Below, in pieces: positions 1 to 59,893 of a stretch of DNA of 59,893 nucleotides. The position numbers and the translations under genes are program-made. How positions within the stretch are numbered: the stretch's first letter is position 1; every line of letters begins with the position of its first letter. The notes beneath the pieces are model-generated. The model did no database searches. It was not told where the DNA came from and saw nothing but the letters and a program-made list of their open reading frames with translations. Source of the DNA: Candidatus Woesearchaeota archaeon (GTDB lineage Archaea; Nanobdellota; Nanobdellia; Woesearchaeales; UBA583); the NCBI GenBank assembly GCA_027858315.1, contig JAQICV010000075.1:1-59893 (forward strand), written 5' to 3'.

Positions 1-390
1 GATTATGAAGTAAAAAAACAAATATCCAAAAATAAAAAAGAAAATTTAGAATCTAATCAAAAAGAAGGACTAATCTCAGAAGAAATTGAAAATAACAAAG
101 AAAAAATTGATAAAACTACAGATAAAATCACAGAATCAGAAAAAACACTAGATGAAAAAAATAAAACAACAAAAGAATTTGATTCAGAAATAAAAAAAAT
201 AGAAAGCAAACTATTAGATTATGAAACTCTAAACCAAGAATTTGAAAAATATTCACACATCAATATAAAAACCGAATTCAATAACCTAAAAGAATCAAAA
301 GAAGAAAAAAAAGAAATTCTAAAAAAATTAAAAGAAGAGATAAAAAATCAAAAAATAAGTATAAAAGAAGACTCAATAATTGAACTTTAA
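1..390 (+). CDS. C-terminal fragment of a coiled-coil protein
   Basis: Open from the first base of the window to a TAA at 388-390, giving the last 129 residues of a protein whose start lies outside. The residues are almost all Lys, Glu, Asn, Ile and Leu in heptad-like order with no membrane segment or cysteine, so a long coiled coil is the only structure visible. SMC-like, Rad50-like or structural filament proteins would all fit; nothing in this part decides between them. It is followed after 87 bases by a membrane protein on the same strand. Confidence 0.6.
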   Translation, partial: DYEVKKQISKNKKENLESNQKEGLISEEIENNKEKIDKTTDKITESEKTLDEKNKTTKEFDSEIKKIESKLLDYETLNQEFEKYSHINIKTEFNNLKESKEEKKEILKKLKEEIKNQKISIKEDSIIEL

Positions 391-477
391 TATCTCAATC
401 ACCTTCTTAAAAACTAATTTAATTATCTTTCAATAATAACTAAGATTTAAATAAAAAATAAATAAGTAAATACTATT

Positions 478-1086
478 ATGTATCTAAGTAAATCTATATT
501 AGACGGTTTAAAAATACTTGGTTTTGATAAAGAAACCATTAAAACTGTATCAAGAGAAAAAAGCCTCGAAGAGATATTTTTAAGTACTCTCTTCCTGAAT
601 TATGTAATAGTTCTAGTAGTATTCATTCTAGTAAAACTCTCAGAAGGGATCACAATTATGGGCAGAGACTTAAATCCACCAGTATTCTTTGGATTACTTA
701 TGGTTTACCCATTCATATACAATGTAGTAATCTATGGAATTTATGGACTATTTGGACTATTTGCAGAATTAATTAATCCCAGTAAAAAAGTAAAACCATT
801 ACTCTCAGTTGGATTTCATACTGCAATAGTATATACAATATTGATATATATAATTGGACTAGTTACAACATATAGTGTAAATCTAGGAATGTTCTTACTT
901 TCATTCTTTGTAATTTATTTCCTATTAAGTATGTTTTTATCACTCTCAATAATATACAATTATTCACACGCACAAACTCTAATAGTATTATTCCTACCAC
1001 TATTATTAATTTCAACATTAATATTTATTGGATTATACACTAATTTGTTCAATCTAAAAGAATTAGTACAAGTTTTCTTTTTATAA
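478..1086 (+). CDS. multi-pass membrane protein, Yip1-like
   Basis: A 202-residue hydrophobic protein with about five membrane segments after a soluble N-terminus of about 30 residues. The layout and the loop with an Asn-Pro between segments 2 and 3 resemble Yip1-domain proteins common in archaea, but this is a resemblance in pattern rather than a recognised motif. It has no signal peptide beyond its first helix. It converges with guanylate kinase, whose stop lies 2 bases away on the other strand. Function unknown. Confidence 0.5.
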   Translation: MYLSKSILDGLKILGFDKETIKTVSREKSLEEIFLSTLFLNYVIVLVVFILVKLSEGITIMGRDLNPPVFFGLLMVYPFIYNVVIYGIYGLFGLFAELINPSKKVKPLLSVGFHTAIVYTILIYIIGLVTTYSVNLGMFLLSFFVIYFLLSMFLSLSIIYNYSHAQTLIVLFLPLLLISTLIFIGLYTNLFNLKELVQVFFL

Positions 1087-1088
1087 AA

Positions 1089-1673
1089 TTAAATATTTTT
1101 TAAAATTTCTTTTTCAAATAATTCGTAAGATTGTTCAATATCCCCATCAATTACTTCTAACTTCACATCATATAAATTTAAATGATTCAACTCTTCCCTA
1201 GCAGAATTAATTCTCAGCTCTACTTCTTCATCTGAAATTTTTGCCCTCAATTTAATTCTTTCCTTTAAAACATCAAAAGAAGGAGGCATAATAAATATTG
1301 AAATCATCTGATCTTTTGAAAGTATTTTTTTTGCTTGCATCAAACCTTGATAATCCAACTCTTTTACAATAATCTTATTATCTCTCAAACTATTAAAAAT
1401 CTCTTCTTTTAGAGTTCCATAATACGCTTTATTATGAACCAAAGCATACTCTAACAACTTATCTTCAGCAATCAATTGCTTAAACTCACTCTCCCTAATG
1501 AAGTTATAATTATTTCCTTCAACTTCACCTTCTCGAATAGACCTTGTAGTAACAGAAGGAATATACAAAAATTCTGGATGTCTTTCCTTCAGAATTGAAT
1601 TCAGAGTCCCTTTACCTGAACCAGTAGTACCCATAACAAAAATAACTTTACCTTTAGAATTATTATCTCTCAT
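1089..1673 (-). CDS. gmk: guanylate kinase
   Basis: Phosphorylates GMP to GDP with ATP in the cytoplasm. The protein has a P-loop GTTGSGKGT at residues 15-23, then the GMP-binding segment VTTRSIREGEVEGNNY around 41-56, which is the classical guanylate kinase signature, and a basic LID-like region (RIKLRAK) near residue 140. At 194 residues it is normal for the bacterial/eukaryotic Gmk family. Most archaea lack a recognisable member of this family, so bacterial origin is likely (inference). It lies just downstream of the ribosomal-proteasome operon on the same strand but 143 bases and a hairpin separate them, so it is probably transcribed separately. Confidence 0.88.
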   Translation of the reverse strand: MRDNNSKGKVIFVMGTTGSGKGTLNSILKERHPEFLYIPSVTTRSIREGEVEGNNYNFIRESEFKQLIAEDKLLEYALVHNKAYYGTLKEEIFNSLRDNKIIVKELDYQGLMQAKKILSKDQMISIFIMPPSFDVLKERIKLRAKISDEEVELRINSAREELNHLNLYDVKLEVIDGDIEQSYELFEKEILKNI

Positions 1674-1772
1674 AAATAATAATTATAGAAACTATTAATA
1701 AATTTTACTAACAACTAGAAATATAAAATATAAAATAAGTTCTAAAATTTTAACTAATTAAAATTTTAATTT

Positions 1773-1826
1773 ATTGTTTAATTGATTAAACAATGACTAA
1801 AATTCTTAAGCAAAGCTTAGAATTTT
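1773..1826 (-). terminator. paired hairpins after eL39
   Basis: Two inverted repeats follow the last gene of the ribosomal-protein operon. One overlaps the eL39 stop codon (AAAATTCT/AAGC pairing with GCTT/AGAATTTT, one-base bulge, about 1799-1826). The second is a perfect 10-bp stem ATTGTTTAAT / ATTAAACAAT with a 2-base centre (1773-1794). The position at an operon end suggests termination or 3'-end protection; archaeal termination does not need a hairpin, so this is inference. Confidence 0.45.
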
Positions 1827-1987
1827 AATTTGTTTCTTCTCCAACTTCTCTTTTGAGACAAGTTTGAAGGATGAATTCTCTTACCAACTCCATACTTTTT
1901 AAGTACAGCAAAAACTGGAGCCCAAGAAGTAGATCTATTAGCCTTAATCAGTTTAGCCTTCCTATTTGGATGTTTATACCTAGACAT
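1817..1987 (-). CDS. rpl39e: ribosomal protein eL39
   Basis: A 56-residue, highly basic protein of the large ribosomal subunit that lines the exit tunnel. It begins MSRYKHPNRKAKLIKANR, has the central SWAPVFAVLK, and ends with the family hallmark WRRNKLKF. Its ATG follows the eS24 stop codon by one base, and GGAG in the end of eS24 serves as its ribosome binding site, so the two are translationally coupled. It is the last gene of the eL30-uS12-uS7-psmB-eS24 operon. Confidence 0.93.
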   Translation of the reverse strand: MSRYKHPNRKAKLIKANRSTSWAPVFAVLKKYGVGKRIHPSNLSQKRSWRRNKLKF

Positions 1988-1988
1988 T

Positions 1989-2288
1989 CTATTCTTCTCC
2001 TTCAGCTACAACAACTGCAGCACTATTTCTTTTAACCATATGAGGCCTTGCATTCTTTTCTAAAGATTCTTTAGAATCGTAAACTTTAGCTCTAACTCTA
2101 ACTTGAGTATCTCCATAATAGCTACCCGCATGATTAATAATCACAAGGTCTGCACTAACTTTTAACTTCTTAGCAATATCTTTTTTGATATTTTCTCTGC
2201 TAATAGTTGCACCAGTATTAGGAATCAAAGCTTCTACTTCTAATCTTCCCAATAACTTGTTTTCAACATTTTTTACAATTTCAACCAT
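1989..2288 (-). CDS. rps24e: ribosomal protein eS24
   Basis: Small-subunit protein of 99 residues. The N-terminus MVEIVKNVENKLLGRLEVEA followed by a helix starting SRENIKKDIAKKL and the segment YYGDTQVRVRAKVYDS are the normal eS24 fold elements. It sits 11 bases after psmB and 1 base before eL39 in a tightly packed operon. The acidic tail (AEGEE) is short. No oddities. Confidence 0.9.
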   Translation of the reverse strand: MVEIVKNVENKLLGRLEVEALIPNTGATISRENIKKDIAKKLKVSADLVIINHAGSYYGDTQVRVRAKVYDSKESLEKNARPHMVKRNSAAVVVAEGEE

Positions 2289-2299
2289 TTTCTATATTT

Positions 2300-2932
2300 T
2301 TACTCTTCAACATACTCAGTTTTAACAACCTTTCTTGAAATTTCCTTAATTCCATCCTTAGTAACAATTTTAATAATAAAACCACCACCTGAAGCATTAT
2401 CATTCTTAAAAGAAACTTTATATGATTTTTCAACCAAAGTCAAAGCATCTTTTTCAGATAAATTTGAATTATACTCAACATCAAACAAAGATTTCACATA
2501 ACTACTTCCTGAACCACTCATAACATAACCATCATGAGAACTAATTGTTCCATCAGGACTCAAATCATATAAAGAATAACCTTCCTTAACATCATATCCT
2601 CCTACAATTAATCCAACTACACTACCTGAACTCCTAACTGCACTATATTGAAACGAATTCAAAATCATCGCAGCTTCTCTTACTTTGACTTGTCTCTCAT
2701 TCTTAAGTTCCAATAACTTTATTTCACCTTTAATTACTCTCATGAATAATTGTGCGTCAGATGCCATTCCTGCAACAGTTGCTAAAATATTTTTTGAAAT
2801 ATCAAAAATTTTAGTGAAACTATCACTTTCAATTTTATGTGTTGTAACTCTTCTATCAGCAGCAAGCATAACACCGCCTTTGAATAAAAGACCAATACAT
2901 GTAGTTCCAGTTTTCATTTTTTCTTGAGTCAT
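2300..2932 (-). CDS. psmB: 20S proteasome beta subunit
   Basis: Catalytic subunit of the archaeal 20S proteasome. The propeptide MTQEKMKTG is followed by the nucleophile Thr10 (mature Thr1), matching the G/T autoprocessing site. AADRR supplies the conserved Asp, and the Lys in SFTKIFDI corresponds to the active-site lysine. The SGSGSSYV segment is the conserved C-terminal half motif. At 210 residues it has normal length. It lies between uS7 and eS24, so the protease is made from a ribosomal-protein transcript, while the alpha subunit is 13 kb away in its own unit. Confidence 0.95.
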   Translation of the reverse strand: MTQEKMKTGTTCIGLLFKGGVMLAADRRVTTHKIESDSFTKIFDISKNILATVAGMASDAQLFMRVIKGEIKLLELKNERQVKVREAAMILNSFQYSAVRSSGSVVGLIVGGYDVKEGYSLYDLSPDGTISSHDGYVMSGSGSSYVKSLFDVEYNSNLSEKDALTLVEKSYKVSFKNDNASGGGFIIKIVTKDGIKEISRKVVKTEYVEE

Positions 2933-2966
2933 TTTAAGTATTTATATCATTAAGTTTTTATTAAAT

Positions 2967-3569
2967 TTACTTAGCAGCAGCTGCCATCTTTTCAATCTCA
3001 TTTTTCTTTGACATTGCAGAACTCTTATCTCCAAATTCAAAACAATCCATAATTTCATCAGCTAAAGCATTAACCAATAAAGTTTTCTTATTAAAAGATT
3101 TTTGAGCAGCACCTTGAGTTAAATATCTAAGCACTAAATCAACTCTCCTTGTAGGAGCCATATCCACTGCTTGAGCATATCTAGCACCAGATCTTTCAAT
3201 TGTAATTACTTCTTCTCTTGGAGCAGCATTTTCAACAGCAGTAACTAAAACTTGAATTGGATTCTGTTTAGTTCTCTTCTCAAGAAGCACTAGTACTTCA
3301 AAAACCATGTTTGAAATATTTTTTGCTTTACCAGTATTATGACCAGTTGAAAACTTATGTTTCTTACCTTTATGACCTGTTACTTGTAATCTATTCATTA
3401 ATCTCTCAACGATATTAACTTTAGTTTTGTAAAAAGGTGTATTATGGTAATAACCATTAGTTCTTGGAACAATAATAGGTTTAACATTAATATAATCAAC
3501 CAAACCAGCATCTACAACAACTACGCCATCAAATGACCATTTATCATATAATTTAATTTCAGCAGCCAT
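2967..3569 (-). CDS. rps7: ribosomal protein uS7
   Basis: Small-subunit head protein that nucleates 30S assembly. The 200-residue length and the motif AQAVDMAPTRRVDLVLRYLT are typical of archaeal uS7. Its start codon is 1 base after the uS12 stop, so the two are coupled as in nearly all prokaryotes. A C-terminal stretch NEIEKMAAAAK is normal. psmB follows after 34 bases. Confidence 0.95.
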   Translation of the reverse strand: MAAEIKLYDKWSFDGVVVVDAGLVDYINVKPIIVPRTNGYYHNTPFYKTKVNIVERLMNRLQVTGHKGKKHKFSTGHNTGKAKNISNMVFEVLVLLEKRTKQNPIQVLVTAVENAAPREEVITIERSGARYAQAVDMAPTRRVDLVLRYLTQGAAQKSFNKKTLLVNALADEIMDCFEFGDKSSAMSKKNEIEKMAAAAK

Positions 3570-3570
3570 T

Positions 3571-3993
3571 TTACTTTCTCGCCCTCTCTAATTTTCCTCT
3601 AACTAAAGCGTTAAGAGATTGACCATTAACTTGAATAACTTTCCACCTAATACCTGGAATATCTCCTTTGGACTTTCCTTTAATTCCACCAATACCTTCA
3701 ATCATAACTTCATCATGCTCATTTACGAACTTTGAAGCATTATTTCCAGGTAGGAATGCAGCAACAGTTTTTCCATTCTTAGATAATTGTACAACTGCAC
3801 ATTTTCTTAAAGCAGAGTTAGGCTGTTTAGCTTCCCTTTGAGTTTTCTCTAAAACAATCCCTTTAGCTTGATTTGCATTTTCAAGAGGATCATATTTAGC
3901 TTTTTCTAAAAGGTTAACCTTTCTAATCTTGAACTTATTTCTTTTCTCAATAAGTTTCTTTGCCGCAAATAAACCATTAGTTTTTCTACTCAT
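3571..3993 (-). CDS. rps12: ribosomal protein uS12
   Basis: Decoding-centre protein of 140 residues. The conserved loops [15 protein letters not shown] and [11 protein letters not shown] are present. It is flanked by eL30 (2 bases upstream) and uS7 (1 base downstream). In many archaea nusA lies between eL30 and uS12; here it is absent from that place. Confidence 0.95.
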
Positions 3994-3995
3994 TT

Positions 3996-4370
3996 TTAAT
4001 CATTCCTCACACAAACCATTGAAATTAAAAATGGTTTTGCCAACTTTTGGGCAAGTTCTAAATTATCCAAATCTAACTCAACAACTTCAACATCTGCAAT
4101 TTTTGCATAATGTTTAGTCATTTTTAAAGTTAATTTGTCACAGTTAGTTGCCGCATAAACTTTAGCAACAACACCTTTCTTGAAATTCTTCTCAGTGATT
4201 TTAGCACCAAGTTGAACTTTTCCTAGTTTATTATAGTTAAGCAACTCAATAACGCTTTGATCTTCTTCTCTTTTGTTTTTAGTTCTTTTAACAAAAGATT
4301 TAGTAAAACCTTTAATTTCGTTTGAAGGAGTTATCTCTTCCACATACATTTCTGCGATTTTTTCTGCCAT
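3996..4370 (-). CDS. rpl30e: ribosomal protein eL30
   Basis: A 124-residue protein whose last 80 residues have the L7Ae/L30e fold pattern: a basic strand region around [14 protein letters not shown], the motif [20 protein letters not shown], then [17 protein letters not shown]. The first 40 residues form a charged extension not usual for eL30 (about 100 residues). It is the first gene of the operon; a TATA-like TTTATAAA on the minus strand lies about 110 bases upstream (near 4480). The family is certain, eL30 rather than another L7Ae member is likely from gene order. Confidence 0.78.
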
Positions 4371-4568
4371 CTTTAAATGAAAGCAAAGAGAATATAGTAA
4401 GTCAAATATTCGAGCTTACTCCACAATCAGGCCATTCCTGAATTGCTTCTCATCTCTTTTGTAATAAAATTAATGATGAATGGTTTATAAAGATTGTTAA
4501 AAAAAATTAAAAAAAATAACATTTTAAAGGAACATTTATCAATACAGGAAACAATATATATACTATAA
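4371..4568. promoter_or_regulatory. divergent promoter region, eL30 operon / REC-GGDEF
   Basis: A 198-base gap between two diverging genes. On the minus strand a TTTATAAA box near 4480-4488 would drive the ribosomal-protein operon with a leader of roughly 80-90 bases. On the plus strand AT-rich ATATATAC near 4552 lies close to the ATG of the diguanylate cyclase gene. No strong palindrome is seen. Confidence 0.4.
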
Positions 4569-5540
4569 ATGTCACTTGAACAAACAATAAAAATCTTACT
4601 TATAGATGATGAATCAAAATTCACAGAAATAATGAAGTCTATAATTCAAAAAAGATTTAGTGAATACATCAATAATAGTAATATTAAAATAAAAAGCTTA
4701 AATTCAAGTATTTCTGCATTACAACATCTTGATAGCAAATCAGATTATGATTTAATAATTATAGATTATAATATGCCAAAACTAACAGGAATAGATGTTA
4801 TAAAAATAGCACGAGAAGAAAAAAATATAAACACTCCTTTTGTAATGATATCTTGTCATGAAGAGAGTAAATACCACCTTGAATCCAGACTTGCAGGTGC
4901 AGAATTATTTATATCAAAATCTCAACTATCAATGGAACCTGAATTAAAAGAAATTTTCTTACTAAATCTAAAAACAATCATAGAATCATATCGTAATAAA
5001 AAATTACTAATGCAATATGCAACAACAGATACACTCACAGGTATAGGAAATAGAAGAAAATTTGAAGAAATTCTCGAAGAAGAATTAAGAATTTTAAACA
5101 GAACCGAATCTTCTGTTGCTATTGCATTCATAGACATCGACAATTTCAAATGGGTAAATGATAATCTAGGACATAATAGAGGAGATATTTATTTACAAAC
5201 AATTGCAAAAAGACTCGTAGATATAACAAAAAGAGAAACAGATTTCATTGCAAGGCTTGGAGGAGACGAATTCGGAGTGCTTATGACTAACCCCAACCAC
5301 GAATATGTCCAATACACATTAAAAAATATATATAAATTATTATGCACTCCATATAATCTTTCAAATATAACACTTAATAATCCAAGTGCAAGTATAGGAG
5401 CAATCCATTATTTTTCTAAAAACAATCATACAAACACAGAAAAACTAATAGACATGGCAGATGCTCAAATGTTTAAACATAAAAACTCACAACCTCCTAG
5501 AATACAAAGTTATGAACTTAAAACTATCTCAAATTCATAA
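4569..5540 (+). CDS. response regulator with GGDEF diguanylate cyclase domain
   Basis: Residues 1-135 form a receiver domain with acidic pair Asp13-Asp14, phosphoacceptor Asp66 in IIIDYNMP, Ser95 at the switch position and Lys117. Residues 148-305 form a GGDEF domain: DTLTGIGNRRKFE, metal-binding Asp189 in IDIDNFK, intact GGDEF at 231-235, and an allosteric I-site RETD at 222-225 exactly five residues before GGDEF. The predicted activity is synthesis of c-di-GMP from two GTP, controlled by phosphorylation and product inhibition. This is a PleD/WspR-like bacterial architecture and is rare in archaea. No histidine kinase or c-di-GMP receptor is seen in the window. It converges with the 1727-residue surface protein. 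Confidence 0.92.
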   Translation: MSLEQTIKILLIDDESKFTEIMKSIIQKRFSEYINNSNIKIKSLNSSISALQHLDSKSDYDLIIIDYNMPKLTGIDVIKIAREEKNINTPFVMISCHEESKYHLESRLAGAELFISKSQLSMEPELKEIFLLNLKTIIESYRNKKLLMQYATTDTLTGIGNRRKFEEILEEELRILNRTESSVAIAFIDIDNFKWVNDNLGHNRGDIYLQTIAKRLVDITKRETDFIARLGGDEFGVLMTNPNHEYVQYTLKNIYKLLCTPYNLSNITLNNPSASIGAIHYFSKNNHTNTEKLIDMADAQMFKHKNSQPPRIQSYELKTISNS

Positions 5541-5573
5541 CTATCTATCCTTCTTATAAAAATAATAATCTAA

Positions 5574-8500
5574 TTACTTTTTCAAACTCCTAAATACTTC
5601 ATTAACAATATCTTTATTCCAACCAAGTTTATACAACTCTGTTCTTAATTCTACTTCATCCTTATTTATATTAGAATTAATATAATCCTTCAACTCATCA
5701 ATTTGTAAATGATATTTATTAAAATAATCTTTATAATTAGCTAAATCCTTGTCATCATTCAAAACTGCACGATAAGCTTTCTTACGATGAGTTCTCTTCA
5801 CAATAAAATGGGCTACAAAAATACAACTAACCAAAAGTAAACCATAAACTACATTAGAAACACGTTTTACAACCTTATAATGATCATCTAAATAAGACAT
5901 AAACTCTTCAGTAAAAGGAGGATCAACTAAACCTTGTTCTTGTAAAATACCTTCATCATATAAAGCAGTGTCTATCTTCTCAACACTATAAACCTTTTTT
6001 CCATCAATCTCATCAACTACTCTTGAAAAATATTCTGTACCAGTTTCAGAATTAATTAATAAAATATAATCTTCAACATCATTTTCAAAAGAGATATATT
6101 TCTCAGTACCAGTAAATCTACCCTCATAACGTTTTTGATAAATAGTTGGACTAATATTAATAACTTTCAGATTTAATAAATCGTTTTCATAATCATCATT
6201 AGTAACCAAACAACTACGAGATTCTTCAATATCAATTAAACAACTATTAAGATCATGACAAGTTCTAAATTGTAAAGAATTGCTACAAGAATTCCATTCT
6301 GAACACTCATAACTCTCACGACAAATATCATCCTCAACATCATCACTACCTACAATATTAAAAGGGTTAGAAGAAATAGAACTACCTCCTGAAGAAGAAC
6401 TTGAACTACTACCGCTACTACTTGAAGAACTTGAACTACTACTTGAAGAAGTATCACTACCTTCTTCAATAGAATCTTCAACAAATACCAAACCATATAA
6501 TTCAAATTCTCTTGCCTGAGTTGCCGGTGCAACTGCATCACCATAAACTTCAATTCTAACATATCTTGTTATAATATCCAAATATTGAACATCCCAATCA
6601 CTAAAAAAAACATTTTCATTTGAAAAAGCATTAATCCATAAATCACTTAAATTTGATTTGTAAGATAAACTCCAATTATCACTAATCCAAACACCAACAT
6701 CATCACCAAATAATTTAGTAACACTTAAATTATAATCTTCTCCTAAATCAAACTCTATCCAAAAACTCGAAACTGCAGCTCCAGCAGTACAACCTGTACC
6801 TCCATCAAGACAACCATCCCATAATTTCTCAATTGGATGATTCAAATCAAAATTATTTGAACTATCAATTATCTTATCTGAAATATTAATTAATCCTATA
6901 CTATTATCAATTTGACAAATACCATTTAAACACATCCCAATTGAGCAACTTTCAAATAAATTCTCTTGAACAGAGCAACTATCAAACCAGTAAACATCAT
7001 CACCAACACATTGCTTATTATCATTTGAAATACAAACTTGAGAACAAACATTGTTTTGCCAAACTCCTGAGCAACAATATCCATCAGAATGTGAAATACC
7101 TCCACACAAACAATCTGAAGTGATTAAGCCTTCACTACAACTTGGAGTTTGCGTTACAATTACGCCACCAGATAAATAATGTAAATATTCTTCAATATTT
7201 GTATAACCATCACCATCACCATCTAATGCAGAATCATCTACTCCAACATTAAAACCCTGACTTGCCTCCCAAGAATCAGACATACCATCGTTATCAATAT
7301 CAACTGGAACTGGCAAATTTTCAAAAATAGGATAATCGTCAGGAAAAACTACATTATCAATTATAACTCCTGTGCCTGCATCAAAATCTGCAACAACTCG
7401 TGTATCAACACTATCTCTAAAAGGTTTAGTAGCACCAACATCCTCTAAAATTTCCAATGCATAAGTATAATCTATAGGAGTTGTTGTAACACTTGGAACA
7501 CTCCAAGGCACAAATTTCCTATAAGAACTATCCAAAATCTCATTGGTCCAACCAACACCAACATTCCAAGAATCACTATCTTGATCAAATCTAGTTGAAC
7601 CTATATTATCATCAACATAAATTAATTCAGAAAGAGGCGGACTAAGAGGATTCTCATAGGCAACTTCATAAGAATAACTATTAGAGTTATATCCTTGTTT
7701 AGCATAATTATTTACCCAATTAACTTTTGCAGATCCCGTACTATAAGGAGATAAACCTCCTTTCCAATTATAAGATATAATATTTCTAACATCAACAATT
7801 GTATCAACATCCTCTGGCGAAGATATTTGTGGAGACCTATCATTATTATGTGCAATATAATTATGATGTAAAGAAACACTACTAGGATTTACATATTTTC
7901 CTGAAACTAATAAACCTTTACTATGTTCTCCTTTAGGATGGCCAGCATGGCTCAAACCTTCTGAGACTATACTCCATTGAACTGTAGTATTTAAAACTCC
8001 TCCTGAAATAGTAAATGTCTCATCAACACCCCAACTAAAAGAACAATGATCAACAATAATATTATAAGCTTCATTTGTTGCCCAATAACTTCCCAAAATA
8101 TCAAAAGAATCTAATTGTTCTGGATCAGCTCCTTCTAAAATTTTATGTGAACCTCCTCTAAATCTCATATGTTGCATAATTACATCATGTGTATTCATAG
8201 TCGTTTGATAACCACTAACTAAAATACCCCCTGGAGAAGTTTGACCTGCAATGGTTAAATAAGGGTATGTAATCATCAAAGTTGAATTTAAATCAATAAT
8301 CCCCGAAACTTCAAATACGACTATTTTAGGGCCATAACTCTCCATCCTTGTCTGATATACTTCTTCACTCTCATACGAATAAGAAACACCATTAGCCCAA
8401 TGTCTACGTGGCGCTTCAACTGCTTCTCTTAAACTTCCTGGACCTGAATCTGCTAAAGTTGTGACCTTTATAACATCTCCTCCACGACCTCCTAAACTAT

Positions 8501-10757
8501 AAGCACCAAATCCTTCTGCACCAGGAAATGCTAATTGTTTTCCTTCATTATCATTATTCAAAGAAAATAAATTAATTTTATCAACAAATAAGATTTGATT
8601 ATTATCATAATTAACATTAACATTAACTAAATCATACTCTCCAAAATTTGAATCATTAAATACAAAAAAACTTTGTTTTGTTTCCTTAGCTTTAATAACA
8701 ATCTCATCCATTAAATACCATGTACCTACAACTCCAGTATCACTCCTATCAGGATCATTAAAACTAACCCTAGGAGTAAAAGTAATTGAAGAATCACCAT
8801 CATTATACCAAGTAACCATAATTTTCTCTCCACTAGAAAATTTTCTCAAAACCCCTTTAACACCTTGATAATCATAAGCCTTATTAGAACCAATAGTAAT
8901 ACCCATACCTTTACCCTCAACATAATTATTATAAGTACCTTTAATTACAGTATTCCAATTCTCAAGTCCAAAATAATTTGTAGTATTAAAATCAACCAAA
9001 ACTATAGAACAACTCCCATGTAAAAAACAATCACTATCTTGACAATCAACTAAACCATCATTATCATTATCTTGTGAGTCAGTACAAATTTCAGGATTAT
9101 AAATATTCAAAACAAAATCTTTTTCAACTTGTTGATTATAAGAACTGCTTTCACTAACTCTCACTCTAAAATTAAATGATCCCAAACTCAAAGGAATTCC
9201 AGAAATTACTCCATCAGACGATAAACTAAGTCCTGTAGGTAAGCTACCTGAAATTACTTGAAGATTATACGGTCCAACACCACCCCCAACTTCCAATTTT
9301 TGATTTAAAAACTCTCCAATATGTCCATCAATTAATTCTTCACTTTTAAAATTCATCTCATAAAAAACTGGATAGATTGTATAATCAATAGTCTTCACCA
9401 AATCAATTCTTCTAACTTGGCCTAAACCTAAAACTGGGACTGTCTCTAAATCATATGTATCTCTATCAGGCAAATTAGACCTATCGGAAATATCTTTAAC
9501 TGCAAAATAAATAGTCTCTCCTTCAACTAATTGTTGTTTATCACTCTCACTAATATTAATCGCAGCCCACAAAGTACTATATCCTGGATTAGGTTTATAT
9601 ATTTCTCCAATAGCATTATTTTTATTTCTATCAAAATTAATAACATTAGGTAATTTAGCACTATTATAATTTAAATTAGTGATTGGATTAAATGAATACC
9701 TAACTTCATATTTAGAATTACAATCACCACATCTATATTTATCTAAAAAAGAAATATCAAACAATTTTTTGCTAGGATTATATCCAACACCAATTCCTGC
9801 AATAGTTTCATCATTTTCAGGCTGTCCAACTTTATAAGCTTCAAATTCATCAAATATAATCTCTAGAGGAGAAGGATTATTTTTAACAATACCTGCCCTT
9901 AAAGCAAATCCATGAGTATTATCAAAAAATCTAGTCGCATTTCCTGGATAATCACTGCCACCAACCCTATAATAACTATAAGGATTATAATCTCCTCCAT
10001 TATTATGAGTAGGATGCGCATCAAAAACTAAATGAATCCATCCACCCATATTAATATTACCTAATTCATTATAATAATGATCCCCATTAGAATTATTAAC
10101 AAAAGGATACCATGCAAAAAAATTAGGAGTACTACGATAATTATCACTATATTTTTGATTTTCAAAAGTACGCAAACTCTCTTTTGGGGGCAAAACCCAA
10201 ACACTTAACCTATCATTACCTTGCAACTCTTCAAAACCAACATATTGTCCTCCTGATTTAAAATAAAAAGTCAAATCTCCAGGTAATGACAATCTATCAG
10301 AATAAGGATCAACACCTTGTAAAACAAAATCATCAAATTGCTCTTTAGATTTAACTTCAAGTCCTGAATAAGCAACTTGTCCATTATCATCATAAGCACC
10401 ACCAGTAAAAACAAATTTAAGTGCATTCCCTTTGATAGAAATATTAGTAGAATCAATATAACCATAACGCATCCAACCCATATGATCACTATTATATCCA
10501 TTATAATACAGATACAAAGATCTAACATTTCCATCTAAATCAGGAAAAGAACACATCTTACTCCTCGAAGTAGGATCCCAAACATCACAACTAGAATCAC
10601 CATAAGGAGAATACCACCAATTATCAAAACCTTGAGTTACATCATTATCAATAAAATCAAAACTACAAAATGTCGTAGAATAAGTATTTGAAATTAAAAA
10701 AAAAAACAATATTAAATTAAAAATAAATAGTTTCTTCTTATTAAACATAAAAAACAT
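5574..10757 (-). CDS. giant anchored surface protein with pectate-lyase-like domain
   Basis: A 1727-residue multidomain protein. A signal peptide (about 1-28) is followed by a concanavalin-like region to about 310, a putative-Ig (He_PIG-like) domain around 480-560 (SGSLPTGLSLSSDGVISG), and a Ca-binding acidic loop (DNDNDGLVDC). The pectate-lyase/parallel beta-helix domain starts near 742 with AFPGAEGFGAYSLGGRGG and includes VDHCSFSWGVDE and HNNDRSPQI, as in polysaccharide lyase family 1. Next come an EF-hand-like DIDNDGMSDSWEAS (about 1152), a Cys-rich stretch, an F5/8-type-C-like domain (about 1295-1422), a Ser-rich linker (1432-1456) and one membrane helix near 1632-1650 with a charged cytoplasmic tail of about 75 residues. 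Likely role: binding or cutting acidic polysaccharide at the cell surface. The catalytic residues were not verified. Confidence 0.8.
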   Translation of the reverse strand: MFFMFNKKKLFIFNLILFFFLISNTYSTTFCSFDFIDNDVTQGFDNWWYSPYGDSSCDVWDPTSRSKMCSFPDLDGNVRSLYLYYNGYNSDHMGWMRYGYIDSTNISIKGNALKFVFTGGAYDDNGQVAYSGLEVKSKEQFDDFVLQGVDPYSDRLSLPGDLTFYFKSGGQYVGFEELQGNDRLSVWVLPPKESLRTFENQKYSDNYRSTPNFFAWYPFVNNSNGDHYYNELGNINMGGWIHLVFDAHPTHNNGGDYNPYSYYRVGGSDYPGNATRFFDNTHGFALRAGIVKNNPSPLEIIFDEFEAYKVGQPENDETIAGIGVGYNPSKKLFDISFLDKYRCGDCNSKYEVRYSFNPITNLNYNSAKLPNVINFDRNKNNAIGEIYKPNPGYSTLWAAINISESDKQQLVEGETIYFAVKDISDRSNLPDRDTYDLETVPVLGLGQVRRIDLVKTIDYTIYPVFYEMNFKSEELIDGHIGEFLNQKLEVGGGVGPYNLQVISGSLPTGLSLSSDGVISGIPLSLGSFNFRVRVSESSSYNQQVEKDFVLNIYNPEICTDSQDNDNDGLVDCQDSDCFLHGSCSIVLVDFNTTNYFGLENWNTVIKGTYNNYVEGKGMGITIGSNKAYDYQGVKGVLRKFSSGEKIMVTWYNDGDSSITFTPRVSFNDPDRSDTGVVGTWYLMDEIVIKAKETKQSFFVFNDSNFGEYDLVNVNVNYDNNQILFVDKINLFSLNNDNEGKQLAFPGAEGFGAYSLGGRGGDVIKVTTLADSGPGSLREAVEAPRRHWANGVSYSYESEEVYQTRMESYGPKIVVFEVSGIIDLNSTLMITYPYLTIAGQTSPGGILVSGYQTTMNTHDVIMQHMRFRGGSHKILEGADPEQLDSFDILGSYWATNEAYNIIVDHCSFSWGVDETFTISGGVLNTTVQWSIVSEGLSHAGHPKGEHSKGLLVSGKYVNPSSVSLHHNYIAHNNDRSPQISSPEDVDTIVDVRNIISYNWKGGLSPYSTGSAKVNWVNNYAKQGYNSNSYSYEVAYENPLSPPLSELIYVDDNIGSTRFDQDSDSWNVGVGWTNEILDSSYRKFVPWSVPSVTTTPIDYTYALEILEDVGATKPFRDSVDTRVVADFDAGTGVIIDNVVFPDDYPIFENLPVPVDIDNDGMSDSWEASQGFNVGVDDSALDGDGDGYTNIEEYLHYLSGGVIVTQTPSCSEGLITSDCLCGGISHSDGYCCSGVWQNNVCSQVCISNDNKQCVGDDVYWFDSCSVQENLFESCSIGMCLNGICQIDNSIGLINISDKIIDSSNNFDLNHPIEKLWDGCLDGGTGCTAGAAVSSFWIEFDLGEDYNLSVTKLFGDDVGVWISDNWSLSYKSNLSDLWINAFSNENVFFSDWDVQYLDIITRYVRIEVYGDAVAPATQAREFELYGLVFVEDSIEEGSDTSSSSSSSSSSSSGSSSSSSSGGSSISSNPFNIVGSDDVEDDICRESYECSEWNSCSNSLQFRTCHDLNSCLIDIEESRSCLVTNDDYENDLLNLKVINISPTIYQKRYEGRFTGTEKYISFENDVEDYILLINSETGTEYFSRVVDEIDGKKVYSVEKIDTALYDEGILQEQGLVDPPFTEEFMSYLDDHYKVVKRVSNVVYGLLLVSCIFVAHFIVKRTHRKKAYRAVLNDDKDLANYKDYFNKYHLQIDELKDYINSNINKDEVELRTELYKLGWNKDIVNEVFRSLKK

Positions 10758-10812
10758 CTATGTTAGAAGTTAATAAATATTAGTACAAAATTAAAGTAGT
10801 TAAAAATAAAAA

Positions 10813-12015
10813 TTAATCTCCTCTTAAATTATCTGCAGGATTAACACGAGAAGCACGAATCGCAGGATAAGTTCCAAAAAGCATTGCAAAACTAGCAGTC
10901 ACTAAAATAGTTGTAAAAAAGAATCCAAATCCAAAATAAATTGCAACATTATAATTCAAATAAGTTGTAATAATATAAGATAATATCTCTGCAAGAATAT
11001 AAGCACACATAAAACCAACAAATGCACCAATCAAACCTAAAATTGAACTCTCAATTAAAAACAAAGTCCTAATATCCGAATTCGTAGCACCTATCGCTTT
11101 CATAACTGAAATTTCGTTAATTCTCTCCAAAACATTAGAATACATCGTATTCAATACATTAATTCCACCTACTAAAAGAGCTACAGAGGATATAAAAGAA
11201 ATAATCCCGGTAAGAAGACCTAAGATTTGATTAAATTGTTCTAGAACTTGAGTAGGTGAAGTAACATTAATTCTTTTTTCTTTACCATTAGGATTAAGTT
11301 TCCTCTCAATAGCTTTTTGATTAGCCTCCAAATCAGCACCATCTACAAAAGCAATTCTAATAGAAGAATAAGTTTCTTGCTCAAAAGTAGCCTTTGCATC
11401 ATCAAAAGACATCATCATAGAACTATCAATAAACAAATCTCCTCTCTCTTTAATTATACCGATAACTCTAAAACTTTTATCTCCTAGTTTAATTGAACTA
11501 CCAACTTTTACTTCACTATCTTTTCCAAATCCCTCTCTTGCAGTTTTTGCTCCTAGAACTAAAACTCCTTTATCTCCTGAACGAAGACCCCTTCCATATT
11601 CAATCTCAATATTTAAATCAGTCGAAATATCCTCTATAAACTCATCAGGATATGAAATACTTGTAATTACTGCCTTATTTCTACCATATTCATAAAGTTG
11701 CTGTCCTGCAATTCCTGGTGCAACATATTTATAATCTGAAATTACTTGCTTAATTTTTGCAATATCAGTATCAGTAAGACCTACACCTGAAGGAGGACCA
11801 TTAACTTGATTATTTGCAGAAACTACTCCCAAAACATTAACTCCAACAGAAGTAAATTGTTCAGTTATCGCATTTTCCAAACCTTGAGAAACAAAAATAA
11901 AAAATACAAAAGTAAAAATACCAATAACAATACCTGAAATAGTAAGAGCTACTCTTCCCTTCTTCTCAAACATATTCTTCAAAACCAACCTGAATAACTC
12001 AATCATACTTGCCAT
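10813..12015 (-). CDS. ABC transporter permease, MacB/FtsX-like (second copy)
   Basis: A 400-residue permease: one N-terminal membrane helix (about 20-42), a large extracytoplasmic MacB-core domain (about 45-260), then three helices with the FtsX-like pattern LLVGGINVLNTMYSNVLERINEISVMKAIGA. It works with the ATPase encoded 2.6 kb upstream in the same operon. Its start is preceded by a short repeat element (12016-12083) carrying a duplicated start region and a GAGG ribosome binding site. Such pairs move lipoproteins, antibiotics or peptides or transmit force; the substrate here is unknown. Confidence 0.88.
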   Translation of the reverse strand: MASMIELFRLVLKNMFEKKGRVALTISGIVIGIFTFVFFIFVSQGLENAITEQFTSVGVNVLGVVSANNQVNGPPSGVGLTDTDIAKIKQVISDYKYVAPGIAGQQLYEYGRNKAVITSISYPDEFIEDISTDLNIEIEYGRGLRSGDKGVLVLGAKTAREGFGKDSEVKVGSSIKLGDKSFRVIGIIKERGDLFIDSSMMMSFDDAKATFEQETYSSIRIAFVDGADLEANQKAIERKLNPNGKEKRINVTSPTQVLEQFNQILGLLTGIISFISSVALLVGGINVLNTMYSNVLERINEISVMKAIGATNSDIRTLFLIESSILGLIGAFVGFMCAYILAEILSYIITTYLNYNVAIYFGFGFFFTTILVTASFAMLFGTYPAIRASRVNPADNLRGD

Positions 12016-12083
12016 TTTAAGAATTTGTCCTCACAAATTTTAAAATGATACAGGGGAAATTTATAATTTTTGACTGTACCATT
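12016..12083 (-). repeat. short intercistronic element D with duplicated start region
   Basis: Fills the gap between the two permease genes. Read on the minus strand, CCATTTTA (as + strand) occurs at the real start (12012-12019) and again at 12079-12086, overlapping the stop of the upstream gene. Between them lie TACAGTCAAAAAT and a GAGG ribosome binding site. Arms 12042-12053 and 12074-12085 pair with one mismatch, hiding the copied ATG in a stem. Closely similar to the elements at 31354 and 35097. Confidence 0.7.
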
Positions 12084-13268
12084 TTATTTTCTAAAAGTCT
12101 CCACAATTTGTAATCTTGACGCCCTATAAGCTGGATAAAAGCCAGCTAAAGCTCCTACAATAAAACCAAACAAGATAAGTGATATAACTGAAATAGGTGT
12201 AACTGTAATTTTTAAAAAACTATATCCTGCGGAATTTGCCCAAAATTGGAATCCAAATGAAATCAACGCACCAAAAATAACTCCAATAACTGCTCCAATA
12301 AAACCAAAAAAACCAGCTTGAAATGTAAACATAAAAAATATCTGCTCATTAGTAGCTCCAACTGCTTTCATAATTCCAATATCTTTAGTTTTCTCAGTAA
12401 CTATTACAAACATTGTATTAATAATTCCAAAACCTCCTACAATAAGAGATACAAAAGCAATACCTCCAAGAGTATATTGAACTATCTGTAAAATATCTTG
12501 AACTTGAGTAAGTAATTGCTCAAGAGTTCTAACATCAATAGTATCTTTACCCAATCTATTTTCAAGTAAAATTTTAACATTCTCTTTTGCAAGATTGATA
12601 TCTGAATTCTCATTAACAATAACATTAATGAAACCTATTTTATCTTTATCATCAAATAAATCTCTCAATGTATCAATTGGAAAATATATACTTGAATCAT
12701 CTTGAGGATTTCCTAAACTCTCTAATATTCCTACAACCTTAAATTTTGTATCTTTAATATAAACATTAGAACCAACTCTAATCTCTTTATCAAATAAATT
12801 TGCAGCAGCCTCAGGACCAATAACAACAACATATTTTTCATTAGATTTAGGGAGTCTCCCCATTTCAACTTCAACATTTAATGTGTCAAAAAAATTCTGA
12901 GACAAATCAGTACTTCCCATCAAATTAATATTACGAAAATCATTCCCAAATTTAATTTGAGAATTTCTCATATAATATCCAAAAACATCTTTAACATAAG
13001 GTCTATTTCTAATTAAATCAACTTCATTATCACTCAAACCTTTTGTAAAAGTCCCAGAAGTAAATCCTGAAACAGTAGTTGAAACAAAAAGTTGATTAGT
13101 ACCCAATTGCTCAAATTGGGCTTGAATCGAATTCTCAAAACCTGCACTAATTAAAATAATAGCAAAAATAGCAAGTATTCCTAGACTAATAGCTATAAAT
13201 GTCAAAAATGAGGAAAACTTTCTCCTCATTATATCCTTAAACACCAGCTTAGTTAATCCTAAATACAT
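12084..13268 (-). CDS. ABC transporter permease, MacB/FtsX-like (first copy)
   Basis: A 394-residue protein with the same architecture as its neighbour: N-terminal helix, MacB-core domain with LGTNQLFVSTTV and the segment ESLGNPQDDSSIYFPIDTL, and three C-terminal helices containing VGGFGIINTMFVIVTEKTKDIGIMKA. The two permeases are paralogues and probably form a heterodimer. It follows the COG1361 protein gene after 43 bases. Confidence 0.9.
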   Translation of the reverse strand: MYLGLTKLVFKDIMRRKFSSFLTFIAISLGILAIFAIILISAGFENSIQAQFEQLGTNQLFVSTTVSGFTSGTFTKGLSDNEVDLIRNRPYVKDVFGYYMRNSQIKFGNDFRNINLMGSTDLSQNFFDTLNVEVEMGRLPKSNEKYVVVIGPEAAANLFDKEIRVGSNVYIKDTKFKVVGILESLGNPQDDSSIYFPIDTLRDLFDDKDKIGFINVIVNENSDINLAKENVKILLENRLGKDTIDVRTLEQLLTQVQDILQIVQYTLGGIAFVSLIVGGFGIINTMFVIVTEKTKDIGIMKAVGATNEQIFFMFTFQAGFFGFIGAVIGVIFGALISFGFQFWANSAGYSFLKITVTPISVISLILFGFIVGALAGFYPAYRASRLQIVETFRK

Positions 13269-13311
13269 CTTTTTCGCCTCTAATAATTTTTACTACACTT
13301 ATACAAAAAGA

Positions 13312-14571
13312 TTAATCTTTTCTTGAAGATTTACCTTTCTTAAAACCTTTCTTTCTTCCTAAAACATATGCCCCTGCAATAATTAATACAAGCACAATAA
13401 ATCCAAATACACTACCTAAAGCAGAACTTGAACTAGCAGCAGCTAAACCAAATTCTTTTAATTGTGTATTTGTGAAAACTTTAACAGGAATTTCAATAAC
13501 ATCTTCGTTTACAGTATTATAACTATCAAGATATTTAACTTTCAATACAACATTAAAATCTTCATTAGATTTAACATAAAGATTTGCTTGAACAGTTTGA
13601 AAATCATCTGGATTCAAATCACCAACATATTGAAATTGACCTTCAATCACTTCATAATTATCTGAACTCATAATTTCAATTTGTGTTCCTTTAATACTAC
13701 TAGTTCCAGGATTAGAAACTGCAAGAGTTACTTTATTAGCTCCAGTAGTAAAACTATCTTGAGAATCAAGTTTTACAGATAAAAGCGGCGCAGAATATAC
13801 TTGAACACTAGCTAAACCATTAGAAGTAAAAGAATTACCTAGAGCATCATCATACTCAATAATCACTGGAATATTATAAGACTTTGAACTAGCAGTAGGA
13901 TCAGTAACAAGATTATATTCAACAGTTTTAGTTTTACCTGGGCTTAAAAGACCAATTATTTTTTGATTACTACCACTAATAGTACTAAAAACACTATCTT
14001 GAACATTACTTAAATCTAAACTTACAATTACATTTTTCAAATCAATAGTATTATCATTAACCAAATCTATAGTAAGTTTAGTGCTCTTTCCAGGTTCAAC
14101 AGTCTCAGCCTTAAAATCTCCAACTCTAATCGAAGGATTAGCATCTTGAACTAAAATATCAAAATCATAAGTATAAATTTGAGACCCATCTCTAACTTCA
14201 AATTCAATAGTATTAAGTCCTAAAGGCGTTTTTTCATCAACTAAAAGCTTAAATTTAGCAATAACAAAACCTGAAGAGGAATCTAAATTACTAAGTGCAG
14301 GTATAGCACCAAGATTTTGATTTATATCGCTACCTTGAGCGATTTGAAAATTATCATTCTCAATTAATCTAATACCGACATCAGGTAAACTACTAGTTCC
14401 GGAATTTGAAACTTTAACATTTACATACACAAAATTACCAGGAGTTACTGGGTCAGGATTTTGTGATGAAAGCACAACATTAAGACCTCCTGCAGCATAT
14501 ACAGAAGTCATACCAAGCATAAACAAAAAAGTCAATGCTATTATTCTAAACAAATTATTATTTCGTGTCAT
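13312..14571 (-). CDS. COG1361-type secreted protein with C-terminal membrane anchor
   Basis: A 419-residue exported protein. A signal peptide covers about 1-26 (ending SVYA). Three to four Ig-like/CARDB-like domains follow, each with the pattern NPDPVTPGNFVYVNVKVSNSG or KVTLAVSNPGTSSIKG. A single membrane helix lies near 393-410, followed by a very basic tail (RKKGFKKGKSSRKD). This is the S-layer-associated COG1361 layout found beside MacB-like transporters in archaea. Being encoded between ATPase and permeases, it probably acts as the extracytoplasmic partner, in the place of a MacA-type adaptor (inference). Confidence 0.8.
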   Translation of the reverse strand: MTRNNNLFRIIALTFLFMLGMTSVYAAGGLNVVLSSQNPDPVTPGNFVYVNVKVSNSGTSSLPDVGIRLIENDNFQIAQGSDINQNLGAIPALSNLDSSSGFVIAKFKLLVDEKTPLGLNTIEFEVRDGSQIYTYDFDILVQDANPSIRVGDFKAETVEPGKSTKLTIDLVNDNTIDLKNVIVSLDLSNVQDSVFSTISGSNQKIIGLLSPGKTKTVEYNLVTDPTASSKSYNIPVIIEYDDALGNSFTSNGLASVQVYSAPLLSVKLDSQDSFTTGANKVTLAVSNPGTSSIKGTQIEIMSSDNYEVIEGQFQYVGDLNPDDFQTVQANLYVKSNEDFNVVLKVKYLDSYNTVNEDVIEIPVKVFTNTQLKEFGLAAASSSSALGSVFGFIVLVLIIAGAYVLGRKKGFKKGKSSRKD

Positions 14572-14596
14572 TTTCTATTTTTATATTATTTTAATA

Positions 14597-15310
14597 TTAT
14601 AACGGTTTTGTATTTATTTCCTCTTTAATTACCTTACCATCAACTAATGTAATTAATTTTTGAGCATACTTTGACAACTTATCATCATGTGTTACCAAGA
14701 TAATAGTTTTTCCTTCACTATGAAGTTTTTTTAAATACTCCATAACAATTACCCCAGTTTTTGAATCTAAGTTTCCTGTAGGTTCATCCGCTAAAATAAT
14801 TTCAGGTTCATTAGCAAGTGCTCTTGCAATAGCCACTCTTTGTTGTTGACCACCTGAAAGCTCTGTTGGTTTATTGATTAATCTCTCACCCATATCAAGC
14901 TTTGTTAAAAGTTCTGCTGCTCTATCTTTTCTATCAATTGGTGAAATCCCTTGAAAAATCATAGGTAGTTCTACATTCTCTTGAGCACTAAGAGTTTTAA
15001 TTAAATTAAACTTTTGAAAGATATAACCAATTTTCTTACCTCTAAGAATTGCAAGTTCACTCTCAGATAACTCAGTAATAGGTTCTCCTTCAATAAAAAT
15101 CTCTCCTTTCGAAGGAATATCCAAAACACCAATTTGATTAACTGCAGTCGTCTTTCCAGAACCAGATTTACCTACAATTGCAACAAACTCACCCTTATTA
15201 ACACTAAAAGACAAACCTTTAAGAGCATGAACAACATTATCTCCCAAATAATAAGTTCTCCAAACATCCTTTAATTCTATTACTGGTCCACTAGATTTTT
15301 TTTTAACCAT
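14597..15310 (-). CDS. ABC transporter ATP-binding protein, MacB/LolD family
   Basis: A 237-residue nucleotide-binding subunit: Walker A GKSGSGKTT near residue 42, Q-loop in FQKFNLIKTL, signature LSGGQQQRVAIARAL, Walker B IILADEPTGNLDSKTG and the switch His in VTHDD. The DEPTGNLDS form is typical of the LolD/MacB/FtsE group. It energises the two permeases downstream. Its start codon follows the MarR regulator stop by 2 bases, so regulator and transporter are made together. Confidence 0.93.
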   Translation of the reverse strand: MVKKKSSGPVIELKDVWRTYYLGDNVVHALKGLSFSVNKGEFVAIVGKSGSGKTTAVNQIGVLDIPSKGEIFIEGEPITELSESELAILRGKKIGYIFQKFNLIKTLSAQENVELPMIFQGISPIDRKDRAAELLTKLDMGERLINKPTELSGGQQQRVAIARALANEPEIILADEPTGNLDSKTGVIVMEYLKKLHSEGKTIILVTHDDKLSKYAQKLITLVDGKVIKEEINTKPL

Positions 15311-15312
15311 TT

Positions 15313-15858
15313 TTAATTCTCAATTTCTAAAAGTTTCTTATATTCATCTCTTAACTTAGTCAAAATTTTCTTTAACTCTAAACATTCTTTATTTGAAAGC
15401 ATTTCCTCTAAAGGTAATTTCTCTGATTCTTTCATAAGTTTCTCAAAAATAATTCTACCATTCTTAGTAATCATAACTTTATTTTCTCTTTTATTTTCAG
15501 GATTACCTTCTCTTAATATCAATCCTTTTTTTTCCATCCTATCAAGAAGTGAAGATACATTAGCCTTAGACGTATAAACAAAAGTAGAAAGTTTAGTTTG
15601 AGTAAGATAATTTTCCCCTGAAAAAAAAAGAGCACCTAAAACATCTTTTTGAGCAATACTTAAATCATACTTTTTAAAATGTTTCTCAGCAAGTTCTTTC
15701 ATCAAATCAGAAGTTCTAATAACAAGATTCATAGCTTTAGCAAAATCAGGGATATTTTCATCCTCATTAATCCCTCTATCTATAGTATCTTCTACATTTT
15801 TAAAATCTTCTTTCCATATCCTAGACTTTCCCAAATCTTTAAAATGTTTTCTTTTCAT
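15313..15858 (-). CDS. MarR family transcriptional regulator
   Basis: A 181-residue winged-helix regulator. The N-terminal 60 residues are charged. The DNA-binding part has a helix-turn-helix around LTQTKLSTFVYTSKANVSSLLDRMEKKGLI, followed by the wing REGNPENKRENKVMITKNG, which is the classic MarR DPxDxR-type wing in altered form. It is the first gene of the transporter operon and an inverted repeat lies 19 bases before its start, so it probably represses its own operon until a ligand binds. Confidence 0.88.
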   Translation of the reverse strand: MKRKHFKDLGKSRIWKEDFKNVEDTIDRGINEDENIPDFAKAMNLVIRTSDLMKELAEKHFKKYDLSIAQKDVLGALFFSGENYLTQTKLSTFVYTSKANVSSLLDRMEKKGLILREGNPENKRENKVMITKNGRIIFEKLMKESEKLPLEEMLSNKECLELKKILTKLRDEYKKLLEIEN

Positions 15859-15876
15859 AGTTTAATTGTAAAGGTA

Positions 15877-15895
15877 TTAACTATTAATATGTTAA
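15877..15895 (-). promoter_or_regulatory. putative MarR operator
   Basis: TTAAC-9 bases-GTTAA inverted repeat with an ATTAAT centre, lying between a TATA-like TTTATAAGG (about 15898-15908, minus strand) and the MarR start at 15858. The position over the predicted transcription start suits a repressor site. Binding by the MarR protein is inference. Confidence 0.45.
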
Positions 15896-16001
15896 CTATC
15901 CTTATAAAACTTGAGTATAACTAAAAAGGAATAGCAAAAATAAAATGAAAAAAAATACAAAAATTAGTGAATATAAAGCTAAATAAAAGAATATAAAAAA
16001 A

Positions 16002-16715
16002 TTAATTGTACTTTTTAAGTTCAGAACTATCAAGTCTAGTAACTTTCTCATTTAAATCAACAAAAACAACATCAAATCTCTCTAAATCAAACTCTTCATC
16101 TAAAGCCACTTTAAATAATTTTAAACCAAGTTTTAAAGCATCAGTATTAGACATATTTGCCTTATACTCTTCTTCTAAACCTTCATTAATTTTATCACCC
16201 AAAGTACCAACAGCTCTTGCTAAGAATCTCATATAAATTCCTGAAGGAGTCGTTACATACATTTTAGACTCACCATCTTCAATTCCACCAATAAGCAAAC
16301 TTACTCCAAATGGCCTTAACCCCCCCGTTTGAGAATAATATTGTTGAATATTTGCAACATCCTTTACTAAAGACAAAATATCAATAGGGTTTTGGAATTT
16401 AACCTTATGCTCTTGAGCAATATTTTGAGCTTGCTCAATAAGTCTTCTACCATCACTCATAACACCAGCTCCAGAAACCAAAATATGATTATCTACATCA
16501 AAAATTTTTCTAAAACTATTCTTCACTAAAAGCTTAGATTTAATCTTTCTATCACCAATAAAAACTAAACCTTCTTTAGTTGTAATTGCTAAAACAGAAG
16601 TTCCAAGTTTTACTGCCTTTTCAGCATACTCTACTTGTAATAACAAACCATCAGGAGAAAACATTCCAACTGATCTATCATAACCCATTTCTTGATGTTG
16701 TTTAATACTATTCAT
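16002..16715 (-). CDS. psmA: 20S proteasome alpha subunit
   Basis: A 237-residue subunit of the outer rings. It starts with the alpha-type N-terminal gate segment YDRSVGMFSPDGLLLQVEYAEKAV, then KLGTSVLAITTKEGLVFIGDRK, without a catalytic N-terminal Thr. The conserved RPFGVSLLIGG is present. Length is normal. A TATA-like TTTAAA-rich box about 25 bases before the ATG points to leaderless transcription. The partner psmB is at 2300-2932. Confidence 0.95.
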   Translation of the reverse strand: MNSIKQHQEMGYDRSVGMFSPDGLLLQVEYAEKAVKLGTSVLAITTKEGLVFIGDRKIKSKLLVKNSFRKIFDVDNHILVSGAGVMSDGRRLIEQAQNIAQEHKVKFQNPIDILSLVKDVANIQQYYSQTGGLRPFGVSLLIGGIEDGESKMYVTTPSGIYMRFLARAVGTLGDKINEGLEEEYKANMSNTDALKLGLKLFKVALDEEFDLERFDVVFVDLNEKVTRLDSSELKKYN

Positions 16716-16897
16716 ACTATTTTAAATAACTCATAGTTTTTAAATATTATGTTCCTAAAATAACATAAATTATTTGCAGAATAAAATATTTCAAGAATTA
16801 TAATTAAACTCTCAATAAGAAAGAAAGAAACCTTTAAAAACAAAAAACCATTATAAATATAATATAAATGACAAACAACAAGGTGAACTCCAATTAA
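16716..16897. promoter_or_regulatory. divergent promoter, psmA / CNNM gene, with mini-ORF
   Basis: A TATA-like box for psmA lies near 16736-16746. On the plus strand a TTATAAATATAA box (about 16852) precedes ATG at 16868, which opens a 9-codon reading frame (MTNNKVNSN) ending at 16897, directly before the CNNM start at 16898. The mini-ORF contains AAGGTGA, which is also the ribosome binding site of the CNNM gene. A leaderless leader peptide coupled to the main gene is possible. Confidence 0.4.
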
Positions 16898-18136
16898 ATG
16901 GCACTAACAGCACTAATAATTCTAATAATTACCATTGTTCTATTTAGTGGTCTAGTATCAGGTTCAGAAGCAGCTCTTCTAAGTACAAGTTACGCTAAAG
17001 CAAAAGAACTTGAAAATTCGAAAAAAACTAGAAATAAAGCAAAACCATTAATGAAAATTAAAGATGAAATGCAAAAATATCTAACTGCAATTGTAATACT
17101 AAATAACTTAATCAACATAGTAGGGAGTATCTATGTTGGAGTATTAGCAACAGAATTATTTGGAGAAATATATCTAGGTATTGTCTCAGGAATATTAACA
17201 TTTCTAATCATAATTTTCGCAGAAATTCTTCCAAAAGTTTATGGTGAAAAATATTCAACAGAAATATCACTAATAATTGCAAGACCAATAATAATAATCA
17301 CAACACTAATCTATCCAGTAGTATACATAATCAATAAATTCACAACAAAAGTTGTAAAAGAAAACAAAGAAAACAACATATCAGAAGGTGAAATCAAACA
17401 AATGGCAACACTTGGACAAATAGAAGGAAGCCTAAACAAATATGAAACAGATATCATCAATAACGTATTTGAAATGAATGATATTGAAGCATATGATATC
17501 ATGGTTCCAAAAAACAAAGTAGAAGTAATCGATTCTAAATCTTCATTAAACAGTATTGTAGAACTTGTTGAAAAAACTGGATACACAAGATTTCCAATAA
17601 TTGAAAACAGAGAAATAATTGGAGTAATTAACACAAAAGACTTGTTCAAATTTTTAAATAAAGCAGCAGATTTCTCAATTTCAAAAATTTTAAGACCAGT
17701 AATTTTTGCAGCTGATAGTATGAAAATATTTGCATTAGAACAAAATTTAAAAAAAGAAAGAACTCATATGGCAATAATTGTAAATGAACATGGAGACTTT
17801 ACAGGAATTGTAACTCTTGAAGATATTATCGAAGAACTACTAGGAGAAATCGAAGACGAATTTGATCACGAAGAAAAATTACCATATATAAAAATAAGCG
17901 AAAATAAATACACTGTAGATGCAACTGCAGACATATTCGAATTAGATGAAGACCTTGATTTAAAACTTGATTTAAGTGATGATGAAGATTTTACAACAAT
18001 TAATGGATTCTTAATATCAGAAATAGGAAGAATACCAAAAGTAAACGACATAGTAAAATTAAAACATACAATATTTAGAGTAATCAAAGCAACAAAAAGA
18101 AAAGTACTAGAAGTTGAATTAGTAATTAAAGGATAA
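16898..18136 (+). CDS. CNNM/CorC-type membrane protein (DUF21-CBS-CorC)
   Basis: A 412-residue protein. Residues 1-150 form a DUF21 domain with four membrane segments (LFSGLVSGSEAALLSTSY at the start is the family signature). Residues about 190-310 form a CBS pair (DIMVPKNKVEVID; AIIVNEHGDFTGIVTLEDIIEELLGEIEDEFD). The C-terminal 80 residues form a CorC_HlyC domain (TTINGFLISEIGRIPKVND). CNNM/CorC proteins export Mg2+ or other divalent cations, with CBS domains sensing ATP-Mg. The methyltransferase gene follows after 6 bases. Confidence 0.92.
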   Translation: MALTALIILIITIVLFSGLVSGSEAALLSTSYAKAKELENSKKTRNKAKPLMKIKDEMQKYLTAIVILNNLINIVGSIYVGVLATELFGEIYLGIVSGILTFLIIIFAEILPKVYGEKYSTEISLIIARPIIIITTLIYPVVYIINKFTTKVVKENKENNISEGEIKQMATLGQIEGSLNKYETDIINNVFEMNDIEAYDIMVPKNKVEVIDSKSSLNSIVELVEKTGYTRFPIIENREIIGVINTKDLFKFLNKAADFSISKILRPVIFAADSMKIFALEQNLKKERTHMAIIVNEHGDFTGIVTLEDIIEELLGEIEDEFDHEEKLPYIKISENKYTVDATADIFELDEDLDLKLDLSDDEDFTTINGFLISEIGRIPKVNDIVKLKHTIFRVIKATKRKVLEVELVIKG

Positions 18137-18142
18137 ATTAAA

Positions 18143-18748
18143 ATGAAAAACTCTATGCAACATTACGAAGAAATTATGGACCTTGAGGCTACATATAAAA
18201 AGACTCTTCATCATTATGCTCAAAATCTAACAACATATGAAAATCCATTCATATTAAATCTGGGATGTGGAAAATGCTTAGAGGGAGAAATATTAAAAGA
18301 ATTTTTTAATGGAAAGTTATTAGGAGTAGATATCGATAAGGAAGCAATTAAAATTGCAAAAGAAAACAATAACTCTAAACATGCCAAGTTCTACGTGAAA
18401 GATATCAATGAACTTAAGAATTACATTCCAATTCAACCAAACGTAATAATACTAAGACATCCTTATATAGGAGACATGAATTGGACAAATATTCTGCAAG
18501 ACTGTTTTGATTTAACAAAAATAGGTGGACTGCTTTTAGTAACAAATTGCATAAGTACGGAATATGAATTATCACAAAAACCTATCAAAAGAGTAGGCTA
18601 TGATATAGAAGTAAGTGAAGAAAACCCACATGCTCATTTTGTTTCGAGAAAAGGAGCAACATCAATTGCAATGTCTGATGGATACATTACAATTGCAAAA
18701 AAGAATAAGGAATTAACAAAACTAGAAAAAATAGTTAGATTGTTTTAA
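18143..18748 (+). CDS. class I SAM-dependent methyltransferase
   Basis: A 201-residue Rossmann-fold enzyme. Motif I is ILNLGCGKCLEGEIL (about residues 37-51), the ribose-binding acidic residue is in LLGVDIDKEAI, and the motif IV region is NVIILRHPYIGDMNWT. The substrate cannot be read from sequence. It is coupled to the CNNM gene (6-base gap). A histidine-containing loop (NPHAHFVSRKGA) near residue 160 is distinctive. Confidence 0.72.
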   Translation: MKNSMQHYEEIMDLEATYKKTLHHYAQNLTTYENPFILNLGCGKCLEGEILKEFFNGKLLGVDIDKEAIKIAKENNNSKHAKFYVKDINELKNYIPIQPNVIILRHPYIGDMNWTNILQDCFDLTKIGGLLLVTNCISTEYELSQKPIKRVGYDIEVSEENPHAHFVSRKGATSIAMSDGYITIAKKNKELTKLEKIVRLF

Positions 18749-18799
18749 CCTGTAAGCTCTCTTTACATATTTTTCCTATTAAAAATACTCTAAGAAAGA

Positions 18800-20437
18800 T
18801 TATAATTTTAGTCTATAGGCTTTCTTAATGTATTCTCTAGCCATTCTATGAGTATTAAAATAACCTCCTGAATTACCAATTGAGAGTTTCATCTCCTCAA
18901 CCCATTCAGCTTTATTTTGAGAGTAAAACATTGGGATAACTTTATACTCAAGAGTTGTCATAAAATCAGGATATTCACTAATTGGGAAACCACCACCATT
19001 CATCTCATAAGCCTCAATTGCCCAACCATCTAATCTTGAGAAATGCAAACAACCATTCATTACAGCTTTCATACCTGAAGTGCCTGATGCTTCATTAAAA
19101 GGTATTGGAGTATTAAGCCACATATCACATCCCGCAACTAAAAGCTTTGCAACTTCCATGTTATAATTCTCTACAAATGCAATTGAAATATCTCCCTTTA
19201 GAAGTTTTGCTTTCTCAATAATTCTTCTCATAATATCTTTTCCTAAACCATCCTTAACATGAGACTTCCCTGAGAAAATAAATTGCACTTTTTCACCCAA
19301 TCTCTTTAAGTTATCAATATTTGAGAAAATAAGTTCAGCATCCTTATATGCAATAAAACGCCTTGCAAAGCCAATAGTTAAAACATCTTCTTTCAAAACT
19401 GAGCCTGCAACATTATTTTCATTAACAAATTTAATTAGATCCTTCTTTGCAAGAGAATGAGCCTTATAAATCTCAGAATTAGGAATCTTAAAAACTTCCT
19501 TTAATTTTGTAAAATCTTCCTTCCAACCTGGAATTGAGTTATCAAAAACACTCTTCATATAAGAACTAATCCAAGTCTGGCCATGAACACCATTTGTAAT
19601 GTACTCAATTGAAAAATCTGGAAACATATCACGAGTCACTTCGCCATGCTTTCTTGAGACTGCATTAATATGACTTGAAAAACTCATGGCAAGTGTTGTA
19701 GTGTTAAGTTCATATTCGCCAGCAAGCTTTCTAATATGAAGTGGTACTATATTCTGCTCTCCTCTAAGTTTATCATCAAACTCCTCATAAGAAAATTTAT
19801 CATGACCTGCAGCAATTGGAGTATGGGTTGTAAAAACACATTTTTCACGAACTTCTCCATCATCCCAACCAATACTCTCTCCAATAGTCTTATACAATTC
19901 TAGCGTTAAAAAAGCACTATGCCCTTCATTCATATGGTATTTCTGAATTTCGTTATATTCTAGCTCTTTTAAGGCCCTAAAACCACCTATTCCAAGAACA
20001 ATCTCTTGTCCAATTCTATCTCCCACATACAAATGATTAGTCAAATGCACAGCAGAATCAGAATTACCTTCAACTTTTGTATCTAAAAAATAAATTGGAA
20101 CCCTATGTCCCGTAACTCCTTCATATTCATACTTCCAAATCTTAATCCAAACATCCTCTCCTGAAATATTAACTTTAACCTTTTTTCCAGTATCTTCTAA
20201 AATTTTCTCATAATCCCATTTATCATCAAGTTCTTCTTGAAGATTAGTCTCTTCATTAATATGTTGTTTAAAGTAACCATCCTTATACAACAACGTAACA
20301 GCACAGAAAGGAACCCTCAAGTCAGCCATAGCCTTAATAGTTCCTCCTGCAAGAATACCTAAACCACCTGAATAAGTCTTAATCTTCTCAGAAATTCCAA
20401 TTTCAGCACTAAAATATGCAATTTTTATATTACTCAT
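18800..20437 (-). CDS. glgP: alpha-glucan (glycogen/maltodextrin) phosphorylase
   Basis: Releases glucose-1-phosphate from glycogen or maltodextrin. It belongs to GT35: YSGGLGILAGG near residue 25, MNEGHSAF near 169, and GTSGMKA near 454, whose Lys binds pyridoxal phosphate, followed by LDGWAIEAY. With 545 residues it is the short archaeal/thermophile type, lacking parts of the long N-terminal regulatory region of animal enzymes. It diverges from phosphoglycerate mutase over a 124-base promoter region with a palindrome. A debranching enzyme at 51125 completes the pathway. Confidence 0.93.
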   Translation of the reverse strand: MSNIKIAYFSAEIGISEKIKTYSGGLGILAGGTIKAMADLRVPFCAVTLLYKDGYFKQHINEETNLQEELDDKWDYEKILEDTGKKVKVNISGEDVWIKIWKYEYEGVTGHRVPIYFLDTKVEGNSDSAVHLTNHLYVGDRIGQEIVLGIGGFRALKELEYNEIQKYHMNEGHSAFLTLELYKTIGESIGWDDGEVREKCVFTTHTPIAAGHDKFSYEEFDDKLRGEQNIVPLHIRKLAGEYELNTTTLAMSFSSHINAVSRKHGEVTRDMFPDFSIEYITNGVHGQTWISSYMKSVFDNSIPGWKEDFTKLKEVFKIPNSEIYKAHSLAKKDLIKFVNENNVAGSVLKEDVLTIGFARRFIAYKDAELIFSNIDNLKRLGEKVQFIFSGKSHVKDGLGKDIMRRIIEKAKLLKGDISIAFVENYNMEVAKLLVAGCDMWLNTPIPFNEASGTSGMKAVMNGCLHFSRLDGWAIEAYEMNGGGFPISEYPDFMTTLEYKVIPMFYSQNKAEWVEEMKLSIGNSGGYFNTHRMAREYIKKAYRLKL

Positions 20438-20561
20438 ATATTATACATAGAATAAATGTTTATATAAATTATAAATTACTAATGAGGGGAGAAATTATTC
20501 TAAAAACTCCTTTTCAAAAGGAGTAACAAGTATTTATATATTAAAATATACTAAAACAGAT
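20438..20561. promoter_or_regulatory. divergent promoter with palindrome, glgP / gpmI
   Basis: A perfect inverted repeat ACTCCTTTT-C-AAAAGGAGT lies at 20506-20524. TTTATATA near 20533-20540 is about 25 bases before the gpmI ATG, and TTTATATAAAC (minus strand, about 20458-20468) is about 25 bases before the glgP start, so both genes look leaderless. The palindrome sits just upstream of the gpmI TATA box, where an activator or a shared regulator could bind. Confidence 0.55.
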
Positions 20562-22097
20562 ATGAATAAAAAACCCATAATGCTCACAATTCTAGACGGA
20601 TTTGGAATAAAAGACGACAAATATTATAATGGAGTACTAAACTCTCACATGAAAAACTATTTCTCACTTTGGAACAATTACCCTCATACTAGACTTCACG
20701 CATCAGGTCCCCTCGTTGGTCTTCCAGATGGACAAATTGGAAGTTCTGAAGTAGGACATATGACAATTGGTGCTGGAAGACTAATCAAGCAACCCCTAGT
20801 TAGAATAACAGAAGAAATCGAATCTAAAAAATTCTTTTCACATAAAAAACTCCTAGAAGGAATAAAATACATAGAAAAGAGCAAAGGGAACATACATATA
20901 ATGGGACTATTAAGTAATGGCGGAGTCCACAGCTCAGACATACATCTGCATGCTCTACTAGATTTCTACAACTCCTATGCAGAAGAGATAGAAGGGAAAA
21001 TATTCATACATAATTTTCTAGATGGAAGAGATACGCCACAAAAATCTGCAATAGGCTACATTGAAGAATTAGAAAACAAAATAAACTCTCTTGAACACAA
21101 GGATAAATTCATTATATCAACAATTTGCGGAAGATACTACGCAATGGATAGAGATGAAAGATGGGAGAGAACAAAACTAGCATATGACATGTTAATAAAT
21201 GGAGTAGGCAAGAAAACAACTTCAGCAAAAAAAGCAATTGAGGAATCATACAAACAAGAAACATACGATGAATTTTTAATGCCAACCATACTTCACATAA
21301 AACCAATAAAAAATAATGATCTATGTATATTCTATAACTTTAGATCAGATAGACCAAAACAAATCGTTGACGCAATTATTAATCCAGAGTTCAAAGAATT
21401 TGAAACAAAAAAACTCAAAAATCTAAAATTTCAAACCCTGACTAATTATTCTCCAAACTTCAAAGTAGATGTATTATACCCAACCATATACCCAACACGA
21501 ACTTTTGGAGAAATAATTGCAAAATCCAATCTAAAACAATTAAGAATTGCAGAATCCGAAAAATATCCTCATATAACATACTTTTTTAATGGTCTAAAAA
21601 ATGAACCATTCAAGAACGAAACAAGAATTAAAATACTTAGCCCTAAAGTTGCAACATATGATCTGCAACCTGAAATGAATGCACCCGAGCTAACAAAAAA
21701 AGTAATTGAAGCTATCAAAGAGAATCAATACGATTTTATACTACTAAACTACGCAAACTCGGACATGGTAGGACATACTGGAAATTATGAGGCAGTAATT
21801 AAAGCAATGAAAGAAGTAGACAAAAATCTGGGTCTCATTAAAACTGAAATCGACAAACTAGGCGGAACTCTATTAATAACAGCAGATCATGGGAATTGCG
21901 AGACAATGCGTGATGAAAAAGATAACCCACACACAAAACATACATACAACCTAGTACCATTCATACTCTGCGATAAGAGCTACAAACTAAGAAAAGACTA
22001 TGAAAACCTATCATTATACAATATAGCACCAACACTATTAGAATTATTAAACATAAAACAACCTAAGATAATGGACAAATCAATAATAGAAAAATAA
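20562..22097 (+). CDS. gpmI: 2,3-bisphosphoglycerate-independent phosphoglycerate mutase
   Basis: Interconverts 3- and 2-phosphoglycerate. This is the 511-residue bacterial-type iPGM: metal-binding Asp11 in TILDGFG, nucleophile Ser62 in GSSEVGH, NFLDGRDTPQKSA near 155, GRYYAMDRDERWER near 190, and the second metal site NYANSDMVGHTGN and TADHGNCETM. Most archaea use the distantly related ApgM form, so this full-length GpmI may be acquired (inference). It is transcribed away from glycogen phosphorylase. Confidence 0.95.
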   Translation: MNKKPIMLTILDGFGIKDDKYYNGVLNSHMKNYFSLWNNYPHTRLHASGPLVGLPDGQIGSSEVGHMTIGAGRLIKQPLVRITEEIESKKFFSHKKLLEGIKYIEKSKGNIHIMGLLSNGGVHSSDIHLHALLDFYNSYAEEIEGKIFIHNFLDGRDTPQKSAIGYIEELENKINSLEHKDKFIISTICGRYYAMDRDERWERTKLAYDMLINGVGKKTTSAKKAIEESYKQETYDEFLMPTILHIKPIKNNDLCIFYNFRSDRPKQIVDAIINPEFKEFETKKLKNLKFQTLTNYSPNFKVDVLYPTIYPTRTFGEIIAKSNLKQLRIAESEKYPHITYFFNGLKNEPFKNETRIKILSPKVATYDLQPEMNAPELTKKVIEAIKENQYDFILLNYANSDMVGHTGNYEAVIKAMKEVDKNLGLIKTEIDKLGGTLLITADHGNCETMRDEKDNPHTKHTYNLVPFILCDKSYKLRKDYENLSLYNIAPTLLELLNIKQPKIMDKSIIEK

Positions 22098-22101
22098 AAA
22101 C

Positions 22102-22530
22102 TCAATACAACATTCCAAATAAAACATAAACGATAACATACAAAACAAAAGAATAAATCTCTTCTTTTACATCAAACTCTATAAATGAATTTTCAAATAC
22201 AAGTGAAGCTATGAAAATTATCAAAAGGAATAAACCATTATTTTGCAAAAATAAAAAAGAAAATCCAAGCAAAACAATATCATGAAATTTCATTGTATCT
22301 TTATTTTTCAAAGTAAGAGATAAAACATACAATAAAAATAATGCAAAAAACAAATAGATTATATTTAAACTTAAAGAAAAATAAAATAAAACTCCATAAA
22401 AAATAACCTTTAATAAATTACTCAAAATTAAAACATATCTCTTAATCTCATCATGTTCTTCTTTTGTAGATTTACCTAAAAGAAAACCAAAATACAAAAT
22501 AAAATAAGAAAAAAGATATTGATAAAACAT
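22102..22530 (-). CDS. small multi-pass membrane protein
   Basis: A 142-residue protein made of four to five membrane helices rich in Phe, Leu and Tyr, with one charged loop (KSTKEEHDEIKRY, residues 20-33). It has no recognisable motif. It is encoded directly after the thioredoxin-fold protein on the same strand (2-base gap), so it may belong with that redox protein. Function unknown. Confidence 0.5.
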   Translation of the reverse strand: MFYQYLFSYFILYFGFLLGKSTKEEHDEIKRYVLILSNLLKVIFYGVLFYFSLSLNIIYLFFALFLLYVLSLTLKNKDTMKFHDIVLLGFSFLFLQNNGLFLLIIFIASLVFENSFIEFDVKEEIYSFVLYVIVYVLFGMLY

Positions 22531-22532
22531 CT

Positions 22533-23804
22533 CTAATTTTCTAGAGCAGCTAATTCAGCATCAATTAAATCTTTAAATACAGTATAGTCTTGTGCTCCTG
22601 AAATAAATGCTTTTCCAACAAAGAATGCTGGAGTTCCACTTACACCATAACCTTGACCAAGAGCTAACTCTTCATCAATTTGAGCATCATAAGTTTTAGC
22701 ATCTAAACAAGTATTAAATTGTTCAGTATCTAAACCTAAATCAACTGCATAAGTTTTAAGAGTCTCAACTCTATCAACTGTTGAACTTGACCATTCAGAA
22801 ACTGAATCCCAAACATTTCTACTATAAACTTCAAACTCACCTTGTTCATTAGCACAAAGTGCAGCATTATGAACAATTCTGGAATTAGGATGTAGTGAAG
22901 CTATAGGAAAGTTATAAAATACAACTTTTACTAAACCTGCATCTACATACTCCTCAATAACTTTAGGCATTGGAGGAACATATCCTGGACTTTGAGCACT
23001 AAATTGTGCAACTAAATCAGGATTACCCTCAGCAATTCCACAAAAAGGACATTCAAAATCTGTAAATTCTACAACTGTAACTGGTGCATTTACATCACCG
23101 ATAACAATAGCAGAATCAGTAATAACTACATCTTCAATCATAACCTTATTAGGGATAAATTGAGGATTCAATAAGTAATATGATTTTCCTAAAACTTCTA
23201 CTTGAACAAAAGCTCCAGCTAACTGTTCAGCCCAATCATCTCTTTGATCAATATTTGTACCAAATAAATAAACTGGAACTTGATTAACATTTAATTCTGA
23301 AACAATTGCAGCTCCTTCTTCACTATCAAAAGTAATTTTAGTAGCAACTAAATCTGGAATCAAATTAACTTTAACTTGCTCTACAAATAAATCAACTTGA
23401 CAATTAATACAACTTGGATCTTCAACAATTAAAAGTTCAACCATTCCATCTGTAACAACAACAGGATCTTCAATATCAATTGGAACATCAGTTGAAGAAT
23501 CACTTGAACCACTAAAAATAAAATATCCTAGAACCCCAACCAATGCAGCAATAACTAATAACAAAATAATAGCAGCAAACATCCAATTATTTCCTGACTC
23601 TTTTACATTTGAGGAAACATGTGTTTTATCTGTTTTATTATTCTCAACTTTTTTAGGTTGAGCCTTAACATTAGTACTCTTTTTATTGGCAGCTACTACC
23701 GGTGCTTTTTTTGCAACAGTCTTCTTATTAGAAGTCTTCACACTAGCACTTTTCTTTGGCACAGCTTTTTTTTTAGCCATAGACTTTGTTTTACTTTCAG
23801 CCAT
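22533..23804 (-). CDS. membrane-anchored double thioredoxin-fold (DsbA-like) protein
   Basis: A 423-residue protein. Residues 1-72 are a Lys/Ala/Ser-rich cytoplasmic tail resembling histone H1 tails, followed by a membrane helix (about 75-97). The first thioredoxin-like domain has Cys132-Ile-Asn-Cys135 and a cis-Pro site QVPVY near 177. The second is DsbA-like with Cys252-Pro-Phe-Cys255 in TDFECPFCGIAEG and the cis-Pro motif GTPAFFVG near 395. Two extra cysteines (CANEQ, CLDAK) lie in the helical insertion. Role: disulfide formation or exchange on exported proteins, many of which in this window are Cys-rich. Confidence 0.85.
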   Translation of the reverse strand: MAESKTKSMAKKKAVPKKSASVKTSNKKTVAKKAPVVAANKKSTNVKAQPKKVENNKTDKTHVSSNVKESGNNWMFAAIILLLVIAALVGVLGYFIFSGSSDSSTDVPIDIEDPVVVTDGMVELLIVEDPSCINCQVDLFVEQVKVNLIPDLVATKITFDSEEGAAIVSELNVNQVPVYLFGTNIDQRDDWAEQLAGAFVQVEVLGKSYYLLNPQFIPNKVMIEDVVITDSAIVIGDVNAPVTVVEFTDFECPFCGIAEGNPDLVAQFSAQSPGYVPPMPKVIEEYVDAGLVKVVFYNFPIASLHPNSRIVHNAALCANEQGEFEVYSRNVWDSVSEWSSSTVDRVETLKTYAVDLGLDTEQFNTCLDAKTYDAQIDEELALGQGYGVSGTPAFFVGKAFISGAQDYTVFKDLIDAELAALEN

Positions 23805-23849
23805 AATTAAAAACCAACTAATTCCTTTATAAATTTTATTCTTATAAAA

Positions 23850-24371
23850 TCAAAAAAACGCTAAAAAAGACACAAAAAATGACAAAGTAAGTAAAAATGA
23901 AATTAAATTAAAAAACCAAAAATCAAAATGAGAATTTGTCGAAAATTTAAAAAATCTAAATCTAAAAGTAAAAGGATAAAAAAGTTCAACACCAGAAACC
24001 GTAAACATATCTTCAAAAATATGTAAAAAAAAACTCAAATAAAAAATTCTAAAAATTAAAACTAAAAAAAAGTTTATAAAAATAAATTCTCCAAAATAAA
24101 TCAAAATAAATGGAATCCAAATACTATGAGTAATTCCTCTATGTCTGAAAATGTATTTCAAAGGTAAAATGAAAACCGAAAAAAAATAGAAATTTTCCTT
24201 ATTAAATTTGTCTAATTTTTTAATAAATTTAATATCTAAATCAGGTAAAAATGAAAAAAAACCTACAAAAAAACTACCAAACAAAACAAAAAATAAATCA
24301 TATTCGAAACCAAAATATAAAATCCACAAACTAAGTCCAAAACTCATAATTAAATGATTAAATTTTCTCAT
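23850..24371 (-). CDS. membrane-bound metal-dependent hydrolase-like protein
   Basis: A 173-residue membrane protein, very rich in Phe. It has the motifs of the DUF457/YdjM-type membrane hydrolase family: N5-H6 near the start, PDLDIKF (about 43-49), HRGITHS (about 77-83) and LHIFEDMFT near residue 117. The conserved His and Asp could bind metal. The natural substrate of this family is not established. It is 3 bases after the radical SAM gene on the same strand. Confidence 0.65.
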   Translation of the reverse strand: MRKFNHLIMSFGLSLWILYFGFEYDLFFVLFGSFFVGFFSFLPDLDIKFIKKLDKFNKENFYFFSVFILPLKYIFRHRGITHSIWIPFILIYFGEFIFINFFLVLIFRIFYLSFFLHIFEDMFTVSGVELFYPFTFRFRFFKFSTNSHFDFWFFNLISFLLTLSFFVSFLAFF

Positions 24372-24374
24372 CTT

Positions 24375-25355
24375 TTAATCCTTCCAAGATTTAAGTTTTG
24401 CCAAAAAAATTCTTTTAAATTCATCATCAAATTTTCGAATAGCTCTAAACTCACTAAAACCTCTAAGCTCAACATATTCTTTCCAATATCCTTCGCAAAA
24501 TTTATTATAAACGCAAGACATACAAATTTTCCCTTTTCTCTTAGAACCAGCCCTCAAAGAATTCCAATCACCAGGAGTCTCATCAAGTTGTTTAATCTCA
24601 CCAAAATTAGTATGAATCTTCATATCTGAAAAGAATTTCAAATCATAATCTAAACTTAAAGAGCAAGGTAAAATCTGCTCAAATTCAAGCTTTAAACCAC
24701 TCTCCTTTGCAAATTTAATGCAACTTTGAATCTCTAAATCAATATTTTTGTAATATGGGACAATTTCATCAAAATATTTAAGCGCATCTCCATTTGCATG
24801 AGGAAATGCAATATTACAATATTTAACTCCAAGCGAATCAACAAACTTCAAAAGATTCAACAAATCATCTTTATTAATATTAGAAATAACTACTTTAATT
24901 CCTATCTCTCCTCCAACTTCAAGAATATTTTTAATACCATCAATAGTTTGAACAAAACCATTTGGAGCTCTCGTAATTTTATCATGAATTTCAGCACTAG
25001 AACCATGAAGTGCAATCATATAATAATCAATATAATCAAATGCTTTCTCTAAATATTTTTTCGAAGAAAAAGCTCTCCCATTACTTTGAAGTAAAACTCT
25101 AAAACCCTCTTCTTTTGAAAACTTAACAATCTCATGAAAATCTTTTCTAACTGTTGGGTCCCCACCAGTAATTGTAACTGCAGTGCAACCATTCTCTTTA
25201 CTCTTCAAAAGCTCATCAAAAAATTCTTGAGTACCACGATTCTCATTCCCTCGAAGTTCTCTTGCCCTATCTCTTTGATCAGAAATAACACAATGAATAC
25301 AAGAATTATTACAATCATACCCAACTTTCAAATCAACATACTTAATTCCTACCAT
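24375..25355 (-). CDS. radical SAM protein
   Basis: A 326-residue enzyme. The cluster-binding motif is Cys15-x3-Cys19-x2-Cys22 in VGYDCNNSCIHC, followed by the SAM-binding GGDPTVRKDF. The C-terminus has three more cysteines (ICMSCVYNKFCEGYW), as in SPASM/Twitch-type auxiliary clusters, found in peptide and cofactor maturases. No obvious precursor peptide gene lies next to it; the small lipoprotein upstream and the membrane protein downstream are the candidates for partners. Substrate unknown. Confidence 0.85.
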   Translation of the reverse strand: MVGIKYVDLKVGYDCNNSCIHCVISDQRDRARELRGNENRGTQEFFDELLKSKENGCTAVTITGGDPTVRKDFHEIVKFSKEEGFRVLLQSNGRAFSSKKYLEKAFDYIDYYMIALHGSSAEIHDKITRAPNGFVQTIDGIKNILEVGGEIGIKVVISNINKDDLLNLLKFVDSLGVKYCNIAFPHANGDALKYFDEIVPYYKNIDLEIQSCIKFAKESGLKLEFEQILPCSLSLDYDLKFFSDMKIHTNFGEIKQLDETPGDWNSLRAGSKRKGKICMSCVYNKFCEGYWKEYVELRGFSEFRAIRKFDDEFKRIFLAKLKSWKD

Positions 25356-25370
25356 TTTTAAATTCTAAAA

Positions 25371-25760
25371 TTATCCCATACCCATAATCAAAACACCGAA
25401 AATTTTAATTACTTCTTCTTTCTCTAAATCAATTATTGTAATAAGAGATAAAGTACTTCCAGAACTTGAAAACTCAACATAGTACAAATCCTTTTGAGGT
25501 AAATCTAAATACAACTCCTTGTATTGTGTTTGATTCTTTAATTCTTCAAATTCTATTGGCTTAATCTTCTTAAAATCAACTACTTTAGTATCATTATGTT
25601 TTTCCAAATACTCTAAACCATCATCATTAGTTTCTAAAATTTTCAAAAATAATCCAGATGTAGGAATTAAATCATTATTTACTATAACTTCTTGAGTAGA
25701 ATTACTACACCCACTTAAAACAAACAAACTAACAACTAAAATTAAAATAATTTTTTTCAT
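25371..25760 (-). CDS. small predicted lipoprotein
   Basis: A 129-residue exported protein. Residues 1-17 are a signal peptide ending in the lipobox LSGC with Cys18 as the lipidation site. The remainder is a mixed alpha/beta domain without recognised motifs. It lies 15 bases before the radical SAM gene and 62 bases after rpoA2. Lipobox signals are less common in archaea outside Euryarchaeota, but the pattern here is clear. Function unknown. Confidence 0.6.
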   Translation of the reverse strand: MKKIILILVVSLFVLSGCSNSTQEVIVNNDLIPTSGLFLKILETNDDGLEYLEKHNDTKVVDFKKIKPIEFEELKNQTQYKELYLDLPQKDLYYVEFSSSGSTLSLITIIDLEKEEVIKIFGVLIMGMG

Positions 25761-25822
25761 AATAAAAAATATAAAAATTAATATATATAATTATCGTTTA
25801 AAAAAAAGAAGTAAATAAAAAA

Positions 25823-26986
25823 TTATTTATTTTCCTTAACGGAAATTCTAGGAATACCAGTTCCAACTCTAACCATTTGATTAGTCATTACATTTTCAGT
25901 AATAGTGTTTAACTTGTTCTCTTCATTTTGAAGAGCACCTTTAGCTAAATGTTTAAGTGGAGTCTCAAAAGAAGCCCTAGTTAAAACATTTTGTTTATCT
26001 GAAACAATACCATACCTAGTCATTCCTTTAACATCACCAGTATAAGTCATAGCATCTGCAATAAGTAAAACATGTCTATCATTAATTGATAAACCTTGAG
26101 ATTTAACAACATCTTGAATCTCAGTAATAATAACTTGTCTTGCAGCTTCAACACCATAATTCTCTAAAACTCCAAAAAAATCATTACTGTAAATTCTAGA
26201 CTTATCAATCTCATCAAAATTTTGAACTTGACCTAAAGCAATACCACGAGTAATAATTACATACTCATCATCTTCTTTAATTAATGAAACATCCTTAATT
26301 CCTTTAATACCATAAACAACTGAATTAAGAGCAAGCTCTTTAATTGCCATCATATCTTTAAGTGAAGAAGAAGAAGTACCACTAATAATTAATTGTTTTC
26401 CAACAATTTCTGCTGACTTTTTAATTTTTTTATCGAGATAAGAAACAATAGAATCAAGTTCTACTTTTAATTTTTTAAATTTTGAAACATCTAAATCTAC
26501 TTTAACAACTTTCCCTTCCAAATCAATATCAACATTATTAGCAAAATCAATTAATCTTGTCTCTTTAATTTTATCAGCAACAAGTTTTAATTTAACTTCA
26601 TCTAAACCTTTCTTCAAATAAAGTTTCATTAAAGGAGCAGATAAATTCTTTTTACCATCTAAAATCTCAATAAGTCTAGGTAAACCCTCAACACCATGTG
26701 AAGCAACACCTGCAAAATGAAAAGTATTAAGTGTCATTTGTGTAGCTTCAGCTCCAACAGATTGAGCAGCAATAATACCTATTGCTTCATAAGGAGTCAC
26801 AAGTGATTCCTCATACTCATTCTTAATATTATTCAAAACTTTACTAACATCCTTATCACTAACTTTATTAGGTAAATATTTCTTTGCTTCCTCTAAAACA
26901 TATTTAGGGAATCCTGGATTCTCCTTTTCAAACTTATCAAATAATTTATCCACCATTTTATTTCTTACCTCCAAGAGTATTTTCAA
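25823..26986 (-). CDS. rpoA2: DNA-directed RNA polymerase subunit A''
   Basis: C-terminal part of the split largest subunit, 387 residues. The trigger-loop region is visible as YEAIGIIAAQSVGAEATQMTLNTFHFAGV near residues 60-90, followed by GLPRLIEILDGKK. The C-terminal MTYTGDVKGMTRYGIVSDKQNVLTRASFE is the conserved jaw/clamp base segment. Its start overlaps the end of rpoA1 by 29 bases. The upstream part MKILLEVRNK may be dispensable, the next Met being residue 11. Confidence 0.95.
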   Translation of the reverse strand: MKILLEVRNKMVDKLFDKFEKENPGFPKYVLEEAKKYLPNKVSDKDVSKVLNNIKNEYEESLVTPYEAIGIIAAQSVGAEATQMTLNTFHFAGVASHGVEGLPRLIEILDGKKNLSAPLMKLYLKKGLDEVKLKLVADKIKETRLIDFANNVDIDLEGKVVKVDLDVSKFKKLKVELDSIVSYLDKKIKKSAEIVGKQLIISGTSSSSLKDMMAIKELALNSVVYGIKGIKDVSLIKEDDEYVIITRGIALGQVQNFDEIDKSRIYSNDFFGVLENYGVEAARQVIITEIQDVVKSQGLSINDRHVLLIADAMTYTGDVKGMTRYGIVSDKQNVLTRASFETPLKHLAKGALQNEENKLNTITENVMTNQMVRVGTGIPRISVKENK

Positions 26987-29573
26987 TTATCCCTTTAACA
27001 TCAAAAGCACCACTAACAGTCTTTGCTACATCAATACCATCATCTCCATACTTAAATTGAACTACAACACCATCTTCATTTCTAACACTTAAATCAGTAC
27101 TAACAATCAAATCGAGCATTGCTGTTGCCATTCTTCTATAAAGATAACCAGTTTTAGGAGTTCTTAAAGCAGTATCCATTAAACCATCCCTTCCAGTGAT
27201 ATTACCTATAAATACTTCATAAGGTTTCAAACCTTTTCTTAAAGCACTCTTAATATATCCTCTAGCTTCAGGTCCAATATCTCCTTTCTTAAAACAAGAT
27301 AAAGTTCTCTCCTTATATCCCCTAGAAATTCTTTGACCTCTTAAAGCTTGTTGTCCTAAACCTGTGTGCATTTGAACGATACTCATAACCTTACCCATCG
27401 CTCCTGAATCTGCCATAAGCATTGTACCAGTATTTTTATCCAAATCTTCTTTTACAATCTTCATAGCATCATCCCTAATAGAATTCAAAAGTTGTAAAAT
27501 TTTAATCTCTAAAGTTTGTTTCAAAGTCATACCAGTAATTCTTTCCAATTTATCTGTCTTAAACTCTTCAATTAATCCATCAATTTTAGCATAAACTTCA
27601 TTATTAATTCTTTCAATATCATCATCAAGTTTCTTTGGAACATCAAAATCACCCATACTAATAGTAAATCCTTTCTTAGCAAGAACTTGAATACCTAAAT
27701 TAAACATATACCTAACAGTCCTCAAAACTTCATCAGGTCCATAATTTTTATGTAAATGTCTTAGAAGTGTACCACCACCATCTCCAATAGTTTTTTTGTC
27801 AATTACTCCTTCAACTAATTTACTATTTTTAATAATAACTTGTCCACTCTTACTCTCTCCAATAAAATTAACTCCTTCAGGCAAAATCACTGAAAAAACT
27901 TCCCTTCCTGTAACTTTCTTTCCAAACTTAATTCTATTAATTTCTCTAAATCCTATTGAAAATAATAACTCTAAAGCATCTTCTCTAGAATACTCAGTAT
28001 CTTTAGTCATAACATAAAGACCAGTAATAGAATCTTGAATACAACCAATAACAGCATCACCTGAAGCAGGTGAAATTAATTGATGTTTTACATCCATAAT
28101 TCTTTCAACTTCTTGTCTAGCTTCCAAAGTTTGAGCTGCATGTAAATTCATCTCATCTCCATCAAAGTCTGCATTAAACGGTTTACAAATACCTGGATTA
28201 ATAGCAAATGTCTTAATAGGTAATACTTTAACAACAAGACCCATCATAGATAATTTATGTAATGAAGGTTGTCTATTAAAAATAACACTATCCCCATCAA
28301 GTAAATGTCTCTCAATAATGTAACCTGGTTCAATTTCATCTAATAATAATTCTACAATATCAGTTGAGATTTTCTTCTTTGAACCTGTATTTGTTCTCAA
28401 ATAACTAGCACCTGGATAAACTAAAGGTCCATTTGCAACAAGACTCTTTAAAAAATCAATATTCTCAGCAGTAACACTCTCAGGAACAGTCAATTTTCTT
28501 GCAATTTCAACAGGAACACCTACTTCATTCAAATTTAATTTTGGATCAGGCGAAATAACAGTTCTCGCTGAATAATTTACTCTTTTACCAATAAGATTAT
28601 TTCTGATAAGACCTTTCTTACCTTTAATTCTCTCAGCAATAGATTTTAATGAATCTCCATTTCTATGTCTTGCAGGAGGTAGACCAGTAATAGTATTATC
28701 CATATATGTTGAAATATGGTACTGTAATAAATCCCAAACATCCTCAATAATTGCTTCAGGAACACCTACTAATAAATGCTCATGTAATCTTTGATTAGTT
28801 CTAATAATATCAGTTAACTTATGAGTCAAATCATCCTCAGACCTTTGACCGGATTGAAGAGTAATTGTTGACCTCATTGAAACAGGAGGAATTGAAAGAG
28901 CAGTTAAAAGTAACCATTCAGGCCTAAGTCCAACTAAATTCAATAAAGGTAAATCAGAATCTAAAATATTTTCAAATCTAAATCTAATCTCAGTTGTAAG
29001 TAATCTTTTCTTTTCACCTTCAGAGAAAACAAAAACACTTGATTTATCTAATTTAACACCTTCTTGCTTTGCTTCACAATGTGGACAAGTTTTAACCTTA
29101 TTCAAATTTGCCATAAATTTAGTATAAAATTTTGCAAACTTTTCTGAAGACATACTGCCTCTAGCATCATCTAAATATTGTTTAGCATCAGCAATTTTTT
29201 CTTCAGGATATAAAACTCTAAAACATTCTCTACAAGTAGATTGAAGAGTCCTTAAAATAGGATCAATAAATAAAACATTTAAAATAGGTCTTGCAAGCTC
29301 TAAATGACCAAAATGTCCTTCACAATCTTTATAATTGTTACCACAAGTTTTACATCTCAAACCTGGCTCAATAACACCCATTCTGATATCCATAAGTCCA
29401 CCTTCTACAGGGAAACCATATTTATCATAAATTTCAGGAGTTATAACTTTTACAACACTTTGCTTTAAAATATCTTTAGGTGAAAAAATTGAATATTTCA
29501 CACTACTAATTCTTTTTGTAATATTTTTATTTCTATATGCCATTTTACTCAAAAAACCTATCCTGTGTTCCAA
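26958..29573 (-). CDS. rpoA1: DNA-directed RNA polymerase subunit A'
   Basis: N-terminal part of the largest subunit, 871 residues. The zinc sites CKTCGNNYKDCEGHFGH and CPHCEAK are present, as is the catalytic Mg-binding NADFDGDEMN near residue 470. The first residues MEHRIGFLSKMAYRNKN include a probable over-extension: the Met at residue 12 (AYRNKNITKR) begins directly after the rpoB1 stop region and is the more likely start. Overlaps rpoB1 and rpoA2, as usual for this operon. Confidence 0.95.
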   Translation of the reverse strand: MEHRIGFLSKMAYRNKNITKRISSVKYSIFSPKDILKQSVVKVITPEIYDKYGFPVEGGLMDIRMGVIEPGLRCKTCGNNYKDCEGHFGHLELARPILNVLFIDPILRTLQSTCRECFRVLYPEEKIADAKQYLDDARGSMSSEKFAKFYTKFMANLNKVKTCPHCEAKQEGVKLDKSSVFVFSEGEKKRLLTTEIRFRFENILDSDLPLLNLVGLRPEWLLLTALSIPPVSMRSTITLQSGQRSEDDLTHKLTDIIRTNQRLHEHLLVGVPEAIIEDVWDLLQYHISTYMDNTITGLPPARHRNGDSLKSIAERIKGKKGLIRNNLIGKRVNYSARTVISPDPKLNLNEVGVPVEIARKLTVPESVTAENIDFLKSLVANGPLVYPGASYLRTNTGSKKKISTDIVELLLDEIEPGYIIERHLLDGDSVIFNRQPSLHKLSMMGLVVKVLPIKTFAINPGICKPFNADFDGDEMNLHAAQTLEARQEVERIMDVKHQLISPASGDAVIGCIQDSITGLYVMTKDTEYSREDALELLFSIGFREINRIKFGKKVTGREVFSVILPEGVNFIGESKSGQVIIKNSKLVEGVIDKKTIGDGGGTLLRHLHKNYGPDEVLRTVRYMFNLGIQVLAKKGFTISMGDFDVPKKLDDDIERINNEVYAKIDGLIEEFKTDKLERITGMTLKQTLEIKILQLLNSIRDDAMKIVKEDLDKNTGTMLMADSGAMGKVMSIVQMHTGLGQQALRGQRISRGYKERTLSCFKKGDIGPEARGYIKSALRKGLKPYEVFIGNITGRDGLMDTALRTPKTGYLYRRMATAMLDLIVSTDLSVRNEDGVVVQFKYGDDGIDVAKTVSGAFDVKGIIENTLGGKK

Positions 29574-31353
29574 ATGATGGATTAATACCCATAGACTTCA
29601 ACTCATTAATAAATAACTTGAAAGCATATGCTAACTCTACTTCATCAAACTTAGATGTGTTACAAACTGGACATTTACTCCTGTAATTAAACATGTAAGG
29701 ATCTGCCAAGAAACCACAACCTTTACAAACTAAAGCTGTAGTTTGATCTGAAGAGAACCTCTCTTTTAATAAAAGAGCTGCTCCATGGGAAATCAAAGCA
29801 TCCTTCTCCATCTCTCCAAGTTTCAAACCTCCACCTCTAATTCTACCTTCAGCAGGTTGCCGAGTAAGTAATTGAACTGGACCAGTACCTCTAGCTTGAA
29901 TTTTATTTTCAACTTGATGTTTAAGCCTTAAATAATAAAGGGAACCAACATAAATTTGAGCTTCCATTCTTTTTCCAGTCTTTGGATGATACATAACTTC
30001 AGTACCTGAAGACTCAAATCCAAACTCTTTCAATTGTTTTCTCAAATCCTCTTCTTTTTCACCGTCAAAAGCATTACCATCAACAACCTCTCCTCTAAGA
30101 GCGGCAACTTTACCAGCTAAAACTTCCATAACATGAGATACAGTCTTCCTTCCAGGAATTGAATGTGGAGAGAAAATTAAATCAGGAACAATACCATTTT
30201 CTGAAAAAGGCATATCTGCTTGAGGGATAAGTGCACCAATAACTCCTTTCTGACCATGCCTTGAAGCAAATTTATCTCCAACAATAGGACCTCTTTGAGT
30301 TCTAAGTAAAACATTTACTTCTTTATCTCCTGCAACATTCTCAATAATATGAATCGAAGAAACAACTCCAAACTCTTCCTCTTTCAAACTTAAAGAAGAA
30401 TCAACATTCAAATTAATCATTTGACCAAATCCTTCAATTTCTTCAATAAATCTTGGAGGTGAAATTTTTCCAATTAAAATGTCATCACTTTTAATTGCTT
30501 GACCTAAGTAAATAATACCATCATCTTCTAAATATCTATAATCAATCTCAGCACTATATCCTTTAACATCTTTTGAAGGAATAGCAATTCTATCTTGAAG
30601 TCCACCAGGATATTTAATCTCAGAAGACGAATATTTTTTATAGTAAAAAGATCTTTGAAGACCTCTCTCAATAGAAGATTTATTCAAAATAAGTCCATCC
30701 TCCATGTTATAACCTTCAAAACTCATAATTGCTACAGTCGTATTCTGACCAGCAGGATGATGATTAAGTCCTAACAACTCATAAATAAAAGTTTCGACTA
30801 AAGGTTTTTGAGGATTAATCAAAAGATTTCTATCAGTCTCAACTCTTTTCAAATAATTTAAAGCATAAGTTCCAACAGCTTGCTTAATAGTTTTCTGTCC
30901 TCTCATAAGCCTTGAAGGCTCATCAAAATCTAAAAAAGGAACTTGTGCAGTATTAATACCAAACATTGTAATAGGCGTAATCTCTAAATGAGTATGTTCT
31001 AAAGTAAGTTCAGAATCACTAAAAGCAAAATATGCTCCTTCTTCTTCCAAAGTATCAATATATTCAATAACACCCATATCAACCAAATCTTCAAATGAAA
31101 TCTTTCCAGACTTAACTTCATCATTTAACTCTTTAGTAAATTTAGAAACTCCATCCACAACAATAATTAATGGTCTTCTAATTCTACCAGGCGTACTATC
31201 AATATAAACAAAACCTAACTCCTCATCAAAATGAGCATTACAAATTTTATCAATCTCTCCTGCTCTTCTTGCTTTTTTAAAGTTCTCAACAAACTCTTTA
31301 GGATTTGAACAAGTCCCAGCAAACACATCATTAAAAAAAATATCTCCAGCCAT
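29545..31353 (-). CDS. rpoB1: DNA-directed RNA polymerase subunit B' (C-terminal half)
   Basis: C-terminal half of the split second subunit, 602 residues. Landmarks: GYNMEDGLILNKSSIERG near residue 215, DKFASRHGQKGVIG near 370, GGLKLGEMEKDALISHGA near 510 and the zinc motif CKGCG...CPVC near 560. The start is preceded by a GAGGT ribosome binding site delivered by a short repeat element (31354-31436). The B subunit is split as in methanogens and many DPANN. Confidence 0.95.
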   Translation of the reverse strand: MAGDIFFNDVFAGTCSNPKEFVENFKKARRAGEIDKICNAHFDEELGFVYIDSTPGRIRRPLIIVVDGVSKFTKELNDEVKSGKISFEDLVDMGVIEYIDTLEEEGAYFAFSDSELTLEHTHLEITPITMFGINTAQVPFLDFDEPSRLMRGQKTIKQAVGTYALNYLKRVETDRNLLINPQKPLVETFIYELLGLNHHPAGQNTTVAIMSFEGYNMEDGLILNKSSIERGLQRSFYYKKYSSSEIKYPGGLQDRIAIPSKDVKGYSAEIDYRYLEDDGIIYLGQAIKSDDILIGKISPPRFIEEIEGFGQMINLNVDSSLSLKEEEFGVVSSIHIIENVAGDKEVNVLLRTQRGPIVGDKFASRHGQKGVIGALIPQADMPFSENGIVPDLIFSPHSIPGRKTVSHVMEVLAGKVAALRGEVVDGNAFDGEKEEDLRKQLKEFGFESSGTEVMYHPKTGKRMEAQIYVGSLYYLRLKHQVENKIQARGTGPVQLLTRQPAEGRIRGGGLKLGEMEKDALISHGAALLLKERFSSDQTTALVCKGCGFLADPYMFNYRSKCPVCNTSKFDEVELAYAFKLFINELKSMGINPSFGTQDRFFE

Positions 31354-31436
31354 TTTAACAATTTACCTCTCTTAATTTTAAAATGGTACCGAAAAAATTA
31401 ATACCATTTATTTCTACAATTTTTGACTGTACCATT
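31354..31436 (-). repeat. short intercistronic element C with duplicated start region
   Basis: Between rpoB2 and rpoB1. CCATTTTA (+ strand) is present at the rpoB1 start (31350-31357) and again at 31432-31439 over the rpoB2 stop. The core runs from TACCGAA (31387) to TGACTGTA (31431). Arms AAAATGGTAC (31380-31389) and GTACCATTTT (31429-31438) are perfect complements, so in RNA the copied ATG is inside a stem while the real start is preceded by GAGGTAAATT. Nearly the same layout as at 35097 and 12016. Confidence 0.75.
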
Positions 31437-32903
31437 TTATTTATTCATCCCCAAACTTTTTAATTTTTCAACAATTACTTCAGTATCAATACTTTCATAA
31501 GTTGTTGTTGCAAGAAGTGACAAGTTCTTCCTTAAACCAATACTATGACCTTCAGGAGTCTCCACTGGACACAATTTACCATAATGAGTAGGATGTAACT
31601 CTCTAGCATTAAAGTTTTCTTGTGAAGTTGAAAGAGGTGAAACTACTCTAGTTAAATGTGACAACATATCAAAGAAATTTTCTCTCTTCAAATATTGTGC
31701 AACTCCTCTTCTTCCATCAGACCAAGTACCAATAGCAAGAGCACTATTAATTTTTTGTGTTAATAATTGCTCCCTAATAATAATCTTCATAGATGAAAAC
31801 CTTCCTCTCTTAATCATTCTTTGAAAATTTGTTAAAATATCAACAATCAAATCATTAAAATTTCCAACAAATAATTGCTCAAATAATTGACCAACCAACT
31901 TTACTTTTTTATTTGCAAAATGATCTTTGTCATCTAAACTAGCTTGTTTATTTGTAATTTTATAATATTTCTTAAACAATTTACAAATAAGTTTAGCTTT
32001 AGTTTCTCTATCATCAATACTAGTTCCAACATGAGGTAAAACAAAATTTTCTAAATAAAAAGAAACTCTATCTCCCTTCTCTTTACTACTACCAACTAAA
32101 TTAAACTTTTTACTCAAAAATTCAATCGCTTCTTCATTAGTTGTAATTGTAGAATATCCAGACATTTGGAAAATAACATCCGAATCTGTAACTTCTGTCA
32201 ACTCAACAATATCTTTATCTTTAGTGATTCCTAAGGCTTTAATTAATAAAAAAATAGGTATGTTTTTAAAATTACCAAAAGTGTAAATATAACTTCCGTC
32301 TTTTAATCTTTTAATTTCTTGAAGACTCTTATATACTCCTCTCTCAGAGAACATTCTTCCTAAAGGTTCAATAGCTTCAATATCATCAATAAAGAATTTA
32401 TTCAACGCTAAATCTTCAATTAGAACTACAACTTTCTCAGTTCCAGAAATAATAAAATATCCACCAGGTTCAAAAGGATCTTCCCCTAAACCAATCAATT
32501 CATCTTGAGATTTTCCATTAAGGACACATTTATCAGACTTAAGCATAATAGGCATCTTTGCAATCTGAACTTCAAACTCATCTTTTTGTGAACCAATTAA
32601 GGTACTCACTGTAAGATAAAGCGGTGCAGAATAAGTTAAACCTCTAAGCCTTGCAACTGCAGGAGTAAGATGCGTAATCGAACCATCAACTTCAATATGT
32701 ACTGGACTACCCAATCTAGCATCTTCAATCTTTAAATTAACCTCATCATAAACTTCAAGCAAATATTCAGGGATATTTGACCTATCAAATTTCATAATGA
32801 TCTCCTTAAGTCTTTTTTCTATAAAATAATTATATGACCTAATCTGACTCTCAACTATACTATTGTCCTTAAAATAAGACTTTAACAACTCTTTATATTC
32901 CAT
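31437..32903 (-). CDS. rpoB2: DNA-directed RNA polymerase subunit B'' (N-terminal half)
   Basis: N-terminal half of the second-largest subunit, 488 residues. It begins MEYKELLKSYFKDNSIVESQIRSYNYFI, contains the lobe/fork segments GYFIISGTEKVVVLIEDLA and SALAIGTWSDGRRGVAQYL, and ends after LCPVETPEGHSIGLRKNLSLLA, the usual B''/B' break point. It follows rpoH after 66 bases in the canonical order rpoH-B2-B1-A1-A2. Confidence 0.95.
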   Translation of the reverse strand: MEYKELLKSYFKDNSIVESQIRSYNYFIEKRLKEIIMKFDRSNIPEYLLEVYDEVNLKIEDARLGSPVHIEVDGSITHLTPAVARLRGLTYSAPLYLTVSTLIGSQKDEFEVQIAKMPIMLKSDKCVLNGKSQDELIGLGEDPFEPGGYFIISGTEKVVVLIEDLALNKFFIDDIEAIEPLGRMFSERGVYKSLQEIKRLKDGSYIYTFGNFKNIPIFLLIKALGITKDKDIVELTEVTDSDVIFQMSGYSTITTNEEAIEFLSKKFNLVGSSKEKGDRVSFYLENFVLPHVGTSIDDRETKAKLICKLFKKYYKITNKQASLDDKDHFANKKVKLVGQLFEQLFVGNFNDLIVDILTNFQRMIKRGRFSSMKIIIREQLLTQKINSALAIGTWSDGRRGVAQYLKRENFFDMLSHLTRVVSPLSTSQENFNARELHPTHYGKLCPVETPEGHSIGLRKNLSLLATTTYESIDTEVIVEKLKSLGMNK

Positions 32904-32969
32904 TCTTTTGATTTTCCTCGACAGTTCTTCAAACTGATTTGTTTTGCACTAACTGTAATGTTCAATTTA

Positions 32970-33197
32970 TTATTCAATAACTACTCTAAAATACTTACTC
33001 ACTCCAGCAAAACTTTCTCGTGTAATCTCTATAACATCACCGATTACTACATCCATAGAACTAATTGCAGGATCTTTTACCTTTATTTTAGGTAATTTAA
33101 CAACACCAACTAACTGATGTTTCTCTAATAGTAAAGTTATCTCCTGTGGGGATAATTTCCTATGTTTTGGTACCAAAAAACTAATATTTTCTTCCAT
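32970..33197 (-). CDS. rpoH: DNA-directed RNA polymerase subunit H
   Basis: Archaeal Rpb5 homologue, 75 residues. The start chosen is ATG at 33195-33197, giving MEENISFLVPKHRKLSPQE; the family begins in just this way. The reading frame stays open further upstream, but those 23 codons (SRVRIPYGSLLP) are the antisense of tRNA-Lys and not protein. The conserved LVPKHRKLS, LPKIKVKDPAI and GDVIEITR are present. It heads the RNA polymerase operon. Confidence 0.92.
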   Translation of the reverse strand: MEENISFLVPKHRKLSPQEITLLLEKHQLVGVVKLPKIKVKDPAISSMDVVIGDVIEITRESFAGVSKYFRVVIE

Positions 33198-33236
33198 TTT
33201 AAAAATAACCTTGCTTAAAACCACTAAAGGAAGTAA

Positions 33237-33310
33237 CGAGCCGTACGGGATTCGAACCCGCGACACCTAGATTAAAAGTCTAGTGCTCTACCAGACTGAG
33301 CTAACAGCTC
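33237..33310 (-). tRNA. tRNA-Lys (anticodon TTT)
   Basis: A 74-base cloverleaf. Acceptor GAGCTGT pairs with ACGGCTC (one G-T pair), D-arm GCTC/GAGC, anticodon loop CTTTTAA with TTT, T-arm CGGGTTCGAATCCCG. The discriminator is G. No encoded CCA. No intron. Confidence 0.95.
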
Positions 33311-33370
33311 GTGATAAATTGCAAAAAGCCCAAATGAAATTAATCCATTTAGGCTTTCTGTCTTTAATAG

Positions 33371-33445
33371 CGCCCGAGCCGGGATTTGAACCCGGGTCTT
33401 CACCTCGACAGGGTGAAATGATGGGCCGGACTACACCACTCGGGC
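33371..33445 (-). tRNA. tRNA-Asp (anticodon GTC)
   Basis: A 75-base cloverleaf. Acceptor GCCCGAG/CTCGGGC is perfectly paired, the anticodon loop is CTGTCGA with GTC, the T-arm is CCCGGGTTCAAATCCCGG and the discriminator is G, as expected for tRNA-Asp. No encoded CCA and no intron. Confidence 0.95.
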
Positions 33446-33462
33446 AATAACGCTATTTTAAG

Positions 33463-33606
33463 TCCAAGCACCCGGACTTGAACCGGGAACCTGTCGGTTT
33501 CTGCATTGTTTGGCAAATCGCGACTGTCTTTAGTATCATCCTAGTTCTAAAAGAACCAGTCAAAAAGATTTTACAGCCGACCACTCTACCATTGAGCTAT
33601 GCTTGG
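33463..33606 (-). tRNA. tRNA-Tyr (anticodon GTA) with 72-base intron
   Basis: Mature exons 33571-33606 and 33463-33498 total 72 bases. Acceptor CCAAGCA/TGCTTGG, anticodon stem GTCGG/CCGAC and loop CTGTAAA with GTA. The intron (about 33499-33570) sits after position 37. TGTA of the anticodon loop can pair with TGCA near the intron's 3' end, with 3-base bulges AAA and GAA on each side, which fits a bulge-helix-bulge substrate of the archaeal splicing endonuclease. Intron ends are exact to about one base. Confidence 0.9.
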
Positions 33607-33717
33607 GTTACTTAATATAAATTGAAATTTATACCCCTTTATAAAGCTTTTTATTGAATGAAATTCAACAATAAAATTTATCTTAAAAATTATTGAAAAT
33701 AACATAAATAAATTTAA

Positions 33718-34134
33718 TTATTTATTCCCAAAATTAATTTTTGGAAGAGGAATTGGAGAAGGCAAATTCAATGAATCTGCAAGATCTAAAACCTTTACTG
33801 TTGCTTTACTATATATAAACTTAAATACAACTTCACTAACAGTAGTATTTAACTTCTTATCTGCTTCCCAAGACTTCAAAGTCTCATCAACAATTTCTTT
33901 AGTGTCAGCGTAAACAACATCACCTTCAACACTAATTTTTCCTAACTCTTTACCATAGTTAACATCAAATGCAAAAACAATCTTTAAAACATCATTTTTA
34001 TTTGCGCCAACATTTAGAGTAGTCTTTTCTACACTTTTAATACTGATATTGTGTTTAATTTCAATACTTCCAGAAGCTTTTCCTGTAAGCTTAACACAAT
34101 CAAATTTTGAAAAACTAAATCCTATTACACTCAT
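33718..34134 (-). CDS. SecB-like protein
   Basis: A 138-residue protein with alternating beta strands. The order of features resembles SecB: a beta-rich front part, KISVEGDVVYA in the middle, a helix EIVDETLKSWEADKKL, a segment SEVVFKFIYSKATVKVLDLA, and a C-terminus LPSPIPLPKINFG close to the LPxxNLAP-type end of SecB. SecB-like proteins are reported from some archaea (for example M. jannaschii). If right, it would hold unfolded or exported clients. The family call is by eye and moderate. It follows rpoL through a 126-base element with a copied start region. Confidence 0.45.
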   Translation of the reverse strand: MSVIGFSFSKFDCVKLTGKASGSIEIKHNISIKSVEKTTLNVGANKNDVLKIVFAFDVNYGKELGKISVEGDVVYADTKEIVDETLKSWEADKKLNTTVSEVVFKFIYSKATVKVLDLADSLNLPSPIPLPKINFGNK

Positions 34135-34260
34135 TTTATTTTTACCTCAGAGATTATAATCAAAAAATCAAATGTGTCCCGAAACTTTGTCGAACTTGTT
34201 GACAAAGGCTTAGAAATGTAAACATTTCTTGAGAATCTTTGATTATTGACTGCACTCATT
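34135..34260 (-). repeat. short intercistronic element E with 14-base duplicated start
   Basis: Between rpoL and the SecB-like gene. CACTCATTTTATTT (+ strand) occurs at the real start (34128-34141) and again at 34253-34266 over the rpoL stop. Between them lie TGACTGCA (34247-34254), a degenerate CCCGAA and several nested hairpins (CTTTGTC/GACAAAG; GAAATG/CATTTC). GAGGT precedes the real start. It is the longest and most diverged member of the family. Confidence 0.65.
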
Positions 34261-34518
34261 TTATTTCACCTTTTTTGATAACAAATCTTTCTTTGCTTTT
34301 GCTAAAGACTTATTGAAAACTTCCAAAGCATTACCTTTCTTAACTTTAATTAAAATCTCAGTTTTATTAATTAAATAATGCTCTTTATAAACACCGACAA
34401 TGTCTACATCTGACTCAGCTTCAAGATAAGCTTTTAATAAAAAAAATAAAGATTCTTCATTAGAATCCACAAGAACTCTTAAAGTATCCTTTTCCTCAAC
34501 TTTTTCTAAAATCTTCAT
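34261..34518 (-). CDS. rpoL: DNA-directed RNA polymerase subunit L
   Basis: Archaeal Rpb11/alpha-like assembly subunit, 85 residues. The pattern MKILEKVEEKDTLRVLVDSN followed by FFLLKAYLEAESDVDIVGVYKEHYLINKTEILIKV matches RpoL, which pairs with RpoD to nucleate the polymerase. The gene follows eS1 by 2 bases. Being with ribosomal protein genes is common for rpoL in archaea. Confidence 0.85.
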   Translation of the reverse strand: MKILEKVEEKDTLRVLVDSNEESLFFLLKAYLEAESDVDIVGVYKEHYLINKTEILIKVKKGNALEVFNKSLAKAKKDLLSKKVK

Positions 34519-34520
34519 CT

Positions 34521-35096
34521 TTATTGAATAACTACTTTTTTAAACTCAAATGCCTTAACAGGGAAAATTTTCTTAACCTCATTTCTAAACGCAGTTTGAA
34601 CTTTTGAATAAACAACCGAAGTTAAAAATTCTTCTGCAGTCTTAGACTTAACATCAGCTAAGACTACTTCTTTAACTTTTTCTCTAATTGAAGTCAAAAT
34701 CATTGAACTTGTATTCATCTTTGTAATTATAAAAGGTTTAATAAGTACTTCTTTACCATCCTTTGATTCACATACAAAAGAATCTTCAACTAAATCTGAA
34801 CCTTTTTTAACAAATCTATTCAAATAATAAGGAATTTGACTATAACTAATAACATCAGTCTTAGCAACTCCTGCATGAACTTCATTTACTTTAAAAACTA
34901 ATCTAACATTTTGGTTTTTAATATTTCCAGTAACATACATTAAATTCATCTTAATTGATTTTCCAACAAAAGTTGTTAAATCTGTAGTACTAGTTTTTCC
35001 TAAAATTTTGGAATTAAAAGACTCAGGCGCTTTAATTTCTACAGGAAATTTTCTCTTAACTTTTTTAACGCTTTTCTTAACTACTACCTTAGCCAT
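34521..35096 (-). CDS. rps3ae: ribosomal protein eS1
   Basis: A 191-residue small-subunit protein (S3Ae). After a basic N-terminus (KKSVKKVKRKFPVEIKAP) it has GKTSTTDLTTFVGKSIKMNL, the strand pair VRLVFKVNEVHAGVAKTDVISY and the segment KMNTSSMILTSIREKV, all family landmarks. It is preceded by repeat element B (35097-35161), which provides GAGGT as ribosome binding site. Confidence 0.92.
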   Translation of the reverse strand: MAKVVVKKSVKKVKRKFPVEIKAPESFNSKILGKTSTTDLTTFVGKSIKMNLMYVTGNIKNQNVRLVFKVNEVHAGVAKTDVISYSQIPYYLNRFVKKGSDLVEDSFVCESKDGKEVLIKPFIITKMNTSSMILTSIREKVKEVVLADVKSKTAEEFLTSVVYSKVQTAFRNEVKKIFPVKAFEFKKVVIQ

Positions 35097-35161
35097 TTTA
35101 ATAATTTACCTCACTAAATTTTAAAATTGTACCGAAAAAACTTATTTTTGACTGCACCATT
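35097..35161 (-). repeat. short intercistronic element B with 10-base duplicated start
   Basis: Between uS15 and eS1. CCATTTTAAT (+ strand) stands at the eS1 start (35093-35102) and again at 35157-35166 over the uS15 stop. The core runs from TACCGAA (35130) to TGACTGCA (35155). The flanking arms pair with two mismatches. Read from the copied ATG, a short ORF beginning MVQSK ends just before the real start. Confidence 0.75.
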
Positions 35162-35590
35162 TTAATTCATTCTCCAATTTGAAGGGACCTTACCTTTAAT
35201 TTTGTAATACTTAGATAATCTTCTAATTTTAGCTTCAATTAATTGAAGGCTTCTCTTATTATGAGTATCTCTAGTATTCATCTCTAAATGTTTTTTTAAT
35301 CCTTTAGCTCTAACAACTAAAGCACTTAAATCTTCAGGAATAGTTGTAACACTAATTTTATTATCTTCTAAAATCTTTCCAACAGATTTTCCAGTCATTT
35401 TTTTAATGCTTGGAATTCCATGAGAATCTCTTAGAACTAAACCAATCATACTTGGTTTAACATCTTCTTTTGCAAGTTCTAAAACTAATTTTTCAACATC
35501 AGCTTTTTTAACTGTAACAAAAGATAAATCTGCAATCACTGGTCTTGTTGAACCAGATTTTCCTTTTACTCTTGCGTGTGTTCTAGCCAT
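35162..35590 (-). CDS. rps15: ribosomal protein uS15
   Basis: A 142-residue archaeal/eukaryotic type uS15. It starts MARTHARVKGKSGSTRP, carries GLVLRDSHGIPSIKKMTGKSV in the archaeal N-terminal extension and ends with the helical NKRSLQLIEAKIRRLSKYYK core. It is the first gene of uS15-eS1-rpoL-SecB-like and has a structured leader of about 130 bases. Confidence 0.95.
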   Translation of the reverse strand: MARTHARVKGKSGSTRPVIADLSFVTVKKADVEKLVLELAKEDVKPSMIGLVLRDSHGIPSIKKMTGKSVGKILEDNKISVTTIPEDLSALVVRAKGLKKHLEMNTRDTHNKRSLQLIEAKIRRLSKYYKIKGKVPSNWRMN

Positions 35591-35760
35591 TTTCAGGTAT
35601 ATTATTGTTTATGGGTTCACAAATTTAATTAACATGAATTTGTCAAACCATGACCAAAAATCAACAATTTTGAGGATTTTTGATTTTGTACAAACAAACA
35701 TATCCTATAGGATTTACTCCCAGGGAACATATTTATACAGTATAAAATAATTAATAGTGC
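35591..35760 (-). promoter_or_regulatory. promoter and structured leader of uS15 operon
   Basis: A TATA-like ATTTTATA (minus strand, about 35741-35748) would start a transcript near 35720. The leader contains a palindrome ATCCTATAGGAT (35702-35713), a CAAAAATC/GATTTTTG stem (35655-35682) and a GGTT-ACAAATT/AATTTGT-AACC hairpin (35614-35649) just before the start codon. Autogenous control by uS15 is known in bacteria; here it is only a possibility. Confidence 0.45.
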
Positions 35761-35782
35761 TTTAAAAACTTTATCTTAAATA

Positions 35783-35815
35783 AAGTACTCAGCAAAAGAA
35801 TTGAGTGACTGTAGG
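35783..35815 (-). repeat. degenerate copy (G) of the short CAGTCA element
   Basis: Minus strand TACAGTCACTCA (+ strand TGAGTGACTGTA near 35803-35813) followed by CAGCAAAAG/GTACTC instead of the usual CGGTAC end. It lies between tRNA-Gln and the uS15 promoter, not before a start codon. Similarity is limited to one end. Confidence 0.35.
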
Positions 35816-35873
35816 TTTTTGTTAAACAAAAGAATAAATGAAAGTATGTTTCTTTAAGAATTCAAAAAAAAAG

Positions 35874-35946
35874 TAGTCCTGCCCGGATTCGAACCGGGGT
35901 CCATAGATCCAAAGTCTACGATGATAGTCCACTACACTACAGGACT
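35874..35946 (-). tRNA. tRNA-Gln (anticodon TTG)
   Basis: A 73-base cloverleaf. Acceptor AGTCCTG/CAGGACT, anticodon loop CTTTGGA with TTG, T-arm CCCGGTTCGAATCCGGG, discriminator A. No intron and no encoded CCA. Confidence 0.95.
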
Positions 35947-36037
35947 GTTATTGATAAATATAATACATAGATATACACAACCTATATTAAATTAAAATTA
36001 GAATTGGTTTTTAAAGCTTTTGAAAAAAATTGAAAAA

Positions 36038-39000
36038 TTAATTAACCTTAACCAAATCAAAATCAAAACTACTCTCTTCAACATACAAAACATTATACTC
36101 GAAATTATCAGCACCGCAAGTAATAATTAATTGATTATTACCACCTTCACTAAAACTAATTCCTGAACTAACCAAATAAACAAAAGGATTAGAACTAGAA
36201 CTCAAATCCTCAGTATTATCCACAAACAAGTTAATAAAATAAGTAAATAAACTAGTAATCGGATTACCTATATATTTTTCAACATAATAACTACAAGCCA
36301 AATCATTCTTATTTGCTTTAAACTCTAACCCAAATCCATCTAAAGTATCAACATAAAAAGTATTATCAACCAATTCATAATCAAGAGCGCCATTAGTCAA
36401 CTTAATATCCTCAAAAGTTGTAGCAACATCTTGATTAACAATAAAATTATAACTCTTCAAAGGACCTTCAGTTCCCAATTTATCAGCACATTTCAAATCA
36501 ATATTATAAGTTCCTTGTGCAAAATTCGCAAAACTCAAACTCTCAACAAATCTATAAGAGATTCCTCCATTAAAATCAATAAAAGGAGATCCATCAACAG
36601 AATATGCACAAGTAATGTATTTGTATGGCCCAACACTTAAAACCTCTAAATTAGTCTCATAAGGTTCATTATTAATCAAAAAACCTTCACTCGAACTCAA
36701 AACATAATCAGGCAATGTGTTAATCAAACTTAAAGTCCTAGTAAAATTGAAAACTTGAGTCCCATTATTACATTGAATTAATATATCAAAATCTTTTTGG
36801 TCACCTTGACTCAAATCATAAGAACCCTCATTAAATGTAGATAAATCGTAACTAAAGTCTGAAATCTCTATACCTGATTGAGTCATACTCAAACGCTGCT
36901 CATCTTCTGAATAAAATTTAATCCATACATCATCATATAAAGGTTTAATATTACAACTAATAACTGACTTTGAAGTCTCAAAATTCAAAACAGGTGCATT
37001 AAATTTAGTAATCCATGAAAATCTATCAAAATCAACCAAAGCAGAATCAGAATCAATTAATCTAATACCAACTCCATCCTTAACTAAAATAGTCTTAGTA
37101 ACATTAACTTCATTACCAAAACCATCCTTTGCAACAACCTCAAACTCATAAACTCCATTAATAGTCCCATTTGCAAAGATAACACTACCAAAATAATTAG
37201 ACCTATCAATTGAATAATGATTCTTAGTAAAATCAGGTTCATACAAATTAGATGAATCATACTCTGAAATGTTATTACCCGAATAAATCAAATCTCCATC
37301 CAAAAATAATTCAACTTCAAAAAGTGAACTTCCACCCTCATCATAAACATCAAAAATAATCTGAAAATCTTTAAAGAAAACCTCACCATTAGAATTAGCA
37401 TCAGGAAAACTAAAATCAATAACAGGAGGAGTCCTATCAATCACAAGATCAGTAGTAATTCTATCCCAAATACTCCCATCACTACCAAAACCAACTGCAA
37501 AAATATTAAGTGGACTAAAACCTTCATCAATTCCCGAAATATCACCATCAGTAGAATAAATGAATAATCCATCTTCTTCACCTGTTGCAACCATATAAGT
37601 CAAAACATCTTGACCATTATCATCAAAAGATACAACAACACTATCAAAAGGAGTCATAGACCTTGCAACAAATTTAGCACTATCAAGATTATACTCAACA
37701 TCAAAATCTACAAATCTATTTCCAGCAACATAATTAACATTAACTTCAAAACTATAAACTCCAGTAGATAAATTAACTCTATCAAAACATTCTGCTTGAA
37801 CATTAATCTTTGAGTAAAGTGTTTTCTCTCTATCTCTAAAACTCTCCAAAACAGGAGTCAAAGCAATTCTATCCCTATAACACATACTCTCTTGAGTCTC
37901 ATCTAAAATATCCAAATCACCAGTCTTGAAAGTCAAACTCTCAGAGCCAACCGAATCACTATATTCATACACATCATCAGAACATATAGAATGAGAATCA
38001 AGTTCTTCAAATCCATAAAAACACTCATAACCTTCTTCGCCAGTATCTTCAAAATCAAAAACAAGTTTATCTATAACCGCATTATAAACAACATTATTTC
38101 CAGCATTAGCCAAATAAATATTATTACCATTATCAAGATAAATCCTATCTAAAATTGGAGGAGTATTATCAAATTTCAAAGTATAAACATTATTTAACTC
38201 AACACCATAAATATCTACACAACTAAATCCAATATCTAAGGAAGAATCTGCATTAAACTCAAAAGAAGCTCCAATAACATCACTAATTCTAAAACTCATA
38301 GAATTAACACCATCATAATTACCGATATAAGTTAAACCCTCATGCAAAACTTCAACATCACAATTCCAAGTTCTATAATCAGGAGTATTAAAACTCACAC
38401 CAAATAATGGATCAGTCTCACCAGTATACAAATCTCCATTCTTGAAAATATCTCCACTAAAAACAAAATCAGGCATAGAATCATCAAAATAATAACTGAG
38501 CTGTGAACTACCAATATTTCCAGCTTTATCTGCAAATTCAACATTATATCTCCTCTCATACAAATTATCTTCCGAAGTCTCAAGATTATAATTATACAAA
38601 TCAACATAATCATCAATATAAATTTGTCCAATTTTTGAATCATTTTTCAAATAAGGAAAATAATCAGCATTACTTATAGTCTTAAAAGTAGAACCATTCC
38701 AACTACTAATATTATAATCCTCTGAATTCTCAGACATCCATGAAAGTGTACCATCAACACTCAAATTCAAGACATTATGTAAAGTAAGTTCAGACCTATC
38801 AGTTCTTCTAGTATAATAATCTGAACCAACTAATGCCACACTATTATTACTTGAAGAAACATCAATTAAATTGAAATCATCTAAAACTGGAAATGCAGTA
38901 TCATAATAATACCTCAAATTCTCCTCATATCTATTACCATTAACATCCAAACAAAAAGCTGTAAAATCTTTAATACCATCACTTGCAAAATCAAAACTTC

Positions 39001-41884
39001 CCGAAATATTAATATAAGAATCAAAATTATAACTGAACATATCAAAAGGTCCAATAATTACTTCCGAATTCAAAGAACCACTACCATCAGTTCCAGTAAA
39101 ATCAAATGAACAACTAGAAATTCCTGTATCTGCAGAAACTGCCCAAAAATTATCTCCTGAATTAATAAAACCACTACTAACTAAATAAGGCTCATCCAAA
39201 CCATAAAGATCTTGAGGAGAAATCAAAACAAATGAAGTATCATAATCAACACTAACAATATAAGTCTCACTTGCAGTTTGTCTAAAAACATCTTCACAAC
39301 TAATAGTCAATGCATAATAATCTCCACTAAGAGAACTATTATAAATAGGCAAATCAAACATAAAGCTTGAACCTGAATAATCATTAGGACTTGCAAAATC
39401 TAAAAAATCCCCCGAAGAATTATAAAAATCAAGAGGAATATCACCATTAGCATCCAAATCATAAGAACAATTTACAACTCCCGATTTAGTATCAAATATT
39501 GTAAAACTAAGTTGTGAATCCGAACTATAAGGACCATAAACACCACCATTAGAAATATCATTTAAAACAACTTGAGGACCATACAAATCAACATCAAAAT
39601 CAAAATTTCTAATCTTTCCAACATTTCCTGACTGGTCTCTAGCATAAATTCTAAAACTATTAACTCCTTCCTCTAAAATAGTATTACCATGAATATCAAC
39701 AAAAAAATTTTGAATTAAATCTCTTTGATTAAAAACACTACCTTGAACAAATCTAAATGAACTATTAGAAACAGAATTCACAACCTCATAATCAATATAA
39801 ATTTTTTTAGAAACATCAAATGGACTACAAGACTCAAGACTTAAATCATAAGAAAAAACATCAAAAATAACATTCCCTAAAACATTCTCAGGAAAGCTAT
39901 CAGTAACATAAATTTTATTTAAATCTTCATCTTGTGCTTCAAATGAAACATAAAATTCTGGAGATAAATAATCACAAGCAAATTCAAAATCGGAAGGTAA
40001 AGAAGCATATCTACTCCTATTATAAAATGGGAAAAAATCTACACCATAATTATCATAAGTAATACCAGGAACTCTATGATAAATTTCTCCATTCAAAATG
40101 GTATCAGGTCCATTAGAATTATCTGAATCTTTGAAACAACCATAAATATCATTCCATTTACACAAATTAGCACCAGATTCAAAATGATAATAATCAACAA
40201 CATAATTCAAAAAACTATTCGGATCCTCACAAGTATCTTGAGTAACATAAAGTTCACAAAAAACTAAAGAATTAGCTAAAGACTGTGAAGAAAAATTATT
40301 AAGATATGGATTTCCACCATCAATCTCAGACCCCAAATAATTATCATCTTCTAAATCAGACTCATAAATTTGTGACAAACTATCAACCATATAAGAACAA
40401 TCACCTAATAAATCAGACTTTTCTTGAGTACAAAAATTAAAATTTTTTTCATCAAAACAAACTCCACAAGAAGATGCCTCAGAAGGGATAATCTCAAGTG
40501 GCTCAAATAAACCATTATTACCTGTCGTAAACTTAACATCATCAACACCAAAATAAACCGCATCAATATAAACTAAAACATCCGAAGAAATCTCAAAATT
40601 AATGCCAACTGTTCCTTCATTTACAACATGATTAGGAAAAATAACATATTTCTTAAAAATTCCATTCGAACCATTAAAAGAAGACAAATCAACAATAAAT
40701 TCACTAGGAAGAAGACTTCCATCACTATCAATTTCAGTAATTAAAACTCTAAGTTCATCTCCTTGAGCAAAATCTTCATTTGTCATAATGTACAAAAGAG
40801 TCTCATAAGATATTCTCTCACCTAAATTTTCAATTCCCTGTCCCAAAGTAACTCCAGGATCAACTCTAGCATATGAATATCCATTAAAAGAATCTTCCCT
40901 ACCATCAATTCTACTCAAAACAGACCAACTAGTATCTCCATTAATTTCAAAACTAGGATTAATAAGCAAATTATTTCTATCAACAAACTTACTCAAATCA
41001 TAATTCTTCATTTCATCAATTGCATCAGAAATACAAATACCTGAATCAACCTCAAAATAAGTATTAGAATCTAAAAAATCATTAGTTGGAACCCAAACAC
41101 AATTTTGTAAAGCTAAATCATTAGTACTAAAATCACTACCGAAAATAATATTTTCATTACAATTAATTTCAGTTTTATAATCGTAACACCTATTAATTGA
41201 AGTCTTAGGCACACACCCCTCTTCCATATATCCAAGACCTGGAGTAGCTTCAACAGCAGAAATTGAAACTTCGCCAGCTAAATATGGATTATACAAACAA
41301 GGAAATTCGCCATTTTGATCAACTAATCCGTTACAACTTTGTTCATTCGAGAAAAAACCAAAAGGACCTCCAGTATCTGAACAAAACTTCCTAAGTTCTA
41401 CATCTAAAATTTCTAAAAGTTCTGTATCAGTAGGAATTGCAATATCTAAAGGATCACCAATAGTGCTACCGGTAGGATTATTCGTGTTATCAGGATCAGA
41501 GCCAATAGCACCAGAAGGATTCAAATCCCCAACACAAGTATCAACATAAGGAATCAAATTACAATAATCATCAACATTCAAACCAGTTTCATCCTGAATA
41601 AAAGTAGGATACCAATCAAAATCATATATCTCATATCCTAAAAAATTACAATAAATTTGATTATCCAAATTATATTCACAAACTTGCCTCATAGAACTAA
41701 AATCACACAAATTATTTCCTACTTGTAAAGTTTGTCCAACATCAAATTCTCCTTCTCCACAACCCAAAGAAGAAACTCTAAAAATATCACCATCAAAACA
41801 ACAAGTCAAATCTGCAGAATATACGAAAGTAACACTCATCAAAAAAAAAATTAACATTAAAAATACTTTTAATATACTTTTCAT
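36038..41884 (-). CDS. giant Cys-rich secreted surface protein with Ig-like repeats
   Basis: A 1948-residue protein, the largest in the window. Residues 1-23 are a signal peptide (ends VYSA). The first 600 residues are Cys-rich (for example LTCCFDGD, CGVCFDEKNFNFC). A lectin-like CBM domain begins near 300 with NNLLINPSFEINGDTSW. From about 650 on there are roughly ten Ig/cadherin-like repeats of 110-130 residues with recurring NTFRIYARDQSGNVGKI-like and EFEVVAKDGFGNEVNV-like ends and repeated single cysteines. No clear C-terminal membrane anchor is seen, so it is secreted or held by other means. Likely an S-layer-associated adhesin; no enzyme motif recognised. Confidence 0.75.
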   Translation of the reverse strand: MKSILKVFLMLIFFLMSVTFVYSADLTCCFDGDIFRVSSLGCGEGEFDVGQTLQVGNNLCDFSSMRQVCEYNLDNQIYCNFLGYEIYDFDWYPTFIQDETGLNVDDYCNLIPYVDTCVGDLNPSGAIGSDPDNTNNPTGSTIGDPLDIAIPTDTELLEILDVELRKFCSDTGGPFGFFSNEQSCNGLVDQNGEFPCLYNPYLAGEVSISAVEATPGLGYMEEGCVPKTSINRCYDYKTEINCNENIIFGSDFSTNDLALQNCVWVPTNDFLDSNTYFEVDSGICISDAIDEMKNYDLSKFVDRNNLLINPSFEINGDTSWSVLSRIDGREDSFNGYSYARVDPGVTLGQGIENLGERISYETLLYIMTNEDFAQGDELRVLITEIDSDGSLLPSEFIVDLSSFNGSNGIFKKYVIFPNHVVNEGTVGINFEISSDVLVYIDAVYFGVDDVKFTTGNNGLFEPLEIIPSEASSCGVCFDEKNFNFCTQEKSDLLGDCSYMVDSLSQIYESDLEDDNYLGSEIDGGNPYLNNFSSQSLANSLVFCELYVTQDTCEDPNSFLNYVVDYYHFESGANLCKWNDIYGCFKDSDNSNGPDTILNGEIYHRVPGITYDNYGVDFFPFYNRSRYASLPSDFEFACDYLSPEFYVSFEAQDEDLNKIYVTDSFPENVLGNVIFDVFSYDLSLESCSPFDVSKKIYIDYEVVNSVSNSSFRFVQGSVFNQRDLIQNFFVDIHGNTILEEGVNSFRIYARDQSGNVGKIRNFDFDVDLYGPQVVLNDISNGGVYGPYSSDSQLSFTIFDTKSGVVNCSYDLDANGDIPLDFYNSSGDFLDFASPNDYSGSSFMFDLPIYNSSLSGDYYALTISCEDVFRQTASETYIVSVDYDTSFVLISPQDLYGLDEPYLVSSGFINSGDNFWAVSADTGISSCSFDFTGTDGSGSLNSEVIIGPFDMFSYNFDSYINISGSFDFASDGIKDFTAFCLDVNGNRYEENLRYYYDTAFPVLDDFNLIDVSSSNNSVALVGSDYYTRRTDRSELTLHNVLNLSVDGTLSWMSENSEDYNISSWNGSTFKTISNADYFPYLKNDSKIGQIYIDDYVDLYNYNLETSEDNLYERRYNVEFADKAGNIGSSQLSYYFDDSMPDFVFSGDIFKNGDLYTGETDPLFGVSFNTPDYRTWNCDVEVLHEGLTYIGNYDGVNSMSFRISDVIGASFEFNADSSLDIGFSCVDIYGVELNNVYTLKFDNTPPILDRIYLDNGNNIYLANAGNNVVYNAVIDKLVFDFEDTGEEGYECFYGFEELDSHSICSDDVYEYSDSVGSESLTFKTGDLDILDETQESMCYRDRIALTPVLESFRDREKTLYSKINVQAECFDRVNLSTGVYSFEVNVNYVAGNRFVDFDVEYNLDSAKFVARSMTPFDSVVVSFDDNGQDVLTYMVATGEEDGLFIYSTDGDISGIDEGFSPLNIFAVGFGSDGSIWDRITTDLVIDRTPPVIDFSFPDANSNGEVFFKDFQIIFDVYDEGGSSLFEVELFLDGDLIYSGNNISEYDSSNLYEPDFTKNHYSIDRSNYFGSVIFANGTINGVYEFEVVAKDGFGNEVNVTKTILVKDGVGIRLIDSDSALVDFDRFSWITKFNAPVLNFETSKSVISCNIKPLYDDVWIKFYSEDEQRLSMTQSGIEISDFSYDLSTFNEGSYDLSQGDQKDFDILIQCNNGTQVFNFTRTLSLINTLPDYVLSSSEGFLINNEPYETNLEVLSVGPYKYITCAYSVDGSPFIDFNGGISYRFVESLSFANFAQGTYNIDLKCADKLGTEGPLKSYNFIVNQDVATTFEDIKLTNGALDYELVDNTFYVDTLDGFGLEFKANKNDLACSYYVEKYIGNPITSLFTYFINLFVDNTEDLSSSSNPFVYLVSSGISFSEGGNNQLIITCGADNFEYNVLYVEESSFDFDLVKVN

Positions 41885-41945
41885 AACAAAACATTTCTAA
41901 AAAAACTATATAATATTTATATGTAACTAACAAGTAAAAATAAAA

Positions 41946-42113
41946 TTACTTAGATTTAGGATCCTCAGTATCTGAGTCCATTTCACCTTGACTAGACCCC
42001 ATAATTTTATGATAAATTTCTTGAACTTCTTTAGTATCTTTCAACTTTTGGTGAAGAACTCTAAGTCTCTTCTTCCTCTCCAAATAATCGTTCTCATATT
42101 GTTGGTCTCCCAT
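41946..42113 (-). CDS. small charged helical protein
   Basis: A 55-residue open reading frame with ATG at 42111-42113 and TAA at 41946-41948. It starts MGDQQYENDYLERKKRLRV, continues as an amphipathic helix to about residue 40 and ends in an acidic tail (SDTEDPKSK). It has no cysteine or membrane segment. The composition and clean start before a TTTAAATA promoter-like stretch suggest a real gene. Function unknown. Confidence 0.55.
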   Translation of the reverse strand: MGDQQYENDYLERKKRLRVLHQKLKDTKEVQEIYHKIMGSSQGEMDSDTEDPKSK

Positions 42114-42414
42114 TTTAAATATTTAATCTACATTATCAAATAAATCTATATTTATAAATGTTACTATTGACAGTAGTCAAAAATTGTCACTTGAAAGAAG
42201 AAAAACTAGTTTTTGAGTTATAAGTGCAAAAAGAACTCAATTCACTAAAAGTGTCAACTAAATATTTAACCACTAAAAAACATAAAAATTAACAAAAAAT
42301 ACGAAAAAAAAGTGTCGACTCCAAAAATTGAAACTAATTAAAACTAATTGAATTATCCACAAATTATTTTAATAAGAAGAATATGTCGTATCGGGACCAA
42401 AGTCCCAAGAAAAG
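42114..42414. other. 301-base intergenic region
   Basis: No gene is seen. It holds a TATA-like stretch for the small protein, an imperfect inverted repeat TGACAG...TTGTCA near 42174-42196, and a 12-base copy of the tRNA-Met 3' end (AGTGTCGACTCC at 42311-42322, also at 42413-42424). A GGGAC-CAAA-GTCCC hairpin at 42393-42406 lies just after the tRNA-Met gene in its direction of transcription and may act in its termination. Confidence 0.5.
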
Positions 42415-42488
42415 TGTCGACTCCGAGACTTGAACTCGGGACCTCCAGATTATGAGTCTGGCACTCTAACCAACTGAGCTAAGTCGAC
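42415..42488 (-). tRNA. tRNA-Met (anticodon CAT)
   Basis: A 74-base cloverleaf. Acceptor GTCGACT/AGTCGAC, D-arm GCTC/GAGT (last pair weak), anticodon stem-loop CCAGA-CTCATAA-TCTGG, T-arm CCGAGTTCAAGTCTCGG, discriminator A. The body resembles elongator tRNA-Met; a tRNA-Ile with modified CAT cannot be excluded. It is not initiator-like, because the anticodon stem lacks three G-C pairs. Confidence 0.88.
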
Positions 42489-42721
42489 AATATAATTTTT
42501 AACAAACCCACAATTTGCACTCTAACTAAATAAGGTGCTAACAAGCAAAGTCTGACTACACTCGAAATTCATTTAAAGAATTTCTCCTGTAAGTTAACAA
42601 TAAAAAATTATTTATATAATTATAACCAACAAACTCTTTATAAAATTTACTTAAAATATTAATCATCACTCCAAAATAACAAAAAACAAAAATTTATAAA
42701 TTATAAAAATAACAAAATAAT

Positions 42722-43000
42722 ATGCAAAACAAATTAAACCAAAAAATCATATTGCATAACATAAAAGGCATAAGAGAAAATTTGGATGAGATAGAAAAAA
42801 TATCAATTGAAGAATACAATCTAAAAACACAAAAAAAGATTTTAAAAATTCAAAAAGAATTAGAAAAAATGGAATTTTACCATAAATTGGATGCAAATGC
42901 CGAAAAATTAAACTTTCCAATAAAAAAACAAATAACTATCAAAAACAAAAAAAAAAGTAACTCATTTGCTAACTGGCTATTCAATAACAACGAAATATAA
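42722..43000 (+). CDS. small charged protein, possible coiled coil
   Basis: A 92-residue basic protein. Residues 1-60 are helical with heptad-like Ile/Leu spacing (IKGIRENLDEIEKISIEEY), then a Lys-rich part and a hydrophobic end NSFANWLFNNNEI. It lies 2 bases before a membrane protein gene on the same strand, so the two may work together. No recognised family. Confidence 0.5.
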   Translation: MQNKLNQKIILHNIKGIRENLDEIEKISIEEYNLKTQKKILKIQKELEKMEFYHKLDANAEKLNFPIKKQITIKNKKKSNSFANWLFNNNEI

Positions 43001-43002
43001 AA

Positions 43003-43422
43003 ATGAAAATCTCAAAATTAATCATATACAATTTAGTAATATTTATCGCAACATTAAATGTAGCATACATCTACACAAGTGTTGGACTAAATGCTTTTGA
43101 ATATTCAAAAGAATACTTTAAAACAATTTGGCAACCTATAGTTCTAATATTTGTATTATTCCTTGCACAATTATTTGCAAATTTATCCTATATTACAACA
43201 TATTCAAGAACAAAAAAAAATCTACTAAGAATCTCATTATTAACAATAACGATATTATTTATAATGAACATAATAGTAAGAATAATTGAATACATCAATG
43301 GAACATTTTATATTGCAGGAAATATTCTAATGTTAATATACTTAATAATAATAATCTTAAACATTACAATGCTAAAAGACCTCTACCATTTAGTGAAAAA
43401 ATTATTTAATCAAAACAATTAA
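43003..43422 (+). CDS. four-helix membrane protein
   Basis: A 139-residue protein with four membrane segments (about 7-28, 42-64, 75-95, 103-125) joined by short charged loops (TYSRTKKNLL; RIIEYINGT). The C-terminus is basic (YHLVKKLFNQNN). Co-transcribed with the small helical protein before it. Function unknown. Confidence 0.5.
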   Translation: MKISKLIIYNLVIFIATLNVAYIYTSVGLNAFEYSKEYFKTIWQPIVLIFVLFLAQLFANLSYITTYSRTKKNLLRISLLTITILFIMNIIVRIIEYINGTFYIAGNILMLIYLIIIILNITMLKDLYHLVKKLFNQNN

Positions 43423-43491
43423 ACTAATTTTTACTCTAAATTTTAAAAAATTTCCATCAGTTTTATATTATACTTCTTCTTACTTAAATAT

Positions 43492-44094
43492 ATGACTATT
43501 CCAGAATACATAAAAAAAAGAAATAAAGAACAATATTTCAAACAAGCAAAAGAGAAAAAAGTTCGTGCAAGATCTTATTTTAAATTAAAACAATTAAACG
43601 AAAAATATGAACTACTAAAAGAAGGACATACAATTATCGACTTAGGAGCTGCACCAGGAGGATGGCTCCAATACATCGACGAAACATTAAAAACTGGAAA
43701 AATAATTGGCATCGATTTATTAGAAATCGAAAAACAAAAAGAATTCTCTGAAAAAATAGAAATAATTGAAGATGACTTTAATAACATTGAAGAATACCTA
43801 AAAGAAGGCGAAAAATTTAATTTAGTCCTATCTGACATGGCACCAGAATTTAGTGGAAACTCACAAGTAGACAGAGGAAGAACCCATAAATTAAATATGA
43901 TAACAATTGAATTCTGTAAAAAACACTTAAAACAAGGTGGAAAACTACTATTCAAATCATTTGAAGGCGAAGATTTACCAAATGTTAAAAAAAAAGCAAA
44001 AGAAATATTTGAAGTAGTAAAAGAATTCAAACCTAAATCCTCACAACAAAAATCTTGTGAAACATTTATGATGTGTTTTAACAAATTAAGATAA
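43492..44094 (+). CDS. rlmE: 23S rRNA 2'-O-methyltransferase, RlmE/FtsJ family
   Basis: A 200-residue SAM enzyme that methylates the ribose of U2552 (E. coli numbering) in 23S rRNA. The K-D-K-E tetrad is seen as Lys31 (RSYFKLKQL), Asp115 (LSDMAPEFSG), Lys155 (LLFKSFEGE) and Glu190 (CETFMM). Motif I is IDLGAAPGGWLQYI. Length and arrangement are standard for archaeal RrmJ; no TRAM domain follows. A short, partly repeated tail (TGTGTTTTAA...AATTAAG) lies just after the stop codon, like a tandem copy of its last 20 bases. Confidence 0.93.
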   Translation: MTIPEYIKKRNKEQYFKQAKEKKVRARSYFKLKQLNEKYELLKEGHTIIDLGAAPGGWLQYIDETLKTGKIIGIDLLEIEKQKEFSEKIEIIEDDFNNIEEYLKEGEKFNLVLSDMAPEFSGNSQVDRGRTHKLNMITIEFCKKHLKQGGKLLFKSFEGEDLPNVKKKAKEIFEVVKEFKPKSSQQKSCETFMMCFNKLR

Positions 44095-44156
44095 AACAAC
44101 TAAGAATTTATGAAATAAATTGTTAAGTGTGTTTTAATAAATTAAGGTAAAACAAA

Positions 44157-46079
44157 TCAACTAATCAAAACACTACCTTTTTTTCTTTGAGATTGATAAC
44201 TATTCTTACCACATAAAACAGTATAATCATAAGTTCCACTTAAAGCAAAAGTTCTATTATATTGCCACTGATTAATAGAATTATTCCAATCTAAATCATA
44301 AGTTCCATCAAAAAATTGAATTTCACAATCAACATCTTGAAGAATATATCCAACACCTTGATTTTCAACTGCAAGCAAATCCACTTGTCCATCCCCATTA
44401 ATATCAGATAAATCTAAACCATCACCTTTACCATAAATATTAACCGGTCCGACATCACCATCTCCTAAATCATATTTCCATAAAAAATTTAATTCTTTAT
44501 CATATGAATGCACCTCACCATTTTCCAAACCAACATATATATTTTCTCCAATCTCAATACTAATTGCATCAATTTCAGCCGAAGTAATTTCAACATAATC
44601 AATAAACTCCGTTCCATTATAAATCGACAAATATGAAGGACCACCTCCATACAAAGTATTCCCCATTAAAATTTCAAAAACTCCATCATTAGCATAATCA
44701 AATTTATACATCTCATTAACCTTATCTAAATTAGACTCTGTCGAATATGCACCATTACTATATAATTCATTACCTAAATAATCATAATATCTAATATATT
44801 CAAATCCTGAGAATGCGACATCATCAAACCCATCTTTATTCCAATCAACAAATGCTATAGAATACAAACCATTACCTAATGAAGTAGTATTAAAAATTTG
44901 ATCTCCAGTATAATTAATCAAAAAAAAATAATTAGTTGAGCCCGTATAAGTAGCTATACCCAATTCATCAAAACCATCTTTATCCATATCATTACATTCA
45001 ATTTCTTTCCCATATGCACCATAATACTCAGTCCATAAAATAGAGAAATCATTATCTAAACCTATAACATGAGAATTATTAGTTATAGTAAATTCATCAT
45101 TTAATCCATCTCCATCAAATTCACAATTTTCAACTAAAATAGTATCATCTGAAGTCAAATCCAAAATTTGCTCAATTCCTCCAGATTTATTTAATATATG
45201 AACATCACCATTAACTACTGGGACAATTAAATCATTTTTAAATCCATCATTATCATAATCAAATAATTCGAAATCATAAATATAACCACCTGAGATTCCT
45301 GTATCCCATAAATCACTACCATCTTCATTGAATGCATACATTCGTCCTGATTTTGCTACAAGAACTTCATCACTAATTCCATCTTCATCCAAATCAACTG
45401 CAAGTATTTTCATTATATAAGCACCATAATCAATAGTATTCCAAATGACTCTACCAATATAATTTTCAGTAAAACCAATACCTGAAAAATTAAAATCATC
45501 AGTAGTATAATTAATTTGAAAATTAACTTGTTCTCCACTAAGTTTGCCTAAATCAATCATAAAACTCAAAGAAGTACAATAGCCATGGCAATCATAATCA
45601 AAATTATAAGTTTTAGTATAAATTTCATCCTCTGTAAAAACTTTAACATCATACTTTCCATTCAAATCCTCAGAACAAGAACTTAAATCTATTTCACCTA
45701 AACCACTTTCGATATTTTCTAAAATATTACAATCAACTCCACCAACAGTAACTTTTAAAATACTCAAATTTTCCGAACTAGGATTATTAAAATAAAGATT
45801 TCCATCAATCAAAGTATTAATTCCAGAATACATAGAATCAAGATCACCTTTAATTTGTGCATCATCTAAAAGATTACTAGAATAAGAACTATACCAATTA
45901 TTAAAACCAACAACAGCAAAAACACTAACAACTAAAAGTAAAGAAATAGCTACAACTGGAGATATTCCCTTTTTGGTTTTAGAAAAAATGGTACATGATA
46001 ATTGAAAATTATCAGTACTAGAAATCTTTGATTTCTTTGTACCGAACGAAGAATGAGTGACTGCAGATTTTTTAAACAT
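44157..46079 (-). CDS. pilin-module surface protein P1 with FG-GAP/VCBS-like propeller
   Basis: A 640-residue protein. The class III (pilin-type) signal core is KKGISPVVAISLLLVVS followed by FNNWYSSYSS, with predicted cleavage at Gly38/Ile39. Unlike its three relatives (6-7 residues before the cut), it carries a 35-residue N-terminal extension encoded by a copy of the short repeat element. The shared module continues to about 160, with Cys117-x17-Cys135. After it come seven or more FG-GAP-like blades (LAVDLDEDGISDEVLVAKSG, LFDYDNDGFKNDLIV, FVDWNKDGFDDVAFSG), probably a Ca-binding beta-propeller. Likely a pilus-linked adhesin. Confidence 0.78.
   Translation of the reverse strand: MFKKSAVTHSSFGTKKSKISSTDNFQLSCTIFSKTKKGISPVVAISLLLVVSVFAVVGFNNWYSSYSSNLLDDAQIKGDLDSMYSGINTLIDGNLYFNNPSSENLSILKVTVGGVDCNILENIESGLGEIDLSSCSEDLNGKYDVKVFTEDEIYTKTYNFDYDCHGYCTSLSFMIDLGKLSGEQVNFQINYTTDDFNFSGIGFTENYIGRVIWNTIDYGAYIMKILAVDLDEDGISDEVLVAKSGRMYAFNEDGSDLWDTGISGGYIYDFELFDYDNDGFKNDLIVPVVNGDVHILNKSGGIEQILDLTSDDTILVENCEFDGDGLNDEFTITNNSHVIGLDNDFSILWTEYYGAYGKEIECNDMDKDGFDELGIATYTGSTNYFFLINYTGDQIFNTTSLGNGLYSIAFVDWNKDGFDDVAFSGFEYIRYYDYLGNELYSNGAYSTESNLDKVNEMYKFDYANDGVFEILMGNTLYGGGPSYLSIYNGTEFIDYVEITSAEIDAISIEIGENIYVGLENGEVHSYDKELNFLWKYDLGDGDVGPVNIYGKGDGLDLSDINGDGQVDLLAVENQGVGYILQDVDCEIQFFDGTYDLDWNNSINQWQYNRTFALSGTYDYTVLCGKNSYQSQRKKGSVLIS
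45983..46064 (-). repeat. short element F inside the start of P1
   Basis: Core TACCGAACGAAG...TGAGTGACTGCA at 46040-46064, with two attached hairpins: AGAAATC/GATTTCT (46020-46036) and a GTAC-TGATAATT stem (45991-46018). Here the element is read in frame with the gene and yields the peptide AVTHSSFGTKK in the P1 N-terminal extension. The corresponding element at 47916 would give AVTHLSSFGI. Confidence 0.65.
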
Positions 46080-46137
46080 AATATAAATAAAAATTAATAT
46101 TATTTAAAGAGTTTGTAACTACTAGAAAAAATAAAAA

Positions 46138-46680
46138 TTATTCCCAAAAAAATTTTGGTAAAGAGCCAAGATTAAAACTCCAAACAGTAGGATCCCATGA
46201 AATCATAGGTTCATTAGAATTTCCATAAAAATAAGAAATTTCATTTTGTCTAGCACTAACTGTTTGTCCATTTTGTTCTAAGCCTACAGCTAAGTTAGGA
46301 TTTCCAGATACATTATTATAATATGAATTAGTAATAACTCCCATAAAATTATTGCCAATAAATCCTCCCAACTCTAAACCTACTCCAGAAACATTACTAA
46401 TTGAATAAGAATTCTCTATATCTCCAAATAAATACCCTACTAAACCTCCAACTTTATCATTTCCTGAAATAGTAGAAATAGAATAAGAATTAGCAATATA
46501 TCCTCCATTAGAATTTAAAAGTCCAACTAATCCTCCAACACTATCTCCAGTAGAAATTACTTCTCCTTTAAAATAAGAATTATTAATCATACTACCGGAA
46601 AATCCAACACTAAAACTCAAATTGAATTGAATAATTAACAAAAAAACAAAAATCCATGAAATCTTAAATAAATTTTTCAT
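46138..46680 (-). CDS. secreted GLUG-repeat protein
   Basis: A 180-residue exported protein. The start chosen is ATG at 46678-46680, because GGAGGTG lies 8 bases before it and the next residues form a good signal peptide (MKNLFKISWIFVFLLIIQF, cut near FS-VG); a longer frame would add six unlikely residues. Then come four GLUG-type repeats (DSVGGLVG, DKVGGLVGYLFGDIENSYS, LELGGFIG). The tail ends SWDPTVWSFNLGSLPKFFWE, as GLUG proteins often end. It looks like the continuation of the repeats of the preceding gene, separated from them by the new signal peptide. One base separates the two genes. Confidence 0.72.
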   Translation of the reverse strand: MKNLFKISWIFVFLLIIQFNLSFSVGFSGSMINNSYFKGEVISTGDSVGGLVGLLNSNGGYIANSYSISTISGNDKVGGLVGYLFGDIENSYSISNVSGVGLELGGFIGNNFMGVITNSYYNNVSGNPNLAVGLEQNGQTVSARQNEISYFYGNSNEPMISWDPTVWSFNLGSLPKFFWE

Positions 46681-46681
46681 T

Positions 46682-47584
46682 TTAATTAACACCTCCAATT
46701 AAACCACCAACATAATCATTACCTTGAACAACTCCAGACACAACTATTAAATCTATAGTTGAAGCAAAATCATACCCAATTAAAGCACCAACAAAATCTT
46801 TGCCAGTAATATTAACATTATTTAAATAAAGATTAAATATATAACCATTTTCACCTACTCCAAATAATCCAACATTATCTTCTAAGGATCTATCAATAAA
46901 TAAATCCATTATAGATTTATAATTTCCATCTAAACTCCCTTTAAAGTGTACCCCTATATTCCCTAAAGGATCAAATCCTAATCCAGCATTCCAATTAATT
47001 GTGTCAGAACAATCAATATTTTGAATAAGTGAAAAATTCCCCAATAAAACTGAAGAAGACTGTCCAATCAATTGTAACTGAGAACAATTACATATCTTCC
47101 ACGGATTCCCTAAACTTCCATCTCCTTCTTGAAAACCTTCAGGAGTTGTTGCATTACAAACTAAAACAACACTTCCACTTAAACTAACATCTTCAACATA
47201 TATAGTTTCTCGAACAATTTTATCTTCCATCATAATGACAACATCAGGAGTAGAACTACTAACTCCACCACTTAAACAAGAACTTAAACTTAAATTAGAA
47301 ATCCCTGAATCTAAACTAATATTAGTATAACAAACTTCACCATCAACAATAACTTTAGAAACTATTAAATTATCATAATTACTATTTTTCACATATAATT
47401 GATCACCAATTATTGCTTCAACTCCAACTGCACCAAAATCATTGCTTCCACTTTGTTCCAGATTATTAAACATCTCACTAGAATAACTACTATACCAATT
47501 TTGAAACCCAACAACTGCAACAACACTTACAACTAAAAGTAATGCTATAGCAACAACTAGAGATATTGCTTTCTTAAAATTCAT
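46682..47584 (-). CDS. pilin-module surface protein P2 with GLUG repeats
   Basis: A 300-residue protein. Short pilin signal MNFKKA then ISLVVAIALLLVVSVVAVV, FQNWYSSYSSEMF, and the shared module with Cys85-x17-Cys103. A second part from about 148 starts CNATTPEGFQEGDGSLGNPW and leads into GLUG repeats (DNVGLFGVG, DFVGALIGYDFAS, DYVGGLIGGVN). The array ends abruptly at the stop, while the next gene goes on with the same repeats. Position 9-10 has Leu instead of the usual Pro in ISPVV. Confidence 0.75.
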   Translation of the reverse strand: MNFKKAISLVVAIALLLVVSVVAVVGFQNWYSSYSSEMFNNLEQSGSNDFGAVGVEAIIGDQLYVKNSNYDNLIVSKVIVDGEVCYTNISLDSGISNLSLSSCLSGGVSSSTPDVVIMMEDKIVRETIYVEDVSLSGSVVLVCNATTPEGFQEGDGSLGNPWKICNCSQLQLIGQSSSVLLGNFSLIQNIDCSDTINWNAGLGFDPLGNIGVHFKGSLDGNYKSIMDLFIDRSLEDNVGLFGVGENGYIFNLYLNNVNITGKDFVGALIGYDFASTIDLIVVSGVVQGNDYVGGLIGGVN

Positions 47585-47654
47585 AAAAATAAATAATGAT
47601 TTACTTTTTAAACATTTGTTTAAACAAGTAAGAGTAACAACCTAAAATAAAACT

Positions 47655-47679
47655 TAAAAATTTCAATTAGAAATTTTTA
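47655..47679 (-). terminator. hairpin at the end of the DUF5654 gene
   Basis: TAAAAATTTC-AATTA-GAAATTTTTA, a perfect 10-bp stem with a 5-base loop that overlaps the stop codon of the 74-residue membrane protein. Terminator or 3'-end stabiliser by position. Confidence 0.45.
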
Positions 47680-47901
47680 TTTTGTTGCATTAGCTGCAAC
47701 ATTTCCAATCCAAATCGCCGCAAATACTGCCAAAACAGTTACAAGTATTGCATAAATCCAAGGACCACTAGAAGCTAAAGAATAAAGAACTCCACCTTCT
47801 GCAAACATAGACTTAATTGCATCATTCCATGCAAGAGCAGCAACCAGACCAAAGGCCGCAGTAATTAACGCTGCTAATTTTTCAACTACATCTTTTCTCA
47901 T
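47677..47901 (-). CDS. DUF5654 family membrane protein
   Basis: A 74-residue protein with two membrane helices. The first half KLAALITAAFGLVAALAWNDAIKSMF is the characteristic core of DUF5654, a small-protein family seen in DPANN archaea and candidate-phylum bacteria. The function of the family is unknown. Its first 13 coding bases with 5 bases upstream are duplicated 62 bases further upstream, around element A. It may be transcribed alone because a strong hairpin separates it from the AI-2E gene. Confidence 0.7.
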   Translation of the reverse strand: MRKDVVEKLAALITAAFGLVAALAWNDAIKSMFAEGGVLYSLASSGPWIYAILVTVLAVFAAIWIGNVAANATK

Positions 47902-47915
47902 TTTTATATATAATA

Positions 47916-47960
47916 AGAAAAGATACCGAACGAACTCAAGTGAGTGACTGCATCTTTTCT
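47916..47960 (-). repeat. short element A with 18-base duplicated start
   Basis: TAAAAATGAGAAAAGATG (minus strand) is present exactly twice: at the real start of the DUF5654 gene (47889-47906) and at 47951-47968. Between them lies TACCGAACGAACTCAAG followed by TGAGTGACTGCA (+ strand). Arms 47916-47924 and 47952-47960 (AGAAAAGAT/ATCTTTTCT) are perfect complements. From the upstream copy a short frame MRKDAVTHLSSFG would be translated. Confidence 0.75.
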
Positions 47961-47980
47961 CATTTTTAAAAAGAATGATA

Positions 47981-48016
47981 AAGATAAAAAAATCGTTAAG
48001 CAGATTTTTTTATCTT
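47981..48016 (-). terminator. strong hairpin after the AI-2E transporter gene
   Basis: AAGATAAAAAAATC-8 bases-GATTTTTTTATCTT, a perfect 14-bp stem, between the AI-2E family gene (stop at 48079) and the DUF5654 gene. Transcription of the transporter would run into a T-rich stretch here. Confidence 0.5.
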
Positions 48017-48078
48017 CCTCATTGTGTATTTAAACATGAATTTAAGTATTTAAAAAGGTTTTGATAAAAAAAATAAGC

Positions 48079-49083
48079 TCAAGCTACAAAATACTCCTGA
48101 TGATAAACTTTAATCAAAGTTTTAAACAAAGAAACAATTAGAGGACCTAAAACTATACCAATCATACCAAATGTTGAAAGACCAATAATAACTCCTAAAA
48201 ATACTTCAAGTGGATGAATATCTGCAAATTTGCCAACAAGTTTTGGTCGAACAATATTATCTACATTTGAAACAACAACAACTCCCCAAACTAAAACAAA
48301 AACACCTTGCCAAATCTGTCCTTCAATAAGTAAAAAGATTCCTGCAGGAACCCAAATTAAAAATGCTCCAATTACAGGTATAACAGATAAAATCATCATT
48401 ATAAAACCCCAAAAGAATGCTCCTGAAACTCCAGCAATAATAAACGAAATCATTCCTAAAAATCCTTGAATAATTGCAGTTAAAACTTGTCCTATTAATA
48501 CTGCCCTAGTAACCTTCCCACTCTCTAAAATTAAATGCTGTGAATTCTTTTTTGAAAAAGGTAAAATATCACAAACAAGCTTGATAACTTTATCCTTATC
48601 CAATATCAAATAAAACATAACAAAAAACATAACAAAAACTGATATTAAAAAATTTGAAGTAAGAGAAACAAACTTAGGCAAAGTAGTCTTAGCCTCACTC
48701 TTAAATAAAGTTCCCAAATTATTAACTCCTTCAGAAATAGAAATCTCGGTCCCTGTCAAATCAAAAATTGTCTGTTCATATTTTGAATAACCCTCAGGAT
48801 CCAAATCTAAATTATTAATCTGATTAAGCGCAACACTAGCCCCTATAGATAACGGAATAAAAACTACCAATAAAACAAAAACAATAACTAAAGATGCACT
48901 CAAAATTTCTTTACCTTTAGTCTTTTTCAAAAAATAACTATAAACTGGATAAACTAAAAAACTCAAAATAACTGCTGTAATAATAGGTGTCAAAAAATTC
49001 CTAAGCATATACAAAATAATCAAACCAAAAAAAAACACTAGTATCAATGCAGAATATTTTTTATTATAATTATCTTTAACCAT
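48079..49083 (-). CDS. AI-2E family transporter
   Basis: A 334-residue membrane protein with seven to eight helices. The family landmarks are present: FVMFYLILDKDK near residue 155, AVLIGQVLTAIIQGFLG near 193, ILSVIPVIGAFLIWVPAGIFLL near 235 and DNIVRPKLVGKFADIHPLEVFLGVIIGL near 275. Members move different small solutes (AI-2 in E. coli TqsA, Na+/H+ in others), so the substrate is open. It lies inside the surface-protein region but is unrelated to it in sequence. Confidence 0.88.
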   Translation of the reverse strand: MVKDNYNKKYSALILVFFFGLIILYMLRNFLTPIITAVILSFLVYPVYSYFLKKTKGKEILSASLVIVFVLLVVFIPLSIGASVALNQINNLDLDPEGYSKYEQTIFDLTGTEISISEGVNNLGTLFKSEAKTTLPKFVSLTSNFLISVFVMFFVMFYLILDKDKVIKLVCDILPFSKKNSQHLILESGKVTRAVLIGQVLTAIIQGFLGMISFIIAGVSGAFFWGFIMMILSVIPVIGAFLIWVPAGIFLLIEGQIWQGVFVLVWGVVVVSNVDNIVRPKLVGKFADIHPLEVFLGVIIGLSTFGMIGIVLGPLIVSLFKTLIKVYHQEYFVA

Positions 49084-49126
49084 ATACTAATATATAAAAA
49101 TTAATTTATAAAAGTTTGTAGGAAAA

Positions 49127-50020
49127 TCAAGGAGTACAAACTGACCCCTGTCCCAAAAAATCTGGTTGAGCTAAAACCCAAGAAGTAGTAGAAGTATTAA
49201 ATGAACTACATTCATTTACTTGATCTACATCCCAAGAACTCAAATCACTATTAAAACTAATTGCATCATAAAATAAAGTATCCATATCTAAAACAGAACT
49301 AACATTCCAAGAACTCAAATCACTTGTAAAATTACTTGCTCCCAAAAACATTCCTTCCATTGTTGTAACTTTCCCAGTATCCCAAGAACTCAAATCACTA
49401 TTAAAACTATTTGCACCTTTAAACATAACATACATAGTAGTAACTTTTCCAGTATCCCAAGAACTCAAATCACTTGTGAAATTAGTTGTATCTCTAAACA
49501 TCGAGTACATATATACTGCATTACTAGTATTCCAACCACTTAAGTCTTGATTGAAGTTATGGCATCCATCAAACATATACCCTAAAGCAGAAGAAGAACT
49601 TACATCCCATAAACTTAAATCTTGATTGAAATCAAGTGCTCCATCAAACATCTGAAAAAAATCTCCAACATTACTAACATTCCAATTACTAATATCTCCA
49701 TTAAAATGAGCTGAACCTCTAAACATAGATTCCATATCATTAACTTTTGAAACATTCCAAGAATTTAAATCCTGATTAAAAGTAGGATTAGCATCAAACA
49801 TATAATCCATATTTGTTACATTACTAACATCCCAAGAATTTATATCTTGATTAAAATTTGAATGAGCAAACATCTGTTTCATAGTTGTAACTTTTCCTGT
49901 TTCCCAAGAACTTATATCTCCATTAAAAGAAGAATAATCAAACATATAATACATATATTCAACATTAAAAACATCCCAAGAACTTAGACTTCCATAATAA
50001 CCATTTGCAGTAGAAAACAT
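49127..50020 (-). CDS. BspA-like repeat protein, downstream part of interrupted P3
   Basis: A 297-residue stretch made of about ten 25-residue units of the type VSNVTNMDYMFDANPTFNQD (BspA/DUF285-like repeats) and a C-terminal SFNTSTTSWVLAQPDFLGQG ending. It has no signal peptide and no pilin module. It is in the same frame as the upstream gene; only the TAA at 50024-50026 and one codon separate them, in the middle of a repeat unit. It is therefore the second half of one 629-codon gene. Independent translation from the ATG at 50018-50020 is possible but there is no ribosome binding site. Confidence 0.7.
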   Translation of the reverse strand: MFSTANGYYGSLSSWDVFNVEYMYYMFDYSSFNGDISSWETGKVTTMKQMFAHSNFNQDINSWDVSNVTNMDYMFDANPTFNQDLNSWNVSKVNDMESMFRGSAHFNGDISNWNVSNVGDFFQMFDGALDFNQDLSLWDVSSSSALGYMFDGCHNFNQDLSGWNTSNAVYMYSMFRDTTNFTSDLSSWDTGKVTTMYVMFKGANSFNSDLSSWDTGKVTTMEGMFLGASNFTSDLSSWNVSSVLDMDTLFYDAISFNSDLSSWDVDQVNECSSFNTSTTSWVLAQPDFLGQGSVCTP

Positions 50021-50023
50021 ATT

Positions 50024-51016
50024 TTACATATTAACAACTGAGCTAACATCCCAAATAGATAAATCACAATTAAAAGAATCAGTATCATGAAACATACTAA
50101 CCATACTAGTAACTGAACTTACATCCCAATTACTTATATCTCCAATAAAATGACTATCATAAGAAAACATATAATCCATATCAGTAATTCCAGATAAATT
50201 AGGTCCATCTAAAGAACTAAGACTTTCTAAATTATTGCAATTTGAAAATTGTTCTCCTCCATCAGATAATTTTAAAGAACTCCATTGATTAATAGAAATT
50301 AATTTATCACCATCATCATTATTATCTTCCCAAGCATTCCCAGCATTAAAAGCAAAACCATCAACTTGTCCTGTTAAATTAACTTGATATTCCCCACCAA
50401 TAGCATAAGTATGATTGATTTCAGGTTGATTATAAGAAGTAATTGAATCATTAGTTCCATCTCCCCAATAAACTATGAAATCATAAGTACCATCACTTTG
50501 TAAAGGAAGAGTCAAATTGTTAAATCCTGAAACTCCAACATCAATACTAACATTCCAAATACTAATAAATGTATTAGTAACAATCGGCAAATTATCACTC
50601 ACAGAAATTAAACTAGAATCATCTAGATAAACAGTTTCTCTAATAATCATATCCTCAGTAATTATTACAACATCAGGAGTATTTCTAATTCCACTAACAT
50701 TTAAACAATCACTCAAACTAAAATTAGAAATTCCTGAACCTAAACTAATATTTTCATAACAAACTTCTCCATCAACAGTAATTTGAGCAATAGATAAATT
50801 TTCTAAATTAGTATTTTTAATATAAAGTTGGTCATCAATTACTCCTTCAACTCCTACATTACCAAAATCAGTACTTCCACTTTGTTCCATATCACTAAAC
50901 ATCTCAGAAGAATAACTTTGATACCAAGAATTAAAACCAACAACAGAAATAACTGCAACAACCAATAACAAAGCTATTGCAACAACTGGACTAATAGCAG
51001 ATTTATTCAAATTCAT
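50024..51016 (-). CDS. pilin-module surface protein P3 with BspA-like repeats, upstream part
   Basis: A 330-residue protein. Pilin-type signal MNLNKSA-ISPVVAIALLLVVAVISVV, FNSWYQSYSSEMF, then the shared module with Cys86-x17-Cys104. Next is a PKD/BspA N-terminal-like domain (TLPLQSDGTYDFIVYWGDGTNDSI; NHTYAIGGEYQVNLTG) and two to three BspA-like units ending VSSVVNM just before a TAA. The same reading frame continues beyond the stop with NMFSTANG, which completes the repeat unit. Interpreted as a gene with an in-frame stop codon. Confidence 0.78.
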   Translation of the reverse strand: MNLNKSAISPVVAIALLLVVAVISVVGFNSWYQSYSSEMFSDMEQSGSTDFGNVGVEGVIDDQLYIKNTNLENLSIAQITVDGEVCYENISLGSGISNFSLSDCLNVSGIRNTPDVVIITEDMIIRETVYLDDSSLISVSDNLPIVTNTFISIWNVSIDVGVSGFNNLTLPLQSDGTYDFIVYWGDGTNDSITSYNQPEINHTYAIGGEYQVNLTGQVDGFAFNAGNAWEDNNDDGDKLISINQWSSLKLSDGGEQFSNCNNLESLSSLDGPNLSGITDMDYMFSYDSHFIGDISNWDVSSVTSMVSMFHDTDSFNCDLSIWDVSSVVNM

Positions 51017-51124
51017 ATAAATAAATTATATTAAACATATTTAAAACTTTGTGAGTTTTAAGAACTCACAACAAGATTAAAAATTTATAATTTTTTGACT
51101 TTATATTCAAAAATAAAAAATAAC

Positions 51125-53065
51125 TTAATGTTTTCTTTCAAACACTTTATCAATCATTTCAAGATAAGTAGAAGAAGACCACATCTGTGAAAAATTTCCT
51201 TCAGCTTTTTGCTTAGAAGAAGAACTAATCTCACTACCAAAACCAATCGAACCATATTTTAAAATGTCATTAGTTGATGCCATCATAATCTTTGAAATAT
51301 AAGGTCTAAATTTCTTCTCATTTAAATCATACATAACAATTGCAGCAATATTATTAATCCAAAACCAAGAATCTCCTAAATGATAACTCAAATTATTCTC
51401 ACCCGTATAATCATCTTTATATCTCTTATCCTTCTTAGAAATTGTTGAAACTCCACCCCAAGAATTCCATAAATGAGCAAGAGAATTATCAAAAATTTGC
51501 TCCCAATCACTCTGCAAAAATAAATCAGGATAAAAATAATACGCTAAAAAAACATTAGAATCAATTTTATCTGAATACGCTTCACCATACAAAACTCCAC
51601 TCCTAAAATAAGTTACTCTAATTTTTCCTTTAAGTAAACTCTCAAAATCTGCAAGCTCAGAAACCTCAGACTTCTTTCCAATAAGAGTTCCTAAAACAAT
51701 CAAAAATGAAACCATGCTCAAAAACTGAACTTGAATATCAAGTGGAAAATCAACATCAATGGTATCCATCCAAGAATCTCCGAATTTCACTTTCAAAAGT
51801 TCATTATCTTTATCCCAATAATTCTCAACAAGTTTATGAAATGAATTCAAAAATTTATAAAAAACAATTTCTAACTCCTCTTTTTTCAAAACATCATTCA
51901 ACCTCAAATTCTTATCTAAATGGAAAATGAAATCTTCAAATCTTTTAGCAAGCCAAAAACAAGCATCAGGACTTTGATAAGAACCATCAAGATTAATTCT
52001 CCTAATCATTCCAGTCTCAGGATCAATTGCATTCAAATAATCAAATAATTTCCCCTTAACATGCTTCTCCTCGGAATTATTAATAAATGCTCTTAAACCT
52101 ACAAGCTCATCTCTTGCCCAAATATTTGAAAACCATAAAAATCCAGCATAAGAACCTAAATTTATATTTCCAACTAAGTCCTTATTCATAAACCTGTAAA
52201 TAGCATTATTTGATAATTTATAAGCCACATTAAAATCTTGAGTAATAGGTTTTTCAAACTCCCTCTCAGAAATAAAATCTGAAAAAATTACAGAATCAAA
52301 CTTATCTAATTCTCCCTCATGAATATCAAGAAGTGAAATCTGCTCAAAAACTTCTGACTCAGAAAAACCAGCCCCAATAATCATCCTCTTACTACCAACA
52401 ACATTAACACTCATCAAACGATAAACATATCTCTCAAAATCAGTCTCCCGAACTTTAGAATACATATATTCTTTCTTAACAAAATCCTTAACTAAATCAT
52501 AAGAAAAATTAACCGCTTTAATTCCAAAAAATGCACTATAAGAGGAATCTTCTTTCTCTTTCTTATACTCAACTAAAACAACACCATCTTTAACATAAAC
52601 ATCATAGATTCTACCCCACTCATCAAAATCATTAAGTTTTCTAATATCTAAATCAAAATTAATCCTTCCTTCATAATTTGAAACTTCATAAATCATTCCA
52701 CCTGAAGGACCTAAATAAAATTTATCAAAAGTAACAACTTCCTCAACTTTTTCATCATCCTCAGTCTCATCTATAACTAAAGATTCAACCTTACTCAAAA
52801 ATTTTCTCTTAACAAAATATCCTCCATATTCAACACTTGAAACTTCAACACCTTCAAGCAAAACCTCATCTAAAAATTTATACACATCAAGAGTCTTATT
52901 CTCCAAAACACAAAGTCCTTCATACTTAGTAGAGTTATTCGAAAACCCTAAATTTAAAAAGTCTCCTCGAGAATTTGATAAGACAAAATTAAGCTTCTTA
53001 ATTTCATCTAAATCCATTTGAGTATAAGAAAAAACTTGCTTATTAAGATTATAATCTATTTTCAT
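51125..53065 (-). CDS. glycogen debranching enzyme-like protein (GH133 family)
   Basis: A 646-residue cytoplasmic protein. The C-terminal catalytic (alpha/alpha)6 barrel shows WARDELVGLRAFI near residue 318, RINLDGSYQSPDACFWLAKR, SWMDTIDVDFPLDIQVQFLS near 430 and a final GSIGFGSEISSS...FSQMWSSSTYLEM, all typical of GDE_C / amylo-alpha-1,6-glucosidase proteins. The N-terminal domain of about 270 residues is beta-rich. It would remove branches left by the phosphorylase at 18800. Its place amid surface-protein genes is unexplained. Confidence 0.82.
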   Translation of the reverse strand: MKIDYNLNKQVFSYTQMDLDEIKKLNFVLSNSRGDFLNLGFSNNSTKYEGLCVLENKTLDVYKFLDEVLLEGVEVSSVEYGGYFVKRKFLSKVESLVIDETEDDEKVEEVVTFDKFYLGPSGGMIYEVSNYEGRINFDLDIRKLNDFDEWGRIYDVYVKDGVVLVEYKKEKEDSSYSAFFGIKAVNFSYDLVKDFVKKEYMYSKVRETDFERYVYRLMSVNVVGSKRMIIGAGFSESEVFEQISLLDIHEGELDKFDSVIFSDFISEREFEKPITQDFNVAYKLSNNAIYRFMNKDLVGNINLGSYAGFLWFSNIWARDELVGLRAFINNSEEKHVKGKLFDYLNAIDPETGMIRRINLDGSYQSPDACFWLAKRFEDFIFHLDKNLRLNDVLKKEELEIVFYKFLNSFHKLVENYWDKDNELLKVKFGDSWMDTIDVDFPLDIQVQFLSMVSFLIVLGTLIGKKSEVSELADFESLLKGKIRVTYFRSGVLYGEAYSDKIDSNVFLAYYFYPDLFLQSDWEQIFDNSLAHLWNSWGGVSTISKKDKRYKDDYTGENNLSYHLGDSWFWINNIAAIVMYDLNEKKFRPYISKIMMASTNDILKYGSIGFGSEISSSSKQKAEGNFSQMWSSSTYLEMIDKVFERKH

Positions 53066-53133
53066 AGAAACTTATAGATATATATATTTAAAAGAAGTAT
53101 TTACAATTAATCAGTTAAAAAAGAAAGTAATTT

Positions 53134-53190
53134 CTATTCTTGATAATACCTTCTAGAAGAAAAGAGTGTTTTATTATCAGAACAATCAAA
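53134..53190 (-). pseudogene. 3'-end copy of the 98-residue protein gene
   Basis: The last 19 codons read FDCSDNKTLFSSRRYYQE and end in TAG. They match FANCSDNKTLFSSRKYYQK, the end of the gene at 55731-56027, which also ends in TAG. Over 53 bases 47 are the same. Upstream the frame is closed. The gene for pilin-module protein P4 lies exactly between this fragment and the complete gene. Confidence 0.75.
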
Positions 53191-53312
53191 TGAAGAAATC
53201 TAATTTATAATAATTTGAAATTAGTTTATATGAAGATATTATTAATTATATCACTATAATATATTAAAAATAAATAGTTAATTTAAAAATTATGAAGTAA
53301 ATAATAATAAAA

Positions 53313-55670
53313 TTATTTGACAATATCATAAACAGAAAAAACACTTCTCGAACAAACATATAAATTATTTTCCCTAACTATAACTGAATTTATCCCCCCA
53401 TTATCTAAGTTGTGAATTATTGAACTTACTTGAGTAATTGAAAACGGATCAGTAATATTCAAAACAGTCAAATAAGTATTACCCGACATCACATAACTTG
53501 TACCAAGATAAACATAATTTCCAGCAATATCAAAATTAGATACTTCATTTAAAGTTGATGAATTAATATAACTATTAACTAAATATATATTACTTGAATT
53601 ACTAATATCAAATATATTAAAACTATCAGAATCAGCTGCAGTAACATATGCATAATCACCATAAACTTTTATTTTTTCTGCAAAATCTAAAATTGTATTA
53701 TTAATATAATTATCTAACAAAGATATTGATAAAGGGTCAGAAACATTGAATATGGAGATACTGTTTTGATATGCAGAAGTAACATATGCTAAACTATTTT
53801 TAACTAGAATATCTCTAGAATAATCTAAACCTGCATGATTAAAACTATTAACAAATAATATATTTGAAGGATTGGAAATATTTAATATGGTTAATCTATC
53901 TGAATTAGGAGAAGTTATATACGCATAATCTCCTTCTAAATATAATCCCTTAGGCATTGAAATAGTTGAATCAATATAATATCCCTCTAAAATAATATCA
54001 TTTGGATTTGAAATATTAAATATTCCTAAACTATTAGTATTCCAATACGTAACGTACATTAAATTATCTCTTAAAAACATATTTGTAGCAGAACTAAAAA
54101 TACTAAAATTTCTATATCCATCTAAATAAATTAAATCATCATAATTTGAAATATCAATAGAATAAAATTGATTACTCAAATCCCCTGAATCATAATCTCC
54201 AATAATAAATGCATAATTTTCATTTAATAACATTTGATTAGGATATATACCGATTCCAAAATTACCATTAAATGGATTTAATAAGTCAATACTGGTAGGT
54301 GTTGAAATATTAAATATAGCCAATAAAGGATCTCCTTCATAAGAAGTAACATATACATAATCACCATCAACAAAAATATCATTAACTAAACCCAAATTAG
54401 AATTATAATCAACTAATATTATATTACTAGGAGTACTAACATCAAAAACTGAAAAACTCATCGACATATATGAACCAACATAAGCATAATTTCCTAAAAC
54501 AGCTACATCTCCCGCACTATTTAAAATAGTACTATTAACATAAGTATCAATTAAAACAATATTACTAGGAACACTAACACCCAAAATACTTAAACTATCA
54601 CTATATATTGAAGCAACATAAGCATAATTTCCTGAAACAACTACATCCCCAGCACCATTTAAAATAGTACTATTAATATAAGTATCAATTAAAACAATAT
54701 TACTAGGAACACTAACATCCAAGATACTTAAACTATCATTATTTCTTGAAGTAACATAAGCATAACCTCCTTCAACAAAAACAGAACCCACATAATCTAA
54801 AACACTATTATTAATATAAGTATCAATTAAAACAATATTACTAGGAACACTAACATCCAAAATACTTAAACTATCCTCATCTGTTGAAGTTACATATGCA
54901 TAATCTCCTTCAACAAAAATAGAAGTATAACCATTTAAAATTGTATTATTAACATAAATTCCAACAAAACTAATATCACTTGGAATACTTATATCAAATA
55001 TAGTCAAACTATCAGAGCCAATAGATGAAATATACGCATAATTATTTTTAACAAAGATCTTATCAGGATAATCTATAATTGAAGAATTTCTATATGTCCC
55101 AACAATCTCAAGATTTTCTTTATCCGTAATATCTAAAATATTAAACGCATCTTTAGTCCAAGAAGTAACATATGCATAATTTCCTTGAACATAAATTGAA
55201 GTTGGATAAATAAAATTATTTTCTAAAAATTCTAATTTTTCTAAATATCCAGTATAAGAAATTAAACTACTACTAATTTCTTTCAAATATACTTTTTTAG
55301 AATAAATATTATTATTTGTAAATACAACAACTTCAACAATTGAACTTTTAACGTCATTTAAACAACTAAAAACACTAAGATTATGAACTCCATTAGTTAA
55401 ATTAATATTAATATTACAATCAATAGAATCTATTTCTATTTTATTAATTCTTACTAAATCATCTTTAATTAGCAAATATAATTGATCTCCAATTACAGTT
55501 TCAACTCCAACTGCACCAAAAGTTGCCCCCCCCTCTTCTTCAACTCCAGCAAGTATTGTAGAAGAATAACTCTGATACCAATTCTGAAATCCTACAACTG
55601 CAACAACACTAACAACTAAAAGTAAAGCTACAGCAACAACAGGAGATATCGCATTTTTATTTAATAACAT
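53313..55670 (-). CDS. pilin-module surface protein P4 with LVIVD-like repeats
   Basis: A 785-residue protein. Pilin-type signal MLLNKNA-ISPVVAVALLLVVSVVAVV, FQNWYQSYSS and the shared module with Cys85-x17-Cys103. From about 150 to the end there are some fourteen 43-46-residue beta-propeller-like units (VEGDYAYVTSTDEDSLSILD, VPSNIVLIDTYIN), resembling LVIVD repeats. Four adjacent units (about 54540-54970) have a strict 138-bp period and high DNA identity, a sign of recent duplication. Many Asn-x-Ser/Thr sites fit glycosylation. Probably two seven-bladed propellers shown on a pilus-like stalk. Confidence 0.78.
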   Translation of the reverse strand: MLLNKNAISPVVAVALLLVVSVVAVVGFQNWYQSYSSTILAGVEEEGGATFGAVGVETVIGDQLYLLIKDDLVRINKIEIDSIDCNININLTNGVHNLSVFSCLNDVKSSIVEVVVFTNNNIYSKKVYLKEISSSLISYTGYLEKLEFLENNFIYPTSIYVQGNYAYVTSWTKDAFNILDITDKENLEIVGTYRNSSIIDYPDKIFVKNNYAYISSIGSDSLTIFDISIPSDISFVGIYVNNTILNGYTSIFVEGDYAYVTSTDEDSLSILDVSVPSNIVLIDTYINNSVLDYVGSVFVEGGYAYVTSRNNDSLSILDVSVPSNIVLIDTYINSTILNGAGDVVVSGNYAYVASIYSDSLSILGVSVPSNIVLIDTYVNSTILNSAGDVAVLGNYAYVGSYMSMSFSVFDVSTPSNIILVDYNSNLGLVNDIFVDGDYVYVTSYEGDPLLAIFNISTPTSIDLLNPFNGNFGIGIYPNQMLLNENYAFIIGDYDSGDLSNQFYSIDISNYDDLIYLDGYRNFSIFSSATNMFLRDNLMYVTYWNTNSLGIFNISNPNDIILEGYYIDSTISMPKGLYLEGDYAYITSPNSDRLTILNISNPSNILFVNSFNHAGLDYSRDILVKNSLAYVTSAYQNSISIFNVSDPLSISLLDNYINNTILDFAEKIKVYGDYAYVTAADSDSFNIFDISNSSNIYLVNSYINSSTLNEVSNFDIAGNYVYLGTSYVMSGNTYLTVLNITDPFSITQVSSIIHNLDNGGINSVIVRENNLYVCSRSVFSVYDIVK
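54540..54980 (-). repeat. 138-bp tandem repeats inside P4
   Basis: The string TTAAAACAAT followed by ATTACTAGGA starts at 54551, 54689 and 54827 and in diverged form at 54965, always 138 bases (46 codons) apart. The three best units are nearly the same over most of their length. The array can change length in frame by slippage or recombination. Confidence 0.8.
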
Positions 55671-55730
55671 ATAAATTTTTAGAATAAAAAGTATTTAAAT
55701 ATTTCTATTCCTGATAAAAGAAAATAATTC

Positions 55731-56027
55731 CTATTTTTGATAATACTTCCGAGAAGAAAAGAGGGTTTTATTGTCAGAACAATTTGCAAACAACCTTTCA
55801 CATTCTACAGTCTCTTCAGTTGTTATAATCTTTTCAGCATAATACTTTGCACAATCTTTTAATTTTCCTCCAGGAAATAATTTTTGATATTCAGTATAGA
55901 ATCCTTCTGGATTGTTTCTAATAAAATCTATCTCTCTTAGAAAAACCATACTTCGTTTATCTCTTGGAATCTTACCAACAATTAACTTAAGCAACCTTGA
56001 TTCTGCAGATAAATAACTAAATTTCAT
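55731..56027 (-). CDS. small protein of unknown function
   Basis: A 98-residue soluble protein beginning MKFSYLSAESRLLKLIVGKI and ending CSDNKTLFSSRKYYQK. It has three cysteines (one each in KDCAKYY, VECERLF, ANCSDN) and a helical middle (FLREIDFIRNNPEGFYTEY). No family recognised. A copy of its 3' end stands on the other side of the P4 gene. It is 30 bases after the THUMP methyltransferase. Confidence 0.6.
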   Translation of the reverse strand: MKFSYLSAESRLLKLIVGKIPRDKRSMVFLREIDFIRNNPEGFYTEYQKLFPGGKLKDCAKYYAEKIITTEETVECERLFANCSDNKTLFSSRKYYQK

Positions 56028-56057
56028 AAAAATACTAATTAATGAAATGTTAAAAAA

Positions 56058-57083
56058 CTATTTATTTTCTAGAACTAAAATATATCTAGTCAAATCTTTA
56101 TTAATATACTCAGTTACTTCTAAAATCTCATCAAAATATTTCAGTGCCAGGCTCTTAAATTCAACAAAATTTGCATAAATTACAACCATTCTTGAACCTT
56201 TCTTCAAATACTGTTTCGAATTCTTCAAAAAACTATTATACAAATCATCGCCCAATCTTCTAGAACACTTACCATAAGGAATATCTGTAACAATACCATC
56301 AACTACATTATCCTTCAAAAACTTCGTTTGAGAATCAGCAAGAATCCGTTTGTATTTAGAATCAGAACCATGATAAAAATAATCAAAATTCTCTTTAAAG
56401 TATTTTAAATCATTCCAAGAAATATCATTACCAATAACTTCAAAATCCATATCATAAGCTTCAAGCAAAATCCCACCAATGCCGCAAAAAGGGTCTAAAA
56501 TTTTTCCTTCCTTAATACCAAGTAAATTAATTGCTGCTCTTGCCATATCTGACTTTAAAGTATAAGGCATTTTAACTGGACGAAGTTTTGGCATCCTTCT
56601 CAAATAATCCTTCTCATTCTCATAAATTTTAACTGTAAAATAGAACTCTTCTACATCTTCTATAAAAATAAAATTAAACTCAACTTCAAAGTTTTTAATA
56701 TCAACTTTAGGATTATCAAAAGAATTCCACAAAACTTTTGCTAATTCACTCTCACTAATTTCACTTTTAAAATTCCTTCTTGACTTATGAGATCTTACTT
56801 TAAACTTCTTACCATCATACTCTTTCAAATCAGGCAAATTATTTTTCAAATCTTCTAAATTCTGATGATAAGACAAAATTTTAACTAAAATATTAGTATA
56901 TGTCAATCTTGATAAAATCTCATGATTATCTTCAATTAAATTCTTTGATGAAAACTTATAAATTACATTCTTCACTTCATCAAGCCTTATTTCTTCATTA
57001 AAATAAACCTTCCATAAAGTTTCAAATTCAGCTATTGCTAGCTCTTTATTATTCCCTTTCAGAATCAAAAGATAATCCAACAT
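56058..57083 (-). CDS. tRNA guanosine N2-methyltransferase, Trm11/TrmG10 type
   Basis: A 341-residue enzyme with an N-terminal THUMP-like domain (about 50-155) and a C-terminal UPF0020 methyltransferase domain: LKSDMARAAINLLGIKEGKILDPFCGIGGILLEAY (motif I near 195-210) and the catalytic VTDIPYGKCSRR (N/D-PPY-like, with Ile for the first Pro). The family methylates G10 of tRNA to m2G/m2,2G. A role in G10 modification is likely; a related position cannot be excluded. Confidence 0.85.
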   Translation of the reverse strand: MLDYLLILKGNNKELAIAEFETLWKVYFNEEIRLDEVKNVIYKFSSKNLIEDNHEILSRLTYTNILVKILSYHQNLEDLKNNLPDLKEYDGKKFKVRSHKSRRNFKSEISESELAKVLWNSFDNPKVDIKNFEVEFNFIFIEDVEEFYFTVKIYENEKDYLRRMPKLRPVKMPYTLKSDMARAAINLLGIKEGKILDPFCGIGGILLEAYDMDFEVIGNDISWNDLKYFKENFDYFYHGSDSKYKRILADSQTKFLKDNVVDGIVTDIPYGKCSRRLGDDLYNSFLKNSKQYLKKGSRMVVIYANFVEFKSLALKYFDEILEVTEYINKDLTRYILVLENK

Positions 57084-57130
57084 ATTAAAATTAATAATAA
57101 AGCATTTATAAAATGTATTGAAATATTATA

Positions 57131-58036
57131 TTAACCATATTTTGCAACATATATTATAATCTCTTTTGACAAAAAATTCTTTATAGATTCCTCAATTGCA
57201 AAATTATAAGTTTTTACTGAAACTTCAATATTTAAGTTAATTCTATCAACTTTTAAAGTAACATAACGAATAAAGACATCCTCAGTTAACACACGCCCTT
57301 CGAATTCTCTCAAAATTTTATTTGAAATAAACTTTTCAAAATGCTTTATCTTTTTAAATATTTTTTTTTCAAGATCAAAATTATAAGTTATTTTCTTAAC
57401 TTTAGTTTTACTATAATTAATTATTTCCCTTGAAAGCAAAACAGAATTTGGAATATAAGTAATATCTCCTTCATCAGTTTTAATCTCAGTAAATATGAAT
57501 GTGATATTTTGAATAATACCTTTCGTATCATCAAATGAAATATAATCACCAATATTAAAATTCTTTGAAAACATAATAATCAAACCATTAATAATATTTA
57601 CAAAATGATCTTTAAAAACCCAAGCTATACCTGCAAAAAATAAACCAGAGATTGTCAAAAATTTAATAATATCAACATTAAAATAAAATAAAAAAACAAT
57701 AAAAAAACTAAAATGATGAATAATGAAAAACAAATGGTTAATTCCAATAATAAAATTATCATAATGATTACTATTAAATTTATTTCTCTTACGATAACTC
57801 GAAGTAATAATTATTCTAATAATATCAGATACAAGACTTATTGTAAAATAAAAAAGCATCAAATCAAAAATAACAAGAAAAATACTATCAATCACTAAAG
57901 GAATAAAAAAAGACCTAAACAAAACAAAAAAAACTACAATAAAAACTTTTCTATATAATAACTTCTTTCTCTCATCGGAAATTTTTATTTTTTTCAAAAA
58001 TAAATAATTCCTCAACTTCACAAAAAATCGTTTCAT
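57131..58036 (-). CDS. MscS-family mechanosensitive channel
   Basis: A 301-residue membrane protein: four to five helices in the first 165 residues, with the pore-lining segment GLFFAGIAWVFKDHFVNIINGLIIMFSKNFNIGDYI near 130-165, followed by the beta domain (ISFDDTKGIIQNITFIFTEI, YIPNSVLLSREIINYS). These are core MscS motifs. The C-terminal alpha/beta part is shortened. Role: release of solutes on osmotic downshock. Confidence 0.9.
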   Translation of the reverse strand: MKRFFVKLRNYLFLKKIKISDERKKLLYRKVFIVVFFVLFRSFFIPLVIDSIFLVIFDLMLFYFTISLVSDIIRIIITSSYRKRNKFNSNHYDNFIIGINHLFFIIHHFSFFIVFLFYFNVDIIKFLTISGLFFAGIAWVFKDHFVNIINGLIIMFSKNFNIGDYISFDDTKGIIQNITFIFTEIKTDEGDITYIPNSVLLSREIINYSKTKVKKITYNFDLEKKIFKKIKHFEKFISNKILREFEGRVLTEDVFIRYVTLKVDRINLNIEVSVKTYNFAIEESIKNFLSKEIIIYVAKYG

Positions 58037-58178
58037 AATGTATAATTTAAAGAGCCATTTAAAAATTTATTGAAAATACATAAAATTTAAAAGAGAAAGA
58101 AAATTAAAATAAGTATAGCGCTGCTGTATATCAAAAATGACAAATTCATTTTTGGAATATTTTGCAATACAAAATAGC
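58037..58178. other. intergenic region before the tRNA-Thr remnant
   Basis: AT-rich. Contains a perfect 9-bp stem CAAAAATGA-CAAAT-TCATTTTTG (58132-58154). GCTGCTGT at 58120-58127 repeats the 5' end of the tRNA-Thr remnant. At 58174-58193 there is an extra D-arm (TAGCTCAGTGGTAGAGCATC) from another tRNA without the rest of the molecule. No coding region is seen. Confidence 0.5.
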
Positions 58179-58442
58179 TCAGTGGTAGAGCATCAGTTGC
58201 TGCTGTGGCTCAGTGGTAGAGCGCGACATTGGTAATGTCGAGGTCGCGGGTTCAACTCCCGTCATAGAGATGGGGGAAATGGGAGAGGAGATGAGAGAAA
58301 GGTTGTTTTGCATTCCTACGTATTTCCACAGTAGAGCGTTTATAAGTGCTGATTTATTATATTTCTTCTTGTCTAAAATCTCTTTTAATTCTACATCAAT
58401 CTTCATAGAGATTAAAATTTTATTTTTCTTGATTCTTCCCAT
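58179..58442 (-). CDS. ribbon-helix-helix type small protein, C-terminus fused into tRNA antisense
   Basis: An 87-codon frame. Residues 1-45 look like an RHH DNA-binding protein: a basic start MGRIKKNK, the strand ILISMKIDVELKEIL and the helix pair KKYNKSALINALLWKYVG. Residues from about 60 on (TGVEPATSTLPMS) are the antisense of the truncated tRNA-Thr and not an evolved protein domain. So the gene probably lost its own end when it was joined to the tRNA. A perfect 20-bp palindrome lies 18 bases upstream, suited to self-repression. It diverges from the fic gene and may encode its antitoxin or regulator. Confidence 0.55.
   Translation of the reverse strand: MGRIKKNKILISMKIDVELKEILDKKKYNKSALINALLWKYVGMQNNLSLISSPISPISMTGVEPATSTLPMSRSTTEPQQQLMLYH
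58199..58264 (+). pseudogene. truncated tRNA-Thr (GGT), 3' acceptor missing
   Basis: The 5' acceptor GCTGCTG, D-arm, anticodon stem-loop CGACA-TTGGTAA-TGTCG with GGT and T-arm GCGGGTTCAACTCCCGT are intact. The 3' acceptor should read CAGCAGC, but after CA the sequence goes to TAGAGATGGGGG, which cannot pair. The break is at 58264/58265, exactly where the foreign-looking DNA begins. The gene is unlikely to yield a functional tRNA. Confidence 0.8.
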
Positions 58443-58583
58443 TTTTAGCTGTTTTCAATAATATCGTATATACGATATTTTTTATATTAACTGAAATAAG
58501 CCTATGACTTTGAGTAAAAAACAAGATTTGGGTGACTACAAATATCATTAACTTTATAAATTGTAGTCACCTAATTATATATT
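58443..58583. promoter_or_regulatory. divergent control region RHH / fic
   Basis: Holds the palindrome AATATCGTATATACGATATT (58460-58479) near the RHH gene and a 41-base inverted repeat (58531-58571) near fic. The fic TATA-like CTTTATAAAT (58552-58561) lies in the centre of that repeat, about 25-30 bases before the ATG at 58584, so fic is probably leaderless and its promoter is flanked by the two arms. Confidence 0.65.
58531..58571. repeat. 41-base inverted repeat IR1 before fic
   Basis: Arms GGTGACTACAA (58531-58541) and TTGTAGTCACC (58561-58571) are perfectly complementary, with a 19-base AT-rich centre that contains the fic TATA box. A second repeat with the same arms and the same total length follows the fic gene at 59489-59529. 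Confidence 0.85.
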
Positions 58584-59504
58584 ATGTTTGTTGAAAAAAG
58601 AAAATCTGGAGAAAATACTAAATATTATTTATCTCATAAATTTAGAGATGGAAAGAAAGTTAAAAGTATAAGAAAATATTTGGGACTGAATCTTTCTCCT
58701 GAAGAACTTGAGAAATTATCTAAAGAAGCAGAAAAATATATTTTATCACAAATTGAAGAGTTAAAAACAGAAATATTTAATTTTGCTTTAACAAAAAATC
58801 AGATTGAACAATTAAATAAATACGATTCAAAAATTAAAATTTCACATTTAACTAAAGACCAATGGAAAACATTCCAAGAAGATTTCGTATTTAATACAAA
58901 TGCAATTGAAGGTTCAACAGTTTTAGAAAATGAAGTTAGAAATATCTTAGAAAAAAAACATGAAGCTAAAACCTCGGATGAAAAAGAAACTATAGGATTA
59001 TCTTTAGCAGTTGATTGTATCAGAGAAACAAAAGAAGATTTATCTTTAGGTTTAATTTTAAAATTACACAAACTATGTTTTGAAGAAACTAAATCCTTTG
59101 CAGGTAAGTTTAGAGATGATGTTGAAGTTGTAATTAAAAATTCATTAGGAGATATAGTTCATAGGGGCGCTCCAAAAGAATTAGTTTTATCAGAAATGGA
59201 AGAATTAATTACCTGGTATGAAGAACACAAGACTTTTTTCAAACCATTAGTTTTAGCGGCTATTGTTCATAATCAGTTTGAACATATTCATCCTTTTCAA
59301 GATGGAAATGGTAGAATTGGAAGATTATTGTTAAATTTTATATTAATTAGAAATAATTATCCTCCAATTAATATTTTTTTAGAGAATAGAGGAGAATATT
59401 ATAATACTTTAAAATTATATTCTGATTCAGAAGAAATTAAGCCTACTTTAAGATTTTTAATCTCACAGTATGGAAAGATGATTAAGAAGGTGACTACAAA
59501 ATAA
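58584..59504 (+). CDS. fic: Fic-domain protein
   Basis: A 306-residue protein. Residues 1-60 form a small basic domain (YYLSHKFRDGKKVKSIRKYLG) usual in archaeal Fic proteins. Thr105-Asn-Ala-Ile-Glu109-Gly110 is the autoinhibitory (S/T)xxxE(G/N) motif located before the core (class II). The active site HPFQDGNGRIGR is at 236-247 and complete. Fic enzymes mostly transfer AMP to proteins; here inhibition is built in. The last residues KVTTK are encoded by the left arm of the second inverted repeat. Codons are T- and G-richer than in other plus-strand genes of the window, so acquisition is likely. Confidence 0.92.
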   Translation: MFVEKRKSGENTKYYLSHKFRDGKKVKSIRKYLGLNLSPEELEKLSKEAEKYILSQIEELKTEIFNFALTKNQIEQLNKYDSKIKISHLTKDQWKTFQEDFVFNTNAIEGSTVLENEVRNILEKKHEAKTSDEKETIGLSLAVDCIRETKEDLSLGLILKLHKLCFEETKSFAGKFRDDVEVVIKNSLGDIVHRGAPKELVLSEMEELITWYEEHKTFFKPLVLAAIVHNQFEHIHPFQDGNGRIGRLLLNFILIRNNYPPINIFLENRGEYYNTLKLYSDSEEIKPTLRFLISQYGKMIKKVTTK

Positions 59505-59529
59505 GAAACTTTGATTTTATGTAGTCACC
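59489..59529. repeat. 41-base inverted repeat IR2 after fic
   Basis: GGTGACTACA (59489-59498) and TGTAGTCACC (59520-59529), the same arms as IR1 with a different AT-rich centre of the same length. It overlaps the fic stop codon (TAA at 59502-59504) and lies about 50 bases before the next gene start at 59582, whose TATA-like TTTATATAG is just downstream. Confidence 0.85.
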
Positions 59530-59581
59530 CCTGATTTTCTTTTTAAATAAATTTATATAGTTTTAAATTTTGATTTTATCT

Positions 59582-59893
59582 ATGAAAGAACTAAAGGATA
59601 AATTAACTATTTTTAAAAATCTTGTTGAAAAGGAAAATGCACATTGGAAAAGCATTCAACATAATGATTTTATTTCTGATGAATTAAATGAAAAATATTT
59701 AGATTTGATTGCTTATTGTAAAGAAAAAAATATAGAGTGGTATAAAGTTGAGAGTGCCTTGTGGGAAAATATAAATTTAGATTATAAAAAAGGAGTAAAG
59801 TATTATTTATTTGATATTGCAGTAATAAAGAAAGATTTTAATTATGTTCTGAAGAAATATCCAGAGTTAGAAAAAGTTGAACATGAAGGACTT
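59582..59893 (+). CDS. N-terminal part of an unknown protein downstream of fic
   Basis: ATG at 59582 opens a frame of 104 codons that runs off the window. It is a helical, charged protein starting MKELKDKLTIFKNLVEKENA, with HWKSIQHNDFISDELNEKY and later KKGVKYYLFDIAVIKKDFNY. No motif is recognised. It has the same T- and G-rich codon use as fic and stands 78 bases after it, behind the second inverted repeat, so it may belong to the same acquired unit and be under the same control. Confidence 0.5.
   Translation, partial: MKELKDKLTIFKNLVEKENAHWKSIQHNDFISDELNEKYLDLIAYCKEKNIEWYKVESALWENINLDYKKGVKYYLFDIAVIKKDFNYVLKKYPELEKVEHEGL

Follow-up and report, generated by a model that had tools for sequence, protein, structure and literature searches.

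What does a TAA codon mean when it stands within an otherwise open frame for a repeat-bearing surface protein in a member of the Candidatus Woesearchaeota? The window, which is the whole 59,893-nucleotide stretch of DNA analysed here, is contig C75 of a 1.77-Mb MAG of 105 contigs that is 95% complete with 4.2% contamination and that has the split rpoA and rpoB genes that mark archaea. A sequence-only reading had noticed the interrupted frame, here termed P3, and offered four meanings: an inactivating mutation, programmed readthrough, an on/off switch of the display protein, or an assembly error. The results presented here favor the first of these, with a probability of roughly 0.7, in the form of a recent single-base nonsense mutation that inactivated or truncated P3 within an expanded surface family that turns over quickly.

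The interrupted P3 frame

The P3 frame comprises 630 codons including the internal TAA (Table 1). It starts with MNLNKSAISPVVAIALLLVV at an ATG (51014-51016), ends with GSVCTP, and has as its natural terminator a TGA ending at 49127 on the minus strand. The TAA is codon 331 (X331) and the sole internal stop. The sequence-only reading held that this TAA splits P3 inside a repeat, at a site where a variable residue is expected, and the present analysis confirms both points. The frame contains 13 M-x-x-MF motifs at a spacing of 24-25 codons (period 25 residues, twice 24), the periodicity runs on both sides of the TAA, and the TAA occupies the first x of the motif in repeat 3 of 13. The 298 codons after the TAA are open, whereas shuffling their bases 20,000 times gave 0 open stretches. 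Of the stops flanked on both sides by coding signal in a dicodon scan of 355 kb of the genome, this TAA took the top rank. The residues that match the stop position in the other repeats are D, V, Y, K, D, E, F, G, Y, Y, E and D. Origin of the TAA from a Tyr codon by one base change, as had been suggested, is possible, but the repeats do not point to Tyr in particular as the residue that was replaced: D, V, K, E, F and G also occur there in other repeats.

Table 1. Positions of P3, its parts and its neighbor in the window
Feature	Position	Strand	Remarks
P3 read-through frame	49127..51016	-	pilin-like head, WGDG (PKD-like) region and 13 DUF285/PARCEL repeats
In-frame TAA	50024..50026	-	codon 331 of P3
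P3a, upstream ORF	50024..51016	-	330 aa; archaellin/pilin-like N-terminus, middle domain, 2 complete DUF285 repeats and part of a third
P3b, downstream ORF	49127..50020	-	297 aa; remaining DUF285 repeats
Archaellin/pilin-like head of P3	50612..51016	-	70 matches in 5 of 6 genus genomes
Intact gene adjoining P3	51125..53065	-	

The downstream ORF opens with an ATG at 50018-50020, 3 nt past the TAA. This ATG is inevitable because the repeat has a conserved Met at that site, and an ATG within 6 nt of the stop is also found in 46 of 257 control genes. Neither a signal peptide nor a Shine-Dalgarno sequence was seen at the P3b start, and on these grounds, together with the identity of its ATG as the repeat Met, P3b was rejected as a separate gene. 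Elsewhere in the window (46138-47584, minus strand), a pilin-headed GLUG gene ends with GGLIGGVN-TAA, and a second ORF then starts at A-ATG in a different frame. The second ORF has a Shine-Dalgarno-like GGAGGTG upstream, a signal-peptide-like start (MKNLFKISWIFVFLLIIQFNLSFS) and more GLUG repeats after it. This pair consists of two genes where a single repeat array might be expected, and differs from P3a/P3b.

The intact gene that adjoins P3 presumably encodes a protein of the amylo-glucosidase/debranching type. In another genome (G005) its homologue is adjoined by a gene that also has a pilin-like head but whose tail differs and has no Pfam match. The genus genomes are 34-50% identical in the protein neighboring P3, which is too distant for a same-species comparison, and a contig scan made for that comparison returned a single unrelated Flavobacteria bin. 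The window also holds an intron-containing tRNA of 144 nt (33463-33606, minus strand), apparently with anticodon GUA (Tyr), which was missed by ARAGORN and found with Rfam RF00005.

Architecture of P3

P3 scored 406 bits against Pfam DUF285 (PF03382; cut-off 25) and 152.3 bits against the NCBIfam PARCEL repeats (TIGR02167; cut-off 30), and its tandem repeats have a period of 25, in agreement with the ~25 residues by which the PARCEL/DUF285 family is defined. The earlier naming of the repeats as BspA-like was correct. The head, which is the first ~130 residues of P3, has an N-terminus of the KKAISPVVAIALLLVV type, and the profile of its family (A1) matches the solved chain 8fk7_A (Flagellin) with an E of 5.7e-7 over the first ~60 residues. 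None of the Pfam pilin families reached E 1e-3 against the heads. The tails behind pilin-like heads vary (DUF285, GLUG, LVIVD, FG-GAP and laminin-G), and frames of ~110-170 residues that consist of the head alone are numerous in the family. An AF2 model of read-through P3, weak with a mean pLDDT of 55, has an N-terminal helix at residues 10-34 and a strand-rich repeat region, with the stop within strand 329-335 of the solenoid. The intact product of P3 is predicted to have been exported and to have displayed a DUF285/PARCEL beta-solenoid on an N-terminal helix like that of archaellins and type IV pilins.

Like the PARCEL/DUF285/BspA-like proteins (PF03382, TIGR02167; Roske et al. 2010, PMC2996958), P3 has 25-residue tandem repeats and is membrane-targeted, multi-copy and sporadic. 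Unlike those proteins, it comes from an archaeon and its repeats follow a head of archaellin/pilin type; Roske et al. detected no PARCEL repeats in the archaeal genomes of 2010 (PMC2996958). DUF285 repeats are found in 8 of 118 genomes of the order. Arrays in other genomes of the order lie in open frames of 4108 codons (G018:C1) and 3552 codons (G108:C18). The dyad symmetry described for PARCEL repeats (PMC2996958) is a feature of their coding DNA, not of the protein family, and was not seen in P3, whose gene has 0 inverted pairs of >=24 nt, the length range scanned. P3 resembles archaellins and archaeal type IV pilins in its N-terminus and in the match of its head profile to a flagellin chain, whereas heads of the P3 type carry large variable display tails. 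Proteins of the P3 type may assemble into filaments. Searches of the literature for DUF285, BspA or pseudogenes of surface proteins in DPANN or Woesearchaeota returned no reports.

Sister genes in the same genome

Five pilin-headed DUF285 genes of the MAG were examined, P3 included, and four of them carry nonsense codons. The sister on C19 has one TAA and is otherwise open to its natural end, the sister on C57 has three nonsense codons (TAG, TAG and TAA), and that at C16:4298-5705 has a TAA plus a frameshift. A sister pilin with a non-DUF285 tail, on C38, has one TAA. The sister at C16:5851-7434 is intact; its frame and those of homologues in three other genomes (G003, G004 and G005) are open, in contrast to the TAA at codon 331 in P3. 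By-eye comparison placed the C19 stop where sister genes have Tyr, the C57 stops at two Gln-like positions and one linker, and the C38 stop near a Phe position. Truncation points across the interrupted genes range from codon 41 to codon 331, and the sites, stop types and replaced residues differ. In total, the interrupted pilin-headed genes (on C75, C19, C57, C38 and C16) hold 7 nonsense codons versus 1 clear frameshift, an excess that, in this small sample, is greater than expected from simple neutral decay.

Among 149 DUF285 stretches from 8 genomes of the order, a stop is present in two, both in the genome of P3, and one gene of the pilin-headed family in genome G002 is interrupted by TGA. 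At C103:18890-20500, a head-only pilin ORF is followed by an unrelated membrane-protein frame and then by a DUF285 stretch that begins with the end of a head; this is apparently a pilin-headed gene split by an inserted gene. Among the loci compared, no ready donor for gene conversion of P3 was found, because the best sister is 70% identical in DNA and the longest exact match is ~30 nt. The P3 stop lies at no slippable tract, the substitution being in a non-repetitive codon. Slippage and gene conversion were both rejected, given the lack of a tract and of a near-identical donor in the loci examined.

Control genes, terminators and tRNAs

The scan used for the family was also applied to 257 control genes, with the foreign-looking contig C30 excluded. 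Five interruptions were found in ~5,010 family codons versus one in 81,574 control codons (Fisher p 4e-6), a p value that is approximate: candidates were judged by eye, neighboring genes in the same direction and frames on the antisense strand were dropped, and the limits of the family were drawn manually. The sole control interruption is in a gene for an MscS-like channel (C10 11078, plus strand), where an in-frame TGA is followed soon after by an apparent frameshift.

TAA is the terminator of 194 of the 257 control genes, and rpoB', rpoA', rpoA'', S12 and S7 all terminate in TAA. The sequence-only reading had proposed a search for other in-frame TAA codons in genes of this genome. Such codons are present in the sister pilin-headed genes and in none of the conserved genes among ~81,600 control codons. 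Among the tRNA matches of the 95%-complete genome, none has the anticodon UUA or otherwise reads TAA or TAG. Terminator usage, the tRNAs found and the control genes led to rejection of TAA recoding. A structured readthrough signal at the P3 stop was rejected as well, since a fold of 121 nt of local RNA is no better than shuffles (z 0.18). No stop site conserved among the sister genes was found; the sites are non-homologous.

A tRNA with anticodon UCA (C3:11163-11234), of ordinary length and with a Gly-like 5' end, would read TGA, not TAA. Contig C30 (1-20000) carries a 4186-codon frame with 233 in-frame TGA codons and a Walker-A-like motif that fits TGA = Gly (code 25). The contig looks like that of a phage of a Gracilibacteria/Absconditabacteria-type host, and thus like contamination of the MAG, and the UCA tRNA on C3 may be part of this foreign element with code 25.

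Discussion

An inactivating mutation is the best supported of the four meanings. Since the sisters are broken at other places by other stop codons, an ordinary loss-of-function mutation is most likely, and other genes are almost free of interruptions. We infer that the cell itself carries the mutation, that the change arose recently and that it cost the gene its function. A single-base change would have created the TAA at codon 331, and translation would terminate after two and a half repeats, with the loss of 10 of the 13 repeats and part of the third repeat. Restart at the ATG 3 nt downstream may be possible, with a product that would lack the export head. Several members of the expanded surface-protein family would, on this account, be undergoing independent loss.

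In the downstream half of P3, a single substitution would produce a stop in approximately 4.4% of cases. The absence of a second nonsense codon from that half suggests that, if decay is neutral, divergence since inactivation is below ~8%, or ~2% if indels make up 10% of changes. The same absence could equally reflect a sequence error or a selected frame. It also could count against nonsense inactivation that the MAG consensus is the sole source of the base, that nonsense codons exceed frameshifts across the family, and that a truncated head-bearing protein could be made and used.

An error of consensus or assembly, or a base from a minority strain in the MAG, is an unlikely origin of the TAA. 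The MAG is fragmented and contaminated, with at least one foreign-looking contig, and lesions that are rich in nonsense codons and poor in indels would fit short-read substitution errors. However, random errors should strike all genes, yet the controls are almost uninterrupted, and the assembly has no second copy of the P3 locus at high identity. It is quite unlikely that the truncation is tolerated, in which case P3a would still function as a pilin-like subunit, its display part shortened, and loss of the tail would be neutral or useful. The head of P3 is intact and head-only members are common in the family, but the sisters are truncated at unrelated points, which indicates that no truncated form is preserved, and the P3 stop falls inside a solenoid strand of the low-confidence AF2 model.

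The excess of nonsense codons over frameshifts is the basis of another, very unlikely reading, in which the nonsense codons are not simple decay. Frames would be kept open via low-level bypass of stops, or recurrent loss and regain of tails by point mutation would vary the surface. It is highly improbable that the display protein is switched on and off reversibly. PARCEL-repeat surface families can vary in Mycoplasma, and a poly-G tract has been proposed for two M. agalactiae PARCEL-repeat genes (PMC2996958), but the change in P3 is a substitution rather than a change in tract length, no ready donor was found among the sister loci compared, and its gene has no long inverted repeat. Least probable is that programmed readthrough, or reading of TAA as an amino acid, yields the full protein: the frame continues perfectly, as it does in several stop-bearing sisters, but TAA and TAG stand at non-homologous sites where different residues are replaced, and both mechanisms are unlikely because most genes normally terminate in TAA, the tRNAs found include none that reads TAA, and the local RNA is unstructured.

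P3 alone is an ordinary broken gene and a further case of a known phenomenon, the nonsense-broken gene of a surface family. Like other nonsense pseudogenes in expanded surface families, it belongs to a multi-copy, fast-changing family in which one member has a premature stop and a sister copy is intact; unlike them, it is from an uncultured archaeon and is known from one genome, and the lesions here are mostly nonsense. The excess of nonsense codons over frameshifts would matter only if the downstream halves prove to be made as protein. What emerges is an uncultured archaeon in which point nonsense mutations are removing members of a large surface-display family. Its archaellin-like heads bear DUF285/PARCEL repeats, which the 2010 survey did not find in archaea.
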